Source of the DNA: Thermincola carboxydiphila
GTDB lineage: Bacteria > Bacillota > Thermincolia > Thermincolales > UBA2595
NCBI GenBank assembly: GCA_016841045.1
Contig: JAENZX010000026.1
Span: forward strand, 1 to 49,038
DNA length: 49,038 nucleotides
Reading direction: 5' to 3'
Translations under genes and position numbers: made by a program
The notes under the pieces: generated by a model
Seen by the model: the letters and a program-made list of their open reading frames with translations, nothing else
The model's database searches: none
What the model was told of the DNA's origin: nothing
Shown here: piece after piece, positions 1-49,038 of the stretch
Layout of the letters: each line of letters begins with the position of its first letter
Numbering within the stretch: position 1 is the first letter of the stretch

Positions 1-3000
1 TGGGAAGCGAGTGGCTCAGGCTCGCAGCAGCTACCCTGGCCAAAACCCCGTCCCTGTCGCCATTGATGCCGGAACCGGCTGCGTTGGCTGTCGTTGTAGT
101 CCCGGCCTGCATGGGCTGGGTTACGCGTACCACCACCGTCACCGCCTCTGCCCGGGTAGCGTAAGCTAGCGGGCGGAAGCTGCCGTCCCCGTATCCTTTA
201 ACGAGGCCGTCCTTGACCGCCGTGGACACATATTCCCTGGCCCAGGCGGCAATCGAGTCGGCATCCCGGAAAGGCAATTGTCCGGATGCCGGGTCCTCCC
301 CTTGTATCTGTTGTAAATCAGTGCCAACGTAGGACGCCCTTACCATTATGGCTGTCATTTGCTCCCTCGTAAGCCGATCGTTGGGGCCAAAGCGGGTGGC
401 GTCATACCCGTTGACGATGCCATATGCCGCCGCCGTGGAAACCCAGCTCTGGGCCCAGGTCCCCCGGGTATCGTCAAAGATCGGGCCGTCCTTGGGCGCA
501 AGCTGAAGGGCCTTCACCATTACTGCAGCAAACTCCGCTCTGGTGATGTCATTGTCTGGGCGAAAGGTACCGTCCGGATAGCCGGTAATGGCACCTCGCG
601 CCACCAATTCGGTGATGAACCCTTGTGCCCAGGTACCTGCGACATCGGCAAACTGTGGCTCCGTCGTTTTTATCAACACGGCAAAATCGGTGAAATGATC
701 TACCTGCACCGAGATCAGATTCCCGGCTATGGTGCCGCCTAAATTAACCCACTGACCCGTCCTGTCGTCATAGTAGCCCACTGTCGGGTTTTGTCCCGCG
801 AGTACCCGGGATGGGTCGAAAGCAAACGTCAGGCTCAGCGGCTTGTTGAAATTATAGTGATCCTGCCCGTTCACAGTGAACCGGTAGACCTCGCCCTGGA
901 TAACGAAGCCGGGTGAAGCCTTAAGGGGTGAACCGGCAATCCGGATGGTTACCTCGGCGTCTGTCGATCCCTGAAGCGCCCCCGGAGGAATGATTACCTT
1001 GGCGCTGTTGCCCAGGCTGATCGTGCCACCGGACCTTGGGGAAACCAATGCCGAACCGTCGCTGCTGGAGACTGGTGTCGGGGAGTGTGAGCTGCCACCG
1101 CCCGAGATCGTATAGCTAAAAGAAGCGATATCGCTGTCCGTATAGCCCTCCGCTGCCGCCAGCGCCTGCACCGTTACCTGCTGGCCCCGGTAGCCGCTGA
1201 TCCTTACCGAAGTCCCGCTGGCACTGCTCGTTGTCGGTATGCTGCCGTCAGTCGTGTAGTAAATTGTTGCACCCGCTGTTGTTACCGCTAAGGTGATGGT
1301 CGAGTTGTTGGCAATGACACTGCCGCTCGCCGGGGTCGCGGTGGGCATCGCCACCTGCTGACCGGATGCTGCAGCGGTTTCAATGGCGAGCTTCTGGCCG
1401 GCAAGGGGCTCCCCCTGGGCGGATCTCAGAGAGCCAACAGGAATATCGACCGTATAGGAGGCGCCGTAGGCCAAACCGGAGTATGCAAGTTTGAGCACAT
1501 TGTCCGAAATGCTTGGAGTAAGGACAACAGCCTTCTGTGCCGCATCGCGAAGTGTCAAAGCCTTGAAGGCGGCACCCGGCTGGATGGTGCCGGTAAAGGG
1601 TATGGTGATAGTACCGGAAACAGGAACGCCGCTCAGGTTATTCACCAACATGGCCGGTGTTCTGCCCTCGGTGGTAAAGCTGCAGACAAAATCCTCTGTC
1701 AGGGCGTCCCCGGACTGTCCAGCCACCGCATTGGCCGGGACAGTCAGTGTATAAACGGTGGCATAGGCCAAAGGCGCCTGTGGAGTAATAGTCAGGACGT
1801 TGCCAGCCATACTTGTTTTTATGGCGACCGGGGTACCGCCGCTGGTCGACAGGATGACCATCCCAGTTCCCGGGCTGATCACATCGTTAAACTCCAAGGC
1901 AAAAGCATCGCTTACAGGGAAGTTGGCCATCGGCGGGAAACTGGTCATGGTCAGTGCCTTTATCGGGATAACAAGCCCGTCTTCAATGCTGTCTTCAGAG
2001 TAAAACCGAAGCCCGGCAGGCGGGTTAACCTCGCCCAAAATAATGGCTTCGTCGTGATTAAGATATTCGGCAGCCGCCTCCCATAACACCGGAATTTGGG
2101 TGGACTGCCCAACACTTAGTTCCACCGGCTTTGTAGTGATAACATCCAGACGGCCTGTAGTGTGGTTCAAGCCGTTCAGGGTCAAAGTGGCACCGGTGAT
2201 ATCAATGCCACCGGTATTGGTGACCTCAGCGGTAACAACATACTGGTGTGCCGCTACTTGATCGTAGCTCAGCTGCAAAGCCAGTTCCGGCTGCACCACA
2301 AGCAGAGAGGCTGCTGAGCTGCTCCTGTCTGCTATGGGTATCTGATAGAGCGGATCCACAACGACATAGACCTCGTGGGTCACGCGGCCGCGAGGTATCA
2401 GCCAGTCTATCTGCGTCAAAGCAGCGGAGCCGGGCACCAGGGGACCGGGAATCGTGGTCGAGCCGATGGCCTTGCCGCCGTTCCCGGGGTCCCCGTCGTA
2501 AAAACCTACTACGATATTATTTTCGGTGAAGGATCCGGTGTTGTAAACCTGAGCAGTGATGGTCGCCAGGCCGCCGGCCATAACGTTCCCCTGCAGAACG
2601 CTAAGACCTTCAACCGGGACAGACAGTTTGTGGACCACCGGCAGGTCGACCGCGTAAAGGTCAGTGTCGCCCAACGTATTATAGACCTGGCCGCTGTCCA
2701 ACTTGGCCGGGACAAAGTTATCTTTATTGTAAACGGTTACCAGGTGGCTGCCCCCGGCAAAAGCCGCGCTCGGCGACCGTAATAAGGCACCGGCTGACAC
2801 CAGCTCGGTCGCGCTGCCCCAAAGCCCCGCGGCGGCATCGTACGGCACAGTATAGAGATCCCGCCCGTTGGAGGATCTGCCCGTACCCACGACTTCAACC
2901 TTATGCAGGCTGTCACTCTGGGCGAGCATAAAATCCTGACTAATGGCCCCGCTGGCTTCTGCTACCCGGACAGCCAGGGTGTCCAGGTCGTCACAATAGA

Positions 3001-6000
3001 CTATCTTGCCGTCCGCCCACCACACGAGAAGTGGTCTGCCGTCCACATAGGTAACCCGGGGATTGGCGTTCTCCGCGGCGTTGTTGCTGACCTCAATTGG
3101 GCTGCCCCAATTTGCGCCGTCATACTTCATTATAAAGACTCTATTAGCTAAGCCGGGCTGCCCGCCATTACTCACGCCAAAGGCATATATTCCTGTACCG
3201 TCGGAGTTGTAAGCCAAAGACGAACTGACAATTCCGCTTAAGTCAGTGTAAACCGCTTCAGGTACACTCCAGGTCGAGCCGTCGAAGCGGGAAAAAAGAA
3301 TACTTTCGTCACCCGACGGCATGGCTCCGGACGCCTGTGCGCTGACCACCCAGACCAGGAGCCCCTTGTTGTTACCGCCTGCAATGGTAGGCATCAGGCT
3401 TACACCGTTAGTGCCATAAACAAATTTTTGCGGGTTTCCCCACTGCCGGGTCGCGATATCGTAATTGCTTACCGCAATCTCTGTGCTCGACATAAACTCG
3501 CTGGGGCTGGTGGTGTCGGTGACACCCGGCTTTAGGTTTATCCAGGCTGCGGATAAGATATTCGGCGCGACCTGGGCCACCACCGGGTTGAAATCACCAC
3601 TGCTGTCAACCGGCGTAATGGGCTTCGGCACCGACCAGGTCGAACCGTCGTAAGAGGAGTAATGAGCCTGGGTCCGATTAATGGCGTCATGAGCGGGATT
3701 ATCCAACAGCAGGACCATAAATGCGCCATTCCCGGTGCTGATGACGTTCTGGGCAGATTGCGGGAAGATGCTGTACTTCAGAGGCGTCACGACGACTCCG
3801 TCGTAAACGGCACCGACTACAGAGCTATCATAAGCAGCATTTTCAAAAGCTTTTATCCCGGCATCCCGTGGCATCAGCTGCAGCGCAGCAAAAAACCGGT
3901 TTTCGGGCAGCCATCCTGACTGGTGTTCCAGGTAATCACGGCTGGCAGGAGTAAGCTCAAGGTTCCTATCCTGCAGCCCATCGTCAACGGACGAAACGGA
4001 CATATCCTGAACCAGAGCCACCTGCTTAAGGGCACTGCTCGCGTTATAAGACCCCGACCATCTGTATCTGAGAATAGGCCAATCTTCAGTATATGCTCCC
4101 CATCCAAGTGAAACCCGTGCTCCGCCGACAAAATCAAGGATATACTGCGTCGGTCCGGACGGAAGATCCCATACAATCATCGAATCGCCTGTTAGTGCCG
4201 CGTAAAGGGAGCCTGAGGCGGCACCATAAAGGGCACTAACGCCGCCGGAGATCTCCGCCCGGGGGATCTGCAAGAGCAGTTGACCGCCGGCGGGGACCAG
4301 GGCTCCATCCCGCAGCTGAGTCTCGGAGATATTGTTCAACTTAGCAGTTAAGATTGCGGTTAAGTCTAGGCTGGCCCCGTACTTTTCGAACATCTCCTTA
4401 GTCTTTTTATCCTTAAACGGCACGAAGGACCGGTTGTAATAAGCCTCAATATCCGTTATAAAATTAGTGAACCCCTCATCCTGAATCCAGCTTTTTGTTT
4501 TCAGGTTGTAGTGATACTTGTTCAGCACGCTCCGGGAAAACTCGATGAGAATCATGCCGACCTGAGCAGGACTTTTCTTGCCGGCTAATTTCTTAATCCC
4601 TTTGTAGGCCAGGGTACCATACTTTTCCATAGCGACAATATCCGCCATTTCGTCGGCGCTGAGGCCCGGTTGGTTCGGAACGGTGATCACCAGTCCCTTT
4701 GACCCTAAAACGGCGCTGCCCTCAGTCACTCCCCCCACCAGCTTAGCCGGCGCTCCTGAAATAACCGGGATATTAGATATAAGCGGGGTTACAAAGGTCG
4801 GCAGGTCAATGGAGACGGGAATCGTGTACTCGCCTTTCTCGCGTTCAAACGTTATCCAGTCTATTTGCTCTTCTGATACTTGTAACCCTCCGGGCAGATT
4901 ATTCACACTGACGATTAGGACCTTCGCGTCGACCGTGGAAGACCTGGTGCCATCGGCAGATACGGCATGAACCATAATCATGTCAAGCGGATAATCACGG
5001 AATAAAACGGTGTAACTACCGTCGGGGCGGGCGATATAATCCTCCACCTCAATTGGCTTGCTGGAGTAAGGGCTCCAGCTTGAGAACTTCACATAGCCGG
5101 GAAGTCGCCCTTTCCAGTCAATGTCAACCTTAAAACTTATACCAGCGAACCGTGTTGCTTCACGCAGGAAATAAGCTGATTTGCCCGTACTGGTATCGGT
5201 ATAGTCCGAATAGATTCGGGACACGACTGGACTCGGCCAGGACCGATCCACTCTGTCTATGATGATGTTCTCGTTAACAGCTATCTCGTCGGCCCCGATG
5301 TTGACATATCTCCAGGTTGGTTCCCACCCCGGAGCCCTCGCCTCCACCTTGTGCGGCCCCGCGGCAAGATTCTCGAACTGATAGAAACCATAATCATCTA
5401 CAGTAGTCGTAGCTTTTCCCCCGTCAAGAATGACGGTGGTACCGGCCGGAGGCTTAACGTCGTAAATGGGCTGATCGGGCCTCAATCGAAGACGAACCAC
5501 ACCCAAAATCATCGACCTGCGCTCGGTTTGACAAATCATGCTGCTAGTGGCCTTGATTTTGCCGCCAACGGAAAATTTATAGATCAGGGTATAGCCGTCG
5601 GATTTATCTGAAGGCATGGTGTAGCTAAAAGAGGCATCACCAACGCTATTGGTAGTGAGAGTTCCAAAAAGCTTAGGAGGTAAACCCTTTTCTTCGTTTT
5701 GTGGCAATGTAGCGTAAATTTGGATTTTCTGATTCCCCGCGGAAGCAGCACCGTCACTAAGGTGGAGTCTATATTCAACTCTTTGCCCTGGTAAAACGAG
5801 AGTGTCGCCCCCCGGCTGAACGGTAAGGGTGGCAGTTTCTGGATTAAAAAGCACCGGGGGTGCCGGGGCCGGTTTTACATTGAAGGTCTGACTGATGGTA
5901 AAATAATTTTCCACGAACTTGCCCTGTACATACTGAATTATTTTGAAAACTAGGGTGATGGTGTACTGCCCCGGGTTGGAGTATTTATGTTGAACAAACC

Positions 6001-7529
6001 AGCCCGTTCCCGTATCTCCATCGCCGAAATCCCATATATACTTATTAGCAATAGCGGTACCGTTTAAGGTAACCAGTTGTCCTTGCGTAGGAGAGTAGAT
6101 GAGAAAAGGTTCAGGTCCGATTCGCGCCCCCACATGCCGAGTTCCCGTGGTGAAACTGAACGAGTGGCTGTCATTGGGTGTACCGTCCTGAGCAAGGACG
6201 GTGCCGGCAGGTACCTCGACCGTATATGTTGTCCCCGGCTTTAATAACTGGGATGGCGTGATAATAAGTGTCTCAGCGTCGATAATGCCCCTGGCGGGCA
6301 CTTGGACGCCGCTGGAATCCCGGAGTACGATAGCGTTAAGTTGGGCTCCAATAACGGGCTGCCCAAAGACTAAGGAGGGCGCGGCATCAATTGGAACATC
6401 ACCGGTCCCGTTAGTGGGGCTGGTACTAACTAACATTTGCTTTTTGGTCGTGAAGGTGAAATCGTAAGGATCCTTTAACCAATTACCATATACCGAGTCG
6501 GCCACAGCGCCGGCAGGGATGCTGACCGCATAAGTCATGTCAAAGGACAAAGCTGCGGCCGGGGTAATGATCAACTGGTCGGAAACAATCTGTTTGTTGA
6601 CTGCGACCGGAGCGCCGGATTGATACACGGTTAAGGCAACGCCGTTATAATTGGGGCCCGCGACTATGTCGTCATTAAACGTAATCGAGATGGTCTGATT
6701 GACATTGATGCTCTTTGCCCCGCTGGCAGGCGCCGAAAAGTACACCTGGGGCAGGGTCAAAGTCTGTTGAGTCTGGAAGTCAAAAGAATAATCCGCGTCC
6801 AGGCGGTGTCCGGCCGCGTCCTCTACCGCCCCGGCCGGTATTGTCACCCGATAGTCGGTAGCCGGCTCCAGAATCCCCTGGTAGGTAATCGTCATCCGGG
6901 TCCGCGTGTTGTTGTCAATTCCTGACAATTGGACGGAATTTAAGGGCACCGGGGCGCCGGGGTCGTCAACCGGATAAAGGCTAATTCGGTTAAAGTTGGT
7001 GCCCTCCTTGACTATATTGCTAAAAGCGGCGGTAAGCGGTGTGTTGATGGACACACCGCTTACCGCTTGGTCGACTGGATAGGTCTCTGAGACGACGAAC
7101 TTGGTGGTAAAGCTGAATGTATAAGGAGCGGCCAGGGTCTTGCCCCCCGCACCGTTGATTGAGTCTGCCGGCAGGGTCACGGTATATAGCGTATCGTAAG
7201 CCAGAGTATCAGGATTGATTGTCAGGGTATCCCCCCACACGCCGCACGTCGCGGATACGCTGTGACCTGTGGCGTCGGTAATCCTGATGGCAGCAAAACC
7301 GGCCCCCTTTTGGATCGCCTGATTGAAGGTGACCAGAATGTTAGTGTCAGGATAGACACCGATCTGGCCATCCCGGGGTAAGGTCTGCTGCGGCCGCACA
7401 TCGACGCGGTTGAGAATCGACGCAACGTTAGGTAAAGATAACTGAGCAAAAGCAGCCTGTGGTATTAAAATAATCAAAAACAAAGTAAAAATAAAAAATG
7501 AAATTACACATTTAGCTCGCTTTAGCATA
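1..7529 (-). CDS. Giant SLH-domain surface protein (3' end cut by window; start frameshifted)
   Basis: This is a very large secreted cell-surface protein, at least 2,500 residues, running off the left edge. The ATG at 7529 has GGAGG eight bases upstream and opens MLKRAK plus a hydrophobic stretch, a good signal peptide. The reading frame is broken by one extra base near 7493-7501; without it the peptide runs on to a plausible AFA cleavage site. Order of domains in the body: four SbsA-type Ig-like (Big_5) modules ending in FT-T motifs (about 7430-6145), a PKD domain (about 6120-5900), carboxypeptidase-like/unknown segments, a beta-propeller-like section with repeated YDGSTWSVP-type motifs (about 3700-3000), a CARDB-like domain (about 2740-2060), two more Ig-like modules, a chitobiase-C-like module (about 1345-1110), a ZU5-like domain, then three SLH repeats (about 655-130; motifs GYPDGTF, GYDATRF, GYGDGSF). 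SLH repeats normally anchor proteins to wall polymers. No heme motifs. It is GC-richer than its neighbours. Role inferred: S-layer or adhesion protein. Confidence 0.85.
7493..7498 (-). other. A6 (T6 on coding strand) tract at the SLH gene frameshift
   Basis: Codons from the ATG at 7529 are in one frame, but the whole 7.4 kb body is in another. The body frame has a stop at 7505-7507 and no ATG before its hydrophobic segment. Removing one base from this run joins the two into a clean signal peptide. It may be a sequencing error, a mutation or a slippage (phase-variation) site. Confidence 0.7.
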
Positions 7530-7774
7530 CACATATCCTCCCAAATAAAACCATTACCGTAATTAACGGATTCAGGTTTTATACATTGTTTATCATTCTA
7601 TTCTCTTGATTTCCTCATTTCCCTGCAAATTCCATTCAATTCCCACATTTTAGACAAAATAAAACAAATGCTCTTTGCTCCAATGGGCAGCCTCCAAAAT
7701 TGCGGACCTTACATATGGCTCTAACGAGGTGCTTGACTTTAATCAGGGTACTATCTTTGAAATCGGGCACAACT

Positions 7775-7800
7775 AAGGGTGCCCCAAATGGGACACCCTT
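7775..7800 (-). terminator. Hairpin downstream of the Ig-multiheme gene
   Basis: Arms AAGGGTG/CACCCTT plus CCC/GGG around one mismatch and a 4-base loop, 14 bases past the stop at 7814. No U-tract follows, so intrinsic termination is uncertain. The rest of the 7530-7813 gap shows no convincing gene. Confidence 0.45.
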
Positions 7801-7813
7801 AAAAGGTTGGCTA

Positions 7814-10800
7814 TTATTCTGTGTGACAGGTGGTTGTACAAGTAGTTTTTGCCCAGTTACCCGGTGTATTCTCTGTTTCCGCTGTTTCGTCAATCAGTAC
7901 CCCATCCCTGTATGGCTGAGGGTCTGCTGTGGTAAACAGTGATAATCCGCCACCATCACTATCTGATTTACTCCATCCATGCGGTACTGCCCCATGACAA
8001 CTTACACAGGCTTTCCCTTGGTGAGAACCGCCATGGAGGTTGTAGTCGCCTTCAGTTGAAAACTGGGATCGAACATCAAAACTGCCGACGTCACTGCCTG
8101 TGTAGAAATTGTAATCATGACAGTTGAAACAAAGGTGATCTGAGGTCGATGCCTCACCTGTTGTGTTATCCCAGGAATCTTTGAGGATGAAACTCTTTCC
8201 TGAACCATGCGGTCCATTGGCAGAACCTGCAGAAGGCCCGTGACAGTCGGTGCATTTCATTGAACTATCGGCCTTCCAGCCGGGTATAAATTTGCCATAA
8301 TCATAGGTGTTTTGATCTACGGTAAAAGAAGGCATTTGGCTGTTGCCCTCAACAACATGCCGCGCCGGGTTCGCGGGGTTAAATTCTTTAGCCACATCCG
8401 TCTGGTTAAAGACACCCTGCCAGGAACCAGTCGAAGATGGTGTTACCGGCGGTGTTGTATTATAGGAAAACTTGCTATGACACTTATAGCACAGATATGC
8501 CTGGCGGCTGCTGTTGTTAGTTTCCATTATTGCCAGCGTAGCTGATGAAGAAGACCAACTACTCCATGGTTCCTGACTAAATCTTACTCCTGACACTCTA
8601 CCCAGATTATCCGTCTGACTGCTTCCCGAAGCTTTGACTGTATGAGGATCATGGCAGTCGTAACATTCAGCATGCCGGTTTTCTACAGTCATGTTAGAGT
8701 AATCCTCAGTATCTGAATGCTTTCCCGTTACACTTAGTGTAGTATGTCTGAATTCGGCATCTAACTGGTTGGTATAAATATCCTTCCCTGAAGGTGCTGC
8801 TCCTCCGCCGTGGCAGCGCAGGCACACACCACTTGTTGCAGCAGGCTCCCCTGTCGAGTCTTCCTGATAAAGAGTAAGACGTTTGTAATCGGACCCATGG
8901 GGATCATGACACCTGTCACAGTCAATCCCCCTTGTATAATGTATGGAGTTTGTATAGGTAGTTTTATTCCACCCGGTACCGTTTGCAAAATCTACGTCAG
9001 GCAACTTAACTGTAAAGGGTACCAGTTCACTTATACTCCGGGTCTGTGTAACTGTTACATTACTATCTGTATCATGGCATTTAATACAAAACTCCGAAAT
9101 TGACCCTGAAGATTTATTCCAGTTCTTCCTGGTATTTGACGGGTCACTGATATCTGATGGTAAATCTGCCCCTGAATCTGCAAAGCTCCGTGCTGCAGTG
9201 CTATGAGGCTCATGACATGACTGGCAGCTTAATCCAATAGTTTCCGGTTCGGTTATATTATGTTTGCTAGTGGTCCCGCCTGCAGCCTCGAACTTCTGTT
9301 TTATGTCAACATTGTTCAGTGAATTAAGATTGGTGTCATGACACTTATAGCAAAGTCTCTCTGAAGTAAAACCTGCGACACTGTTGTCTATAAGTCCGGA
9401 CGCTGCAGAGCCATGGCGTTCATGACATTTATTACATGTTATATTGGTTTGTGATAATGGGTTAAGTGCACTAGATCGGATGTCGTAATGAGCTGAGTTA
9501 TATACATCATCAACTATAGTCATACCGCCACTATGGTCTCCCAGTGTATCATTCCAATACGAACCAAATCGATAGTCGTACTGTGGGTTTACATTAGATG
9601 AACCATGACAGGCTAAGCAGAACCTGTTGCCATCCGCTGATGTATAAGTATTTCCTTCAGCATCCTTCGCCTTCAGAAGTTTGGGTAAAATATCATTACT
9701 TCCAGAACGCCTGACACCGTGTGGGTTATGGCAGTCTACACAGGTCATGTCATCATAACCGGGAGAGTCTGAATCAAGCGCCTTATGCATGGAAGTCGAA
9801 TATCCACCCGTTTCGGACCGGTAGAATTCAGATTCTACCTTGTAGCTGCTCATACCAGTACTTCCATGGCAAACAAAGCAGACCTTTTTGATGCTGGAAC
9901 CCGTTAGCAGCTTATTCCCAACAGCTTTATGACTTGAATGGCACTGGGCGCAAATCCTTGCTGAATTCCCGGCGGGTACAGGATAAGATGCATATTTACC
10001 ATGGGGTGAAAAGGCGTCAAAGGACCGTACTGTGTTAGGCGGGTTAATTATATTTCCCGCAATATCAGTTACACCGCTGATACTAATTTCATATCTTACA
10101 GGGTTGGGATACTGATTCCCGGTATCCATATTATCACCCTGTAGGGTAATCCTGACTACCCTGCGGTCACCACTTAAGATTACCGGAGTCTCATAGGGTA
10201 CATCGTAAACAGCTTCACCAACATACTTTTTCAATGTCCATCCCGTGGGTGGGTCGGGATCAAACTCTATGTTCTCGCTAAATTTAAGATAAAACACCTG
10301 TTTACTGGTTGGTTCAACCGATTCAAGATAGGGTGATGTATAATCTGTACTTCTGAATTCAACCATAACAACTCCCATCACCGGAAGTACTTCATCCACT
10401 GTACCGGTAACCACCGATGTTCCTGTTGCACTTGACTTTAGAGTCACTGAAGCGTTACCGCTTGCATCAGTAATAGCCGTGGCAGCAGTCAATTTACCAA
10501 CAGCCGCACTGAAGTTAACCTGTTCACCTGCCAGTGGCTGTCCGAACTGATCTTTGAGTTGGGCCGTTATTATGGATTCCTGCAAAGTCTCAGAGATGAT
10601 TTCCGGGGATGTGGCAGTAAGTGTAAGGGAAGCTCCTGTTCGTTTTATAACGGTAATAACCTGTTGAGCTGATTCCTCTCCGGAATTAGCCGTTATTTTT
10701 ATTTCCCCCGATATTGAGGACTTAAAATTCACCACTGCTTCACCAAAGCTATCAGTAACTACCTTGGTCGAATCTATTGTTCCCCATGGTTTATCCTTGC

Positions 10801-13078
10801 TGAAGGTAATAGTCCGGTTACTAAAAGGACGACCAAACTGATCCAGTAGTTGTGCTGTTATGATAGCTGGTGTTGATCCATCATCAGGTATTGAGGCACT
10901 AGAAGCGGTCAAAGTTAGATTTTGGGGGACCCTGGCAATAACACTCACATTGGTATTACCCGTGGCAGTACTTCCTAATTCACTACAGTTTGCAGTTATA
11001 GTAACAGTGCCTGCCTGATCGGACTTGAATTTAACTGATGCTCTGCCGTTTGAATCAGTAGTGACAGAACCGTCAATAGGTGTAAAACTTCCTGAATTTG
11101 TTGATTTTGTGAAGTTAACAGTGCGTCCACTCATAACATTTCCGAGCTGATCATACACTGTAGCTGTTATAGTTGCCTCAGTAAGATTATCATCGGGAAC
11201 TGATGATAGTGAACTGTTAATAATGATTGTCTTAGGAACCGGGGACTCTACTGTTAATGTATATGGATTTATATTTGTTAATCCTGTCCTCACAACTGTA
11301 CCAACAATGGTTGCTGTACCACCAGTATCTGATTTAAAATCGGCTGTCACCTGACCGTTGGTATCTGTCACCAAATTGTTGACAGTATTTGTTTCTGAGG
11401 AAGTAAATACGCCCAAATCTGTAGTGAGACTAATCTTTTCACCTGAAATAGGTATATTATCCTGGTCCTTCAGGGTAGCTGTAATGGTTGAAACAGTTTT
11501 GTTGTCACTTGGTATAACTGTATCTGAAGAGCTGAGGGTTAAAGTAGTCGGGGCGACAACTTTAACTGCGGAGGAACTGTTTACAGTTGGAGTTCTATAT
11601 ACAGTCCCTGTAATAGTATACGATGAACCCTCACTTGATTTAAATGTAACCTGTGCTGTACCATTTGACCTTGTTGTTGCACTGGCAGATGATAGCGTCC
11701 CTGTCTCGGGTGTTCTGGTAAAAGTAATAACTTCGCCATTCATGTCGTTACCTGATTGGTCTGTAAGGTGTGCGGTTACTATTACCAGGCTGGAATTATC
11801 GTTAGGTATAGAACTCTTATTCACAGATACCGCAAGTGTTTTTGGTTCCTGAACCACTACTGTTGTGGTTTTGGAAATACTTGTATCGGGGCTTTCGTAT
11901 GACCTTGCGGTAATATCATACTCAGCTCCAACATCTGACTTGAATAATGTTTGTGCTTCTCCTCTTGCATCTGTCATGTCAAATGAAGCACTCAGACTAC
12001 CAGATACAAGTACTTTATTAAATTCCACCTTAACTCCTGGTAAGACCTGCCCATTCTGGTCAAGGACTCGTGCTGTAATTTTTGCTATTGTACTATTATT
12101 ATTAGGAATTTTAGCCATAGAGCTGCTGACCGTAATTGAAGCCGGATACAAAACGTTAATATCAACGTAGTTAGATGCACTTCCAGAGGTAGCGGTTAAC
12201 CTAATAACCCCCCCTGTATCTGAAGTGAAATCAGTTATTGCTTTACCATTTATATCAGTATCAACACTGGCAGGAGAAAAAGTTCCCCAAATCTGGTCTT
12301 TAGTGAAGTTAACAGCCTGACCACTCATAACCTGTCCGTTTTGATCATATACTGTAGCCGTTACAGTTGCCGCAGTGATGGTGTTATTTGGTATGGAAGT
12401 TCTCGAAGTACTGATGCTAACAGCAGCAGGGGAGGCAGTATAATCAGCAGTAAGTACAATATCATCCCAATTGACTGACATTGCAGCTCCATCCTGATTA
12501 AGCGTCTTCCCGTCCGCATAAAGCCTTAACACATAATTATAATCAGGTAATAATCCCGAGATGTTGGAAATCTGATATTGAGTCCATGAATGCTCCGATG
12601 CACTGGAACTAATTGTCCCCCCGGCAACTTTTACAGTTTCTTCTGCGTTCATGATTTCCCACTCAAGATTTAAACTACTACCACTGGTATTTTGATAATA
12701 AAGAGACAGCGATATATCAGAGAGTGGACCCTTGGGTGTTGTAAATGCACGCTTAATACCTGCAGATGTATAAACTGCAGCACCTACAGTTTGAGTTTCA
12801 ATCATAGCTGACGTGCTTCCACCCGTAGTATGATTATTAACTGAACTGGATACATTCACTGTAGCATTATTAATCCCGTAAGCTGTCCAATTACCTCCGT
12901 CACCGCTTTCGAAGGTACTGTTGATTATATCAATAGTTACTGCTCCAGCTCCGGTTCCTTTCCAGATGACCCCTCCCAGAAAAACCAACAGCACTAATAA
13001 AGCCGCAACGGCCTTACGAGAGAAACGTCCAGGGAATCTGTTTAATTTTCCTGTACTGTACCTGGATTCCACATACAT
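7814..13078 (-). CDS. Giant Ig-repeat multiheme c-type cytochrome (15 CXXCH + 1 CXXXCH)
   Basis: A 1754-residue surface cytochrome, proposed as the outermost electron carrier of the locus. An N-terminal signal anchor (about residues 22-45) is followed by a beta-rich domain (about 48-212), then seven invasin/intimin-type Ig-like repeats (about 214-910) recognised by recurring IPN/DDN, TVYDQ-G and G-A-V-FKSD motifs. An SbsA-type Ig-like domain (about 915-1030) leads to a heme domain holding CAQCH, CFVCH, CVDCH, CLACH, CNKCH, CYKCH, CQSCH, CIKCH, CDRCH, CLRCH, CYDCH, CYKCH, CTDCH, CFNCH and CVSCH. The last residues carry CTTTCH, an unusual CXXXCH that could be a sixteenth site. Many hemes are followed by PHG or PH, as in paired-CXXCH cytochromes. 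ATG at 13078 has GAGGT upstream. It is the last gene of the cytochrome run, 29 bases after an NHL gene. Inference: the Ig stalk spans the wall/S-layer and displays the hemes outside. Confidence 0.93.
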   Translation of the reverse strand: MYVESRYSTGKLNRFPGRFSRKAVAALLVLLVFLGGVIWKGTGAGAVTIDIINSTFESGDGGNWTAYGINNATVNVSSSVNNHTTGGSTSAMIETQTVGAAVYTSAGIKRAFTTPKGPLSDISLSLYYQNTSGSSLNLEWEIMNAEETVKVAGGTISSSASEHSWTQYQISNISGLLPDYNYVLRLYADGKTLNQDGAAMSVNWDDIVLTADYTASPAAVSISTSRTSIPNNTITAATVTATVYDQNGQVMSGQAVNFTKDQIWGTFSPASVDTDINGKAITDFTSDTGGVIRLTATSGSASNYVDINVLYPASITVSSSMAKIPNNNSTIAKITARVLDQNGQVLPGVKVEFNKVLVSGSLSASFDMTDARGEAQTLFKSDVGAEYDITARSYESPDTSISKTTTVVVQEPKTLAVSVNKSSIPNDNSSLVIVTAHLTDQSGNDMNGEVITFTRTPETGTLSSASATTRSNGTAQVTFKSSEGSSYTITGTVYRTPTVNSSSAVKVVAPTTLTLSSSDTVIPSDNKTVSTITATLKDQDNIPISGEKISLTTDLGVFTSSETNTVNNLVTDTNGQVTADFKSDTGGTATIVGTVVRTGLTNINPYTLTVESPVPKTIIINSSLSSVPDDNLTEATITATVYDQLGNVMSGRTVNFTKSTNSGSFTPIDGSVTTDSNGRASVKFKSDQAGTVTITANCSELGSTATGNTNVSVIARVPQNLTLTASSASIPDDGSTPAIITAQLLDQFGRPFSNRTITFSKDKPWGTIDSTKVVTDSFGEAVVNFKSSISGEIKITANSGEESAQQVITVIKRTGASLTLTATSPEIISETLQESIITAQLKDQFGQPLAGEQVNFSAAVGKLTAATAITDASGNASVTLKSSATGTSVVTGTVDEVLPVMGVVMVEFRSTDYTSPYLESVEPTSKQVFYLKFSENIEFDPDPPTGWTLKKYVGEAVYDVPYETPVILSGDRRVVRITLQGDNMDTGNQYPNPVRYEISISGVTDIAGNIINPPNTVRSFDAFSPHGKYASYPVPAGNSARICAQCHSSHKAVGNKLLTGSSIKKVCFVCHGSTGMSSYKVESEFYRSETGGYSTSMHKALDSDSPGYDDMTCVDCHNPHGVRRSGSNDILPKLLKAKDAEGNTYTSADGNRFCLACHGSSNVNPQYDYRFGSYWNDTLGDHSGGMTIVDDVYNSAHYDIRSSALNPLSQTNITCNKCHERHGSAASGLIDNSVAGFTSERLCYKCHDTNLNSLNNVDIKQKFEAAGGTTSKHNITEPETIGLSCQSCHEPHSTAARSFADSGADLPSDISDPSNTRKNWNKSSGSISEFCIKCHDTDSNVTVTQTRSISELVPFTVKLPDVDFANGTGWNKTTYTNSIHYTRGIDCDRCHDPHGSDYKRLTLYQEDSTGEPAATSGVCLRCHGGGAAPSGKDIYTNQLDAEFRHTTLSVTGKHSDTEDYSNMTVENRHAECYDCHDPHTVKASGSSQTDNLGRVSGVRFSQEPWSSWSSSSATLAIMETNNSSRQAYLCYKCHSKFSYNTTPPVTPSSTGSWQGVFNQTDVAKEFNPANPARHVVEGNSQMPSFTVDQNTYDYGKFIPGWKADSSMKCTDCHGPSAGSANGPHGSGKSFILKDSWDNTTGEASTSDHLCFNCHDYNFYTGSDVGSFDVRSQFSTEGDYNLHGGSHQGKACVSCHGAVPHGWSKSDSDGGGLSLFTTADPQPYRDGVLIDETAETENTPGNWAKTTCTTTCHTE

Positions 13079-13107
13079 AAATATTACCTCAATCCGATAT
13101 TAGAATT

Positions 13108-14013
13108 TTATTTCAAATTCCACACCTGAATCTTGTTATTACCCTGATCGGTGATGTAAAGGTTATCTTCACCATCAACGAACAGTCCGACAGGAAACTG
13201 TAATTCAGTTCCTAACTCATTTTCCTGGCCAATGCGCTCGATGTTATTCCCTTTACTGTCAAAGACTCTGATAATACTTGATAGAGTATCTGAAACATAA
13301 ATCCGGCCTCTATCATCGACAGCAAGTCCTTTAGCTGAACTTAAAGGTAAGTCAGGCCCACCATCGAAGATATTCAAAAGTTCACCATTTTTACCGAGCA
13401 GTTTAACATTATAATTTCCGGAATCAGCTACCCAGACCGTTCCGTCAGGATTTACCCATATACCCTGAGGAGCATCCAGTTCAACATTTCGGGGTTTTAT
13501 CGCTTTCAGCAGTTTTCCCTGCTCTGTAAATATCAGTATCTGCTTTCCGGCAAGATCACTGACATAAACTTCCCTGTCTGGTGTCACAAATACCCCTGCA
13601 GGTTTAAAATTACCGCCGCTGTGCCAACTTCTCCTGAACTTTCCTTTAAGGGAATACTCCAGAAGAGCCCCTGCTTCGATATCAGCTACAAGCAGACTGT
13701 CCTTACCTATAAGACCTAAACCATATGGATAATTAAGCGGCTTTTCTGATTTCGGTCCACCAATTTCTGTTATGAACTTGCCGTTACTGTTTAATATTAC
13801 GATCCGGTGATTACCTGAATCAGCCACGACAATGCGCCCTTTATGATCAGTTACGGCAAGAGAAGGTTCTTTGAACCGGTTCTTCTGGCCTCCGTCAAAC
13901 ATATGTAAAGGCTTTGGCCCTTCAACGGTGTCACCGGATAATAGACCAAAATATACAGCAGAGGCGGCAGCTCCAACGATGATTATGATAAGCAGAATAT
14001 GTTTTACCTTCAC
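13108..14013 (-). CDS. Membrane-anchored NHL-repeat beta-propeller protein (copy 4)
   Basis: A 301-residue protein with an N-terminal signal anchor (residues 5-27) and about five to six NHL repeats, seen as repeating blades of the form VADSGNHRIVILN, VWVADSGNYNVKLL and LYITDQGNNKIQVW. NHL repeats build a six-bladed propeller used for protein-protein contacts; no catalytic motif is visible. The GTG start follows AAGGGG. It sits between a hexaheme cytochrome gene (25 bases upstream) and the giant Ig-cytochrome gene, and is shorter than the other three NHL copies here, mainly at the N-terminus. It has no TPR partner of its own. Inferred role: extracytoplasmic scaffold docking the Ig-cytochrome to the membrane-side chain. 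Confidence 0.88.
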   Translation of the reverse strand: MKVKHILLIIIIVGAAASAVYFGLLSGDTVEGPKPLHMFDGGQKNRFKEPSLAVTDHKGRIVVADSGNHRIVILNSNGKFITEIGGPKSEKPLNYPYGLGLIGKDSLLVADIEAGALLEYSLKGKFRRSWHSGGNFKPAGVFVTPDREVYVSDLAGKQILIFTEQGKLLKAIKPRNVELDAPQGIWVNPDGTVWVADSGNYNVKLLGKNGELLNIFDGGPDLPLSSAKGLAVDDRGRIYVSDTLSSIIRVFDSKGNNIERIGQENELGTELQFPVGLFVDGEDNLYITDQGNNKIQVWNLK

Positions 14014-14038
14014 TCTGTTACCCCTTTATTCACCACTA

Positions 14039-15289
14039 TTACTTTTTGTGGCATGATTCACATACGCCATAATTGTCAAGTCTCAATAAATTTTTACCGG
14101 CATTTTCGCTTCCTGAAACAACGAAGCTCTTCCTGGTACCATGTGCAAAATGACATGTCTCACATACAACAGCGGTACGTTTATCACCTGTTTTACTTTC
14201 ACCCTCTGCGTAATATTGAAGAGGCAGATTGTCCCCAGGAGCAGGGTAAAGGTCTTTTAGCGGTGACGAGGAAAACACCGAATAAACACTGGTGCCGACA
14301 CTTACGGGATGCCTTTTATAAACGTCATATTCGCCTCCCGCTTGCACCGAGTTTCCTTTATCATAATCAAGGTGGCAGGCAGTACAAAACTCAGTACCGC
14401 CTTCCACAAAACTGACTTCCTCACCCTTCGAAAAATCCGTTACGACAGCATAGGCAGCAAAATGCACTGTCTTTTCACGCCATTTAGTATTCGAAGGATA
14501 AAGATTTTTCCTGATAAGCCGGTAATTGTCGTTAGTACCCCCATGTGCCGTATGACAGGAAATACACGTAAAAGTCAGCACTTTAGATGGGTCAGGGTCG
14601 CTTCCCGGTACATTTACAGTTGTATTAAACTTGTCGTTTACATCATGAGCAGAAGTACCAACCCCAACTCCGATAGGTCCCCCCGGAGAACTAACCCATT
14701 TATTCAGCGGACCCATATAAACCATCCCTATTTCAACGTCATATTTGCTTTGGGAATTACTGTTTGAATGACATAACATACATAAATCATAATAAGTTGA
14801 TTGTTTTAATAACTGTCCTTTTAATGAAGTATGAGTACTATGGCAAGTACCACACATGGTAGTGTCCGGAGTAAAATTACCGTGAGCATAATCATTTTGC
14901 TTACGCCCGGGATTAACCGGGTTGTTAAAGTCAGAAGGATATGACCTTACAACAGTAACCTCAGAACCATTGGAAATTTTAAAGTAATAGTTTTTATATT
15001 TAGTCAAAGTAACTACCGCATAATTATCAATGGTATTTTGATTAAACCTTTCAAAGCCGGTATTCATCCAATTAAGATCACTACCGCCGGAATTCATCTC
15101 ATGGGCCCAATTAAAATCATAGTGATTGGTATCATCCCAATAAACTGAAGCCACAACAGAGCCTTCTCCCTCATAATAACGGAAATAAACAGAAGGTCCT
15201 TCAGCCGACGCATTTACTGCAGCGTAAATAAGAATAACGATAGAAACCATCAGCATTAAAAGGTACTTTATTCTGATTGTAAAAGTCAT
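14039..15289 (-). CDS. Secreted hexaheme c-type cytochrome with Fn3-like N-domain (cassette 3)
   Basis: About 416 residues with a signal peptide (hydrophobic residues 8-26, cleavage near ASA), a beta-sandwich domain resembling fibronectin type III (about 30-130), and six hemes: CGTCH, CMLCH, CISCH, CTACH, CETCH and a C-terminal CESCHKK. It is a clear paralog of the cytochrome at 17226-18500: both share the HGNF...MCG-CHS-H entry, QSKYDVE-G after heme 2, CHTAHGG or CHVSHGG with GGTNDNYRL at heme 3, and the final CHKK. A start at 15289 is preferred because GGGGTGG lies about 8 bases upstream; an in-frame GTG at 15301 overlaps that ribosome site. Probably an electron-transfer protein in the wall zone; the direct partner is unknown. 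Confidence 0.9.
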   Translation of the reverse strand: MTFTIRIKYLLMLMVSIVILIYAAVNASAEGPSVYFRYYEGEGSVVASVYWDDTNHYDFNWAHEMNSGGSDLNWMNTGFERFNQNTIDNYAVVTLTKYKNYYFKISNGSEVTVVRSYPSDFNNPVNPGRKQNDYAHGNFTPDTTMCGTCHSTHTSLKGQLLKQSTYYDLCMLCHSNSNSQSKYDVEIGMVYMGPLNKWVSSPGGPIGVGVGTSAHDVNDKFNTTVNVPGSDPDPSKVLTFTCISCHTAHGGTNDNYRLIRKNLYPSNTKWREKTVHFAAYAVVTDFSKGEEVSFVEGGTEFCTACHLDYDKGNSVQAGGEYDVYKRHPVSVGTSVYSVFSSSPLKDLYPAPGDNLPLQYYAEGESKTGDKRTAVVCETCHFAHGTRKSFVVSGSENAGKNLLRLDNYGVCESCHKK

Positions 15290-15316
15290 AAATATCACCA
15301 CCCCGGACCCCCGGAA

Positions 15317-16369
15317 TTAATACCCCCAGACCTGGACCCTGTCATTCCCCCAGTCGGCGATATATATCTTACCGGTGCTGTCAACAAAAATCCCATTTGG
15401 ATAAAGAAATTCTCCATCCTTAAAACCCTGCTGCCCAAGACTGAATAAATACTCTCCGTTTTTGTCGAACACTCTAACAGAGCAGCTTAATGTATCAACG
15501 ACATAGAGCCTTCCGTGTTTATCAGCAGCTAGTCCCCTAATCATAGTAAACCGGCTGCCTGGCTTCCATGTTTCAATGAGATCGTAACTATCATCCTCTT
15601 TAGCCAGGTCAAAAACCCTAACCGCAATCTTTCCAGAATCCGCTACATACAACTTATTATTCTGTTCATCTACCGTTAACCCGTGTGGATACTGAATCCC
15701 TTTGATTTTTCGAATTAGTTTCTTGTTTTTGTCAAGTATTATCACCTGGTGACCAGACAAGTCTCCGATATAGATTCTGCCAAGGCTGTCCACAAATAAA
15801 GGCCCTGGTTTTCCTAAACCAATTTTATTTGATTCTCCAACAACAGTTTGTATAAACTGCCCTGTCGATGAAAATTCCTGAATACGTAAATTACCTGTTT
15901 CAGCTACCAGGATGTTGCCATTGGGCAATATTCCAATTCCGTATGGGAAGAAAAGCTGCCCCTTAGCACTTCCTGCCCCCCCAAAAGAATTAATAGCTTT
16001 TCCTGTATCTGACACCACCTCAATGGTGTGAAGGCTGTTATTACTAACATAAACTTTCCCGGTCCTGGCAGCCAAGGATATCGGGCGCGAAAACCTGCCT
16101 TTCCCTTCATAAATGCTGTAAAGAATATGAGGGGGCGTGGTCAGGGGAACCAATTCATCGTCTGCCATAAGCTGTTTACCGCGCTGATAAAGGAACCCAA
16201 ACATCAGTGCGGTTATAGCAATACCAAGAAGCAGCAGAGCCAAGGCTGTCTTAATACGCATTGTTTTGGGGCGTTTAGGTCTATAATTATCATCTCTTTG
16301 GGTTCTACGGTATTTAGCGTGTTTGGCTCTGAACGATCCCCGCAAATCGAGGATTTTTGGAGTCTGCAT
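15317..16369 (-). CDS. Membrane-anchored NHL-repeat beta-propeller protein (cassette 3)
   Basis: About 350 residues. A basic N-terminus (RTQRDD, RPKRPK) precedes one transmembrane anchor (TALALLLLGIAITALMFGFL), followed by a propeller of five to six NHL blades such as ILVAETGNLRIQEF, LYVADSGKIAVRVF and IYIADWGNDRVQVWGY. It shares the entry motif P-ILYSIYEGKGRFSRP with the copies at 18533 and 21627. ATG at 16369 is chosen because GGAAGGTGG lies 11 bases upstream; an in-frame GTG at 16384 overlaps that site. The stop is only 27 bases from the hexaheme gene, which fits co-translation. It has no cysteines in heme motifs, so it is a structural or docking partner rather than a carrier. Confidence 0.9.
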   Translation of the reverse strand: MQTPKILDLRGSFRAKHAKYRRTQRDDNYRPKRPKTMRIKTALALLLLGIAITALMFGFLYQRGKQLMADDELVPLTTPPHILYSIYEGKGRFSRPISLAARTGKVYVSNNSLHTIEVVSDTGKAINSFGGAGSAKGQLFFPYGIGILPNGNILVAETGNLRIQEFSSTGQFIQTVVGESNKIGLGKPGPLFVDSLGRIYIGDLSGHQVIILDKNKKLIRKIKGIQYPHGLTVDEQNNKLYVADSGKIAVRVFDLAKEDDSYDLIETWKPGSRFTMIRGLAADKHGRLYVVDTLSCSVRVFDKNGEYLFSLGQQGFKDGEFLYPNGIFVDSTGKIYIADWGNDRVQVWGY

Positions 16370-16416
16370 CAGTAGATACACCACCTTCCGCAGGCTTAGG
16401 TCAAAAGCTGCAAATA

Positions 16417-17175
16417 TTACTTTTTATGTGCCTTCTTTATTAGCGATGTGAGAGCCCTGTCTGCCTCAATGTATCCACTATTTATTTCAAGCGCCTTTTC
16501 ATAAGACTGAATTGCTGATTTTGTTTTTTTAAGTTTTTCATAAGTCTGCCCAAGAAAATAATAGACTACTGGGTTACCTGGGTCTCTATCCGACGCTATG
16601 GTCAGGTTCCTTAGAGCCAGGTCGTAATTTCCAACAGCCAGATAATTTTGTCCAAGATAAAGATAGGCAATTCTTGTTTCAAGACCCTGATTCTCTTTCA
16701 CGTATTCACTGAGTAATACAATAGATTCGTTTGTTTCTTTCCTCTCACTGAGAATTACTCCCAAAATAAACTTAGCATTATTGTTATGAGAATCTTTGAG
16801 CAAGATATTTCTTAACTGATTAACTGCTTTCTTGGTGTCCCCATTCAGGTAATTAGTCATCGCTATTTCTACCTGAACATCCTTTGCACCGGGATGTTCT
16901 TTTAGAATCTGTTTGAGGCCGCCTATCTTATTTTCATAATAGCTTTTGTTTTCAATCCAAAACCACTCTTTCCCTATATAGAACCCTGCCACATTCAGCA
17001 GAAATATAAATATGCCAATGACGGCCAGCGTCTTATTACGGTTTATTCGCTTATCAAGATTTAATCTTTCAAAATTTGATTCTTCACGACTTACTTTTTC
17101 AGGTTTTTTTCGTCTTTTAAAATTTATTTCAACTTTATATTCCAACACTGAGTTTATACGCTCAACGATGCCCAT
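16417..17175 (-). CDS. Membrane-anchored TPR protein (cassette 3)
   Basis: A 252-residue protein with a charged cytoplasmic N-tail of about 48 residues, one transmembrane helix (LAVIGIFIFLLNVAGFYIG) and three to four TPR units outside, for example PVVYYFLGQTYEKLKKTKSA and YLGQNYLAVGNYDLALRNL. TPR proteins bind partner proteins; NrfG/CcmI-type TPR proteins hold apocytochromes during heme attachment, which makes a cytochrome-assembly role attractive but unproven. It opens the third TPR-NHL-hexaheme cassette, 50 bases after the previous hexaheme gene, with AAGGAG upstream of the ATG. Confidence 0.88.
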   Translation of the reverse strand: MGIVERINSVLEYKVEINFKRRKKPEKVSREESNFERLNLDKRINRNKTLAVIGIFIFLLNVAGFYIGKEWFWIENKSYYENKIGGLKQILKEHPGAKDVQVEIAMTNYLNGDTKKAVNQLRNILLKDSHNNNAKFILGVILSERKETNESIVLLSEYVKENQGLETRIAYLYLGQNYLAVGNYDLALRNLTIASDRDPGNPVVYYFLGQTYEKLKKTKSAIQSYEKALEINSGYIEADRALTSLIKKAHKK

Positions 17176-17225
17176 GTGCTCTCCTTCCGGTCTTAACCAT
17201 TATGTCCGTCAAACACTGATAAGGT

Positions 17226-18500
17226 TTATTTTTTATGACACGACTGGCAGGTACCGTAATTATCAAGCCGTAGAATATACTTGTTTTCTCCACTTTCGAC
17301 ATTAAATTGTTTGGTTGTACCATGAGCAAAATGGCAGGTTGAACAGACTACCGAGGTCCGTTTGTCAGTAAGTCCTTCCTTTGCTTCCAAAGCATTATAC
17401 TGCAAAGGCAAAAGACCCCAACTGCTGGGACTAAAATCTTTGGAGCCATCAGACCCAAAAATTGAGTAAACAGAACTCCCCACAGTAGTCGGGTGACGGT
17501 AAACTGCTTCACTGGTTGTCAGCCGTGAATCCCGCCCAGTTTCTCGGGCATTCCCGTCATCATAATTCAGGTGGCAGGAAGAACAGAATTCTGTGTTTCC
17601 CTTAACCATATATAACTGTTCACCGGAAACTGCTGTGGGTGTAATAGCATAAGCCTCAAAATCAATATTTATCGTCTTAAGACTCTCGGTTCTGGCATCG
17701 TCAATATAAATGTTTTTACGGAGCAGGCGGTAATTGTCATTAGTTCCGCCATGACTGACATGGCAGGATAAACATGTCAAGCTTAGAGTTTTGGAAGGGT
17801 CGCTCCCCGGAATAACTGTAGGTCCCCACCCTGGACTGCTGTCATCAGAATCATGCTTTGATGTTACTCCGTCAACAAAAGGTCCAGCCAGCGATGGAAC
17901 TGTAGCCCCACCAGCAACGGTTACCCTCCCCCCCTCTACATCATACTTACTTTGAGTAGAAGCTGTTCCGTGACACAGTTTACAGAGTTGGTAGTAGGTT
18001 GCCTGCTGAATAAGTTGCTCTTTTAGTGAGGCATGGTTACTGTGGCAGTAGCCACACATAGCAGTATTACTGTTAAAATTACCATGGCCGTACTCGTTAG
18101 TTTTGCGAGCGTTACCGGTATCAACCGGAAACACCCTTACTTCAGATACTGCCTGTATTGAACCGTCATCATGGACTACCCGGAAATAGTAGTTTTTAAA
18201 TTTAGTCAAACCTGTTTTAGTAACTGTTTTTTTCCCGGTAGCTGTCGTAATAGCACTGTCTATATTGTTATAATCGAGACCTGAACCATCACTAAGCATA
18301 CTATCAGACCAGTCTGCGTGGTAAACTCCACTGCCATAATCATCCCAGGTAAGGGTAACATCCACACTCCCGGCAGTCTCATTAGAGTAAGAAACAGATA
18401 CCGAAGGGGCTTTTACAGTGGCATAGACAGAATTAACAGCCACCAGTATCGTGAGGAAAACAAATATTAAGATGGCTATATACTTCTTCATACGCCTCAC
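17226..18500 (-). CDS. Secreted hexaheme c-type cytochrome with Fn3-like N-domain (cassette 2)
   Basis: About 424 residues: signal peptide (KKYIAILIFVFLTILVAV), Fn3-like domain, then six hemes CGYCH, CKLCH, CLSCH, CSSCH, CSTCH and CQSCHKK. Strong paralog of the cassette 3 cytochrome along its whole length, suggesting recent tandem duplication. The start is not certain: a GTG at 18500 has GAGAG seven bases upstream, an ATG at 18491 has GGTGAGG only three bases away, and the frame stays open to 18545, which would overlap the NHL stop at 18533. All options give the same mature protein. Predicted to be exported and to carry electrons outside the membrane. Confidence 0.9.
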   Translation of the reverse strand: MRRMKKYIAILIFVFLTILVAVNSVYATVKAPSVSVSYSNETAGSVDVTLTWDDYGSGVYHADWSDSMLSDGSGLDYNNIDSAITTATGKKTVTKTGLTKFKNYYFRVVHDDGSIQAVSEVRVFPVDTGNARKTNEYGHGNFNSNTAMCGYCHSNHASLKEQLIQQATYYQLCKLCHGTASTQSKYDVEGGRVTVAGGATVPSLAGPFVDGVTSKHDSDDSSPGWGPTVIPGSDPSKTLSLTCLSCHVSHGGTNDNYRLLRKNIYIDDARTESLKTINIDFEAYAITPTAVSGEQLYMVKGNTEFCSSCHLNYDDGNARETGRDSRLTTSEAVYRHPTTVGSSVYSIFGSDGSKDFSPSSWGLLPLQYNALEAKEGLTDKRTSVVCSTCHFAHGTTKQFNVESGENKYILRLDNYGTCQSCHKK

Positions 18501-18532
18501 CGCCGTTCTCTCAACCACAAAGAGTCTACAAT

Positions 18533-19522
18533 CTAGTATCCCCACACCTGAATCCTGTTGTTTCCCCAGTCAGTTATATAAATCTTTTCTTTACCATCGA
18601 TAAAAATTCCGCTGGGATAAACGAATCTGCCGTTTTCCAGTCCGTATGAACCAAAACTGAAAAGATATTTTCGTTCCTTATCAAATACGCGTATTTGACT
18701 GGAAATGGTATCAGGTATAAAAACTTCTCCCCTTGAGTTTACAGCAATACCCCGAACCATAGAAAATGGACGGTCTGAGCCCCATTTGTCAATTGCCGTA
18801 ATCTCCTTACCTGTATCATCAAAAAGCACTATACGGTTACGTCCACCTTCTGTCACCCATACCTGTCCTTTTTCATTGGCTGTAATACCGTGAGGATACT
18901 GTACACCTGTAAAGCTCCCCAGTTTAGTGCCTGTTTCAGTTATAACCAGGACCTTATGGGTAATCAGATCACCAACGTAAATTCTGCCCTTCAAATCTTT
19001 ATAAAGAGGGCCTGGTTTTTGCAACCCCAGTTTTTCATTTTCCCTATCGGCAAGGACTTTTATAAAACGTCCATCTGAAGTGAATACCTGAATACGTCCA
19101 TTCCCTGACTCTGCAACCAGAATGTTTCCTTGACTATCCTCAGTTATACCGTAAGGAAATGACATTTTTCCAGGTGCAACCCCATAACCTCCAAAGGAAA
19201 AAGCAAAAGAACCAGTAGGATTAAAAACTTCAACCGTATGGCCTTCGGTATTTGCAATATAAATTAGTCCTTTTTCAGTGACATATATTGCCATAGGAGC
19301 TTTTAATAAACTTTCCTTTGAACCATAAATGTTAAATAAAAATCTCGGCTTCTTGTTTAAAGCAAAACTTAAAGTTCCTACCGGGCCTTCGCCAAGTTTT
19401 TGGTATCGAAAATAAAATAGAAACCCAGCTGCAATCATAAGGATTATTAGGATAATCAGTATCAGGTTCATAACAGAAATTGTTTTCTCTTGTCGTCTGT
19501 CTGCAGTATAATATCTATTCAT
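18533..19522 (-). CDS. Membrane-anchored NHL-repeat beta-propeller protein (cassette 2)
   Basis: A 329-residue protein with one N-terminal transmembrane helix (LILIILIILMIAAGFLFYF) and about six NHL blades, including ILVAESGNGRIQVF, VWVTEGGRNRIVLF and IYITDWGNNRIQVWGY. It is the closest match to the cassette 3 copy; the phrases RGLAAD/RGIAVN, FSLGQQG/FSFGSYG and YPNGIF/YPSGIF occur at equal places. ATG at 19522 has AAGGTGG ten bases upstream. It follows the TPR gene by 38 bases and touches the downstream hexaheme frame. No enzyme motif is seen; a scaffold or docking function is inferred. Confidence 0.9.
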   Translation of the reverse strand: MNRYYTADRRQEKTISVMNLILIILIILMIAAGFLFYFRYQKLGEGPVGTLSFALNKKPRFLFNIYGSKESLLKAPMAIYVTEKGLIYIANTEGHTVEVFNPTGSFAFSFGGYGVAPGKMSFPYGITEDSQGNILVAESGNGRIQVFTSDGRFIKVLADRENEKLGLQKPGPLYKDLKGRIYVGDLITHKVLVITETGTKLGSFTGVQYPHGITANEKGQVWVTEGGRNRIVLFDDTGKEITAIDKWGSDRPFSMVRGIAVNSRGEVFIPDTISSQIRVFDKERKYLFSFGSYGLENGRFVYPSGIFIDGKEKIYITDWGNNRIQVWGY

Positions 19523-19560
19523 TGAAACGGCACACCACCTTTTGCCGGTTTCAGAGTTTT

Positions 19561-20286
19561 TTATTTTCTATTCTGCTTGCCGAATTGTTTTTTGAGTTGA
19601 CTGTCTATTTCCTGTAAGGCTTTATTAGCTTCGGAAGGATTTTGTCCCAATTTCACAGCTTTTTCGAGGGGTATTCTGGCATTTTGATATTGCCCCAGCT
19701 TAAAATAAGCCATCCCCAAATAAAAGCTTGCTGGTCCTGAACCGGAATCTACCTCTGCAGCCACTTTAAGATTTTTTGCAGCTTTTGCATAATCACCGGT
19801 TTTAAAATAAGCTATGCCAAGATTGTAATAAAGTAACCTTGGCTGAAAAACCGGATTAAAACTCACCACTTTTTCGAGAAGCGGTATTGCATTCTGATAA
19901 TCCTTCATATCTACTTTAATTAGACCCATGTACAACAAAGCAGATGTATTTTGTGGATCCTGCTTCAGTATGGATTTATATGTATTAAAGGCATCCCCCG
20001 TTTTTCCCTGGAGATACTGGGAGACAGCCAAGTCAAGCTTTGTATTAATATCGGCTGGATTCAGACTCAGCTTATCTTGTAATAAATCATTACTAAATTG
20101 ATATACGTCACGTCTTTCTGTTTTCAGCCAGTCGCTGGCAAACAAATAATAAGCACCGGCACTGATAATTAAAGTGAAAATAATTACTAGAGTAAACGCT
20201 TTCCCCTTTCCAATTCTGATTTCAGAGAGCATAAGGTTCAACTCCGTAATATATTTTAATTGCGCAGATTGAGAAAAGCTGCTCAT
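19561..20286 (-). CDS. Membrane-anchored TPR protein (cassette 2, first gene of a transcript)
   Basis: A 241-residue single-pass protein: short cytoplasmic tail, transmembrane helix (AFTLVIIFTLIISAGAYYLF, about 33-53), then three to four TPR units (ALLYMGLIKVDMKDYQNA, LYYNLGIAYFKTGDYAKA, ASFYLGMAYFKLGQYQNA). It is homologous to the other two cassette TPR proteins by anchor position and repeats. An AT-rich upstream region with a TATAAT box and a terminator further up (20458-20490) suggest that transcription of cassettes 2 and 3 and the giant cytochrome starts here. The ribosome site before ATG 20286 is weak; an ATG at codon 20 of this frame is an alternative but would shorten the cytoplasmic tail. 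Confidence 0.85.
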   Translation of the reverse strand: MSSFSQSAQLKYITELNLMLSEIRIGKGKAFTLVIIFTLIISAGAYYLFASDWLKTERRDVYQFSNDLLQDKLSLNPADINTKLDLAVSQYLQGKTGDAFNTYKSILKQDPQNTSALLYMGLIKVDMKDYQNAIPLLEKVVSFNPVFQPRLLYYNLGIAYFKTGDYAKAAKNLKVAAEVDSGSGPASFYLGMAYFKLGQYQNARIPLEKAVKLGQNPSEANKALQEIDSQLKKQFGKQNRK

Positions 20287-20370
20287 CCTATATATATATT
20301 AGATACTTAAGCCAATTTCCCTCTAAAACAGATATTTTTTCACATCTTATTTATACATCTATACATATAT

Positions 20371-20376
20371 ATTATA
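20371..20376 (-). promoter_or_regulatory. Candidate -10 box for the cassette 2-3 transcript
   Basis: TATAAT on the minus strand, 85 bases before the TPR start and just after the terminator of the previous unit. No good -35 box is visible at 17 bases, so the call rests mainly on the -10 match in a very AT-rich stretch. Confidence 0.35.
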
Positions 20377-20457
20377 ATTTAAAAAAATACTTTTTGGAAT
20401 ACCTTTTATTAGCAATCACTACTACTTAGGCCAAATTAAACAAAGTAAAATTCGTTG

Positions 20458-20490
20458 AAAAAGGGCCAGAAGTTCAATCCCGGCCCTTTA
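20458..20490 (-). terminator. Rho-independent terminator after hexaheme gene of cassette 1
   Basis: Stem AAGGGCC/GGCCCTT with a run of T on the minus-strand side (CCCTTTTT), about 19 bases past the stop at 20509. It separates cassette 1 from cassettes 2 and 3. Confidence 0.8.
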
Positions 20491-20508
20491 ATATTCCTGA
20501 TACCCATT

Positions 20509-21582
20509 TTACCAACCGGTATCGTAATTTCCGTTATACTTGTTAAATTCAGCAGAGCCGTGACATTTAACACAGACTTCACGCTCAGGTAGTCTGAGCA
20601 GCGCACTCTGATTCGCATCATACACGTAACTGGAAACCGAGTTGTACGTCTTAAAACGCGGAAAGCCAACACTTACATTAACTGAACTTCCATGAGCTCG
20701 ATGACATGTCATACAATTAATTCTCCACTGCAGCATGCCGGTTCCAGTCCCTTTTGTATCGGTAGGCATCGGTAATCCAAAGCCAAGGTCAGTTGAAAAT
20801 ATCTGTTCATAAACAGCTACCCCAACCTTGTGCATATACTTAAACTCAGGTGGCGCCATACCGTTACTTGTGCTAGTTGACCCTGTCCTGATATCACCTT
20901 CTGTATTGAACATAGAATGGCAGCCTCCACACCATTCATTAAACCCGGCTCCATACGCCAGAGGCAAATTTGTTTGTCCATAATCAATGGACATATAAAC
21001 ATACCTTGGTACACCATCAAGAAGTGTCTTTTTGAGAAGTCTCGGATTTCGGTATGGCGTTTTTGGATACTGACCGCCGCTATGTGGATCATGACAGGAA
21101 CTACACTTGAAGGTGCCAGTCCAACTAGCTCCTCCCGGTATATCACCGTCCTCCAGCTGAGATAACTGCCCCAAGCGAAGTGCTTTTTCAATACTATGTA
21201 CCGAAGTGTTATCGTAGACCTTATTTGCTATGTAAGATCTACTGGGATCAATACTCTTTTCAAAGCCGCCTGCATATGAAGGCCTTGAGACCCCACCTTG
21301 CCCGACTATCATTCCAACTTCAACATCATATCCGCTTGTAGCAGCCCTACCCTCCCCGTGACAGTAATAACACAAGTCTGTTTCGGTAGGTCCTAACGCA
21401 AGCAGATTATCCGCCTGAGCAAAATGAACTACATGACAGGAACTACAACTCTCGGAATTTGAGGTAAACTCGCCATGGAAATACACTGACGCAAAAACAG
21501 GGGTGCGGCCGGAAAGAAGATTAAGTGCCAACAGCATTCCTACTAGTACCAACATAGTTGCAAAGCATTTTGAAAACCTCAT
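20509..21582 (-). CDS. Secreted hexaheme c-type cytochrome without Fn3 domain (cassette 1)
   Basis: A 357-residue protein: signal peptide (residues 8-31), then directly the heme domain with CSSCH, CYYCH, CSSCH, CGGCH, CMTCH and CVKCH. It matches the other two hexaheme proteins in layout (HGEF-S..S-SCSSCH entry, YDVEVGMI after heme 2, CHDPHSGG at heme 3) but lacks their Fn3-like N-domain and the final CHKK, so it is the most diverged copy. ATG at 21582 follows GGCGGTGG. It ends a unit headed by the 17-heme cytochrome, followed by a strong terminator. Probably the wall-zone electron carrier of cassette 1. Confidence 0.9.
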   Translation of the reverse strand: MRFSKCFATMLVLVGMLLALNLLSGRTPVFASVYFHGEFTSNSESCSSCHVVHFAQADNLLALGPTETDLCYYCHGEGRAATSGYDVEVGMIVGQGGVSRPSYAGGFEKSIDPSRSYIANKVYDNTSVHSIEKALRLGQLSQLEDGDIPGGASWTGTFKCSSCHDPHSGGQYPKTPYRNPRLLKKTLLDGVPRYVYMSIDYGQTNLPLAYGAGFNEWCGGCHSMFNTEGDIRTGSTSTSNGMAPPEFKYMHKVGVAVYEQIFSTDLGFGLPMPTDTKGTGTGMLQWRINCMTCHRAHGSSVNVSVGFPRFKTYNSVSSYVYDANQSALLRLPEREVCVKCHGSAEFNKYNGNYDTGW

Positions 21583-21626
21583 TTCACCACCGCCTTTGCC
21601 GAAATATCATAAAAATTAATTAACTA

Positions 21627-22619
21627 TTAAATCTCGTATACCAACACTCGTGACTTACCAAACTCAGTTACATAAAGGCGCCCTCTATTATCTATAAATA
21701 CCGAAGTGGGTAGATTAATTGTATCATTTACCCTTGAATTCCAATTTTGAGGTTCCGCATTTCTAAACCTACGGGTTACCGATCCTTCTCTGTTTGTTAT
21801 TGAGATAGAATTAATAAGCCCTTCCGCAGTAAAAAGGTTTCCCTCACCGTCAAACGCAATTCCCCGAGGTACGGAGTATTTCCCTTCCCCCAAAAGGTCA
21901 TGTCCGGTTAAAATTTGAATTAACAGTCCTTGCGAACTAAACACCTGTATCCTATTGTTGTTGGAATCGGCAACATAAACTTTGTTATCATCTGTAACAT
22001 AAATAGAGTATGGATAATAAAACTCACCAGGAGCCATGCCTTTCCCACCAAAGGATCTTATCTTTTTGCCATTAATATCAAAAACCAGCACTTGCATTGT
22101 GCCTTTGTCCAATACAAAGAATCGCTTGTCTCTGTAAAAAATACTGCATGGTTCAATAATAAGACCTTCTGCAAAGTAGCCCGTGAACTTCCCTTTTATG
22201 TCATATACGTGAATTTTTTTTGTACCCACATCGGCCACTAATATTTTATTATCAGAAAAAGAGATGCTGACAGGGTATACAAGTTTGCCGCGGCCAGCAG
22301 TACCAAACTCCGATAAATATCTTCCTGTATAATTAAATACTGCTATCCTCCCGTTGTTCGTATCCGCCACAAAAATTTTATTATCCCTCACCACTGTGTG
22401 AGACGGACGTCTAAAATTAATACCGTTACCACCATAAATGGAGTATAAATAACGTGGCTGGCCTTTGGCAGGCACATATTCAGCTAACCAGTCCCTAGGA
22501 CTCTTTCTTGAAAAGTACCACCAACCGAAAATCAGCAGTTCCAGAAGTACAATAATTAATGCTGCATTAAGAACACGGTTCAAGGTTACCTTTTCATTCA
22601 AATCAACCAATTTTACCAC
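21627..22619 (-). CDS. Membrane-anchored NHL-repeat beta-propeller protein (cassette 1)
   Basis: About 330 residues with one transmembrane helix (VLNAALIIVLLELLIFGWWYF) and about six NHL blades (IFVADTNNGRIAVF, VYVADSNNNRIQVF, LYVTEFGKSRVLVYEI). The entry motif RYLYSIYGGNGINFRRP is shared with the other cassette copies, but the last blade ends VLVYEI rather than IQVWGY, in keeping with the diverged state of cassette 1. The GTG at 22619 is used; a TTG three codons later has a better-spaced GGGGTGG. It lies between the TPR gene (47 bases) and the hexaheme gene (44 bases). Non-catalytic scaffold inferred. Confidence 0.88.
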   Translation of the reverse strand: MVKLVDLNEKVTLNRVLNAALIIVLLELLIFGWWYFSRKSPRDWLAEYVPAKGQPRYLYSIYGGNGINFRRPSHTVVRDNKIFVADTNNGRIAVFNYTGRYLSEFGTAGRGKLVYPVSISFSDNKILVADVGTKKIHVYDIKGKFTGYFAEGLIIEPCSIFYRDKRFFVLDKGTMQVLVFDINGKKIRSFGGKGMAPGEFYYPYSIYVTDDNKVYVADSNNNRIQVFSSQGLLIQILTGHDLLGEGKYSVPRGIAFDGEGNLFTAEGLINSISITNREGSVTRRFRNAEPQNWNSRVNDTINLPTSVFIDNRGRLYVTEFGKSRVLVYEI

Positions 22620-22666
22620 CCCGAACGATACCGGAGTTTGTACACCTCCCGCTTATTAAGGATTTA

Positions 22667-23314
22667 TTATTTAGTATCCAGCGATTTTTTCAGATTAATA
22701 GCATCCTGATAACCAGGAACATACTTGAGCGCTATTTCAATATTCTTTAAGGCTTCATCCTTTTTTCCGGTATCAATATATATCCTGGCAAGCTCAAGGT
22801 AGACATCCGCTGACCCAGGCTTAATTTTTAGGGCCATTTGATAACTCTTTACAGCTTTATCATATTCTTTCAACTTTTGATACGCAAGTCCTAAATTACA
22901 TTGGCCGAGAAAATGAAACGGAAATTCTTTAACAAGTGGTTCAAGAATATCTACCGCCTTTTGGTATTGCCCAACCTCCCGGTAGCCAAACCCAAGGCCA
23001 AACCTTGCCGCCTGGCTCTGGGGGTCCAACTTGTACGCTGTCTCAAACTCCCTTAAACCCTCATTTCGCTGTCCTCTGGCAAGAAACTGAAAACCAAGTG
23101 CAACATGGGCTTCTGCATTATTGGGGTTATTTATTACAACATTGTGTATTCGTTGAAAATCAAATTCAGATTTAGTTACCGTTTCTTCTGTTTTCCAGAA
23201 AAATTTGTTTCCTATAGTGACTCCAATAGGAATTAACACAATTGCGAGTACAACTATTATTAGAAGTGCATACTTAAGTTTAATATTTCGTTCACCAATG
23301 TCAGAATGACTCAT
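22667..23314 (-). CDS. Membrane-anchored TPR protein (cassette 1)
   Basis: About 215 residues: short N-tail, transmembrane helix (YALLIIVVLAIVLIPIGVTIG), a conserved KFFWKTEE-type stretch also seen as KEWFWIENK in cassette 3, then about four TPR units ending DVYLELARIYIDTGKKDEAL. ATG at 23314 is preferred to an in-frame ATG at 23353 because GGAGG motifs lie just before it. It follows the 17-heme gene by 61 bases, so the cassette 1 transcript reads 17-heme, TPR, NHL, hexaheme. Likely extracytoplasmic protein-binding partner; assembly of the neighbouring cytochromes is a reasonable but unproven role. Confidence 0.88.
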   Translation of the reverse strand: MSHSDIGERNIKLKYALLIIVVLAIVLIPIGVTIGNKFFWKTEETVTKSEFDFQRIHNVVINNPNNAEAHVALGFQFLARGQRNEGLREFETAYKLDPQSQAARFGLGFGYREVGQYQKAVDILEPLVKEFPFHFLGQCNLGLAYQKLKEYDKAVKSYQMALKIKPGSADVYLELARIYIDTGKKDEALKNIEIALKYVPGYQDAINLKKSLDTK

Positions 23315-23375
23315 AACCTCCGCACCTCCATGCCAGGTCTTGAAACCCTGCATGTCAACTCATTTAAAAAATATT

Positions 23376-24908
23376 TTAGTTTTTCTTAAAAATCCTGACT
23401 TGTTTATTAATGGTTTCTGAGATTGGTTCCCTTTTATAATCAGGTACCTTTGTAGATATTCCAGAATCCTTATTTTCCGTTCTTGGTGGTATAAGCCTGT
23501 GAATGTCATAATTCTTTGACTGCTTAAGCTTCTTACCGTGGCACTTGAGACACAATCCGTCCTTAGGAATGAGCAGGAATTTCCTATTATTTGTCCCGTG
23601 GGGTCCATGACAACTGGCACAATGCATTTCGCCTCCATGCCAGGCATCCTTGTACTCGGTGCCTACAGGGTGATTATATCTGGCTAGTCCTATGTCCGTA
23701 TGACACGTGTTGCACAATACCTCCTGTTGCCTCCACAACAGGGGCTTCCACTCAGAACCATGCGGTACATGACAGTTTGTACAGGCTCCCAGCCCGCCCC
23801 TCCCCCTGGCTCTTGTAGCATGCTTTAGCTTTTCATATGTACTTTTAAGTCCCAAATGACAAAGATAGCAAAGTTCATTACCTGGCTTTTTTACAAGGTT
23901 TGGAGACGGAGCAACATGAGGGTCATGACATCCATCACAATGAAGCAGCCCATTCCCAACCGGGTGATGCGACGGGCTCTGGAATTCATTCTTTATTTTA
24001 AAATGACACTTATAACACAGGTCTGTTCGCGACTCAGGAAGCAGTGCAGGTTTGGCCGACGCATGCGGCAGATGACAGCTGGTACATTTTGCTTTTACAG
24101 GAGTATGGACATAACCAGTTTTAAGCCGCTCTCCCAAACCAACATGGCACGCCAGACAAAGACCATTTCCAGGGATAAGCAAAAGCTTATCACCAGGCGT
24201 TGCATGCGCACCGTGACAGTTAGTGCATTCCCCGGTATTAAAAGGCTTATGCTGAACAGGAAGATTCAGTTCGTTTTTCCTGTCGAAATGGCAGGTGTAA
24301 CAAAGCTGTTTCCCTGGCAGCTTAGTCATTCCCTTATATTTGGAAGCATGAGGAACGTGACAGTCAGAACATGCTCCTATCTCATATGGTTTATGTTGAT
24401 ACCGAAAATTATAAACTAAATCCATCTTGTGGCATGCGGTACACAATTCTTTCGGCGAAGTCCTTAGCAAATGCTGGAAGTTGGATGAATGAGGATCGTG
24501 ACAATCCACACAATGTCCCAGTTGGTAAGGCTTATGCTGATAAGAATAAGTTGCTTTATCCAACCTGTTAAAATGGCAGGTAAAACAAAGTTGGTCCAAA
24601 TCTACTACATATTCATGCCTTCCTGTTCCAACCGTATGAGGGACATGGCAGTCTCTACAGTACCAGTTCGTGAACGGAGCATGCTGGTACGGTTTAAGAA
24701 AATCCCGGCTTTTATCAGAATGGCATAAACCACAAACCTTTTTGTCGTTTTCACGGCTGGGAAGTTTCGGTTCGCCTACAGAAGTCTCCTGAAGAATATA
24801 GTGCTGCAGAATGTCGCTTATATAGCTTCGAATTGCTGGTAATGATAGCAGTACACTAAGCATAATCAGCACAGACAGACCGAAGACCAAAATCCTGTTT
24901 TGTCCCAT
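23376..24908 (-). CDS. 17-heme paired-CXXCH c-type cytochrome
   Basis: A 510-residue protein with an N-terminal signal anchor (ILVFGLSVLIMLSVLLSL) and 17 CXXCH motifs: CGLCH, CRDCH, CFTCH, CVDCH, CTACH, CSDCH, CYTCH, CTNCH, CLACH, CTSCH, CYKCH, CDGCH, CYLCH, CTNCH, CNTCH, CASCH and CLKCH. Two motif types alternate with a unit of about 45 residues: C-x-CH-x-PH-(A/G)(S/T) and (L/E)LCYTCH-type, with HKPF/HKPY between. This is the doubled-CXXCH repeat known from extracellular cytochromes. At about one heme per 30 residues it could form a long wire-like chain. No enzyme domain. It begins its own transcript after a terminator, AGGAG nine bases before ATG, and leads cassette 1. The C-tail of about 50 residues is heme-free and basic. 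Confidence 0.93.
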   Translation of the reverse strand: MGQNRILVFGLSVLIMLSVLLSLPAIRSYISDILQHYILQETSVGEPKLPSRENDKKVCGLCHSDKSRDFLKPYQHAPFTNWYCRDCHVPHTVGTGRHEYVVDLDQLCFTCHFNRLDKATYSYQHKPYQLGHCVDCHDPHSSNFQHLLRTSPKELCTACHKMDLVYNFRYQHKPYEIGACSDCHVPHASKYKGMTKLPGKQLCYTCHFDRKNELNLPVQHKPFNTGECTNCHGAHATPGDKLLLIPGNGLCLACHVGLGERLKTGYVHTPVKAKCTSCHLPHASAKPALLPESRTDLCYKCHFKIKNEFQSPSHHPVGNGLLHCDGCHDPHVAPSPNLVKKPGNELCYLCHLGLKSTYEKLKHATRARGRGGLGACTNCHVPHGSEWKPLLWRQQEVLCNTCHTDIGLARYNHPVGTEYKDAWHGGEMHCASCHGPHGTNNRKFLLIPKDGLCLKCHGKKLKQSKNYDIHRLIPPRTENKDSGISTKVPDYKREPISETINKQVRIFKKN

Positions 24909-24998
24909 TTGGGCAGGCTCCTTTCGCCGAAGTTGATATCCGGCGACTATTCAGTGATTTCCATGAGAAATAATTGGAAAACCTGTATTTCATAAAAC

Positions 24999-25004
24999 AT
25001 TATA
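24999..25004 (-). promoter_or_regulatory. Candidate -10 box for the 17-heme/cassette 1 transcript
   Basis: TATAAT on the minus strand within GTATATAATG, 91 bases before the start at 24908 and downstream of the terminator at 25138-25162. The -35 region is weak (TTTCTA at 16 bases). No riboswitch fold was recognised in the leader. Confidence 0.4.
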
Positions 25005-25137
25005 TACTAAGGCAAAAAGCTAGAAACCGCTTGACTACAGGCAGTTTACACTTTAAGGAATTCGCCGTTAATGATAAAAGTTCCTTCCTTTTCATTGTCT
25101 TTTTTTACGACATTAAGACGAGCCCGCTTTGATTAAA

Positions 25138-25162
25138 GAAGCAGGGGCTACACCCCTGCTTC
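25138..25162 (-). terminator. Rho-independent terminator after the 12-heme gene
   Basis: Perfect 10-bp stem GAAGCAGGGG/CCCCTGCTTC, 5-base loop, followed by TTT on the minus strand, 28 bases after the stop at 25190. Confidence 0.8.
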
Positions 25163-25189
25163 TAATATCACATGATTATTAAACTTAAT

Positions 25190-26275
25190 TTAAAGCTTAT
25201 TCGTATGGCACTTCGAACAATGTGTCGTGTCATGACAGTCCCAGCACCCCTCGTTAACTACACCTTTTTCTTTCACGATTTCGGGATGTATCTTTCGCCA
25301 ATCGGGCGGATGTAATTTAGAGAAGGTGGCTGCAGTCCGTGAATCTGCATTTTTGCTAAAAGAGTCTTGATTGCCATGACATTTTGCACAATAAGTCGGA
25401 ACTGCCCGTTCCTGGATTTCTGCTTTTTGTACATTATGGCAAACCACACAGCCTGAGACATCACGATTTGTGATATTTTGTTTGTGTACCATCTTCCATT
25501 CCTTGCCATGTCCGATAGGCCTGTTCTGATGACAGTCGTAACAGAATACGTTGCCCCTGGCATATCTTGCTACCTGGTCTTTCACAGGTACATCTTTAGC
25601 GTCAAGTGAATAGGAGTGGCACTTGTTGCAGTAAGCTAGGTCAGCTCTGGCCTTCTTACCATGTGTGGTCCCCCAGCCTTTTTCTTTATGATCAGAAGGA
25701 AGGCTGATACTGGTATGACAAGCCTGACACTCCTGGGTAACCTCACGTTTTATATGACACTCAAGACAGACATTCATTTTGGGCTCCGTAAATTCTGGGG
25801 ACATCTGCTGCGCTCCGAATTCAGGTGTCCACATCTTTGCTGCGACAGTTTCAGTAACTTTACGGGCGGCAATATTACCATGGCCAACGCCACTATGACA
25901 ATTCATACATAAAACATTTTTTGCCGCATGTTTGTTATGAGGTACAATTAAGTCTCCCGAAGGAGTAATCTCTCTTCGGCTTGAATGGCATTTGTTGCAG
26001 ACATCGTTACCGATCAATTCATCCATCTTAACTGGGCCTTTTTTGCCAGACATAAGAGATGAGAGAAGTTTCTTAGCTGCATGGCAGTCCACACAGGCAA
26101 CTTGCAGGTGTGATGATGCTTTCCAGGTCGCAAACTCCGGCTTCATAAGATGACATGAAGCACAAAACTCTGGGTTTTTGACAATACGGGAAACACCAAA
26201 AGTACCCAACAGCACAGCAAATATTAATCCGCTGACTAAAATAAGCACTTTATACCGAGTGACGGTTGATGCCAT
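25190..26275 (-). CDS. NapC/NirT-like 12-heme membrane cytochrome c
   Basis: A 361-residue protein with one N-terminal transmembrane helix (residues 9-29) right before the first heme, the layout of NapC/NirT/NrfH quinol dehydrogenases. Motifs: CASCH with MKPEF-TWK-SSH, CVDCH, CNKCH, CMNCH, CLECH, CQACH, CNKCH, CYDCH, CVVCH, CAKCH, CWDCH and CSKCH. Classic NapC/NrfH carry four hemes; the eight extra motifs make this an extended form, possibly a fused quinol dehydrogenase and electron-storage domain. It follows its 10-heme paralog by 108 bases and ends at a terminator. Inferred role: takes electrons from menaquinol and passes them to the extracytoplasmic cytochromes. Confidence 0.92.
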   Translation of the reverse strand: MASTVTRYKVLILVSGLIFAVLLGTFGVSRIVKNPEFCASCHLMKPEFATWKASSHLQVACVDCHAAKKLLSSLMSGKKGPVKMDELIGNDVCNKCHSSRREITPSGDLIVPHNKHAAKNVLCMNCHSGVGHGNIAARKVTETVAAKMWTPEFGAQQMSPEFTEPKMNVCLECHIKREVTQECQACHTSISLPSDHKEKGWGTTHGKKARADLAYCNKCHSYSLDAKDVPVKDQVARYARGNVFCYDCHQNRPIGHGKEWKMVHKQNITNRDVSGCVVCHNVQKAEIQERAVPTYCAKCHGNQDSFSKNADSRTAATFSKLHPPDWRKIHPEIVKEKGVVNEGCWDCHDTTHCSKCHTNKL

Positions 26276-26383
26276 AGCTTATTGTCTCCTCCCCGTGGCG
26301 CTTATGTCAAACAGACACAGTGCACCACAGTACCAAAAGATTGCCCATTTAAAAGAATTCGAATATCGGTAATGGGTAACTAA

Positions 26384-27451
26384 TTATTTAAACCAGTGAC
26401 AGTTGTTGCAGGCTACTTCTTTAGCAGGTGATTTAAGTGGTGCTCCATCAGACTTCTGGATGCTGTGACAAGCAGCACAGTTATTCATTCCTTTACTTGC
26501 TACAGCATTTCTGTGATTCGGCATCCAAACATTCTTATCTTGGTGATCCTTGGGTTTTTTACTGTGGCAATTAATACAGAATTGGTTGCTCCAGGCAAAA
26601 TCTTTAGCCTGAGGACTTACTTTTACAGTATTATTCTTCACACCGTCAGATTTCAAATTCGGGGAAATCCCTATAGCGTGACAGCTTGCACAAGCTTTAA
26701 CGTCTTTAGCAGCATCTTTACCATGGGATCCAAGCCAGGCAGCAGCAGCATGTGACTTAGGTGTAAAGATACTCTTATGGCAGGCCTCACAGGCCCAGGT
26801 CACACTAGTGACACCTTCAACACCGTACTTGGCAGGTGTTATGTGACAGTCAACACAGACATCCATATCAGGTCTGACAAACTCTTTGCTCATGTTCTTA
26901 ACACCATCTGCCGGAGACCATGCGCCAAGGTCGTCGCCTTTTTTAATTACGTTCCGGCTGGCAATATTTCCGTGCGCAACACCCGAATGGCATTTAACAC
27001 ATGCCACGCCTTTTTCACCATGTCTTTCGTGAGGCACTATCAAGTCACCTGATAGAGTAAAGTTTCGGGTTTTTACCGAATGGCACTTTTCACATTGCTC
27101 ATTAGGTAACTCATGCTTCATCTTAATAGGCATTTCTTCCTCATAATGACCACTAAGATAGGCATATAGATGTTTTGTAGCCATTACTTTCTCAATTAAG
27201 ATATTAACGACTCCTTCTTCCATGTGACACTCAACGCAGGAAATGTTGCTGTGGGATGAAGCTTCCCATGTTACGTACTCAGGCTGCATAGCCTCATGAC
27301 ATAACTTGCAGAAACTTGGTGACATGGTCAGTGAAATACCTCCGACGGTAGCCACCAACAGAAAAAGCAGTGTTCCGCTGGCCAGAATAAATAGCTTAAG
27401 CTTGTCTTCAGTTTTCGACAGGTCAAATTTGAATTTGTCGCGTAAACCCAT
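26384..27451 (-). CDS. NapC/NirT-like 10-heme membrane cytochrome c
   Basis: A 355-residue paralog of the 12-heme protein. Transmembrane helix at about 19-41 (LFILASGTLLFLLVATVGGISL), then CKLCH with MQPEYVTWEASSH, CVECH, CEKCH, CVKCH, CVDCH, CEACH, CASCH, CINCH, CAACH and CNNCHWFK at the very end. Shared stretches with the 12-heme copy include SGDLIVPH-(K/R)H and GVAHGNIASR/GVGHGNIAAR. It lacks the final two heme sites of its neighbour. ATG follows GAGGAGG. It is the first cytochrome gene of the locus and lies just after a polyprenyl diphosphate synthase gene, fitting a menaquinol oxidation role; that function is inferred from family layout. Confidence 0.92.
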   Translation of the reverse strand: MGLRDKFKFDLSKTEDKLKLFILASGTLLFLLVATVGGISLTMSPSFCKLCHEAMQPEYVTWEASSHSNISCVECHMEEGVVNILIEKVMATKHLYAYLSGHYEEEMPIKMKHELPNEQCEKCHSVKTRNFTLSGDLIVPHERHGEKGVACVKCHSGVAHGNIASRNVIKKGDDLGAWSPADGVKNMSKEFVRPDMDVCVDCHITPAKYGVEGVTSVTWACEACHKSIFTPKSHAAAAWLGSHGKDAAKDVKACASCHAIGISPNLKSDGVKNNTVKVSPQAKDFAWSNQFCINCHSKKPKDHQDKNVWMPNHRNAVASKGMNNCAACHSIQKSDGAPLKSPAKEVACNNCHWFK

Positions 27452-27501
27452 CTTAAAAAATCCTCCTCACCAATAATTATTCAATCATTACATCAAAACA
27501 A

Positions 27502-27540
27502 AAAGAACCCGTTAATAAGATACAATAAGTCCGGTTCTTT
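27502..27540 (-). terminator. Possible terminator or attenuator between polyprenyl synthase and 10-heme genes
   Basis: Arms AAAGAACC/GGTTCTTT with a long 23-base loop, T-rich (CTTTTTGTTTT) on the minus side, about 80 bases past the synthase stop. Only about 50 bases remain before the cytochrome ATG, so readthrough or a compact promoter there is needed. Confidence 0.45.
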
Positions 27541-27620
27541 CTACGTGAAAATAAATTCTTCGGTAATAACCAAAAACCCTTCTTTTTTCTAGAATTTTTT
27601 AACCAAATCTTAATATTCCT

Positions 27621-28589
27621 TTAAAATTTTCTTTCACCGATAAAGTCAGCAATTAGGGCCAGGCTTTCAATGGCTTTCCCCCGCGGCAGACCCCGCAGCC
27701 TATCCTTAGCCTTCCTTAAGTAACTATTGGAAACATCAACTGCTTTTTCGATTGCCTCACAATCCTTTATTATATTAATTGCCTCTAAAACTTCACCCTC
27801 CTTTTTATCTTTTTTGCTGACGATTTCTGCCAGGCGATGGCGGTCGGGTGAATCAGCCAGAGCAAATATAACAGGTAAAGTTACAATTCCCTGCTTTAAA
27901 TCACTTCCAACCGGCTTTCCCAAAACAGTTTCATTTGATGTTAAATCCAAAATGTCGTCAACTATCTGGAAAGCCATACCCAAATAATAGCCATACCTGG
28001 AAAGTGTTGTAACATGATAATCCGGTGCCCCGCAGGCCACCGCCCCTAACTCACAACTCGCTGAAATCAGCAATGCTGTTTTGCTCTTTATCCTGAAAAA
28101 ATAATCCCGAACTGTCTGTTTTGGGTCAAAACTGGATACTATCTGCTGTATTTCGCCTTCACACATTTTGACACTTATGTCCGCAAGAATTCTGCTAATC
28201 ACAGGATCTTCACATTTGGAAATAAGTACTAGTGACTGAGCTAATAGATAAGTGCCGGTATAAATAGATATCTGATCGCCCCAGTTAGCCTTGACTGTAG
28301 GAATACCACGTCTTGTATACGAGTCATCAATAACATCATCATGTACAAGACTTGACATGTGAATTAATTCCAATGCCATTGCCAGCGGAATAAGTTTTTT
28401 CGGATTATAATTATAAGTCTTACCGGCAACCAAAGCAAAAGCTGGTCTTAAACGTTTCCCACCAGCATTTAGAAGATGTGCTGAGGCTTCAGCTAATAAA
28501 GGGTCTTCTATTGCCACTATCTTTCTGAGTTCACGTTCTACAATTTTTAAATCGTCTTTTATAATATTGAATAGGACAAGTCTTTTCAT
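27621..28589 (-). CDS. Polyprenyl diphosphate synthase (HepT/IspB type)
   Basis: A 322-residue trans-isoprenyl diphosphate synthase. The first aspartate-rich motif is HDDVIDDSYTRRG, the second QIVDDILD; GGKRLRPAFAL near the start is the substrate-binding KR region. These enzymes extend farnesyl diphosphate with isopentenyl diphosphate to long chains such as the heptaprenyl tail of menaquinone. ATG at 28589 is chosen over an in-frame ATG at 28652 because GGTGG lies six bases upstream and the family begins about 20 residues before GGKRLRP. It lies upstream of the menaquinol-type cytochromes, a functional link by context. Exact chain length, hence hepT versus ispB, cannot be read from the sequence. 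Confidence 0.9.
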   Translation of the reverse strand: MKRLVLFNIIKDDLKIVERELRKIVAIEDPLLAEASAHLLNAGGKRLRPAFALVAGKTYNYNPKKLIPLAMALELIHMSSLVHDDVIDDSYTRRGIPTVKANWGDQISIYTGTYLLAQSLVLISKCEDPVISRILADISVKMCEGEIQQIVSSFDPKQTVRDYFFRIKSKTALLISASCELGAVACGAPDYHVTTLSRYGYYLGMAFQIVDDILDLTSNETVLGKPVGSDLKQGIVTLPVIFALADSPDRHRLAEIVSKKDKKEGEVLEAINIIKDCEAIEKAVDVSNSYLRKAKDRLRGLPRGKAIESLALIADFIGERKF

Positions 28590-28736
28590 GATTCCACCCA
28601 ACTCATAGTAGTAAGCCCTCCATATTAAACGGTCGAGCCCACTCATTTGCAATATATTCGCTGTAGCAGATAAAATTCCTGCTATTTAAGAAAATAAGTG
28701 TTCACTAAAGTGTTGCTGTAAGTAAAGCCAACTATA

Positions 28737-28769
28737 ATTTGACAGACTTAATAAATAAATTTGACAGAA
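28737..28769 (-). repeat. Direct repeat upstream of polyprenyl synthase
   Basis: AATTTGACAGA at 28737-28747 and 28759-28769, 22 bases apart (two helical turns). It may be an operator pair, or on the plus strand two overlapping TTGACA -35 boxes; no matching -10 box is clear. Confidence 0.4.
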
Positions 28770-28818
28770 AAATTTCACAAATGGGTTATTTTACTTGCCA
28801 TATTTCTAACTCCCAAGG

Positions 28819-28848
28819 TTTACTTTACGATTCAAGATGTGTTATAAT
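28819..28848 (+). promoter_or_regulatory. Promoter of the selenocysteine tRNA
   Basis: TTTACT at 28819-28824 and TATAAT at 28843-28848 with an 18-base spacer; the tRNA starts 14 bases after the -10 box. Confidence 0.65.
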
Positions 28849-28861
28849 ATATTCTGCTTAC

Positions 28862-28958
28862 GGGAGCGGATTGGGCCTGGTGGCTCGCCTGGTCTTCAAA
28901 ACCATTGACGGGCAGTGATCCTGTCCGTGGTGGGTTCGATTCCCACACGTTCCCGCCA
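28862..28958 (+). tRNA. selC: tRNA-Sec (anticodon UCA)
   Basis: A 97-base tRNA including an encoded CCA. The anticodon loop CTTCAAA carries TCA, reading UGA. The features of selenocysteine tRNA are present: a long extra arm with an 8-bp stem (ACGGGCAG/CTGTCCGT), an extended acceptor stem (GGGAGCGG/ACGTTCCC, last pair imperfect), G discriminator and a GTGGG/CCCAC T-stem with TTCGATT loop. It shows that the organism inserts selenocysteine. The partner genes selA, selB and selD are not in the window; selC stands alone with its own promoter and terminator. A probable selenoprotein gene lies at 35598-36191. Confidence 0.96.
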
Positions 28959-28991
28959 TAAATTAAAAAGTTAATTTAACATTTTATCAAA

Positions 28992-29020
28992 AAACGAAGC
29001 TTTCTAAAGCTTCGTTTTTT
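28992..29020 (+). terminator. Terminator after selC, probably bidirectional
   Basis: Near-perfect hairpin AAACGAAGCTTT/AAAGCTTCGTTT followed by TTT on the plus strand and by T6 on the minus strand. It serves selC and also the convergent RND gene ending at 29047. Confidence 0.85.
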
Positions 29021-29046
29021 ATTATTTCCGTTTTTTGCTATGAGAT

Positions 29047-32000
29047 TCAAGCAGCTAATTTACGTTTAAAGAATCCACTTATTTTACGCTTGTAATCATC
29101 AATTATTGTATAAATTACAGGGATGACTATAAGGGTAAATAGGGTTGAAGTCAACAAACCACCAATGAGTACCCAGGCCATACCTTCTCTGGTCTCTGTC
29201 CCTTCGCCAATTGCCAGGGCAGTTGGCAGCATACCAAAAATCATTGTAAATGTCGTCATGATGATAGGCCGCAGTCTTGTTTTTCCAGCCTCAACCAGTG
29301 CCTCGCGAAGTGTTAAACCTTTATCCATTAGTGTATGTGTATAATCCAGTAACAGGGTCCCGTTCTTGGCCACCAAACCGTCCATCATTATTAGGCCTAT
29401 CATCGAAAACAGGTTCAGCGTATTTCCTGTAAGAGCCAATGCCACTAAGGCTCCCACTACCCCAAGAGGAAGTGCCATCATCCTTATAAACGGAGTTAGG
29501 AATGATTCATATAACATAACCAAAACCATATAGACAAGAACTATCGAAAGGATTAGAGCTGCGAAAAGGTCGGCAAAGGTCTCCTGCATGCCCTCAGCCT
29601 GTCCTGAAAATTCGATAGTGTATCCAGGGGGAGTTTGTATTTGATTAACCTTTTCCTTGGCCTCCTGAAGAAAGTCATTTAGAGACCTGTCCCTAAGCTT
29701 TCCCGTTACCGTAATCGTCCTCTGACGGTCTATACGTTTGATTTCGGTAGGCCCGCTTCCGGGACCAATGTCTGCTACCTGCTGAAGTTGTATAACTTCA
29801 CCTGTCATTGTAGTTAGAGACAGGGTTTTAAGAGAATTGATATCATCTTTATTTAATCCGTCTAAACGAACCCTGATATCCGTCTCTTCATTACCTTCCC
29901 TGTATTTGCCGGCAATATCCCCGTTTAAACTAGCCCTTGCCGTACGTGCAATGTCATTAACAGATAAACCGAAAACAGCTGCTTTGCGTCGGTCTATCTT
30001 TATCTGGACTTCAGGCTGACCTATCCTCCAGCCGACGTCCACATCTCTGGCTCCATCAATACCAGAAATAATACCTTTAACTTCTTCAGCCAATACTAAA
30101 AGCTTTTTGGTGTCAGGACCTGATACTTCAATTTCTATATCGCCACCAGGAGGGCCCATATTATCTGACTCTGAAACACTTACTTTTCCAAGGACAAACC
30201 CTTCTCCCCAATTTCTTATCTGGTCGCCTACTTCCCACATCGACCTTTTACGTTCCTTTTTGTCCAGGAGTGTTATCCCTATCCTCCCCAGATGAGACCC
30301 CGAAGAACTGCCACCCATTCCGCCTGAGGAACCCAGGGTAGTGTGATAGTACTTTACCTCCTCAATTGTTTTAATGTACTGTTCCATTTCTTTTAATGCA
30401 TCATCGGTTTTACCGATAGGTGTTCCTACCGGCGTTTCTAAGCTAACAGTCAGTTCTCCAGAATCGGTCTTTGGCATTTGTTCAGCCCCGATTATATTCA
30501 TTGCAGGTAATAACAAACTGGCAAAAAACACTGCCGCAACTAAAAGAATGACAGTCTTTCTATGGCCAAGAGACCACGTTAGTAGTGATAAATATTTTTC
30601 TTTTGTTTTAACTCCCAGAGGACCTGTTCGTTTCCACAACCAATTCAACAACGACTTGCGCGAGGTTTGACCGTTTTGGTCCTGGTTTTCCGGTTTTTCT
30701 TGTTTAAATAGCCGCGAAGCCATCATGGGAGTTAAAGTGAAGGAAACAAAGAGAGAAAACAGTGTAGCAAAAACAACAGTGAGCCCAAACTGCCGGAAGA
30801 ACTGTCCAATCATGCCATCCATAAATGCTATGGGTGTGAATACCACAATGTCCGATAAGGTAATAGCAACTGCTGCCATACCTATCTCCATACGTCCGTC
30901 CAAAGCAGCCTGCTCGGGTTCTTTGCCCATTTTCAGATGGCGGTGAATGTTTTCCAATACAACTATTGAGTCATCTACCAAAATACCGATACATAACGCT
31001 AATCCCATCAGAGACAACATATTAAAGGTAAATCCTGAGAAGAACATCATCATTAAAGCTGCCAGCAACGAAGTCGGAATGGCAAGAGCCACAATTAGTG
31101 TAGAACGCCATTCCCTGAGGAAAAGGTACAACGCCAGGGCAGTGGTTATTATACCTTCGATAATAGAGGTTCTTGTATTGTTCAGTGACGCCCGTATGTA
31201 TTGTGATGTATCACGGGAGACAATAATCTTTACATCGCTGGGAAGTTCTTTTTGCAGCTTTTCTATCTCTTTCTTAACCCTTTCTCCTACTTCCACAACA
31301 GATGCATCGCTCTGCTTAAAAACCATCAGGGACACGGCGCTTATTCCGTTGACCCTGCTGTATTCCCTTCTTTCCTGGTAACCGTCGGTAATGGCTGCCA
31401 CAGCGCTTAAGGGTATAGTTGCCCCACCGCTTAAGGGTATATCGAGATTACGAATTTCATCAATGTCCTGAAACTCTCCTAATACCCGCACGTTATATTC
31501 CGCATCCGGCCTGTCAAGTCGCCCACTGGGCTGATTAAGGTTTTCAGACTGAAGGCGGTTAATAATCTGATTTATTGACAAGTTGTATCCTGCCATTTTT
31601 GACCTGTCCACGGAAATAAGGATTTCTCTTTTTTCCCCGCCTACAACAGTAACATCAGCAACACCCGAAATTCTCTGCACACGGTTCTTTATTATATCTT
31701 CAGCCATTTCTTTGGCTTCATAAAGAGGGCGATGGGTTTGAAGAGCCATGATAAGTACAGGTTGGTCATTCATATCAAATTTATAAACAACTGGGTCTGA
31801 AGCATCCTCAGGCAGACGGCCCTTAACCATATCCACTTTTTTCTGGACATCCAGGGCAGCCTGATTGGCGTCTGCGCTCAGCTCAAATTCCAGGGCAGTA
31901 AAAGTAAACCCTTCTGACGCCTGTGATTGTATCTTTTTTAATTTACTTAGTGATGCCATCTGGTCTTCCATCGGCTTTGTAATCTGGGTTTCTATTTCTT

Positions 32001-32169
32001 CTGCCCCGGCACCAGGATAGTTAGTAACTACATAAACCGCCGGCAAATTAACAGCCGGAAAAAGTTCTACACCCATCTTGTTATAGGTATACAATCCCAA
32101 AACAACAAAAACCATGATTATCATAGACATCATGGCAGGTCTTTTAATGGCAATCTTGGTAAGATTCAT
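29047..32169 (-). CDS. RND-family multidrug exporter (AcrB/SwrC-like)
   Basis: A 1040-residue inner-membrane proton-driven exporter, full length for the family. The N-terminal MNLTKIAIKRPAMMSMI helix is followed by a large loop, then the TM4 motif GILVDDSIVVLENIHRHL with the paired proton-relay aspartates; the second half ends in LIMMDGLVAKNGTLLLDY, keeping the conserved lysine. Twelve helices in two halves are apparent. In Gram-negatives such pumps work with adaptor and outer-membrane proteins; in Firmicutes the related SwrC type works without an outer channel. No adaptor gene is adjacent. AGGAGGGC precedes the ATG, and a palindromic operator lies right upstream, so drug-inducible repression by a TetR-family protein is likely. 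The substrate is unknown. Confidence 0.93.
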   Translation of the reverse strand: MNLTKIAIKRPAMMSMIIMVFVVLGLYTYNKMGVELFPAVNLPAVYVVTNYPGAGAEEIETQITKPMEDQMASLSKLKKIQSQASEGFTFTALEFELSADANQAALDVQKKVDMVKGRLPEDASDPVVYKFDMNDQPVLIMALQTHRPLYEAKEMAEDIIKNRVQRISGVADVTVVGGEKREILISVDRSKMAGYNLSINQIINRLQSENLNQPSGRLDRPDAEYNVRVLGEFQDIDEIRNLDIPLSGGATIPLSAVAAITDGYQERREYSRVNGISAVSLMVFKQSDASVVEVGERVKKEIEKLQKELPSDVKIIVSRDTSQYIRASLNNTRTSIIEGIITTALALYLFLREWRSTLIVALAIPTSLLAALMMMFFSGFTFNMLSLMGLALCIGILVDDSIVVLENIHRHLKMGKEPEQAALDGRMEIGMAAVAITLSDIVVFTPIAFMDGMIGQFFRQFGLTVVFATLFSLFVSFTLTPMMASRLFKQEKPENQDQNGQTSRKSLLNWLWKRTGPLGVKTKEKYLSLLTWSLGHRKTVILLVAAVFFASLLLPAMNIIGAEQMPKTDSGELTVSLETPVGTPIGKTDDALKEMEQYIKTIEEVKYYHTTLGSSGGMGGSSSGSHLGRIGITLLDKKERKRSMWEVGDQIRNWGEGFVLGKVSVSESDNMGPPGGDIEIEVSGPDTKKLLVLAEEVKGIISGIDGARDVDVGWRIGQPEVQIKIDRRKAAVFGLSVNDIARTARASLNGDIAGKYREGNEETDIRVRLDGLNKDDINSLKTLSLTTMTGEVIQLQQVADIGPGSGPTEIKRIDRQRTITVTGKLRDRSLNDFLQEAKEKVNQIQTPPGYTIEFSGQAEGMQETFADLFAALILSIVLVYMVLVMLYESFLTPFIRMMALPLGVVGALVALALTGNTLNLFSMIGLIMMDGLVAKNGTLLLDYTHTLMDKGLTLREALVEAGKTRLRPIIMTTFTMIFGMLPTALAIGEGTETREGMAWVLIGGLLTSTLFTLIVIPVIYTIIDDYKRKISGFFKRKLAA

Positions 32170-32187
32170 ATGAAGCCCTCCTTTTTC

Positions 32188-32203
32188 GACTGACTAGTCG
32201 GTC
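32188..32203 (-). promoter_or_regulatory. TetR-family-type operator of the RND gene
   Basis: GACTGACTAGTCGGTC is an inverted repeat with 7 of 8 arm matches centred on CTAG, a form common for TetR-type repressors. It sits between the predicted transcription start (about 32207) and the ribosome site, where a bound repressor would block transcription. The repressor gene is not in the window. Confidence 0.7.
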
Positions 32204-32213
32204 TTCGATTTCG

Positions 32214-32243
32214 ATTTTAGCACATTGTACCAGCCATTGTCAA
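32214..32243 (-). promoter_or_regulatory. Promoter of the RND gene
   Basis: Minus strand TTGACA (32238-32243), 18-base spacer and TAAAAT (32214-32219). The -35 box overlaps the stop codon of the upstream nth gene. Confidence 0.7.
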
Positions 32244-32902
32244 TTGAGGAATTTTTCATACTTACAGTATTCTTTGAGTGAACAGTCCGAACATTTGGGG
32301 TTAACAGCCCTGCAGGTACTCCTTCCATGGAAAATAAGCCAGTGGTGGGCTTTGTTCCAGAGACCTGGAGTTATCACTTTTTTTAGGTCTTCTTCTGTTC
32401 TTTCAGGTGTATTTGAATTGGCCAACCCGAGCCTGTTTGCCACCCGAAAAACATGGGTATCAACTGCAATTGCCTCTTTACCGAAGGCATTGGCTAACAC
32501 CACATTAGCAGTTTTTCTGCCTACCCCAGGTAAGGAAATCAGCTCTTCAAAACTATCTGGAACTGCAGAATTAAACTTTTGTACCAGTATTCTGCTGGTT
32601 TCTATAATATTCTTAGTTTTATTCCTATATAAACCACAGCTTTTTATGTATTCCTCAAGCTGTTCAGGCATTAGCTGAGCAATATCCGCAGGAGTTGAAT
32701 AATCCCGAAAAAGTCTTTTAGTAATTCTGTTGACCTGCTTATCAGTTGTCTGCGCCGATAGAATGGTCGCCACCAACAATTGAAAAGGGGTCTCAAAAAT
32801 AAGTTCTGTTTTTGGATCAGGGTATAGCTCATTTAAAGTGTTAATAATCTTCGAAACATCTGCTTTTGCCCTGCCTTTGTGAGCTTTTGGCTTTTTCTGC
32901 AT
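32240..32902 (-). CDS. nth: Endonuclease III
   Basis: A 220-residue base-excision repair enzyme that removes oxidised pyrimidines and cuts the abasic site. Helix-hairpin-helix LPGVGRKTANVV carries the catalytic lysine, and VDTHVFRVANRLGL the catalytic aspartate. The C-terminus has the [4Fe-4S] loop C-x6-C-x2-C-x5-C (CRAVNPKCSDCSLKEYC). ATG at 32902 is preferred to an in-frame codon at 32968, which would overlap the upstream gene; GAGGG lies seven bases before it. Ten bases separate it from the upstream hypothetical gene, so the small cluster 33711-32240 may be one transcript. Confidence 0.95.
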   Translation of the reverse strand: MQKKPKAHKGRAKADVSKIINTLNELYPDPKTELIFETPFQLLVATILSAQTTDKQVNRITKRLFRDYSTPADIAQLMPEQLEEYIKSCGLYRNKTKNIIETSRILVQKFNSAVPDSFEELISLPGVGRKTANVVLANAFGKEAIAVDTHVFRVANRLGLANSNTPERTEEDLKKVITPGLWNKAHHWLIFHGRSTCRAVNPKCSDCSLKEYCKYEKFLN

Positions 32903-32912
32903 GTTTAGTCCC

Positions 32913-33401
32913 TCAGCTCCTAACAACTTTTCCGAGAATAACTGTTCTGTTTCCCTTAGCTTTCTCACATTCTTTACAGGAATGATACCAAAAATAAAAG
33001 TCGGAAGTTATAATATTCTGCGACATTAGATACCCGTCGAACTCCTTAAGAGCTTTCGGAACCAAGTATTTGGGACCAGTATAGCTTTTCGCTATCATCC
33101 TAACCGGTCCAAAAGTTTTTACACTGCTATCTCTGGAGTCCGGCTTTTCTATTTCAATAAAGATTGAACCCATTAGCATTCCATCTTCAAACATTACAAA
33201 CAAAGGTGTGACAGTCCGGTATCCCTTTCTTTCAATCTCTCTTATGGTTTTTTCTATTTTAAGTTCCGGATTAATGGGAAAATGGGAAACCATCGGCGCC
33301 TTTGCTATATAAAATATGCGACCGGACAGGTCAATTTCCTTCAAGTCAAGGTCCTGAAATTGGTCATGGGTTAAATCAGGACAAAAACACTTGTATTTCA
33401 T
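32913..33401 (-). CDS. Conserved-looking hypothetical protein with C-terminal CxxC
   Basis: About 162 residues, not recognised. It begins MKYKCFCPDLTHDQF and has alternating strand and helix character (IFYIAKAPMVSHFPINP, PLFVMFEDGMLMGSIFIEI), without signal peptide or membrane segment. Near the C-terminus a CKEC pair, with CFC near the start, could bind metal. ATG at 33401 is used because GAGGTG lies ten bases upstream; the frame stays open to 33503 but would overlap the upstream gene. It lies between a small membrane protein gene and nth. Confidence 0.7.
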   Translation of the reverse strand: MKYKCFCPDLTHDQFQDLDLKEIDLSGRIFYIAKAPMVSHFPINPELKIEKTIREIERKGYRTVTPLFVMFEDGMLMGSIFIEIEKPDSRDSSVKTFGPVRMIAKSYTGPKYLVPKALKEFDGYLMSQNIITSDFYFWYHSCKECEKAKGNRTVILGKVVRS

Positions 33402-33414
33402 GGAGCAAAGCACC

Positions 33415-33711
33415 TCATTTCCTTTCTTGTAAAACTTTATTATATTCAGGCATTTGAAGAGTTTTAAGGGCCATACCGACTCCGAGGTTAATTCCAACTC
33501 CAATAGGCCACATGAGCTTTAAGGTTTCAACAGGTATATAAAAAGCAGTTATTGCTAGGGAAGCAGTCCCAATTAACCCCCATTTAATAGTGTTGCGTCC
33601 CTTTTCATAATAACCTAGATTGTTCCAGTTGGCAGCAGCCAAAAAACAACCTAAAATAAAGTGAGGGAATGAAACAATCGGTATTAGAACAGGATTATAC
33701 AATTTTTTCAC
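33415..33711 (-). CDS. Small membrane protein, unknown
   Basis: A 98-residue protein with about three hydrophobic segments (PVLIPIVSFPHFILGCFLAA, WGLIGTASLAITAFYIPV, LMWPIGVGINLGVGMAL), probably integral to the membrane. The GTG start has GAAGG eight bases upstream. No family recognised. It may head the transcript with the 162-residue protein and nth; divergent from the DUF896 gene across a 123-base AT-rich gap. Confidence 0.65.
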   Translation of the reverse strand: MKKLYNPVLIPIVSFPHFILGCFLAAANWNNLGYYEKGRNTIKWGLIGTASLAITAFYIPVETLKLMWPIGVGINLGVGMALKTLQMPEYNKVLQERK

Positions 33712-33834
33712 CGCGTGAACCTTCTTTCATCCATTTTAATACTCATTTATTAATACTTGTATATTATAACATAAATTAAGATTATAATATCATTAGTATC
33801 GCTAACATAATTGGGAATAAATAGGAGGGGTGTA

Positions 33835-34074
33835 ATGATATCACGGGAACTAATTGAAAGGATTAACTCCCTTTGGCACAAACAAAATACAGTAGGGCTT
33901 ACTGAAGCAGAGCAGGAAGAACAGCGGTTGGCAAGAAGGCAGTACATTGACGCAATAAAAAGCCAGGTCAGGGACATGCTTGAATCTGTGAAAGACCCTG
34001 AGAACACCACCCAAGATGAATCGGCAAATCACAACAATGGAGAATCTTGCTCCTGTAACCAATGTAAACACTAA
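33835..34074 (+). CDS. DUF896 (YnzC-like) small protein with Cys-rich tail
   Basis: A 79-residue protein. The first 55 residues, ISRELIERINSLWHKQ and GLTEAEQEEQRLARRQYI, are the two-helix DUF896 fold known from Bacillus YnzC. ATG at 33835 follows AGGAGGGG. The tail is unusual: after an acidic Asn/Glu linker it ends CSCNQCKH, three cysteines and a histidine that could bind a metal, not part of the typical family. It stands alone with its own terminator. Function of the family is not known. Confidence 0.88.
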   Translation: MISRELIERINSLWHKQNTVGLTEAEQEEQRLARRQYIDAIKSQVRDMLESVKDPENTTQDESANHNNGESCSCNQCKH

Positions 34075-34095
34075 AAGCGGTTGACTGCCGCTTTT
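34073..34095 (+). terminator. Terminator of the DUF896 gene
   Basis: Perfect 8-bp stem AAAAGCGG/CCGCTTTT, 7-base loop, then ATCTTTTT. It overlaps the stop codon. Confidence 0.85.
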
Positions 34096-34122
34096 ATCTT
34101 TTTGCAACTTTTTCCAACTATT

Positions 34123-34155
34123 AATGACAGAATATTTGATAATGACAGAATATTT
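34123..34155 (+). repeat. Tandem direct repeat upstream of the HD-GYP gene
   Basis: AATGACAGAATATTT at 34123-34137 and again, identical, at 34141-34155 (period 18). The second copy contains the -35 box, so the repeat may be an activator or repressor site. Confidence 0.7.
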
Positions 34156-34170
34156 AAAACATGCTATAAT
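34142..34170 (+). promoter_or_regulatory. Promoter of the HD-GYP gene
   Basis: ATGACA (34142-34147), 17-base spacer, TATAAT (34165-34170); start about 34177, leaving a leader of about 75 bases. Confidence 0.7.
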
Positions 34171-34251
34171 AACCATCATATATTTAGCTTTTTCCTTAAT
34201 TTTTTACAAGGTGAGAATTTTTCTTGTGAGTATAGTTAGCGGAGGCTTTTG

Positions 34252-35319
34252 ATGAGAAGAGTATATCTTGACGAAAAACTAATAGGACTCAGACTCGGAA
34301 AACCCATTATAGGAATTAATGGGCACATGCTTCTTGGTAAGGGAACTGAATTAACGAAACATTTTATTAAACGTCTTAAATCTTTGGGATATACCCAAGT
34401 ATATGTTGAAGATGGCTTAATTGACGACAGTACTCCCGATGAATTAATTTCAAACGCAACCAGAGTACAAATTGCGTCAAGCATCAGTGAAATCACTGCA
34501 AACTTTAGGCTGACTAATAAACTGAATGTGATTAAATTTAATAATGTAATGCACACTATATTAACTAATGTCCTGAATAACAAACGCATGTTGGCCAGTC
34601 TGACAGATATCCGAACTTCCGACCCTAACGATTTTCTCTTTAACCATTCTATAAATGTTTCTGCTTTATCTGTCCTAATAGGTATCCATCTCTACTATTC
34701 TGATCAAAAGCTCTTTGAACTAGGCATGGGCGTATTGCTTCATGACATAGGTAAAGTTGCACTTCCGGATAAGTTTCTAAGTGTTTCCTTCAATGAACTC
34801 ACTTCAGAAGAACAGGAGATCTACCGTCAGCACACATGGAACGGATATCATATTCTTCGGGCTAATCCGGAAATCAAACTGGTCTCAGCGGCAATTGCTC
34901 TTCAACACCACGAGCGCTTTGACGGCTCAGGGTATCCAAGGTCACTTAAAGGGACATCTATTCTTGAGTATGCCAGAATAGCATCTATCGCTGATACTTA
35001 CGATAATCTAAGTAATGATAAGGGCACTTTTAAAAGACTCCCTGCTCATAAGGTTTACCAGTATTTACAAAGCCGCTCAGGAATTGACTATGACCCTAAA
35101 ATTCTCGATAGGTTTATCCAAAAAATAGCTTTGTATCCTCAGGGCACTAAAATAATCCTCAATAACAAAAAATCCGGCTTTGTTCTGAGGCAGAACAATT
35201 CTAATAACAGCCGCCCGGTTGTCCGTTTATTCTGGCTTGAAGACAAAGAACTTGCACAGCCTGAGGAAGTGGACTTATTAAGGGAACCCTCACTATGTAT
35301 CGAAAAAGTTGTTGAATAG
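34252..35319 (+). CDS. HD-GYP domain protein (probable c-di-GMP phosphodiesterase)
   Basis: A 355-residue cytoplasmic protein, one of the few plus-strand genes. The C-terminal half is an HD-GYP domain: HDIGKVALP, H in EEQEIYRQHTWNGYHIL, QHHERFDGSGYPRSLKG with the GYP signature, and IASIADTYDNL. Such domains hydrolyse cyclic di-GMP with a di- or tri-metal site. The N-terminal 120 residues (GLRLGKPIIGINGHMLLGKG, then LIKRL-SLGY-QVYVEDGL) are a regulatory region often seen before HD-GYP, with no transmembrane segment. GGAGG lies six bases before the ATG. It has its own promoter with a tandem repeat and a strong terminator. Confidence 0.9.
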   Translation: MRRVYLDEKLIGLRLGKPIIGINGHMLLGKGTELTKHFIKRLKSLGYTQVYVEDGLIDDSTPDELISNATRVQIASSISEITANFRLTNKLNVIKFNNVMHTILTNVLNNKRMLASLTDIRTSDPNDFLFNHSINVSALSVLIGIHLYYSDQKLFELGMGVLLHDIGKVALPDKFLSVSFNELTSEEQEIYRQHTWNGYHILRANPEIKLVSAAIALQHHERFDGSGYPRSLKGTSILEYARIASIADTYDNLSNDKGTFKRLPAHKVYQYLQSRSGIDYDPKILDRFIQKIALYPQGTKIILNNKKSGFVLRQNNSNNSRPVVRLFWLEDKELAQPEEVDLLREPSLCIEKVVE

Positions 35320-35320
35320 A

Positions 35321-35353
35321 AACGCGTGACCAGTGCTAGGTCACGCGTTTTTT
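35321..35353 (+). terminator. Terminator of the HD-GYP gene, shared with ferredoxin gene
   Basis: Perfect 11-bp stem AACGCGTGACC/GGTCACGCGTT, 7-base loop, then TTTT on the plus strand. It lies between convergent genes. Confidence 0.88.
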
Positions 35354-35364
35354 GCAAAAAGTAC

Positions 35365-35556
35365 TTATTCCTCTTCTTTAATAGCCGCCGTAGGACATGC
35401 TTCTACAGCTTCATGGGCAAGAGATTGCTGTTCACCGGGCACTTCTTTGGATTTTGCAACAGCCTTGTCGTCATCGCCCCATTCAAAAATTTCAGGACAA
35501 ATAGATATACACTGACCACAAGAAATACAAAGATCATCAAAAACTTCTACTTCCAT
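35365..35556 (-). CDS. Mono-cluster [4Fe-4S] ferredoxin
   Basis: A 63-residue acidic electron carrier. Cysteines in CISCGQCISICPEIF and ACPTAAI give the single-cluster ferredoxin pattern known from Desulfovibrio and Thermotoga; the second half lacks a full second motif set. AGGAGTG precedes the ATG. It lies 41 bases downstream of the putative selenoprotein gene and may be co-transcribed with it, which suggests a redox context for that protein. Confidence 0.93.
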   Translation of the reverse strand: MEVEVFDDLCISCGQCISICPEIFEWGDDDKAVAKSKEVPGEQQSLAHEAVEACPTAAIKEEE

Positions 35557-35597
35557 AGATTCTCACTCCTAAAAAGTTTCTTGGATTTTCGAGATTA

Positions 35598-36191
35598 TTA
35601 TGGACTTTCTTCTTGAGAATTATTCAGCCTGTCCCCTACGCTACCCAGAAACTTTCTCACTCCGGGAAATATGATAATTTCCTGAATTGAATCTTTAAAT
35701 TCCTCACCCATCGGCGTGTCACTTACATAAGTAAGTTCAAACTGGTCCTTTGCAGACACAAATTCTACTGTGTTCACTTGAGCAAACCCTTCCAGAGTCT
35801 GCCTAACCCTAGTCACTCACCCTCCACACAGCAATCCTGTTACGTTTATTAAAGCCCGGCGTTCCCCAGGCTTTATTTCAACATCTGAAAAGACCGCCAC
35901 TTCCGGGGTAACCATTATATTTTTTACGGTTGGTCCACCACAGCTTTCCTGACCTTTCTTCGCAGCAGTTTGTGCCGGACAGGACCTGCATGAACTTTCT
36001 AAGGCCTTAGAAGCTGCTACGAAAGGCATGCTCACGAAATCTTCGGCAACATCAACCATTTGTTTAGCGCTGGTGTTCTTATCATCCACCAATTGACGTA
36101 TGGCCTTAAATGGAAGCTGCGCCAGTGACTGATTGAGTTTTAAGCCCTCCTTGATAATATCAAACAACTGTTTCACCACCCTGAAAAGCAA
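35598..36191 (-). CDS. Putative selenoprotein: HMA-like metal-binding domain with CGGU motif
   Basis: Two frames in the same phase are separated only by a TGA at 35817-35819; read as selenocysteine they give about 197 residues. The first part has a helical N-region and a cysteine-rich stretch (CRSCP, ESCGGP). Then LINVTGLLCGG-U-VTRVRQTLEGF follows the heavy-metal-associated (HMA) domain pattern: strand, G-x-x-CxxC, helix. Here the second cysteine is replaced by UGA. The codons after UGA continue the expected helix and strands (VNTVEFVSAKDQFELTYV). A bSECIS-like hairpin lies 22 bases after the UGA, and selC is in the same window. The start is uncertain (TTG 36191, GTG 36179 or 36176). Alternative: stop at TGA with reinitiation at GTG 35816, which has GGAGG nearby, but this would cut the domain at its metal-binding loop. 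Likely metal or redox role; not verified against known selenoproteins. Confidence 0.75.
35781..35819 (-). promoter_or_regulatory. Candidate bSECIS element with UGA (Sec) codon
   Basis: UGA at 35817-35819; hairpin at 35803-35781 with 9 pairs GGCAGACTC/GGGTTTGCT (three G-U) and loop UGGAA. The loop begins 22 bases after UGA and has G at its second position, within the usual limits for bacterial SECIS elements. Confidence 0.65.
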
Positions 36192-36270
36192 CCTTTTTTA
36201 TATTTTCTCCTGATTAACAACAGTTATTGATATTAATTTTTGGAAGAACAAACAATTTAAAACAGCCGAG

Positions 36271-37281
36271 TTACTCTTCCAGATTACCAACAGCATTTCT
36301 AAGCAATTTTCTAATAGGAAGCTGATAAGGACACTTTTCCTCACATTCACCACATTCTATACATTCAGATGCCTTTACTTTTAGTGGTTTATATCGTTCA
36401 ACAGCCCATTGTTTCAGACCATACCGTGTCCAATATCCGTTCAGCAAAAAAACCATAGGGATGTCAATTCCCCGGGGACACGGCTGGCAATACTCGCATC
36501 TTCTGCAAAAGGTTTCCCCAAGCGTAGCTGCCTCAGCAAGAATTTCTGACATTTGGTCCTCTGTCAGAGATTCAGTTTGTTCCCCCGCCCGGACATTTTC
36601 TTTTACCTGAGCCAAAGTATCCATTCCCGGTATAACAGTAGAAAAACCTTGCTCCAGAATGTACCTGAGTGATAGGATGGTTTTTGTTATTGCTCCTCCG
36701 GCAAAGGGCTTCATGGCAATAGTTCCGATATTTAATTGCTTTGTCAACGGAATTAGTTCCACACTTCCTGAGGTTTCAACCGGGTTAAAGGGGAATTGCA
36801 CAGTATCAAATTCGCCGGTACCAATTGCTTTAACCAAAACGGCCGGTATATGCCCAGTAATGCCGATATACCCTATTTTCCCGTTCAACTGAGCCTCTTT
36901 TAAAGCCTCAAGAGCACCGCCTGGTTCAAGTACAGTCTTTAATGAAATCTCATCCTTCACGTTATGTATCTGATATAAATCAATGTAATCCAATCTCAAA
37001 GCCCTAAGGCTCCTGTCGATGTCCTGAGCCATTTCATCCTTAGTTCTGGCCATTGATTTTGTTGCTGCAATTACTTTATCTTTGTATCTAGGAAGAACTT
37101 GTCCAAACTTAATTTCACTATCAGTATAGGCTCTGGCAGTATCAATAAAGTTAACTCCCTGGGCAATAGCTTCCTCTATTATACTGACAGCTTCCTGAGC
37201 ATCGATTCTTTGAACCGGAATTCCTCCCATGCCAATGACTGAAACATTTAACCCAGTTCTGCCTAATTGACGAAATTGCAT
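36271..37281 (-). CDS. Aldo/keto reductase with C-terminal ferredoxin domain
   Basis: A 336-residue cytoplasmic enzyme. The first 240 residues form the AKR TIM barrel: GMGGIPVQRI, NFIDTARAYTDSE with catalytic Asp and Tyr, K in AATKSMARTKDE, YIDLYQIHNV. The last 100 residues carry two Fe-S motifs, CRRCEYCQPCPRGI and CIECGECEEKCPYQL, typical of the anaerobic ferredoxin-fused branch. Substrate is unknown. AAAGGAGG precedes the ATG. It lies 30 bases after the phosphoesterase gene, suggesting one transcript. Confidence 0.92.
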   Translation of the reverse strand: MQFRQLGRTGLNVSVIGMGGIPVQRIDAQEAVSIIEEAIAQGVNFIDTARAYTDSEIKFGQVLPRYKDKVIAATKSMARTKDEMAQDIDRSLRALRLDYIDLYQIHNVKDEISLKTVLEPGGALEALKEAQLNGKIGYIGITGHIPAVLVKAIGTGEFDTVQFPFNPVETSGSVELIPLTKQLNIGTIAMKPFAGGAITKTILSLRYILEQGFSTVIPGMDTLAQVKENVRAGEQTESLTEDQMSEILAEAATLGETFCRRCEYCQPCPRGIDIPMVFLLNGYWTRYGLKQWAVERYKPLKVKASECIECGECEEKCPYQLPIRKLLRNAVGNLEE

Positions 37282-37311
37282 TTTTTGGACACCTCCTTTA
37301 AGTTTTTAGAT

Positions 37312-37833
37312 TCATGTTATCATAATAAGCCTGGAATCGTCAAAATAAAATAGCTCGCCATCAATTAATGCCTTGCTTATGCTAAGGATTCCAAAAGAGG
37401 GATAAAGTTGTTTCCGGCGGTCTGTCGGCGAACCGGGGTTAAACATGAGAATTCCGTTAATCCTTTCTGCAAAAGGAATATGACTATGGCCATAAACAAT
37501 ACAATCCGTTTTTTCATCTATAAATGCCTTGGCAGCACGTTTAATGGTAGTTCCACCAGCGCCGTCACCGTGAACTACTCCTATCAAAACCCCCTCGATA
37601 CTCAGTACCCGCTTTTGAGGGAGTCGTTCTCTTACAGAGGCCAAGTCTACATTTCCGTATACCGCTTCCACTGGTGCAATTTTTGAGAGTTCTTCAATCA
37701 CCTGTAGGTCAATTAAGTCCCCCGCATGAATAATCAGATCTACACCATTCAGTTTTTTACAAACTATATCTGGGATATATTTGGCTCTGCGGGGAATATG
37801 AGTATCAGAAATAACTCCTACTCGATATGGCAT
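37312..37833 (-). CDS. YfcE/MJ0936-type metallophosphoesterase
   Basis: A 173-residue calcineurin-like phosphoesterase of the short family. Metal-binding motifs are in order: ISDTHIPRRA, HAGDLID, YGNVDLASV, VVHGDG and YGHSHIPFAE, ending NPGSPTDRR. Enzymes of this family hydrolyse phosphodiesters with two metals; the cellular substrate is unknown. GTAGGAGG lies before the ATG. It sits between the Mug gene (18 bases) and the aldo/keto reductase gene, likely co-transcribed. Confidence 0.92.
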   Translation of the reverse strand: MPYRVGVISDTHIPRRAKYIPDIVCKKLNGVDLIIHAGDLIDLQVIEELSKIAPVEAVYGNVDLASVRERLPQKRVLSIEGVLIGVVHGDGAGGTTIKRAAKAFIDEKTDCIVYGHSHIPFAERINGILMFNPGSPTDRRKQLYPSFGILSISKALIDGELFYFDDSRLIMIT

Positions 37834-37851
37834 GTGCAGCCTCCTACTGCT

Positions 37852-38382
37852 TTATTGGTTAATTTCATCCAAGAGTTTTCTTAACTGGGCGTAAATTTCA
37901 ACTTGCTGTATAATTGGCATACGGTTCAATCCACTTGTTGACGGTGCAACAAAATCCAAAATTCCCTCAACTACCTGATCAGGCTGCAAACCCCAGGTGA
38001 CTTTTCTTATACCTGAAAAGGCCTGATAAACTCCTATGCCCACATAGCAGGCCACAGCCGGTCGGTACTTCTCAAGTTTTTTTAACAGCTCAAGCCTTCC
38101 CTGTTTATATTCGTCATTTGTTAATTCAGAAGCTGACTTGGAGGGTCTATCAATTATATTTGTTGATCCGTAGCCATAATTTATAAGTTCTTTATCACGA
38201 AGATAGTTAAGTTTATCGGGTGTAAGCCCAGATTTGTATAAAATATCCCAGAACCTGTTGCTGTTTCCTGCATAGTGATGCCCTTTTTCTGCTGACCTCA
38301 GGCCAGGATTATAGCCAATAAATAAGACTTTAAGCCCCTGTTCCACAATGTCTTTAAGGGGCTGGCTATCTGTTTCATTCAT
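37852..38382 (-). CDS. mug: Mug/TDG-type mismatch-specific DNA glycosylase
   Basis: A 176-residue enzyme of the uracil-DNA glycosylase superfamily, family 2. The key loop GYNPGLRSAEKGHHYAGNSNRFW contains GxNPG with the catalytic asparagine, and STSGLNRM is the second DNA-contact motif. It removes uracil or thymine from G mismatches. ATG at 38382 has GGAG eight bases upstream; an in-frame ATG at 38430 would add a basic 16-residue leader. Probably the first gene of the run with the phosphoesterase. Confidence 0.88.
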   Translation of the reverse strand: MNETDSQPLKDIVEQGLKVLFIGYNPGLRSAEKGHHYAGNSNRFWDILYKSGLTPDKLNYLRDKELINYGYGSTNIIDRPSKSASELTNDEYKQGRLELLKKLEKYRPAVACYVGIGVYQAFSGIRKVTWGLQPDQVVEGILDFVAPSTSGLNRMPIIQQVEIYAQLRKLLDEINQ

Positions 38383-38539
38383 TTTTATTCTCCATATTTT
38401 CTTCAATATTCGTTTCAACATAATTTTCATTTATTTCTTTAACTATTCTGCCAAGAGTTAAGTGTATATATGCCGCATATTGAAAACCATGAAGGGGACA
38501 ATATAAAGAAGTTAAAAAATTATTATGGAGGTCAATTAA

Positions 38540-38728
38540 ATGGTAGAGAAACAAGCAAAAGAAATACAAGAAGAAGTGTCAAAAAAAGCTACTCAAGGTA
38601 AAATCAAAGCAAATGCAGGCAAACCCCTGGAAACATACCAGGCGTCTGGTTTCACTTCAGCGGGAGATAGAAAAACACCTTATGAGGCTGATGAAGACCT
38701 TGGTGAAAAAGGAAACATCCGGGAATAA
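38540..38728 (+). CDS. Small hydrophilic hypothetical protein
   Basis: A 62-residue charged protein on the plus strand with no cysteine, no tryptophan and no hydrophobic segment (KEIQEEVSKKATQGKIKANAGKP, later DEDLGEKGNIRE). GGAGG is eight bases before the ATG, which makes it a likely gene. It is probably partly disordered; no family recognised. It lies alone just before the hairpin element at 38784. Confidence 0.6.
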   Translation: MVEKQAKEIQEEVSKKATQGKIKANAGKPLETYQASGFTSAGDRKTPYEADEDLGEKGNIRE

Positions 38729-38783
38729 AAAAAGGGACTGCCAATCAATGCTGTTCACATCGTAGATAAACCGAATAAAGCTA

Positions 38784-38900
38784 GAGGAGATGGGATATTT
38801 CCGTGGCGGCTACAACTCAGCCTGTTACCGAATCGCTCCTTACGTCACTCTTCGACAGGCGGATGTCAGACTCGCCACTACGGAAAAATCCCATCTCCTC
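38784..38900. repeat. Large nested inverted-repeat element (MITE/REP-like or structured RNA)
   Basis: Outer arms GAGGAGATGGGAT/ATCCCATCTCCTC (13 bp perfect), then ATTTCCG/CGGAAAA, then GTGGCG/CGCCAC. Inside is a second stem, GCCTGT plus CGAA with TTCGACAGGC. No coding frame is apparent. It is in the 257-base gap between the small protein and DUF1189 genes. Not identified with a known family. Confidence 0.75.
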
Positions 38901-38985
38901 TTACATTTAAAAAGTTTATCTCTTTAAATGAGAATCACTCTGGACAACTGTCCCTTGTTTTTTATTAATAAAAAACTGGAGATAA

Positions 38986-39780
38986 CTAAACTAAAATGTC
39001 CTGGGGCGGAAGGTTGTTGTGGGTAATGCTTTTGTTTACAGCTTCTAAAGCCTTGCTTAGGACAATAATTGCTACTGCCCACTTGATAATAAAGAAAAAC
39101 GGTAGATCTGGGTATACAAGGTTTTTGGCAGCATCTAAGATCCAGGGTAGTGTCAAAGAATATACGGCAATATTCCATAATTTGCTGAAGTCAACTTTAT
39201 CCTTGTTCTGACTTTTAACCATGAAACTACCAACTGCAGCAAGGAGTACTGAAGTTATTAAAGCCCATACTGTTGAAAAGATATATAATACTATGGCTAC
39301 CGGTATAATAATCCACTTAAAAGCAGGAATCAATCGGATTAATTTTTCCTTGTCGAGATTAAAATTCTTAAAATTATTAAATTTTATTATCCTGGTCTCA
39401 AAGTTTTGTTTCGTTACCACCATTTGACTGGAGATAAAAACACCCTCACTATATTTGCCCAGAACAGACTCGTTGGTTTTGCCTGTAGTGTCAATAATCA
39501 CTACAGTGTTATTTTCTCCCTCGAGTATCACGGGCTGTTGTCCTTCAACTTTTAGTACCCCGTTGGCAAAACTAAACTCGGGCACTTTATCCCGGGCAGT
39601 TTCAATCATTGTTGAAATTCTGACATTAAAGTCGTAGGCCACCCTGAGGCTGCCAAAAATGAATAATATCGTGAACAGAATAAAAAAGTATTTCAAGGTC
39701 TGACCCTTTTTTTGAAAGGCAATTTCGCTATACATTTCAAAATTCGTAAAACTGTCCTTTATCCGACCGAAAAAAACCAT
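38986..39780 (-). CDS. DUF1189 membrane protein
   Basis: A 264-residue membrane protein with one helix near the N-terminus (YFFILFTILFIFGSLRVAYDF), a soluble loop of about 120 residues, and four helices in the C-terminal half. The loop pattern (FANGVLKVEGQQPVIL, VVIIDTTGKTNE) is typical of DUF1189 from Firmicutes. Function unknown. ATG at 39780 has AGGAGGTG upstream; a longer frame to 39837 overlaps the thioesterase gene and is not preferred. Confidence 0.85.
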   Translation of the reverse strand: MVFFGRIKDSFTNFEMYSEIAFQKKGQTLKYFFILFTILFIFGSLRVAYDFNVRISTMIETARDKVPEFSFANGVLKVEGQQPVILEGENNTVVIIDTTGKTNESVLGKYSEGVFISSQMVVTKQNFETRIIKFNNFKNFNLDKEKLIRLIPAFKWIIIPVAIVLYIFSTVWALITSVLLAAVGSFMVKSQNKDKVDFSKLWNIAVYSLTLPWILDAAKNLVYPDLPFFFIIKWAVAIIVLSKALEAVNKSITHNNLPPQDILV

Positions 39781-39814
39781 CTTGCACCTCCTTCCGTTCA
39801 TCTTTAATAATAGT

Positions 39815-40267
39815 CTATTCAGAATCATCCAAGTCAAGCAAATTTTTTATTTTTTTCCACATCTCATTATCTTTCTTTGAGAGGTTAACAGGTCGACCTG
39901 TATAATCTACAAAGGCATGTTCCGTATTGCCATAGGCCAAGACTTTTTGATCTTCGGAGAGGATTTGGTACCCGAAATGAATCCTAACCGGGCTAAGCCG
40001 TGTGACCCACGTTTTGATTGTTACAATGTCATCATATCGCGCTGAACTCTTGTATCTGCAATCTGCTTCCGTTACTGGAAGCATAATCCCTCTTTCTTCA
40101 AAACTTCGGTAAGGTAAGCCAAGTTCCCTGAACAATTCCGTTCTGCCTACTTCAAACCATGTAAAGTATTTTCCGTAATAAACGAATCCCATTTTGTCAG
40201 TCTCTTCATACCGGACCCTAATGTTTATTTCATTGATAAGACTAAATTGTTTGATGCAGCTTTCCAT
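39815..40267 (-). CDS. YbgC/4HBT-type acyl-CoA thioesterase
   Basis: A 150-residue hot-dog fold thioesterase. RYEETDKMGFVYYGKYFTWF holds the conserved aspartate of the 4-hydroxybenzoyl-CoA thioesterase/YbgC family, followed by RTELFRELG. It probably hydrolyses acyl-CoA thioesters; substrate unknown. GGGGAGGT precedes the ATG. It follows the patatin gene by 12 bases, so both are likely co-transcribed, suggesting a lipid-turnover context. Confidence 0.92.
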   Translation of the reverse strand: MESCIKQFSLINEINIRVRYEETDKMGFVYYGKYFTWFEVGRTELFRELGLPYRSFEERGIMLPVTEADCRYKSSARYDDIVTIKTWVTRLSPVRIHFGYQILSEDQKVLAYGNTEHAFVDYTGRPVNLSKKDNEMWKKIKNLLDLDDSE

Positions 40268-40279
40268 CTTTACCTCCCC

Positions 40280-41257
40280 TCATTTCGAGTGTTTCATCAG
40301 ATAACTATGATAGTCCCATCCCTTAAAGAATTTCAATGCCGCATTTTCTCCTGACTTGTAGAGTGCATCCTTCTTTTCGCGCGAAATTGCAAAGTCAGTA
40401 GATTTTATACCCAGGGTTGGAATGACTATGGTGCGATCAAAATTCTTTTCTTCAATAAACCTGTTATCATGGGCATCCATCATAGTTCCAAAAAGCGCTT
40501 TAAACATTGTCAAAGGCCCGGTTATTTTGTTTGGAGCGCCATCCCTGGGGCCAACCAGTTTAAATCCGAGGGTAGGTGTCGAATCCCACTCATTTCCCGT
40601 ATCAAAGAGCCAGACGGGGAAATTACTCAATACTCCTCCATCAACAATGTAGCTAATCTGTTCCTTACCGTTTAAATCCCTATACTTTAATGGAACAGGT
40701 TGGAAAAAGAACGGTATGCTCATACTCATCCTGACAGCCTTGGCCACCTCCAGGTAATCGGGGTCAAAGCCGTAATCAGCAATATCCTGAGGGAGTATCA
40801 ACATTCTACCGGTGCTGATATCAGATGCAACTACCCTTAAACGATATCGCCACTGGGATTCCTTAGGAAACCCAGAAACTGCCAGGTCTCCAAAGCGCTC
40901 TACACCTTTTGCCTTTAGGATTTCTTTTAGCCATGACTCAATATAGTTTCCTTTATAAAGTCCCAGTTTGAACTTAATGCTGAGAAAAGGTCCTACAATC
41001 GGAAAGCAGTTTGATTCAACGGGATCCTCAAATTTCTTATAGTCAATATCATAAACCAGCTCACAAATTTCCTGTCCCGAGTAATCTGCTGCCACCGCAG
41101 CAGCCACAATTGCTCCTGCTGAAGTGCCGGCAACGTAATCCCAATTGTAGTGTTGACATGCCACTGACAAAGCTCCGGCAATACCAATACCTTTAACACC
41201 ACCGCCTTCAAATACGGCATTAGCCTGCTTTTTTGCTTTTTTACCTGAAATTTTCAT
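40280..41257 (-). CDS. Patatin-like phospholipase
   Basis: A 325-residue serine acylhydrolase. FEGGGVKGIGIAGAL is the oxyanion glycine-rich loop, GTSAGAIVA the nucleophile elbow with the catalytic serine, and DGGVLSNFP the DGG motif with the catalytic aspartate. No signal peptide, so cytoplasmic. It likely deacylates membrane lipids. GGGGGAAG precedes the ATG. The downstream thioesterase gene follows after 12 bases. Confidence 0.94.
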   Translation of the reverse strand: MKISGKKAKKQANAVFEGGGVKGIGIAGALSVACQHYNWDYVAGTSAGAIVAAAVAADYSGQEICELVYDIDYKKFEDPVESNCFPIVGPFLSIKFKLGLYKGNYIESWLKEILKAKGVERFGDLAVSGFPKESQWRYRLRVVASDISTGRMLILPQDIADYGFDPDYLEVAKAVRMSMSIPFFFQPVPLKYRDLNGKEQISYIVDGGVLSNFPVWLFDTGNEWDSTPTLGFKLVGPRDGAPNKITGPLTMFKALFGTMMDAHDNRFIEEKNFDRTIVIPTLGIKSTDFAISREKKDALYKSGENAALKFFKGWDYHSYLMKHSK

Positions 41258-41317
41258 AACATCTTCCCCCGGAACTATAATATTCAGATCCGGAAGAATT
41301 GGAATATAAAACTTAAA

Positions 41318-41336
41318 AAACCGGCTTGACCGGTTT
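41318..41336 (-). terminator. Terminator of the PaaI thioesterase gene
   Basis: AAACCGG/CCGGTTT with 5-base loop, then TTTTTT on the minus strand, 14 bases past the stop at 41350. Confidence 0.88.
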
Positions 41337-41349
41337 AATCAGTTAGGTT

Positions 41350-41772
41350 TTAGGACATCTCTACTCTTGTCTCTTTATTTACTTCTATAAATAGTCCAGT
41401 TGCCTCAGCTATTGTATTGCCACTGGTATCAGAAATAACAGCTCTGGTTTCATAAAGCTTTCTTTTTCTATCAGTTATAAATCCTTCGATAACCAACTTA
41501 CTTCCAATTCGGGCAGGCCGTTTAAAACTGACCTCCATTTTAGCTGTCATTGTAAGAACTCCTGCACTTCCATCGACTGTTTTCCACATTACTTCATCCA
41601 AAAGGGCACATAGGATTCCTCCATGAACGATTCCCTTAAAACCCTCAAATTCTTTACTAGGAGTATATTCTGCACGGGCTCCTTCATCTGTCGTTTTAAA
41701 GCTTACCCGCAGCCCGTTTTTTGAATCCTGGCCGCAAACAAAACAATTTTGATACTGAAGCATTTTTGTCAT
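41350..41772 (-). CDS. PaaI-family hot-dog thioesterase
   Basis: A 140-residue protein with CFVCGQDSKNGLRV at the start and VHGGILCALLDEVMWKT, the PaaI-type helix carrying HGG and the catalytic acidic residue. It probably cleaves acyl-CoA esters. The CFVCG pair near the N-terminus occurs in a subgroup of these proteins and may bind metal. It lies 38 bases after the MBL-fold gene and ends at a clear terminator. Confidence 0.9.
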   Translation of the reverse strand: MTKMLQYQNCFVCGQDSKNGLRVSFKTTDEGARAEYTPSKEFEGFKGIVHGGILCALLDEVMWKTVDGSAGVLTMTAKMEVSFKRPARIGSKLVIEGFITDRKRKLYETRAVISDTSGNTIAEATGLFIEVNKETRVEMS

Positions 41773-41810
41773 ATTACTCTTCTTCTCCTAAATCATAGAA
41801 ATAAAAGGAT

Positions 41811-42650
41811 TTAAAAACTCTTTAGCTCTTTTAATACCATCTTTATATTTTCTGAATGCATCCTTAGCATTGACCCTGTAATTGGCTCATCCCGATACTT
41901 TAAACCTTTTAGTACTTCCATTATCTCATGTTCCTGAAGGCCTTGGATAAACAGGTCTTCCGCTTTTTCTACCATTTCAGAAAGATATGCTTTATCGTTT
42001 TCAATTCGGGTCAAAATTTCCGTTTGCCCAGCAGCAACTTCACCATGTCCTGGTACAATGTATTCTATTTCATAGTCTGCTACCAGTTTACGGGCAAGTT
42101 CCAATGATCTTTGATATGCCTGAATATTGAAATATACAAAGGGGAACTCCAAATCTGAAAGATAATCGCCGGCAAACATAATGCGCTTCTCCTTGCTTAT
42201 TATAATACAGGAATCAGCTGTATGCCCAGGGGCGTGAAAAAGTATAAGTTCATCATCTTTAAGATGGATATGCTGGGTGGTCTCAAAGGTGATATCAAGC
42301 TCCGGATAGACAAAAGGAAATCTCCTTTTTATGTAATAGGTCTGGTCAATTTCTTTTAGTTGGGCAAGCTGTAGGGAAGCATCACAAAATTTCATTTCCT
42401 CCTGAGCTAAAAGCTTAGCACCCTTGAAATACTGATAACCAATCACATGATCGAAATCCGAATGGGTGAATATAATCAATTTGTTAAAACTCTTCCTCCG
42501 ATTTACAAAGTCAGCAATAATCTGAATCTCCACCGGAAAATAGCACGGATCAATGATAATATTTGCAGCTTCATTTGTAATCACCACGGCATTAGTCTGC
42601 CAGACGGAACTTTGAAAAATGTTGATATCACGTAGAATCTGATATGGCAC
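41811..42650 (-). CDS. MBL-fold metallo-hydrolase
   Basis: A 279-residue metallo-beta-lactamase fold protein. The metal ligands are in THSDFDH (HxHxDH with the first His position filled by Thr-His-Ser-Asp), HAPGHTADSC, AGDYLSDLEFPF and VPGHGE. This is the glyoxalase II-like group of general hydrolases; substrate unknown. The GTG start has GGGGTG five bases upstream. C-terminal 70 residues are helical. It may be co-transcribed with the PaaI thioesterase. Confidence 0.9.
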   Translation of the reverse strand: MPYQILRDINIFQSSVWQTNAVVITNEAANIIIDPCYFPVEIQIIADFVNRRKSFNKLIIFTHSDFDHVIGYQYFKGAKLLAQEEMKFCDASLQLAQLKEIDQTYYIKRRFPFVYPELDITFETTQHIHLKDDELILFHAPGHTADSCIIISKEKRIMFAGDYLSDLEFPFVYFNIQAYQRSLELARKLVADYEIEYIVPGHGEVAAGQTEILTRIENDKAYLSEMVEKAEDLFIQGLQEHEIMEVLKGLKYRDEPITGSMLRMHSENIKMVLKELKSF

Positions 42651-42733
42651 ATTAACACCCCAATCTGTTAATGTAAATTAATTCGTTAATGACCGGTTAT
42701 CTCCTTCTTTCATTGTAATAATACATAAACACA

Positions 42734-42771
42734 AGCAGGGACCATCCCGAGTTACAGGCCTGATCCCTGCT
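42734..42771 (-). terminator. Hairpin downstream of the 62-residue protein gene
   Basis: AGCAGGGA/TCCCTGCT with a 22-base loop, 18 bases past the stop at 42789; only a loose T-tract follows. Confidence 0.55.
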
Positions 42772-42788
42772 AAAAATGCAGTTAGTGA

Positions 42789-42977
42789 TTAACTGAGGTG
42801 CTGCTCTTCATCAGCAGAACCCGTAAGCTCACCTTCTCTGACCTCTCCCATGGCAATCGCCTGGCTTTTTAGGCCCGCTTCCACATAATATGGTGTTATA
42901 GTCTTATTACCGCTTAATTCCTGGTTGAGCTTGTAAAAGTAAGAACCGTTATCCATCACGTCATTTTCTTTATCCAT
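42789..42977 (-). CDS. Small hypothetical protein
   Basis: A 62-residue acidic protein (NGSYFYKLNQELSGNKTITPYYVEAGLKSQAIAM), no membrane segment or cysteine. AGGGG lies about ten bases before the ATG and a hairpin follows the stop, so it looks like a real monocistronic gene. No family recognised with confidence. Confidence 0.6.
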   Translation of the reverse strand: MDKENDVMDNGSYFYKLNQELSGNKTITPYYVEAGLKSQAIAMGEVREGELTGSADEEQHLS

Positions 42978-43058
42978 TATTTATTCTGCACCCCTTAAAG
43001 ATATTTATATTAATTTATCCTCTCCAGTGTGGAATATACAGTTTCGTCAAACCAACTA

Positions 43059-43089
43059 AAAAGAATTCTGCCAAAGGACAGAATTCTTT
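43059..43089 (-). terminator. Terminator after the rubredoxin-flavoprotein unit
   Basis: AAAGAATTCTG/CAGAATTCTTT, 11-bp stem, then CTTTTTAG on the minus strand. It overlaps the stop codon of the 39-residue frame at 43088. Confidence 0.85.
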
Positions 43090-43207
43090 AGATTTCTTCT
43101 TTATCATTTTTGACCTGGTCACTATCAACAGAGATGAGTAATATCATCCCAAGCACCACAATTGTTAATATAATTAAGAATACAAAGACAACAGCCAAAG
43201 GTATCAC
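43088..43207 (-). CDS. Possible 39-residue single-helix membrane protein
   Basis: A GTG overlapping the stop (GTGA) of the rubredoxin-flavoprotein gene opens a 39-residue frame: MIPLAVVFVFLIILTIVVLG and further hydrophobic residues, then a charged end DQVKNDKEEI and TAA. No separate ribosome site, so it would depend on translational coupling. The terminator begins at its stop. Plausible but unproven. Confidence 0.45.
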   Translation of the reverse strand: MIPLAVVFVFLIILTIVVLGMILLISVDSDQVKNDKEEI

Positions 43208-43857
43208 TTGGTTTTTCTGAAATAAGCATAAGTCATGGCATCGCGGTCTTCAATCATAGCACCATCCATAACCTCAGCTACAAACAGAGTATGCGTGCCC
43301 ATATCTATACATTTTTCTTTAAGCACTTTTCCCTCCAGAAATGCGATGCCCCCATTGATAACCGGAACCCCGGAAGGTGTTTTTACATAGTCAAGTCCTT
43401 CGAATTTATCTTTATCCCGTCCCGAACTATAGCCAAACCTCCGAACCAGGTCATGACCGTCTTCCCCTAAAATGGTAATTCCAACTGACCCGCTTTTCTC
43501 AATAAACTCATGTGTCAAATTTGACTTGTTAATTCCAAGAGCTATTGTGACAGGGCTGCTAGTTATCTGGAATACTGTATTTGCAGCCTGCCCGTTAATT
43601 TTTTCACCGTCTATTGAAGTTACAATGAATAGTCCATAAGAAATCTTAAACATGGCTGATTGAATAGCTTTTGCATCTTTTTGACCGACAAAAGTGGAAA
43701 GGTCTGCTGTCGATATTGTTTCGGGCGCGCCCTTTCCGGTCTGATCTTCTTCCACAGGATCAAAAAATTCCGGTCCAACACCACATACCGGGCAGACATC
43801 AGGTGGATTTTCCCCCTCATGAATATACCCGCAAATTGTACAACGCCACTTTTTCAT
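43204..43857 (-). CDS. High-molecular-weight rubredoxin (rubredoxin + flavin reductase domain)
   Basis: A 217-residue fusion. Residues 1-40 are a rubredoxin-like iron site, CTICGYIHEG and CPVCGVGPEFF (CxxCG...CxxCG). Residues about 60-217 are an FMN-binding split-barrel flavin reductase (YGLFIVTSIDG, NGQAANTVFQITSSPV, NKSNLTHE). In anaerobes such Hrb proteins shuttle electrons to flavodiiron proteins for oxygen or NO detoxification. Here the domain order is rubredoxin first. ATG at 43857 is preferred: AGGGG lies eight bases upstream. Confidence 0.9.
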   Translation of the reverse strand: MKKWRCTICGYIHEGENPPDVCPVCGVGPEFFDPVEEDQTGKGAPETISTADLSTFVGQKDAKAIQSAMFKISYGLFIVTSIDGEKINGQAANTVFQITSSPVTIALGINKSNLTHEFIEKSGSVGITILGEDGHDLVRRFGYSSGRDKDKFEGLDYVKTPSGVPVINGGIAFLEGKVLKEKCIDMGTHTLFVAEVMDGAMIEDRDAMTYAYFRKTK

Positions 43858-44043
43858 TTTCATTTCCCCTTTAATAATCGTAATTAATGCAGCAATCATC
43901 CTCTTTCCCTAAAGGATAACATAACTTACTTAATAATCTCTTGCGTAAATATTAAATTTTTATCAATAAATGTTAAGGGTATTTTTTTGGGCACTGATTA
44001 ACTTTGTTTATTATTGTTAGTAATTTCCCAGCTAACGAAAAAA

Positions 44044-44133
44044 AATTAGCCACAGACACACACCGATGCACACGGATATTAATGCTAAAACAGGGTTTTA
44101 TCCGTGTTAATCAGTGTTCATCCGTGGCTAATT
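44044..44133. repeat. Inverted-repeat element of the CACGGAT type
   Basis: Two 35-base arms (44044-44078 and 44099-44133) match at 28 of 35 positions. Each contains GCCAC-GA, ACAC-GAT and ACACGGATA motifs in order, so each arm is itself a short direct repeat. It lies 36 bases past the stop of the response regulator. Similar AACACGGAT repeats occur between genes in many bacteria; the function is unclear. Confidence 0.7.
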
Positions 44134-44169
44134 GCCCTCAGACCATTGAGCAGTACCTTAATCTTATTT

Positions 44170-44868
44170 TTATCTATGACCCAGGTCAAATTTGTACCCT
44201 ACACCCCAAACAGTTTTGATAAAATTCGGGTTATTGGAGTCCTCCTCAATTTTTTCCCTTACTCGGCGTATGTGTACTGTAAGGGTGTTTTCGTCTCCGT
44301 AGAAATCAGGCTCCCATAAACTCTCAAGAAGCTGCTGTCGCGTAAAAACCTGAGGTGAACCCTTGGCCAAATGCCACAAAAGATCAAATTCCTTGGCAGT
44401 AAGGTCTACCTCTTTACCCCTGACCTGAACTGTCCGTGTCCTGGCATTAATTACTAGGTCTCTGCAGGAGATAGTTTCCTGTAAACTATCAGGAACAGCC
44501 GACTGTTTACAGCGGCGCAGAACCGCTTTCACCCGCATCAAAAGCTCGGTGGGACTAAAAGGTTTGGTCAGATAATCATCAGCTCCTAGTGTAAAACCAA
44601 CGACTTTGTCCAACTCTTCCCCACGGGCCGATAAAATAATAACGGGAATATCCCGAAGAGCTTTAATCCTGCGACAGACTTCAAATCCATCAAGCTTTGG
44701 CAGCATCAGGTCAAGAATTATTAGTCCAGGGCGTAATTTTTCTTCAAGCATAATAGCCTGCTCTCCATCGGCAGCAGTGAAAACCTGATATTCCTCCCTG
44801 CGAAGAGAATGTTCTATTACTTTAAGGATCTTGGGGTCATCATCAACTACAAGTATTTCTTCCTTCAT
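44170..44868 (-). CDS. OmpR/PhoB-family response regulator
   Basis: A 232-residue two-component regulator. Receiver domain: VDDDPKILKV acidic pair, phospho-acceptor in LIILDLMLPKLDG, LSARGEE and the conserved lysine in YLTKPFSP. Then a C-terminal winged helix with the DLLWHLAKGSPQVFTRQQLLESLW and RRVREKIEEDS motifs. Its ATG overlaps the stop of the sensor kinase gene (TAATG), with GAGGAGGC five bases before, so the pair is co-translated. Target genes are not known. Confidence 0.95.
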   Translation of the reverse strand: MKEEILVVDDDPKILKVIEHSLRREEYQVFTAADGEQAIMLEEKLRPGLIILDLMLPKLDGFEVCRRIKALRDIPVIILSARGEELDKVVGFTLGADDYLTKPFSPTELLMRVKAVLRRCKQSAVPDSLQETISCRDLVINARTRTVQVRGKEVDLTAKEFDLLWHLAKGSPQVFTRQQLLESLWEPDFYGDENTLTVHIRRVREKIEEDSNNPNFIKTVWGVGYKFDLGHR

Positions 44869-46463
44869 TAAACAGCCTCCTCTGTAGGAAGATTCATCGG
44901 TATTGTAAATGAAAAGATACTCCCTTTACCTGGGTCACTGGATACCCATACCCTACCATTGTGCAATTCTACAAAATGTTTTACAAGAGTAAGCCCCAGC
45001 CCTGTTCCATGCTGTTTATTAGTTAAAGAATTTTCCACTTGGTAAAATCTGTCGAATATTCGGGTAACTTGTTCTCCTGATAATCCTATCCCATTATCTA
45101 AGACTCTTACTATTAAGTCCTGCCTATCCTGAGATATTTCTGATTCTATAGCTATACTACCTCCCTGAGGAGTAAACTTATGTGCATTTGAAAGCAGATT
45201 AACTAAAACCTTTTTAATTTTTTCAACATCCATCACAATGGCAGGAATATCAGAGGAAATACCTGTTACGATTTTCTGATTCTTTTGGTTAAAGACAGGA
45301 ATGAGTTGTCTTAGGACAGAGGAAATAACTTCTTCAATCATAGCTCTCTCCAGATGGACTTTTACCTTCCCTGCCTCTATCCTGGAAAGATCCAGAAGAT
45401 TATTAATTTCACGCAAAAGTTTCTGGCTGCTGTCATTTATCTCCTGAAGATAATCCTGCTGTATCTCGTTTAGGGGGCCAGTTTCCCGGTCCATAAGAAG
45501 TTCGGTAAAAGCAATTATAGCTGTCAGGGGAGTACGCAGTTCGTGATTTGTGTTAGCCAAAAAATCAGTTTTGAGCTTGTTTATCCTGGCAAGCTGGGTA
45601 TTGATCTCACTCAGCTTCTGCTGTTGTTCACGCAGTACTCGGTTGGATTCGTGAAGCCTTATAACCGAAGTAACAAAAAGCCCTCTTAGAATACAAATAA
45701 AAGACGCAATCTTGTAGATGTGTCCAACCAGATTATATGTGTCATACGCACTGGAATACATAGTAAATGCGACTTCACTGAAAATGCCAAATATGAGTGC
45801 TGCTTCAAGGTATATTTCTTCAATATCTTTGTGCTTTTTTAGCACCATGTACACCAGGGCAGCCATTTCAACAACAATAATTACATACTCGAGAACAACC
45901 TTAGCAGTTGTCTGCCCAACCCCCGCTTTATACATTGGCGGCCATTGAGGGGCACCAACTGCTATGTACGCTACCAGTGCCGTCGACACTATTACAGTAA
46001 TGAAGAAAAAGACAGCCACATTAAGTTTGGATTCTATTTTTAGGCGTTTTGCAGAAACTACTGCCAGAATGCCTACAGCCTGGATAATCCGTGCAGTTAC
46101 CCAGTAAGTGGATGCTTTATTAACTGAATTTGGTGTAAAAAAGTCAGGCATACCGTTATAGGACATGCAATGAGCAAAGTCCATGAGACTGACAGCCAGG
46201 AATACCAAGCAAATAAGTAATTCGGGCAGTTCCCGTTTTTGCTGGTAATTATACCAGGCCACTATAGAGACAGTCATGCCAATCACTATAGATAAAAGCT
46301 CTGTAAGAGTATGCAGGGTAAGATAAATATTTACGGGAAAAATAAGGTAAAGTGAAGGATAAAAAGATACAAAAAGAATCCCCAAAGCCGATACCATAGT
46401 CAAGGTTATCAAAACCCAATTAATTTTAAGCCTTACAGGAATTCTTGATAAAGGTATTCTCAT
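44868..46463 (-). CDS. MASE3-domain sensor histidine kinase
   Basis: A 531-residue membrane kinase. About eight transmembrane helices in residues 15-265 form a MASE3-type sensor (LMDFAHCMSYNGMPDFFTP, YWVTARIIQAVGILAVVSAK). A coiled linker (REQQQKLSEINTQLARINKL) leads to HisKA with NTNHELRTPLT (phospho-acceptor His) and HATPase with NLLSNAHKF, DNGIGLSGEQ, GTGLGLTLVK boxes. The ligand of MASE3 is not known. Its stop overlaps the regulator start. AAGGTG precedes the ATG. Confidence 0.93.
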   Translation of the reverse strand: MRIPLSRIPVRLKINWVLITLTMVSALGILFVSFYPSLYLIFPVNIYLTLHTLTELLSIVIGMTVSIVAWYNYQQKRELPELLICLVFLAVSLMDFAHCMSYNGMPDFFTPNSVNKASTYWVTARIIQAVGILAVVSAKRLKIESKLNVAVFFFITVIVSTALVAYIAVGAPQWPPMYKAGVGQTTAKVVLEYVIIVVEMAALVYMVLKKHKDIEEIYLEAALIFGIFSEVAFTMYSSAYDTYNLVGHIYKIASFICILRGLFVTSVIRLHESNRVLREQQQKLSEINTQLARINKLKTDFLANTNHELRTPLTAIIAFTELLMDRETGPLNEIQQDYLQEINDSSQKLLREINNLLDLSRIEAGKVKVHLERAMIEEVISSVLRQLIPVFNQKNQKIVTGISSDIPAIVMDVEKIKKVLVNLLSNAHKFTPQGGSIAIESEISQDRQDLIVRVLDNGIGLSGEQVTRIFDRFYQVENSLTNKQHGTGLGLTLVKHFVELHNGRVWVSSDPGKGSIFSFTIPMNLPTEEAV

Positions 46464-46585
46464 TTATATTCACCTTTGAGACTTTTTGGATTATATTTTC
46501 CTTTCAGGTGACATATTCCTTCCTTCTTCTAAAATTTTTTTAACATTAGAATTCAGCTTCACAAGCGGAATTTCTTGAGATAAAA

Positions 46586-46610
46586 AATAAAAAAAAGGTA
46601 CCTAAAGGCA
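46586..46610 (-). terminator. Possible terminator in the nitrilase-kinase gap
   Basis: Short stem GTGCC/GGTAC (one G-U) with TTTA loop, followed by CTTTTTTTT on the minus strand. It is the second hairpin in this gap; a third of the 265-base gap remains unexplained. Confidence 0.55.
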
Positions 46611-46662
46611 CGGTTTAATATGGAAACTTGTTGAACCATACCCAAACCGATACGGAAAAGCG

Positions 46663-46701
46663 AAAAGAGAGGCAATGCCACAAAGGTATTGCTTCTCTTT
46701 T
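46663..46701 (-). terminator. Hairpin after the nitrilase gene
   Basis: 17-bp stem AAAAGAGAGGCAATGCC/GGTATTGCTTCTCTTTT (two G-T wobbles), 5-base loop, 27 bases past the stop at 46729. It has T4 on both strands, so it could work in either direction. Confidence 0.7.
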
Positions 46702-46728
46702 TGAGTTTTCAAATATTAAACGGCAGAA

Positions 46729-47559
46729 TTAAAGTTCTCTGAACTCATATAAATCTGTACGGCGGTGTTTAAGCAGAGGAAACTCATCTCTCACTTGTTG
46801 AAGCCTATCCAAATCAATCTCAGTAGTGATAATGCCCTGTTTTTCATCCAATTGATCTAACACTCTTCCCCAGGGGTCAACCACTATTGAATGTCCATAA
46901 GCCACATAAGGAGCCGATTCATTGCGGGCCGGTGAAACGCCTGCAACATAAAACTGGTTATCAATAGCTCTCATTCGCATAGTCAGCTCCCAATGAGCCG
47001 GTCCTGATACCATGTTAAATGCCCCTGGGACCAGAAAAGCCACTGCTCCCCTGAGAGTTGCAGCTCTGGCTATTTCCGGAAATCTTATATCGTAACAGAT
47101 TCCGATGCCTATTTTTCCGTAGGCCGTATCTACCACAGTTAATTCATTTCCACTGCTGAGTACTGCTGATTCTTTAAAACTAATCCCTTCACTTAATTCT
47201 ACATCAAAAAGGTGTACCTTGCGATGTTTGGCTAGGAGAACGCCATCAGGCCCAAAGACAAAACAAGTATTGAAAATCATCCCGTTCTCCCGTTCCGGTA
47301 TCGACCCTCCAAAAATGTAAATCCCACGTCCTGCCGCTGTTTCTGAGAGCATAGAAATGGTTGGCCCGGCAGGAAATTCCTCTGCAAAGTGTGGGAAATA
47401 AGAATTGTCATAGGGACAGTTAAACATCTCCGGTAGAGCTACGACCTGAGCGCCTTCATTAGCAGCTGTGTTTATCAATTCCCGCACTCTGGTAATATTG
47501 TCAGCTTTATTATCACTCACATCATTTTGAATTGCACCTAAAATAAACTTTTTATCCAT
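46729..47559 (-). CDS. Nitrilase-superfamily amidase (omega-amidase/Nit2-like)
   Basis: A 276-residue C-N hydrolase with the Glu-Lys-Cys triad: ALPEMFNCPYDN (Glu), KHRKVHLFDV (Lys) and GICYDIRFPEIAR (Cys). The NCPY and YFP spacing and the FDVELSEGISFKES stretch resemble omega-amidases, which hydrolyse alpha-ketoglutaramate. No signal peptide, so cytoplasmic. Substrate is inferred only from family resemblance. GGGTGATGGG precedes the ATG. Confidence 0.9.
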   Translation of the reverse strand: MDKKFILGAIQNDVSDNKADNITRVRELINTAANEGAQVVALPEMFNCPYDNSYFPHFAEEFPAGPTISMLSETAAGRGIYIFGGSIPERENGMIFNTCFVFGPDGVLLAKHRKVHLFDVELSEGISFKESAVLSSGNELTVVDTAYGKIGIGICYDIRFPEIARAATLRGAVAFLVPGAFNMVSGPAHWELTMRMRAIDNQFYVAGVSPARNESAPYVAYGHSIVVDPWGRVLDQLDEKQGIITTEIDLDRLQQVRDEFPLLKHRRTDLYEFREL

Positions 47560-47588
47560 TTCCCATCACCCATCACCTAAAATAACTT

Positions 47589-48410
47589 TTACTCAATGAT
47601 TTTAATCATTGAAAATGAAGCAACCTTACCATTATCAATTTTTACGTGGAGCTGAATATTCTTCTCACCAAGTACATCAAATATTAGCAAATCACTATGA
47701 GCGATATTTGCTTTACCAAATTTTTTTACGACATTACTAACATCTGAACCTACAGTCAACCCTCTTGGCCCTTTCAACTCCTGCCCCGTCACAGTTATCC
47801 GTATAACCTCTTTATCTTTGTCTGATTCGACTTCAAAACCTTCATATTTTGCTATCCTTACTTTACGTTTTAGATTTTCGTTATATACGGATTTGACCTG
47901 TGGTTTCCCTGCCTCTGAAGCTAAAGGCAGCGGTGCAGAAATTTTAAAACCGGCAATGTGAAGTTCTTGTGCCTGGATATCCAGAACTTTACCCGACAGG
48001 CTGTCAACTTTTACAAACAAAATATCCGGAATCTGGTTGGGATAAACCTGTCTTAACTCAACTAGCCAGACCGGATATTCCCTGGTAGGGGGTTGGTCAG
48101 CACTGAAAGTAACCTTATATCCCCGGGAAACAGCATACGCAGCCAACTCCTTGACCACCGGAAGTGCTTTTACTGCATTTACAGCAGCCTCCCCCGTAAT
48201 AGATCCTTCAACAGAATTGGCAGCAGCAGAAGTGTCTGAAACATCCTCACTGCTATCAGAACTACGTTCAATTGAAAACCAGGATATTTGGTTCAGCTTA
48301 AATTCCGGAAACTCCAGGCCTGAAATAAAGCCCTCTATCGAGCTGGAAAAATAACCGGAAAGAAAACCTGTTACAACAGCTACTGCGATTATAATTATTT
48401 TTTTATACAA
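47589..48410 (-). CDS. Exported protein with PepSY-like region, unknown
   Basis: About 273 residues with an N-terminal transmembrane anchor (KKIIIIAVAVVTGFLSGYF) and a Ser/Asp/Ala-rich linker, then a region resembling PepSY folds (YPVWLVELRQV, ILFVKVDSLSGKVLDIQ) and a C-terminal strand-rich part (GLTVGSDVSNVVKKFGKA). A TTG at 48410 is preferred as start because GGAGGG lies six bases upstream; an in-frame ATG at 48434 has none. Probably anchored outside the membrane. It lies 30 bases before the nitrilase gene. Confidence 0.75.
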   Translation of the reverse strand: MYKKIIIIAVAVVTGFLSGYFSSSIEGFISGLEFPEFKLNQISWFSIERSSDSSEDVSDTSAAANSVEGSITGEAAVNAVKALPVVKELAAYAVSRGYKVTFSADQPPTREYPVWLVELRQVYPNQIPDILFVKVDSLSGKVLDIQAQELHIAGFKISAPLPLASEAGKPQVKSVYNENLKRKVRIAKYEGFEVESDKDKEVIRITVTGQELKGPRGLTVGSDVSNVVKKFGKANIAHSDLLIFDVLGEKNIQLHVKIDNGKVASFSMIKIIE

Positions 48411-48496
48411 AATAAGCCCTCCGGCTGGAATCATTTTTTCTTAAAAATAATTAATTCCACGGCGGAAGCGGGCTTTCCTTCATATCATTTAATTTT

Positions 48497-49038
48497 TTAG
48501 CAGTCTGGCTGGCTTTTGTGTCCCTTAGTTCTTTTAAACATAGCATACGCTAATCCTCCCAAAAGAAGAAGTCCTGCGTAACCTACTGCTGGGTATAGAA
48601 TTCTGACTAGAGTGGTAAAACCAAGCTGACTGGCTGCCAATGCCGCTAAAGCAGTTCCGATAATATAATATTTTACATATACTGAGTCTTGTGAACTTAT
48701 CCTGGTAACAAAGCCGTAAAGATTACCAACCGCAGTGGTATAAATTTCGGCTAACAAAACCAGACTGTAACCCACTGTAAGAGCTGGAGCAAGCCTACTG
48801 GCCACATATATCATAGGAATCTCGTATCTTGCGGCTTGGGGAAGGTTTGGAGCCAGCGCAAGAAATATTGCAAGTGCTCCAAGCCCGAGGCCAATCCCTC
48901 CAAAAAGTGCTCCTCTCTTGAGAAGTTCGGGTCTCTGGTACTTTTTGCCCAGTGGTGCGAGGATAGCAACAGACATTACAAGAGTATAAGAAACATAGAC
49001 AATAGCTGAAAAAGGCCAGTAAGGCACTGGGGCTTTCA
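48497..49038 (-). CDS. YkvI-family membrane protein (5' end cut by window)
   Basis: The C-terminal 179 residues of an integral membrane protein; the frame stays open to the right edge, so the true start is outside. Helices seen: YVSYTLVMSVAILAPLG, GLGLGALAIFLALAP, LTVGYSLVLLAEIYTTAVGNLYGF and two C-terminal ones (GTALAALAASQLGFTTLV, YAGLLLLGGLAYAMF). YEIPMIYVASRLAP and EIYTTAVGN match the uncharacterised YkvI/COG3949 family by memory of the pattern. Transporter-like; substrate unknown. Confidence 0.7.
   Translation of the reverse strand, partial: KAPVPYWPFSAIVYVSYTLVMSVAILAPLGKKYQRPELLKRGALFGGIGLGLGALAIFLALAPNLPQAARYEIPMIYVASRLAPALTVGYSLVLLAEIYTTAVGNLYGFVTRISSQDSVYVKYYIIGTALAALAASQLGFTTLVRILYPAVGYAGLLLLGGLAYAMFKRTKGHKSQPDC

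Follow-up and report, generated by a model that had tools for sequence, protein, structure and literature searches.

Does a single in-frame TGA on the minus strand of the 49,038-nucleotide stretch of DNA analysed here (the window) end one gene, or is it decoded as selenocysteine (Sec) within a longer one? Two minus-strand open reading frames, 35817-36191 and 35598-35816, have the same phase and are separated only by this TGA (35819-35817), as an earlier note on this DNA had observed. Joined, they run from a start at about 36167 to a terminal stop at 35598-35600. Translation and alignment with homologues, whose starts match, place the whole gene at 35598..36167 (minus strand) and give a protein of 189 residues in which residue 117, encoded by the TGA at 35817..35819, would be Sec. 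The alternative start, a TTG at 36191, is less likely than the TTG at 36167 because the starts of the homologues agree with the latter and because the RBS-like stretch GGGTGGTGA (36173..36181, minus strand) precedes it; similar GGTGGTGA stretches lie ahead of the homologues' starts. Annotation pipelines probably display this gene as two unrelated fragments.

The position of the TGA within the protein is informative. Its context is G111-L-L-C114-G-G-U117-V, and it coincides with the second Cys of the HMA-type CxxC motif, which bears out the placement given in the earlier note. The first residue of the pair, Cys114, is encoded by TGT at 35826..35828 (minus strand). Pfam HMA (PF00403) matched residues 107-162 of the read-through protein with 26.2 bits, above its gathering threshold of 24.8, and with the structural superposition this match delimits an HMA-like domain at residues 101-165 (35673..35867, minus strand). 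An AlphaFold2 model built on a 16-member alignment had a mean pLDDT of 76, with about 94 for the HMA part. The predicted order of elements is two N-terminal helices, a disordered linker, an extra strand (89-99), a strand, the CxxU loop, a helix, two strands, a helix and a C-terminal helix. Superposition of model residues 101-165 on ATP7B, CopZ and MerP gave Z 9.4-9.7 and an rmsd of 1.7-1.8 Å over 63-65 residues; Foldseek alone was weak, with every E-value above 0.001. In the model, a helix seems to stand in for the last HMA strand and, judged from secondary structure alone, the added strand before the domain perhaps takes the place of the lost one. The loop also departs from that of a standard HMA domain, as its second position is Sec (C/U), its spacing across the family is 2 or 3, and in the window protein Leu takes the place of the Met in the metal-loop motif MxCxxC. 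The N-terminal region, for which no Pfam or NCBIfam match was found, is modeled as helices 2-26 and 32-60 with a pLDDT of about 80 (residues 1-60, 35988..36167, minus strand).

The same codon recurs in relatives of the gene. A search of the nearest genomes found homologues with an in-frame TGA in all same-family genomes except one, a 63%-complete bin. A profile search across the phylum (398 genomes) returned strong matches (E ≤ 5e-28) in 16 genomes, all with the TGA; below these, after a wide gap, come generic HMA domains with E-values of 9e-10 or worse, nearly all of them stop-free. Class-wide searches located the gene in 9/10 genomes of the window's class, with members in four further classes, and the carriers amount to 16 genomes in five classes of one phylum, including bins of Thermincola sp., T. 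ferriacetica and HGW-Firmicutes. Plasmids were also searched, with no match. The 16 sequences fall into two architectures, a long form of about 190 residues with the N-terminal helices (9 genomes) and a short form of about 105-110 residues (7 genomes). Four short forms have a CxxxU pair (CYSLU, CYTLU and, twice, CYSVU), and all other members have CxxU.

At the Sec site, TGA occupies one alignment column in 16/16 members, and neither TAA, TAG nor a Cys codon ever occurs there, while the partner residue is Cys throughout (TGC in 12, TGT in 4). A UGA conserved without exception across the 16 genes is almost certainly genuine. In the eight closest long forms, the differences per codon position were 0.31/0.24/0.58 before the TGA and 0.26/0.19/0.56 after it; the two sides being alike, protein-level selection acts downstream of the TGA as it does upstream. 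Synonymous differences approach saturation between most of the 16 members. The earlier note had proposed a Cys orthologue in selenium-free relatives as the confirming observation. We found none among the 398 genomes of the phylum sample or in the class searches (classes of five carriers); every member has TGA, and it is ordinary HMA domains that have Cys at this position. The outcomes that the note had set against its own proposal were absent in the family as well: no homologue ends at the UGA, none is without Cys or Sec there, and the TGA is present in 16 independent assemblies. A separate protein of about 97 residues (L020 / L073, G050) has neither the HMA part nor the TGA, and its similarity to the long form is confined to the N-terminal helices (E 2e-4).

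Downstream of the TGA lies a hairpin. Its conserved stem has 7 bp (35783..35801, minus strand) and is extended to 10 bp in the window (35781-35803, minus strand); its 5-base loop, UGGAA (35790-35794), begins 22 nt after the UGA, where the earlier note had put it. Compensatory changes were present in 6/7 stem pairs across the family. Paired cells reached 85.7% compared with 75.8% in shuffles, none of 500 shuffles was as high, and slid partners performed far worse. Because the hairpin falls in coding DNA, we also constructed a null that holds the proteins fixed and draws synonymous codons at random according to the codon frequencies in flanking genes. Under this null, 96/112 paired cells were observed against 73.4 +/- 3.3 expected (0/2000 as high), and the mean MFE was -9.24 against -4.13 +/- 0.64 kcal/mol (0/500), although the members are related and these fractions are not strict probabilities. 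Codon choice at Gly127, the Gly after Leu-Glu, is GGG in 13/15 sequences, with a background GGG frequency of 0.23. The window hairpin taken alone is modestly unusual, as about 5 to 11% of synonymous versions match it, and the single-sequence fold z-score of its region is -1.75. It is the family as a whole that is decisive, and it shows the hairpin to be a SECIS-like element that is conserved and covaries.

The machinery for Sec insertion is present in the same genome, which holds tRNA-Sec, SelB and a Sec-containing SelD. The tRNA-Sec gene with a UCA anticodon, which had been noticed earlier in the window, was recovered with ARAGORN and Rfam RF01852 at 28862..28954 on the plus strand (73.9 bits). 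The selD gene (L127, G000:C30:141219-142142, minus strand) has an in-frame TGA followed by a hairpin, and this hairpin shares a GGA apical loop with that of the HMA gene. Among the 16 carriers, SelB was found in all and tRNA-Sec in 15, all but a 75%-complete bin; SelD was likewise recovered from 15 and is UGA-interrupted in those.

These observations make it highly probable, as far as sequence can tell, that the gene encodes a selenoprotein whose UGA specifies Sec. Insertion at this codon would be carried out by SelB and tRNA-Sec under the guidance of the hairpin that closely follows it, and the resulting HMA (ferredoxin-like) domain would bear a Cys-Sec pair, CxxU or in some relatives CxxxU, at the metal-binding loop of CopZ and MerP. 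The earlier proposal of Sec at the second metal or redox position of an HMA domain is thus supported by the 16/16 conservation of TGA, the hairpin, and the HMA match with superposition. To the fuller reading, that Sec is inserted at the UGA of an HMA domain in a protein of a so far uncatalogued family, we assign a probability of about 0.93.

Readthrough with another amino acid, such as Trp, has to be considered, as the inserted residue cannot be read from sequence alone. We regard it as very improbable, given that the UGA position corresponds in the alignment to an HMA metal-loop Cys, that all carriers have SelB and nearly all tRNA-Sec, and that the hairpin sits at the usual place of a bacterial SECIS and has its apical loop in common with that of selD. 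Moreover, UGA is an ordinary stop in the carrier genomes, where it accounts for 0.20 of the stops of long ORFs. Equally hard to sustain is a reading as two separate genes, in which the first frame ends at the TGA and a second protein re-initiates right after it. The window codon that follows the TGA is GTG, a possible start, but GTG occurs here in only 4/16 members, the window included; the rest have GTT, GTC or GTA, and it is the Val that is invariant. Two genes would also cut the HMA domain through its metal loop, with loss of helix and strands, and would leave the hairpin and a TGA that is never TAA or TAG without a reason. That the TGA reflects a nonsense mutation, a pseudogene or a sequencing error is scarcely credible: gene finders would indeed give two broken ORFs, but for the family this is refuted by a codon identical in all the independent assemblies and by purifying selection on both sides.

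How new is Sec insertion at this site? The suggestion in the earlier note that an HMA domain with Sec might not have been described before proved wrong. A 2026 inventory lists 119 prokaryotic selenoprotein families, among them a UxxU HMA-type metal-binding protein (NF041115) and a UxxC cation-transporting ATPase (PMC13188914), and NCBIfam holds both NF041115 (UxxU metal-binding selenoprotein) and NF045683 (MerT/CopZ fusion-like selenoprotein). The family closest to ours is NF041115 (UxxU_metal_bind, 'putative mercuric reductase'), which likewise has an HMA-like domain with Sec in the metal loop and is the best NCBIfam match for the family as a whole (16/16 members with E<1, best 5.9e-10). The window protein scores 20.1 bits with this model, against a curated cut-off of 95. 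In NF041115 both Cys are replaced, giving two Sec, whereas only the second is replaced here and some members have a loop longer by one residue; the present family also has extra N-terminal helices and a helical C-terminus. NF045683, a heavy metal transport selenoprotein, shares the CopZ-like part and Sec, but it matched weakly (3/16 members, best E 0.046) and its MerT membrane part is absent here. The Sec-containing cation-transporting E1-E2 ATPase is a large P-type metal ATPase in which Sec comes first in the pair (PMC13188914); its UxxC motif would fall within its HMA domain. Compared with HMA metallochaperones of the CopZ, MerP and Atx1 type (PF00403), the fold and the loop position of the pair are the same, but those proteins have Cys-Cys without Sec. 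They also differ in the loop Met, which is Leu here, in the last strand, for which a helix is predicted here, and in the strand that precedes the domain here.

Two further NCBIfam models were considered and rejected. NF041239 ('CC/Se motif', also CxxU) gave no match in the scans, and NF040918 ('LPFR motif small protein') matched one member weakly (E 0.041), which the window N-terminus alone did not confirm. A CxxU/CxxxU HMA family of this architecture is not in the 119-family inventory (PMC13188914), no NCBIfam model matched it above cut-off, and no description of it was found in the literature on HMA and metallochaperone selenoproteins. The family is therefore uncatalogued in the 2026 inventory and in NCBIfam, while Sec in HMA-like domains as such is already known.

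For the function of the Cys-Sec pair, two proposals were weighed. There is an even chance, in our judgement, that a soft metal ion such as Cu(I), Hg(II) or similar is bound or passed on by the thiolate-selenolate pair, with an affinity above that of CxxC. The N-terminal helices would then anchor or dock the HMA domain. The same genome also has stop-free HMA genes, among them two in an 805-aa frame of P-type-ATPase size and, nearby, a CopZ-sized gene of 83 aa, and the selenoprotein is therefore not the sole metal-loop protein of the cell. Because of these genes, including the short CopZ-like one beside the ATPase, it would be a special-purpose protein and not an ordinary copper chaperone. Against a metal role stand the Leu in place of the loop Met and the gene surroundings: no metal transporter or mer/cop gene was found beside the selenoprotein gene, and its neighbours are Fe-S redox proteins.

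Those neighbours point to the other proposal, a redox role, in which the pair would form a selenenylsulfide, reduce a substrate and be re-reduced, in one class perhaps by an adjacent ferredoxin. A single [4Fe-4S] ferredoxin (Fer4_13 in Pfam; 35365..35556, minus strand) directly follows the gene, and such a single-cluster ferredoxin does so on the same strand in 9/9 carriers of the window's class. Upstream lies an aldo/keto reductase with a C-terminal [4Fe-4S] domain according to Pfam (36271..37281, minus strand), and a homologue is found near the gene in most relatives of that class. CxxU is, in addition, a common redox motif among known selenoproteins (PMC13188914). The disordered linker contains a second CxxC (C60/C63 in the window protein, 35982-35990, minus strand), seen in 6/9 long forms, which could serve as a partner dithiol. 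A redox role is nevertheless to be held tentatively, since the fold belongs with metal carriers rather than with thioredoxin, both the ferredoxin and the aldo/keto reductase neighbours are absent outside the window's class, and some relatives have CxxxU spacing. Similarly tentative is the composite view of a Sec-only HMA family without any Cys version, with new helical N-terminal parts, whose CxxU or CxxxU acts either as a soft-metal binder or as a ferredoxin-linked redox site.

Other features were observed around the gene and its relatives. Two unnamed small proteins flank the short-form selenoprotein in four genomes (L065 5227-5445 and 5748-6086, with equivalents in L068, L069 and L070). One has about 72 aa with HQMGxTFG..GYAMD, the other about 105 aa with LWEEMGSSTGGLIGRFIG, and neither has a Pfam or NCBIfam match. 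Their genes form an operon with the short form in one genome; in three they are on the opposite strand, the tails overlapping by about 57 bases. In the window, a perfect 11-base inverted repeat (AACGCGTGACC/GGTCACGCGTT) followed by T's occupies 35321-35349, between the ferredoxin gene and a convergent gene at 34249-35319. It looks like a terminator and is absent from a consensus terminator scan. A cluster of multihaem c-type cytochromes, interspersed with NHL-repeat and TPR proteins, extends over 17226-27451, as expected for a Thermincola-like extracellular electron transferrer.

According to the authors of deep-Sep, selenoproteins that have no Cys homologue may be removed by filtering (PMC12013277), and the present family would escape published gene finders that depend on Cys-containing homologues. 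Its recognition would add a selenoprotein family, outside the current inventory, in anaerobes related to the metal-respiring genus Thermincola. With a naturally occurring Cys-Sec pair in the metallochaperone fold that has been studied most, it would offer a direct test of selenium versus sulfur in soft-metal binding or redox.
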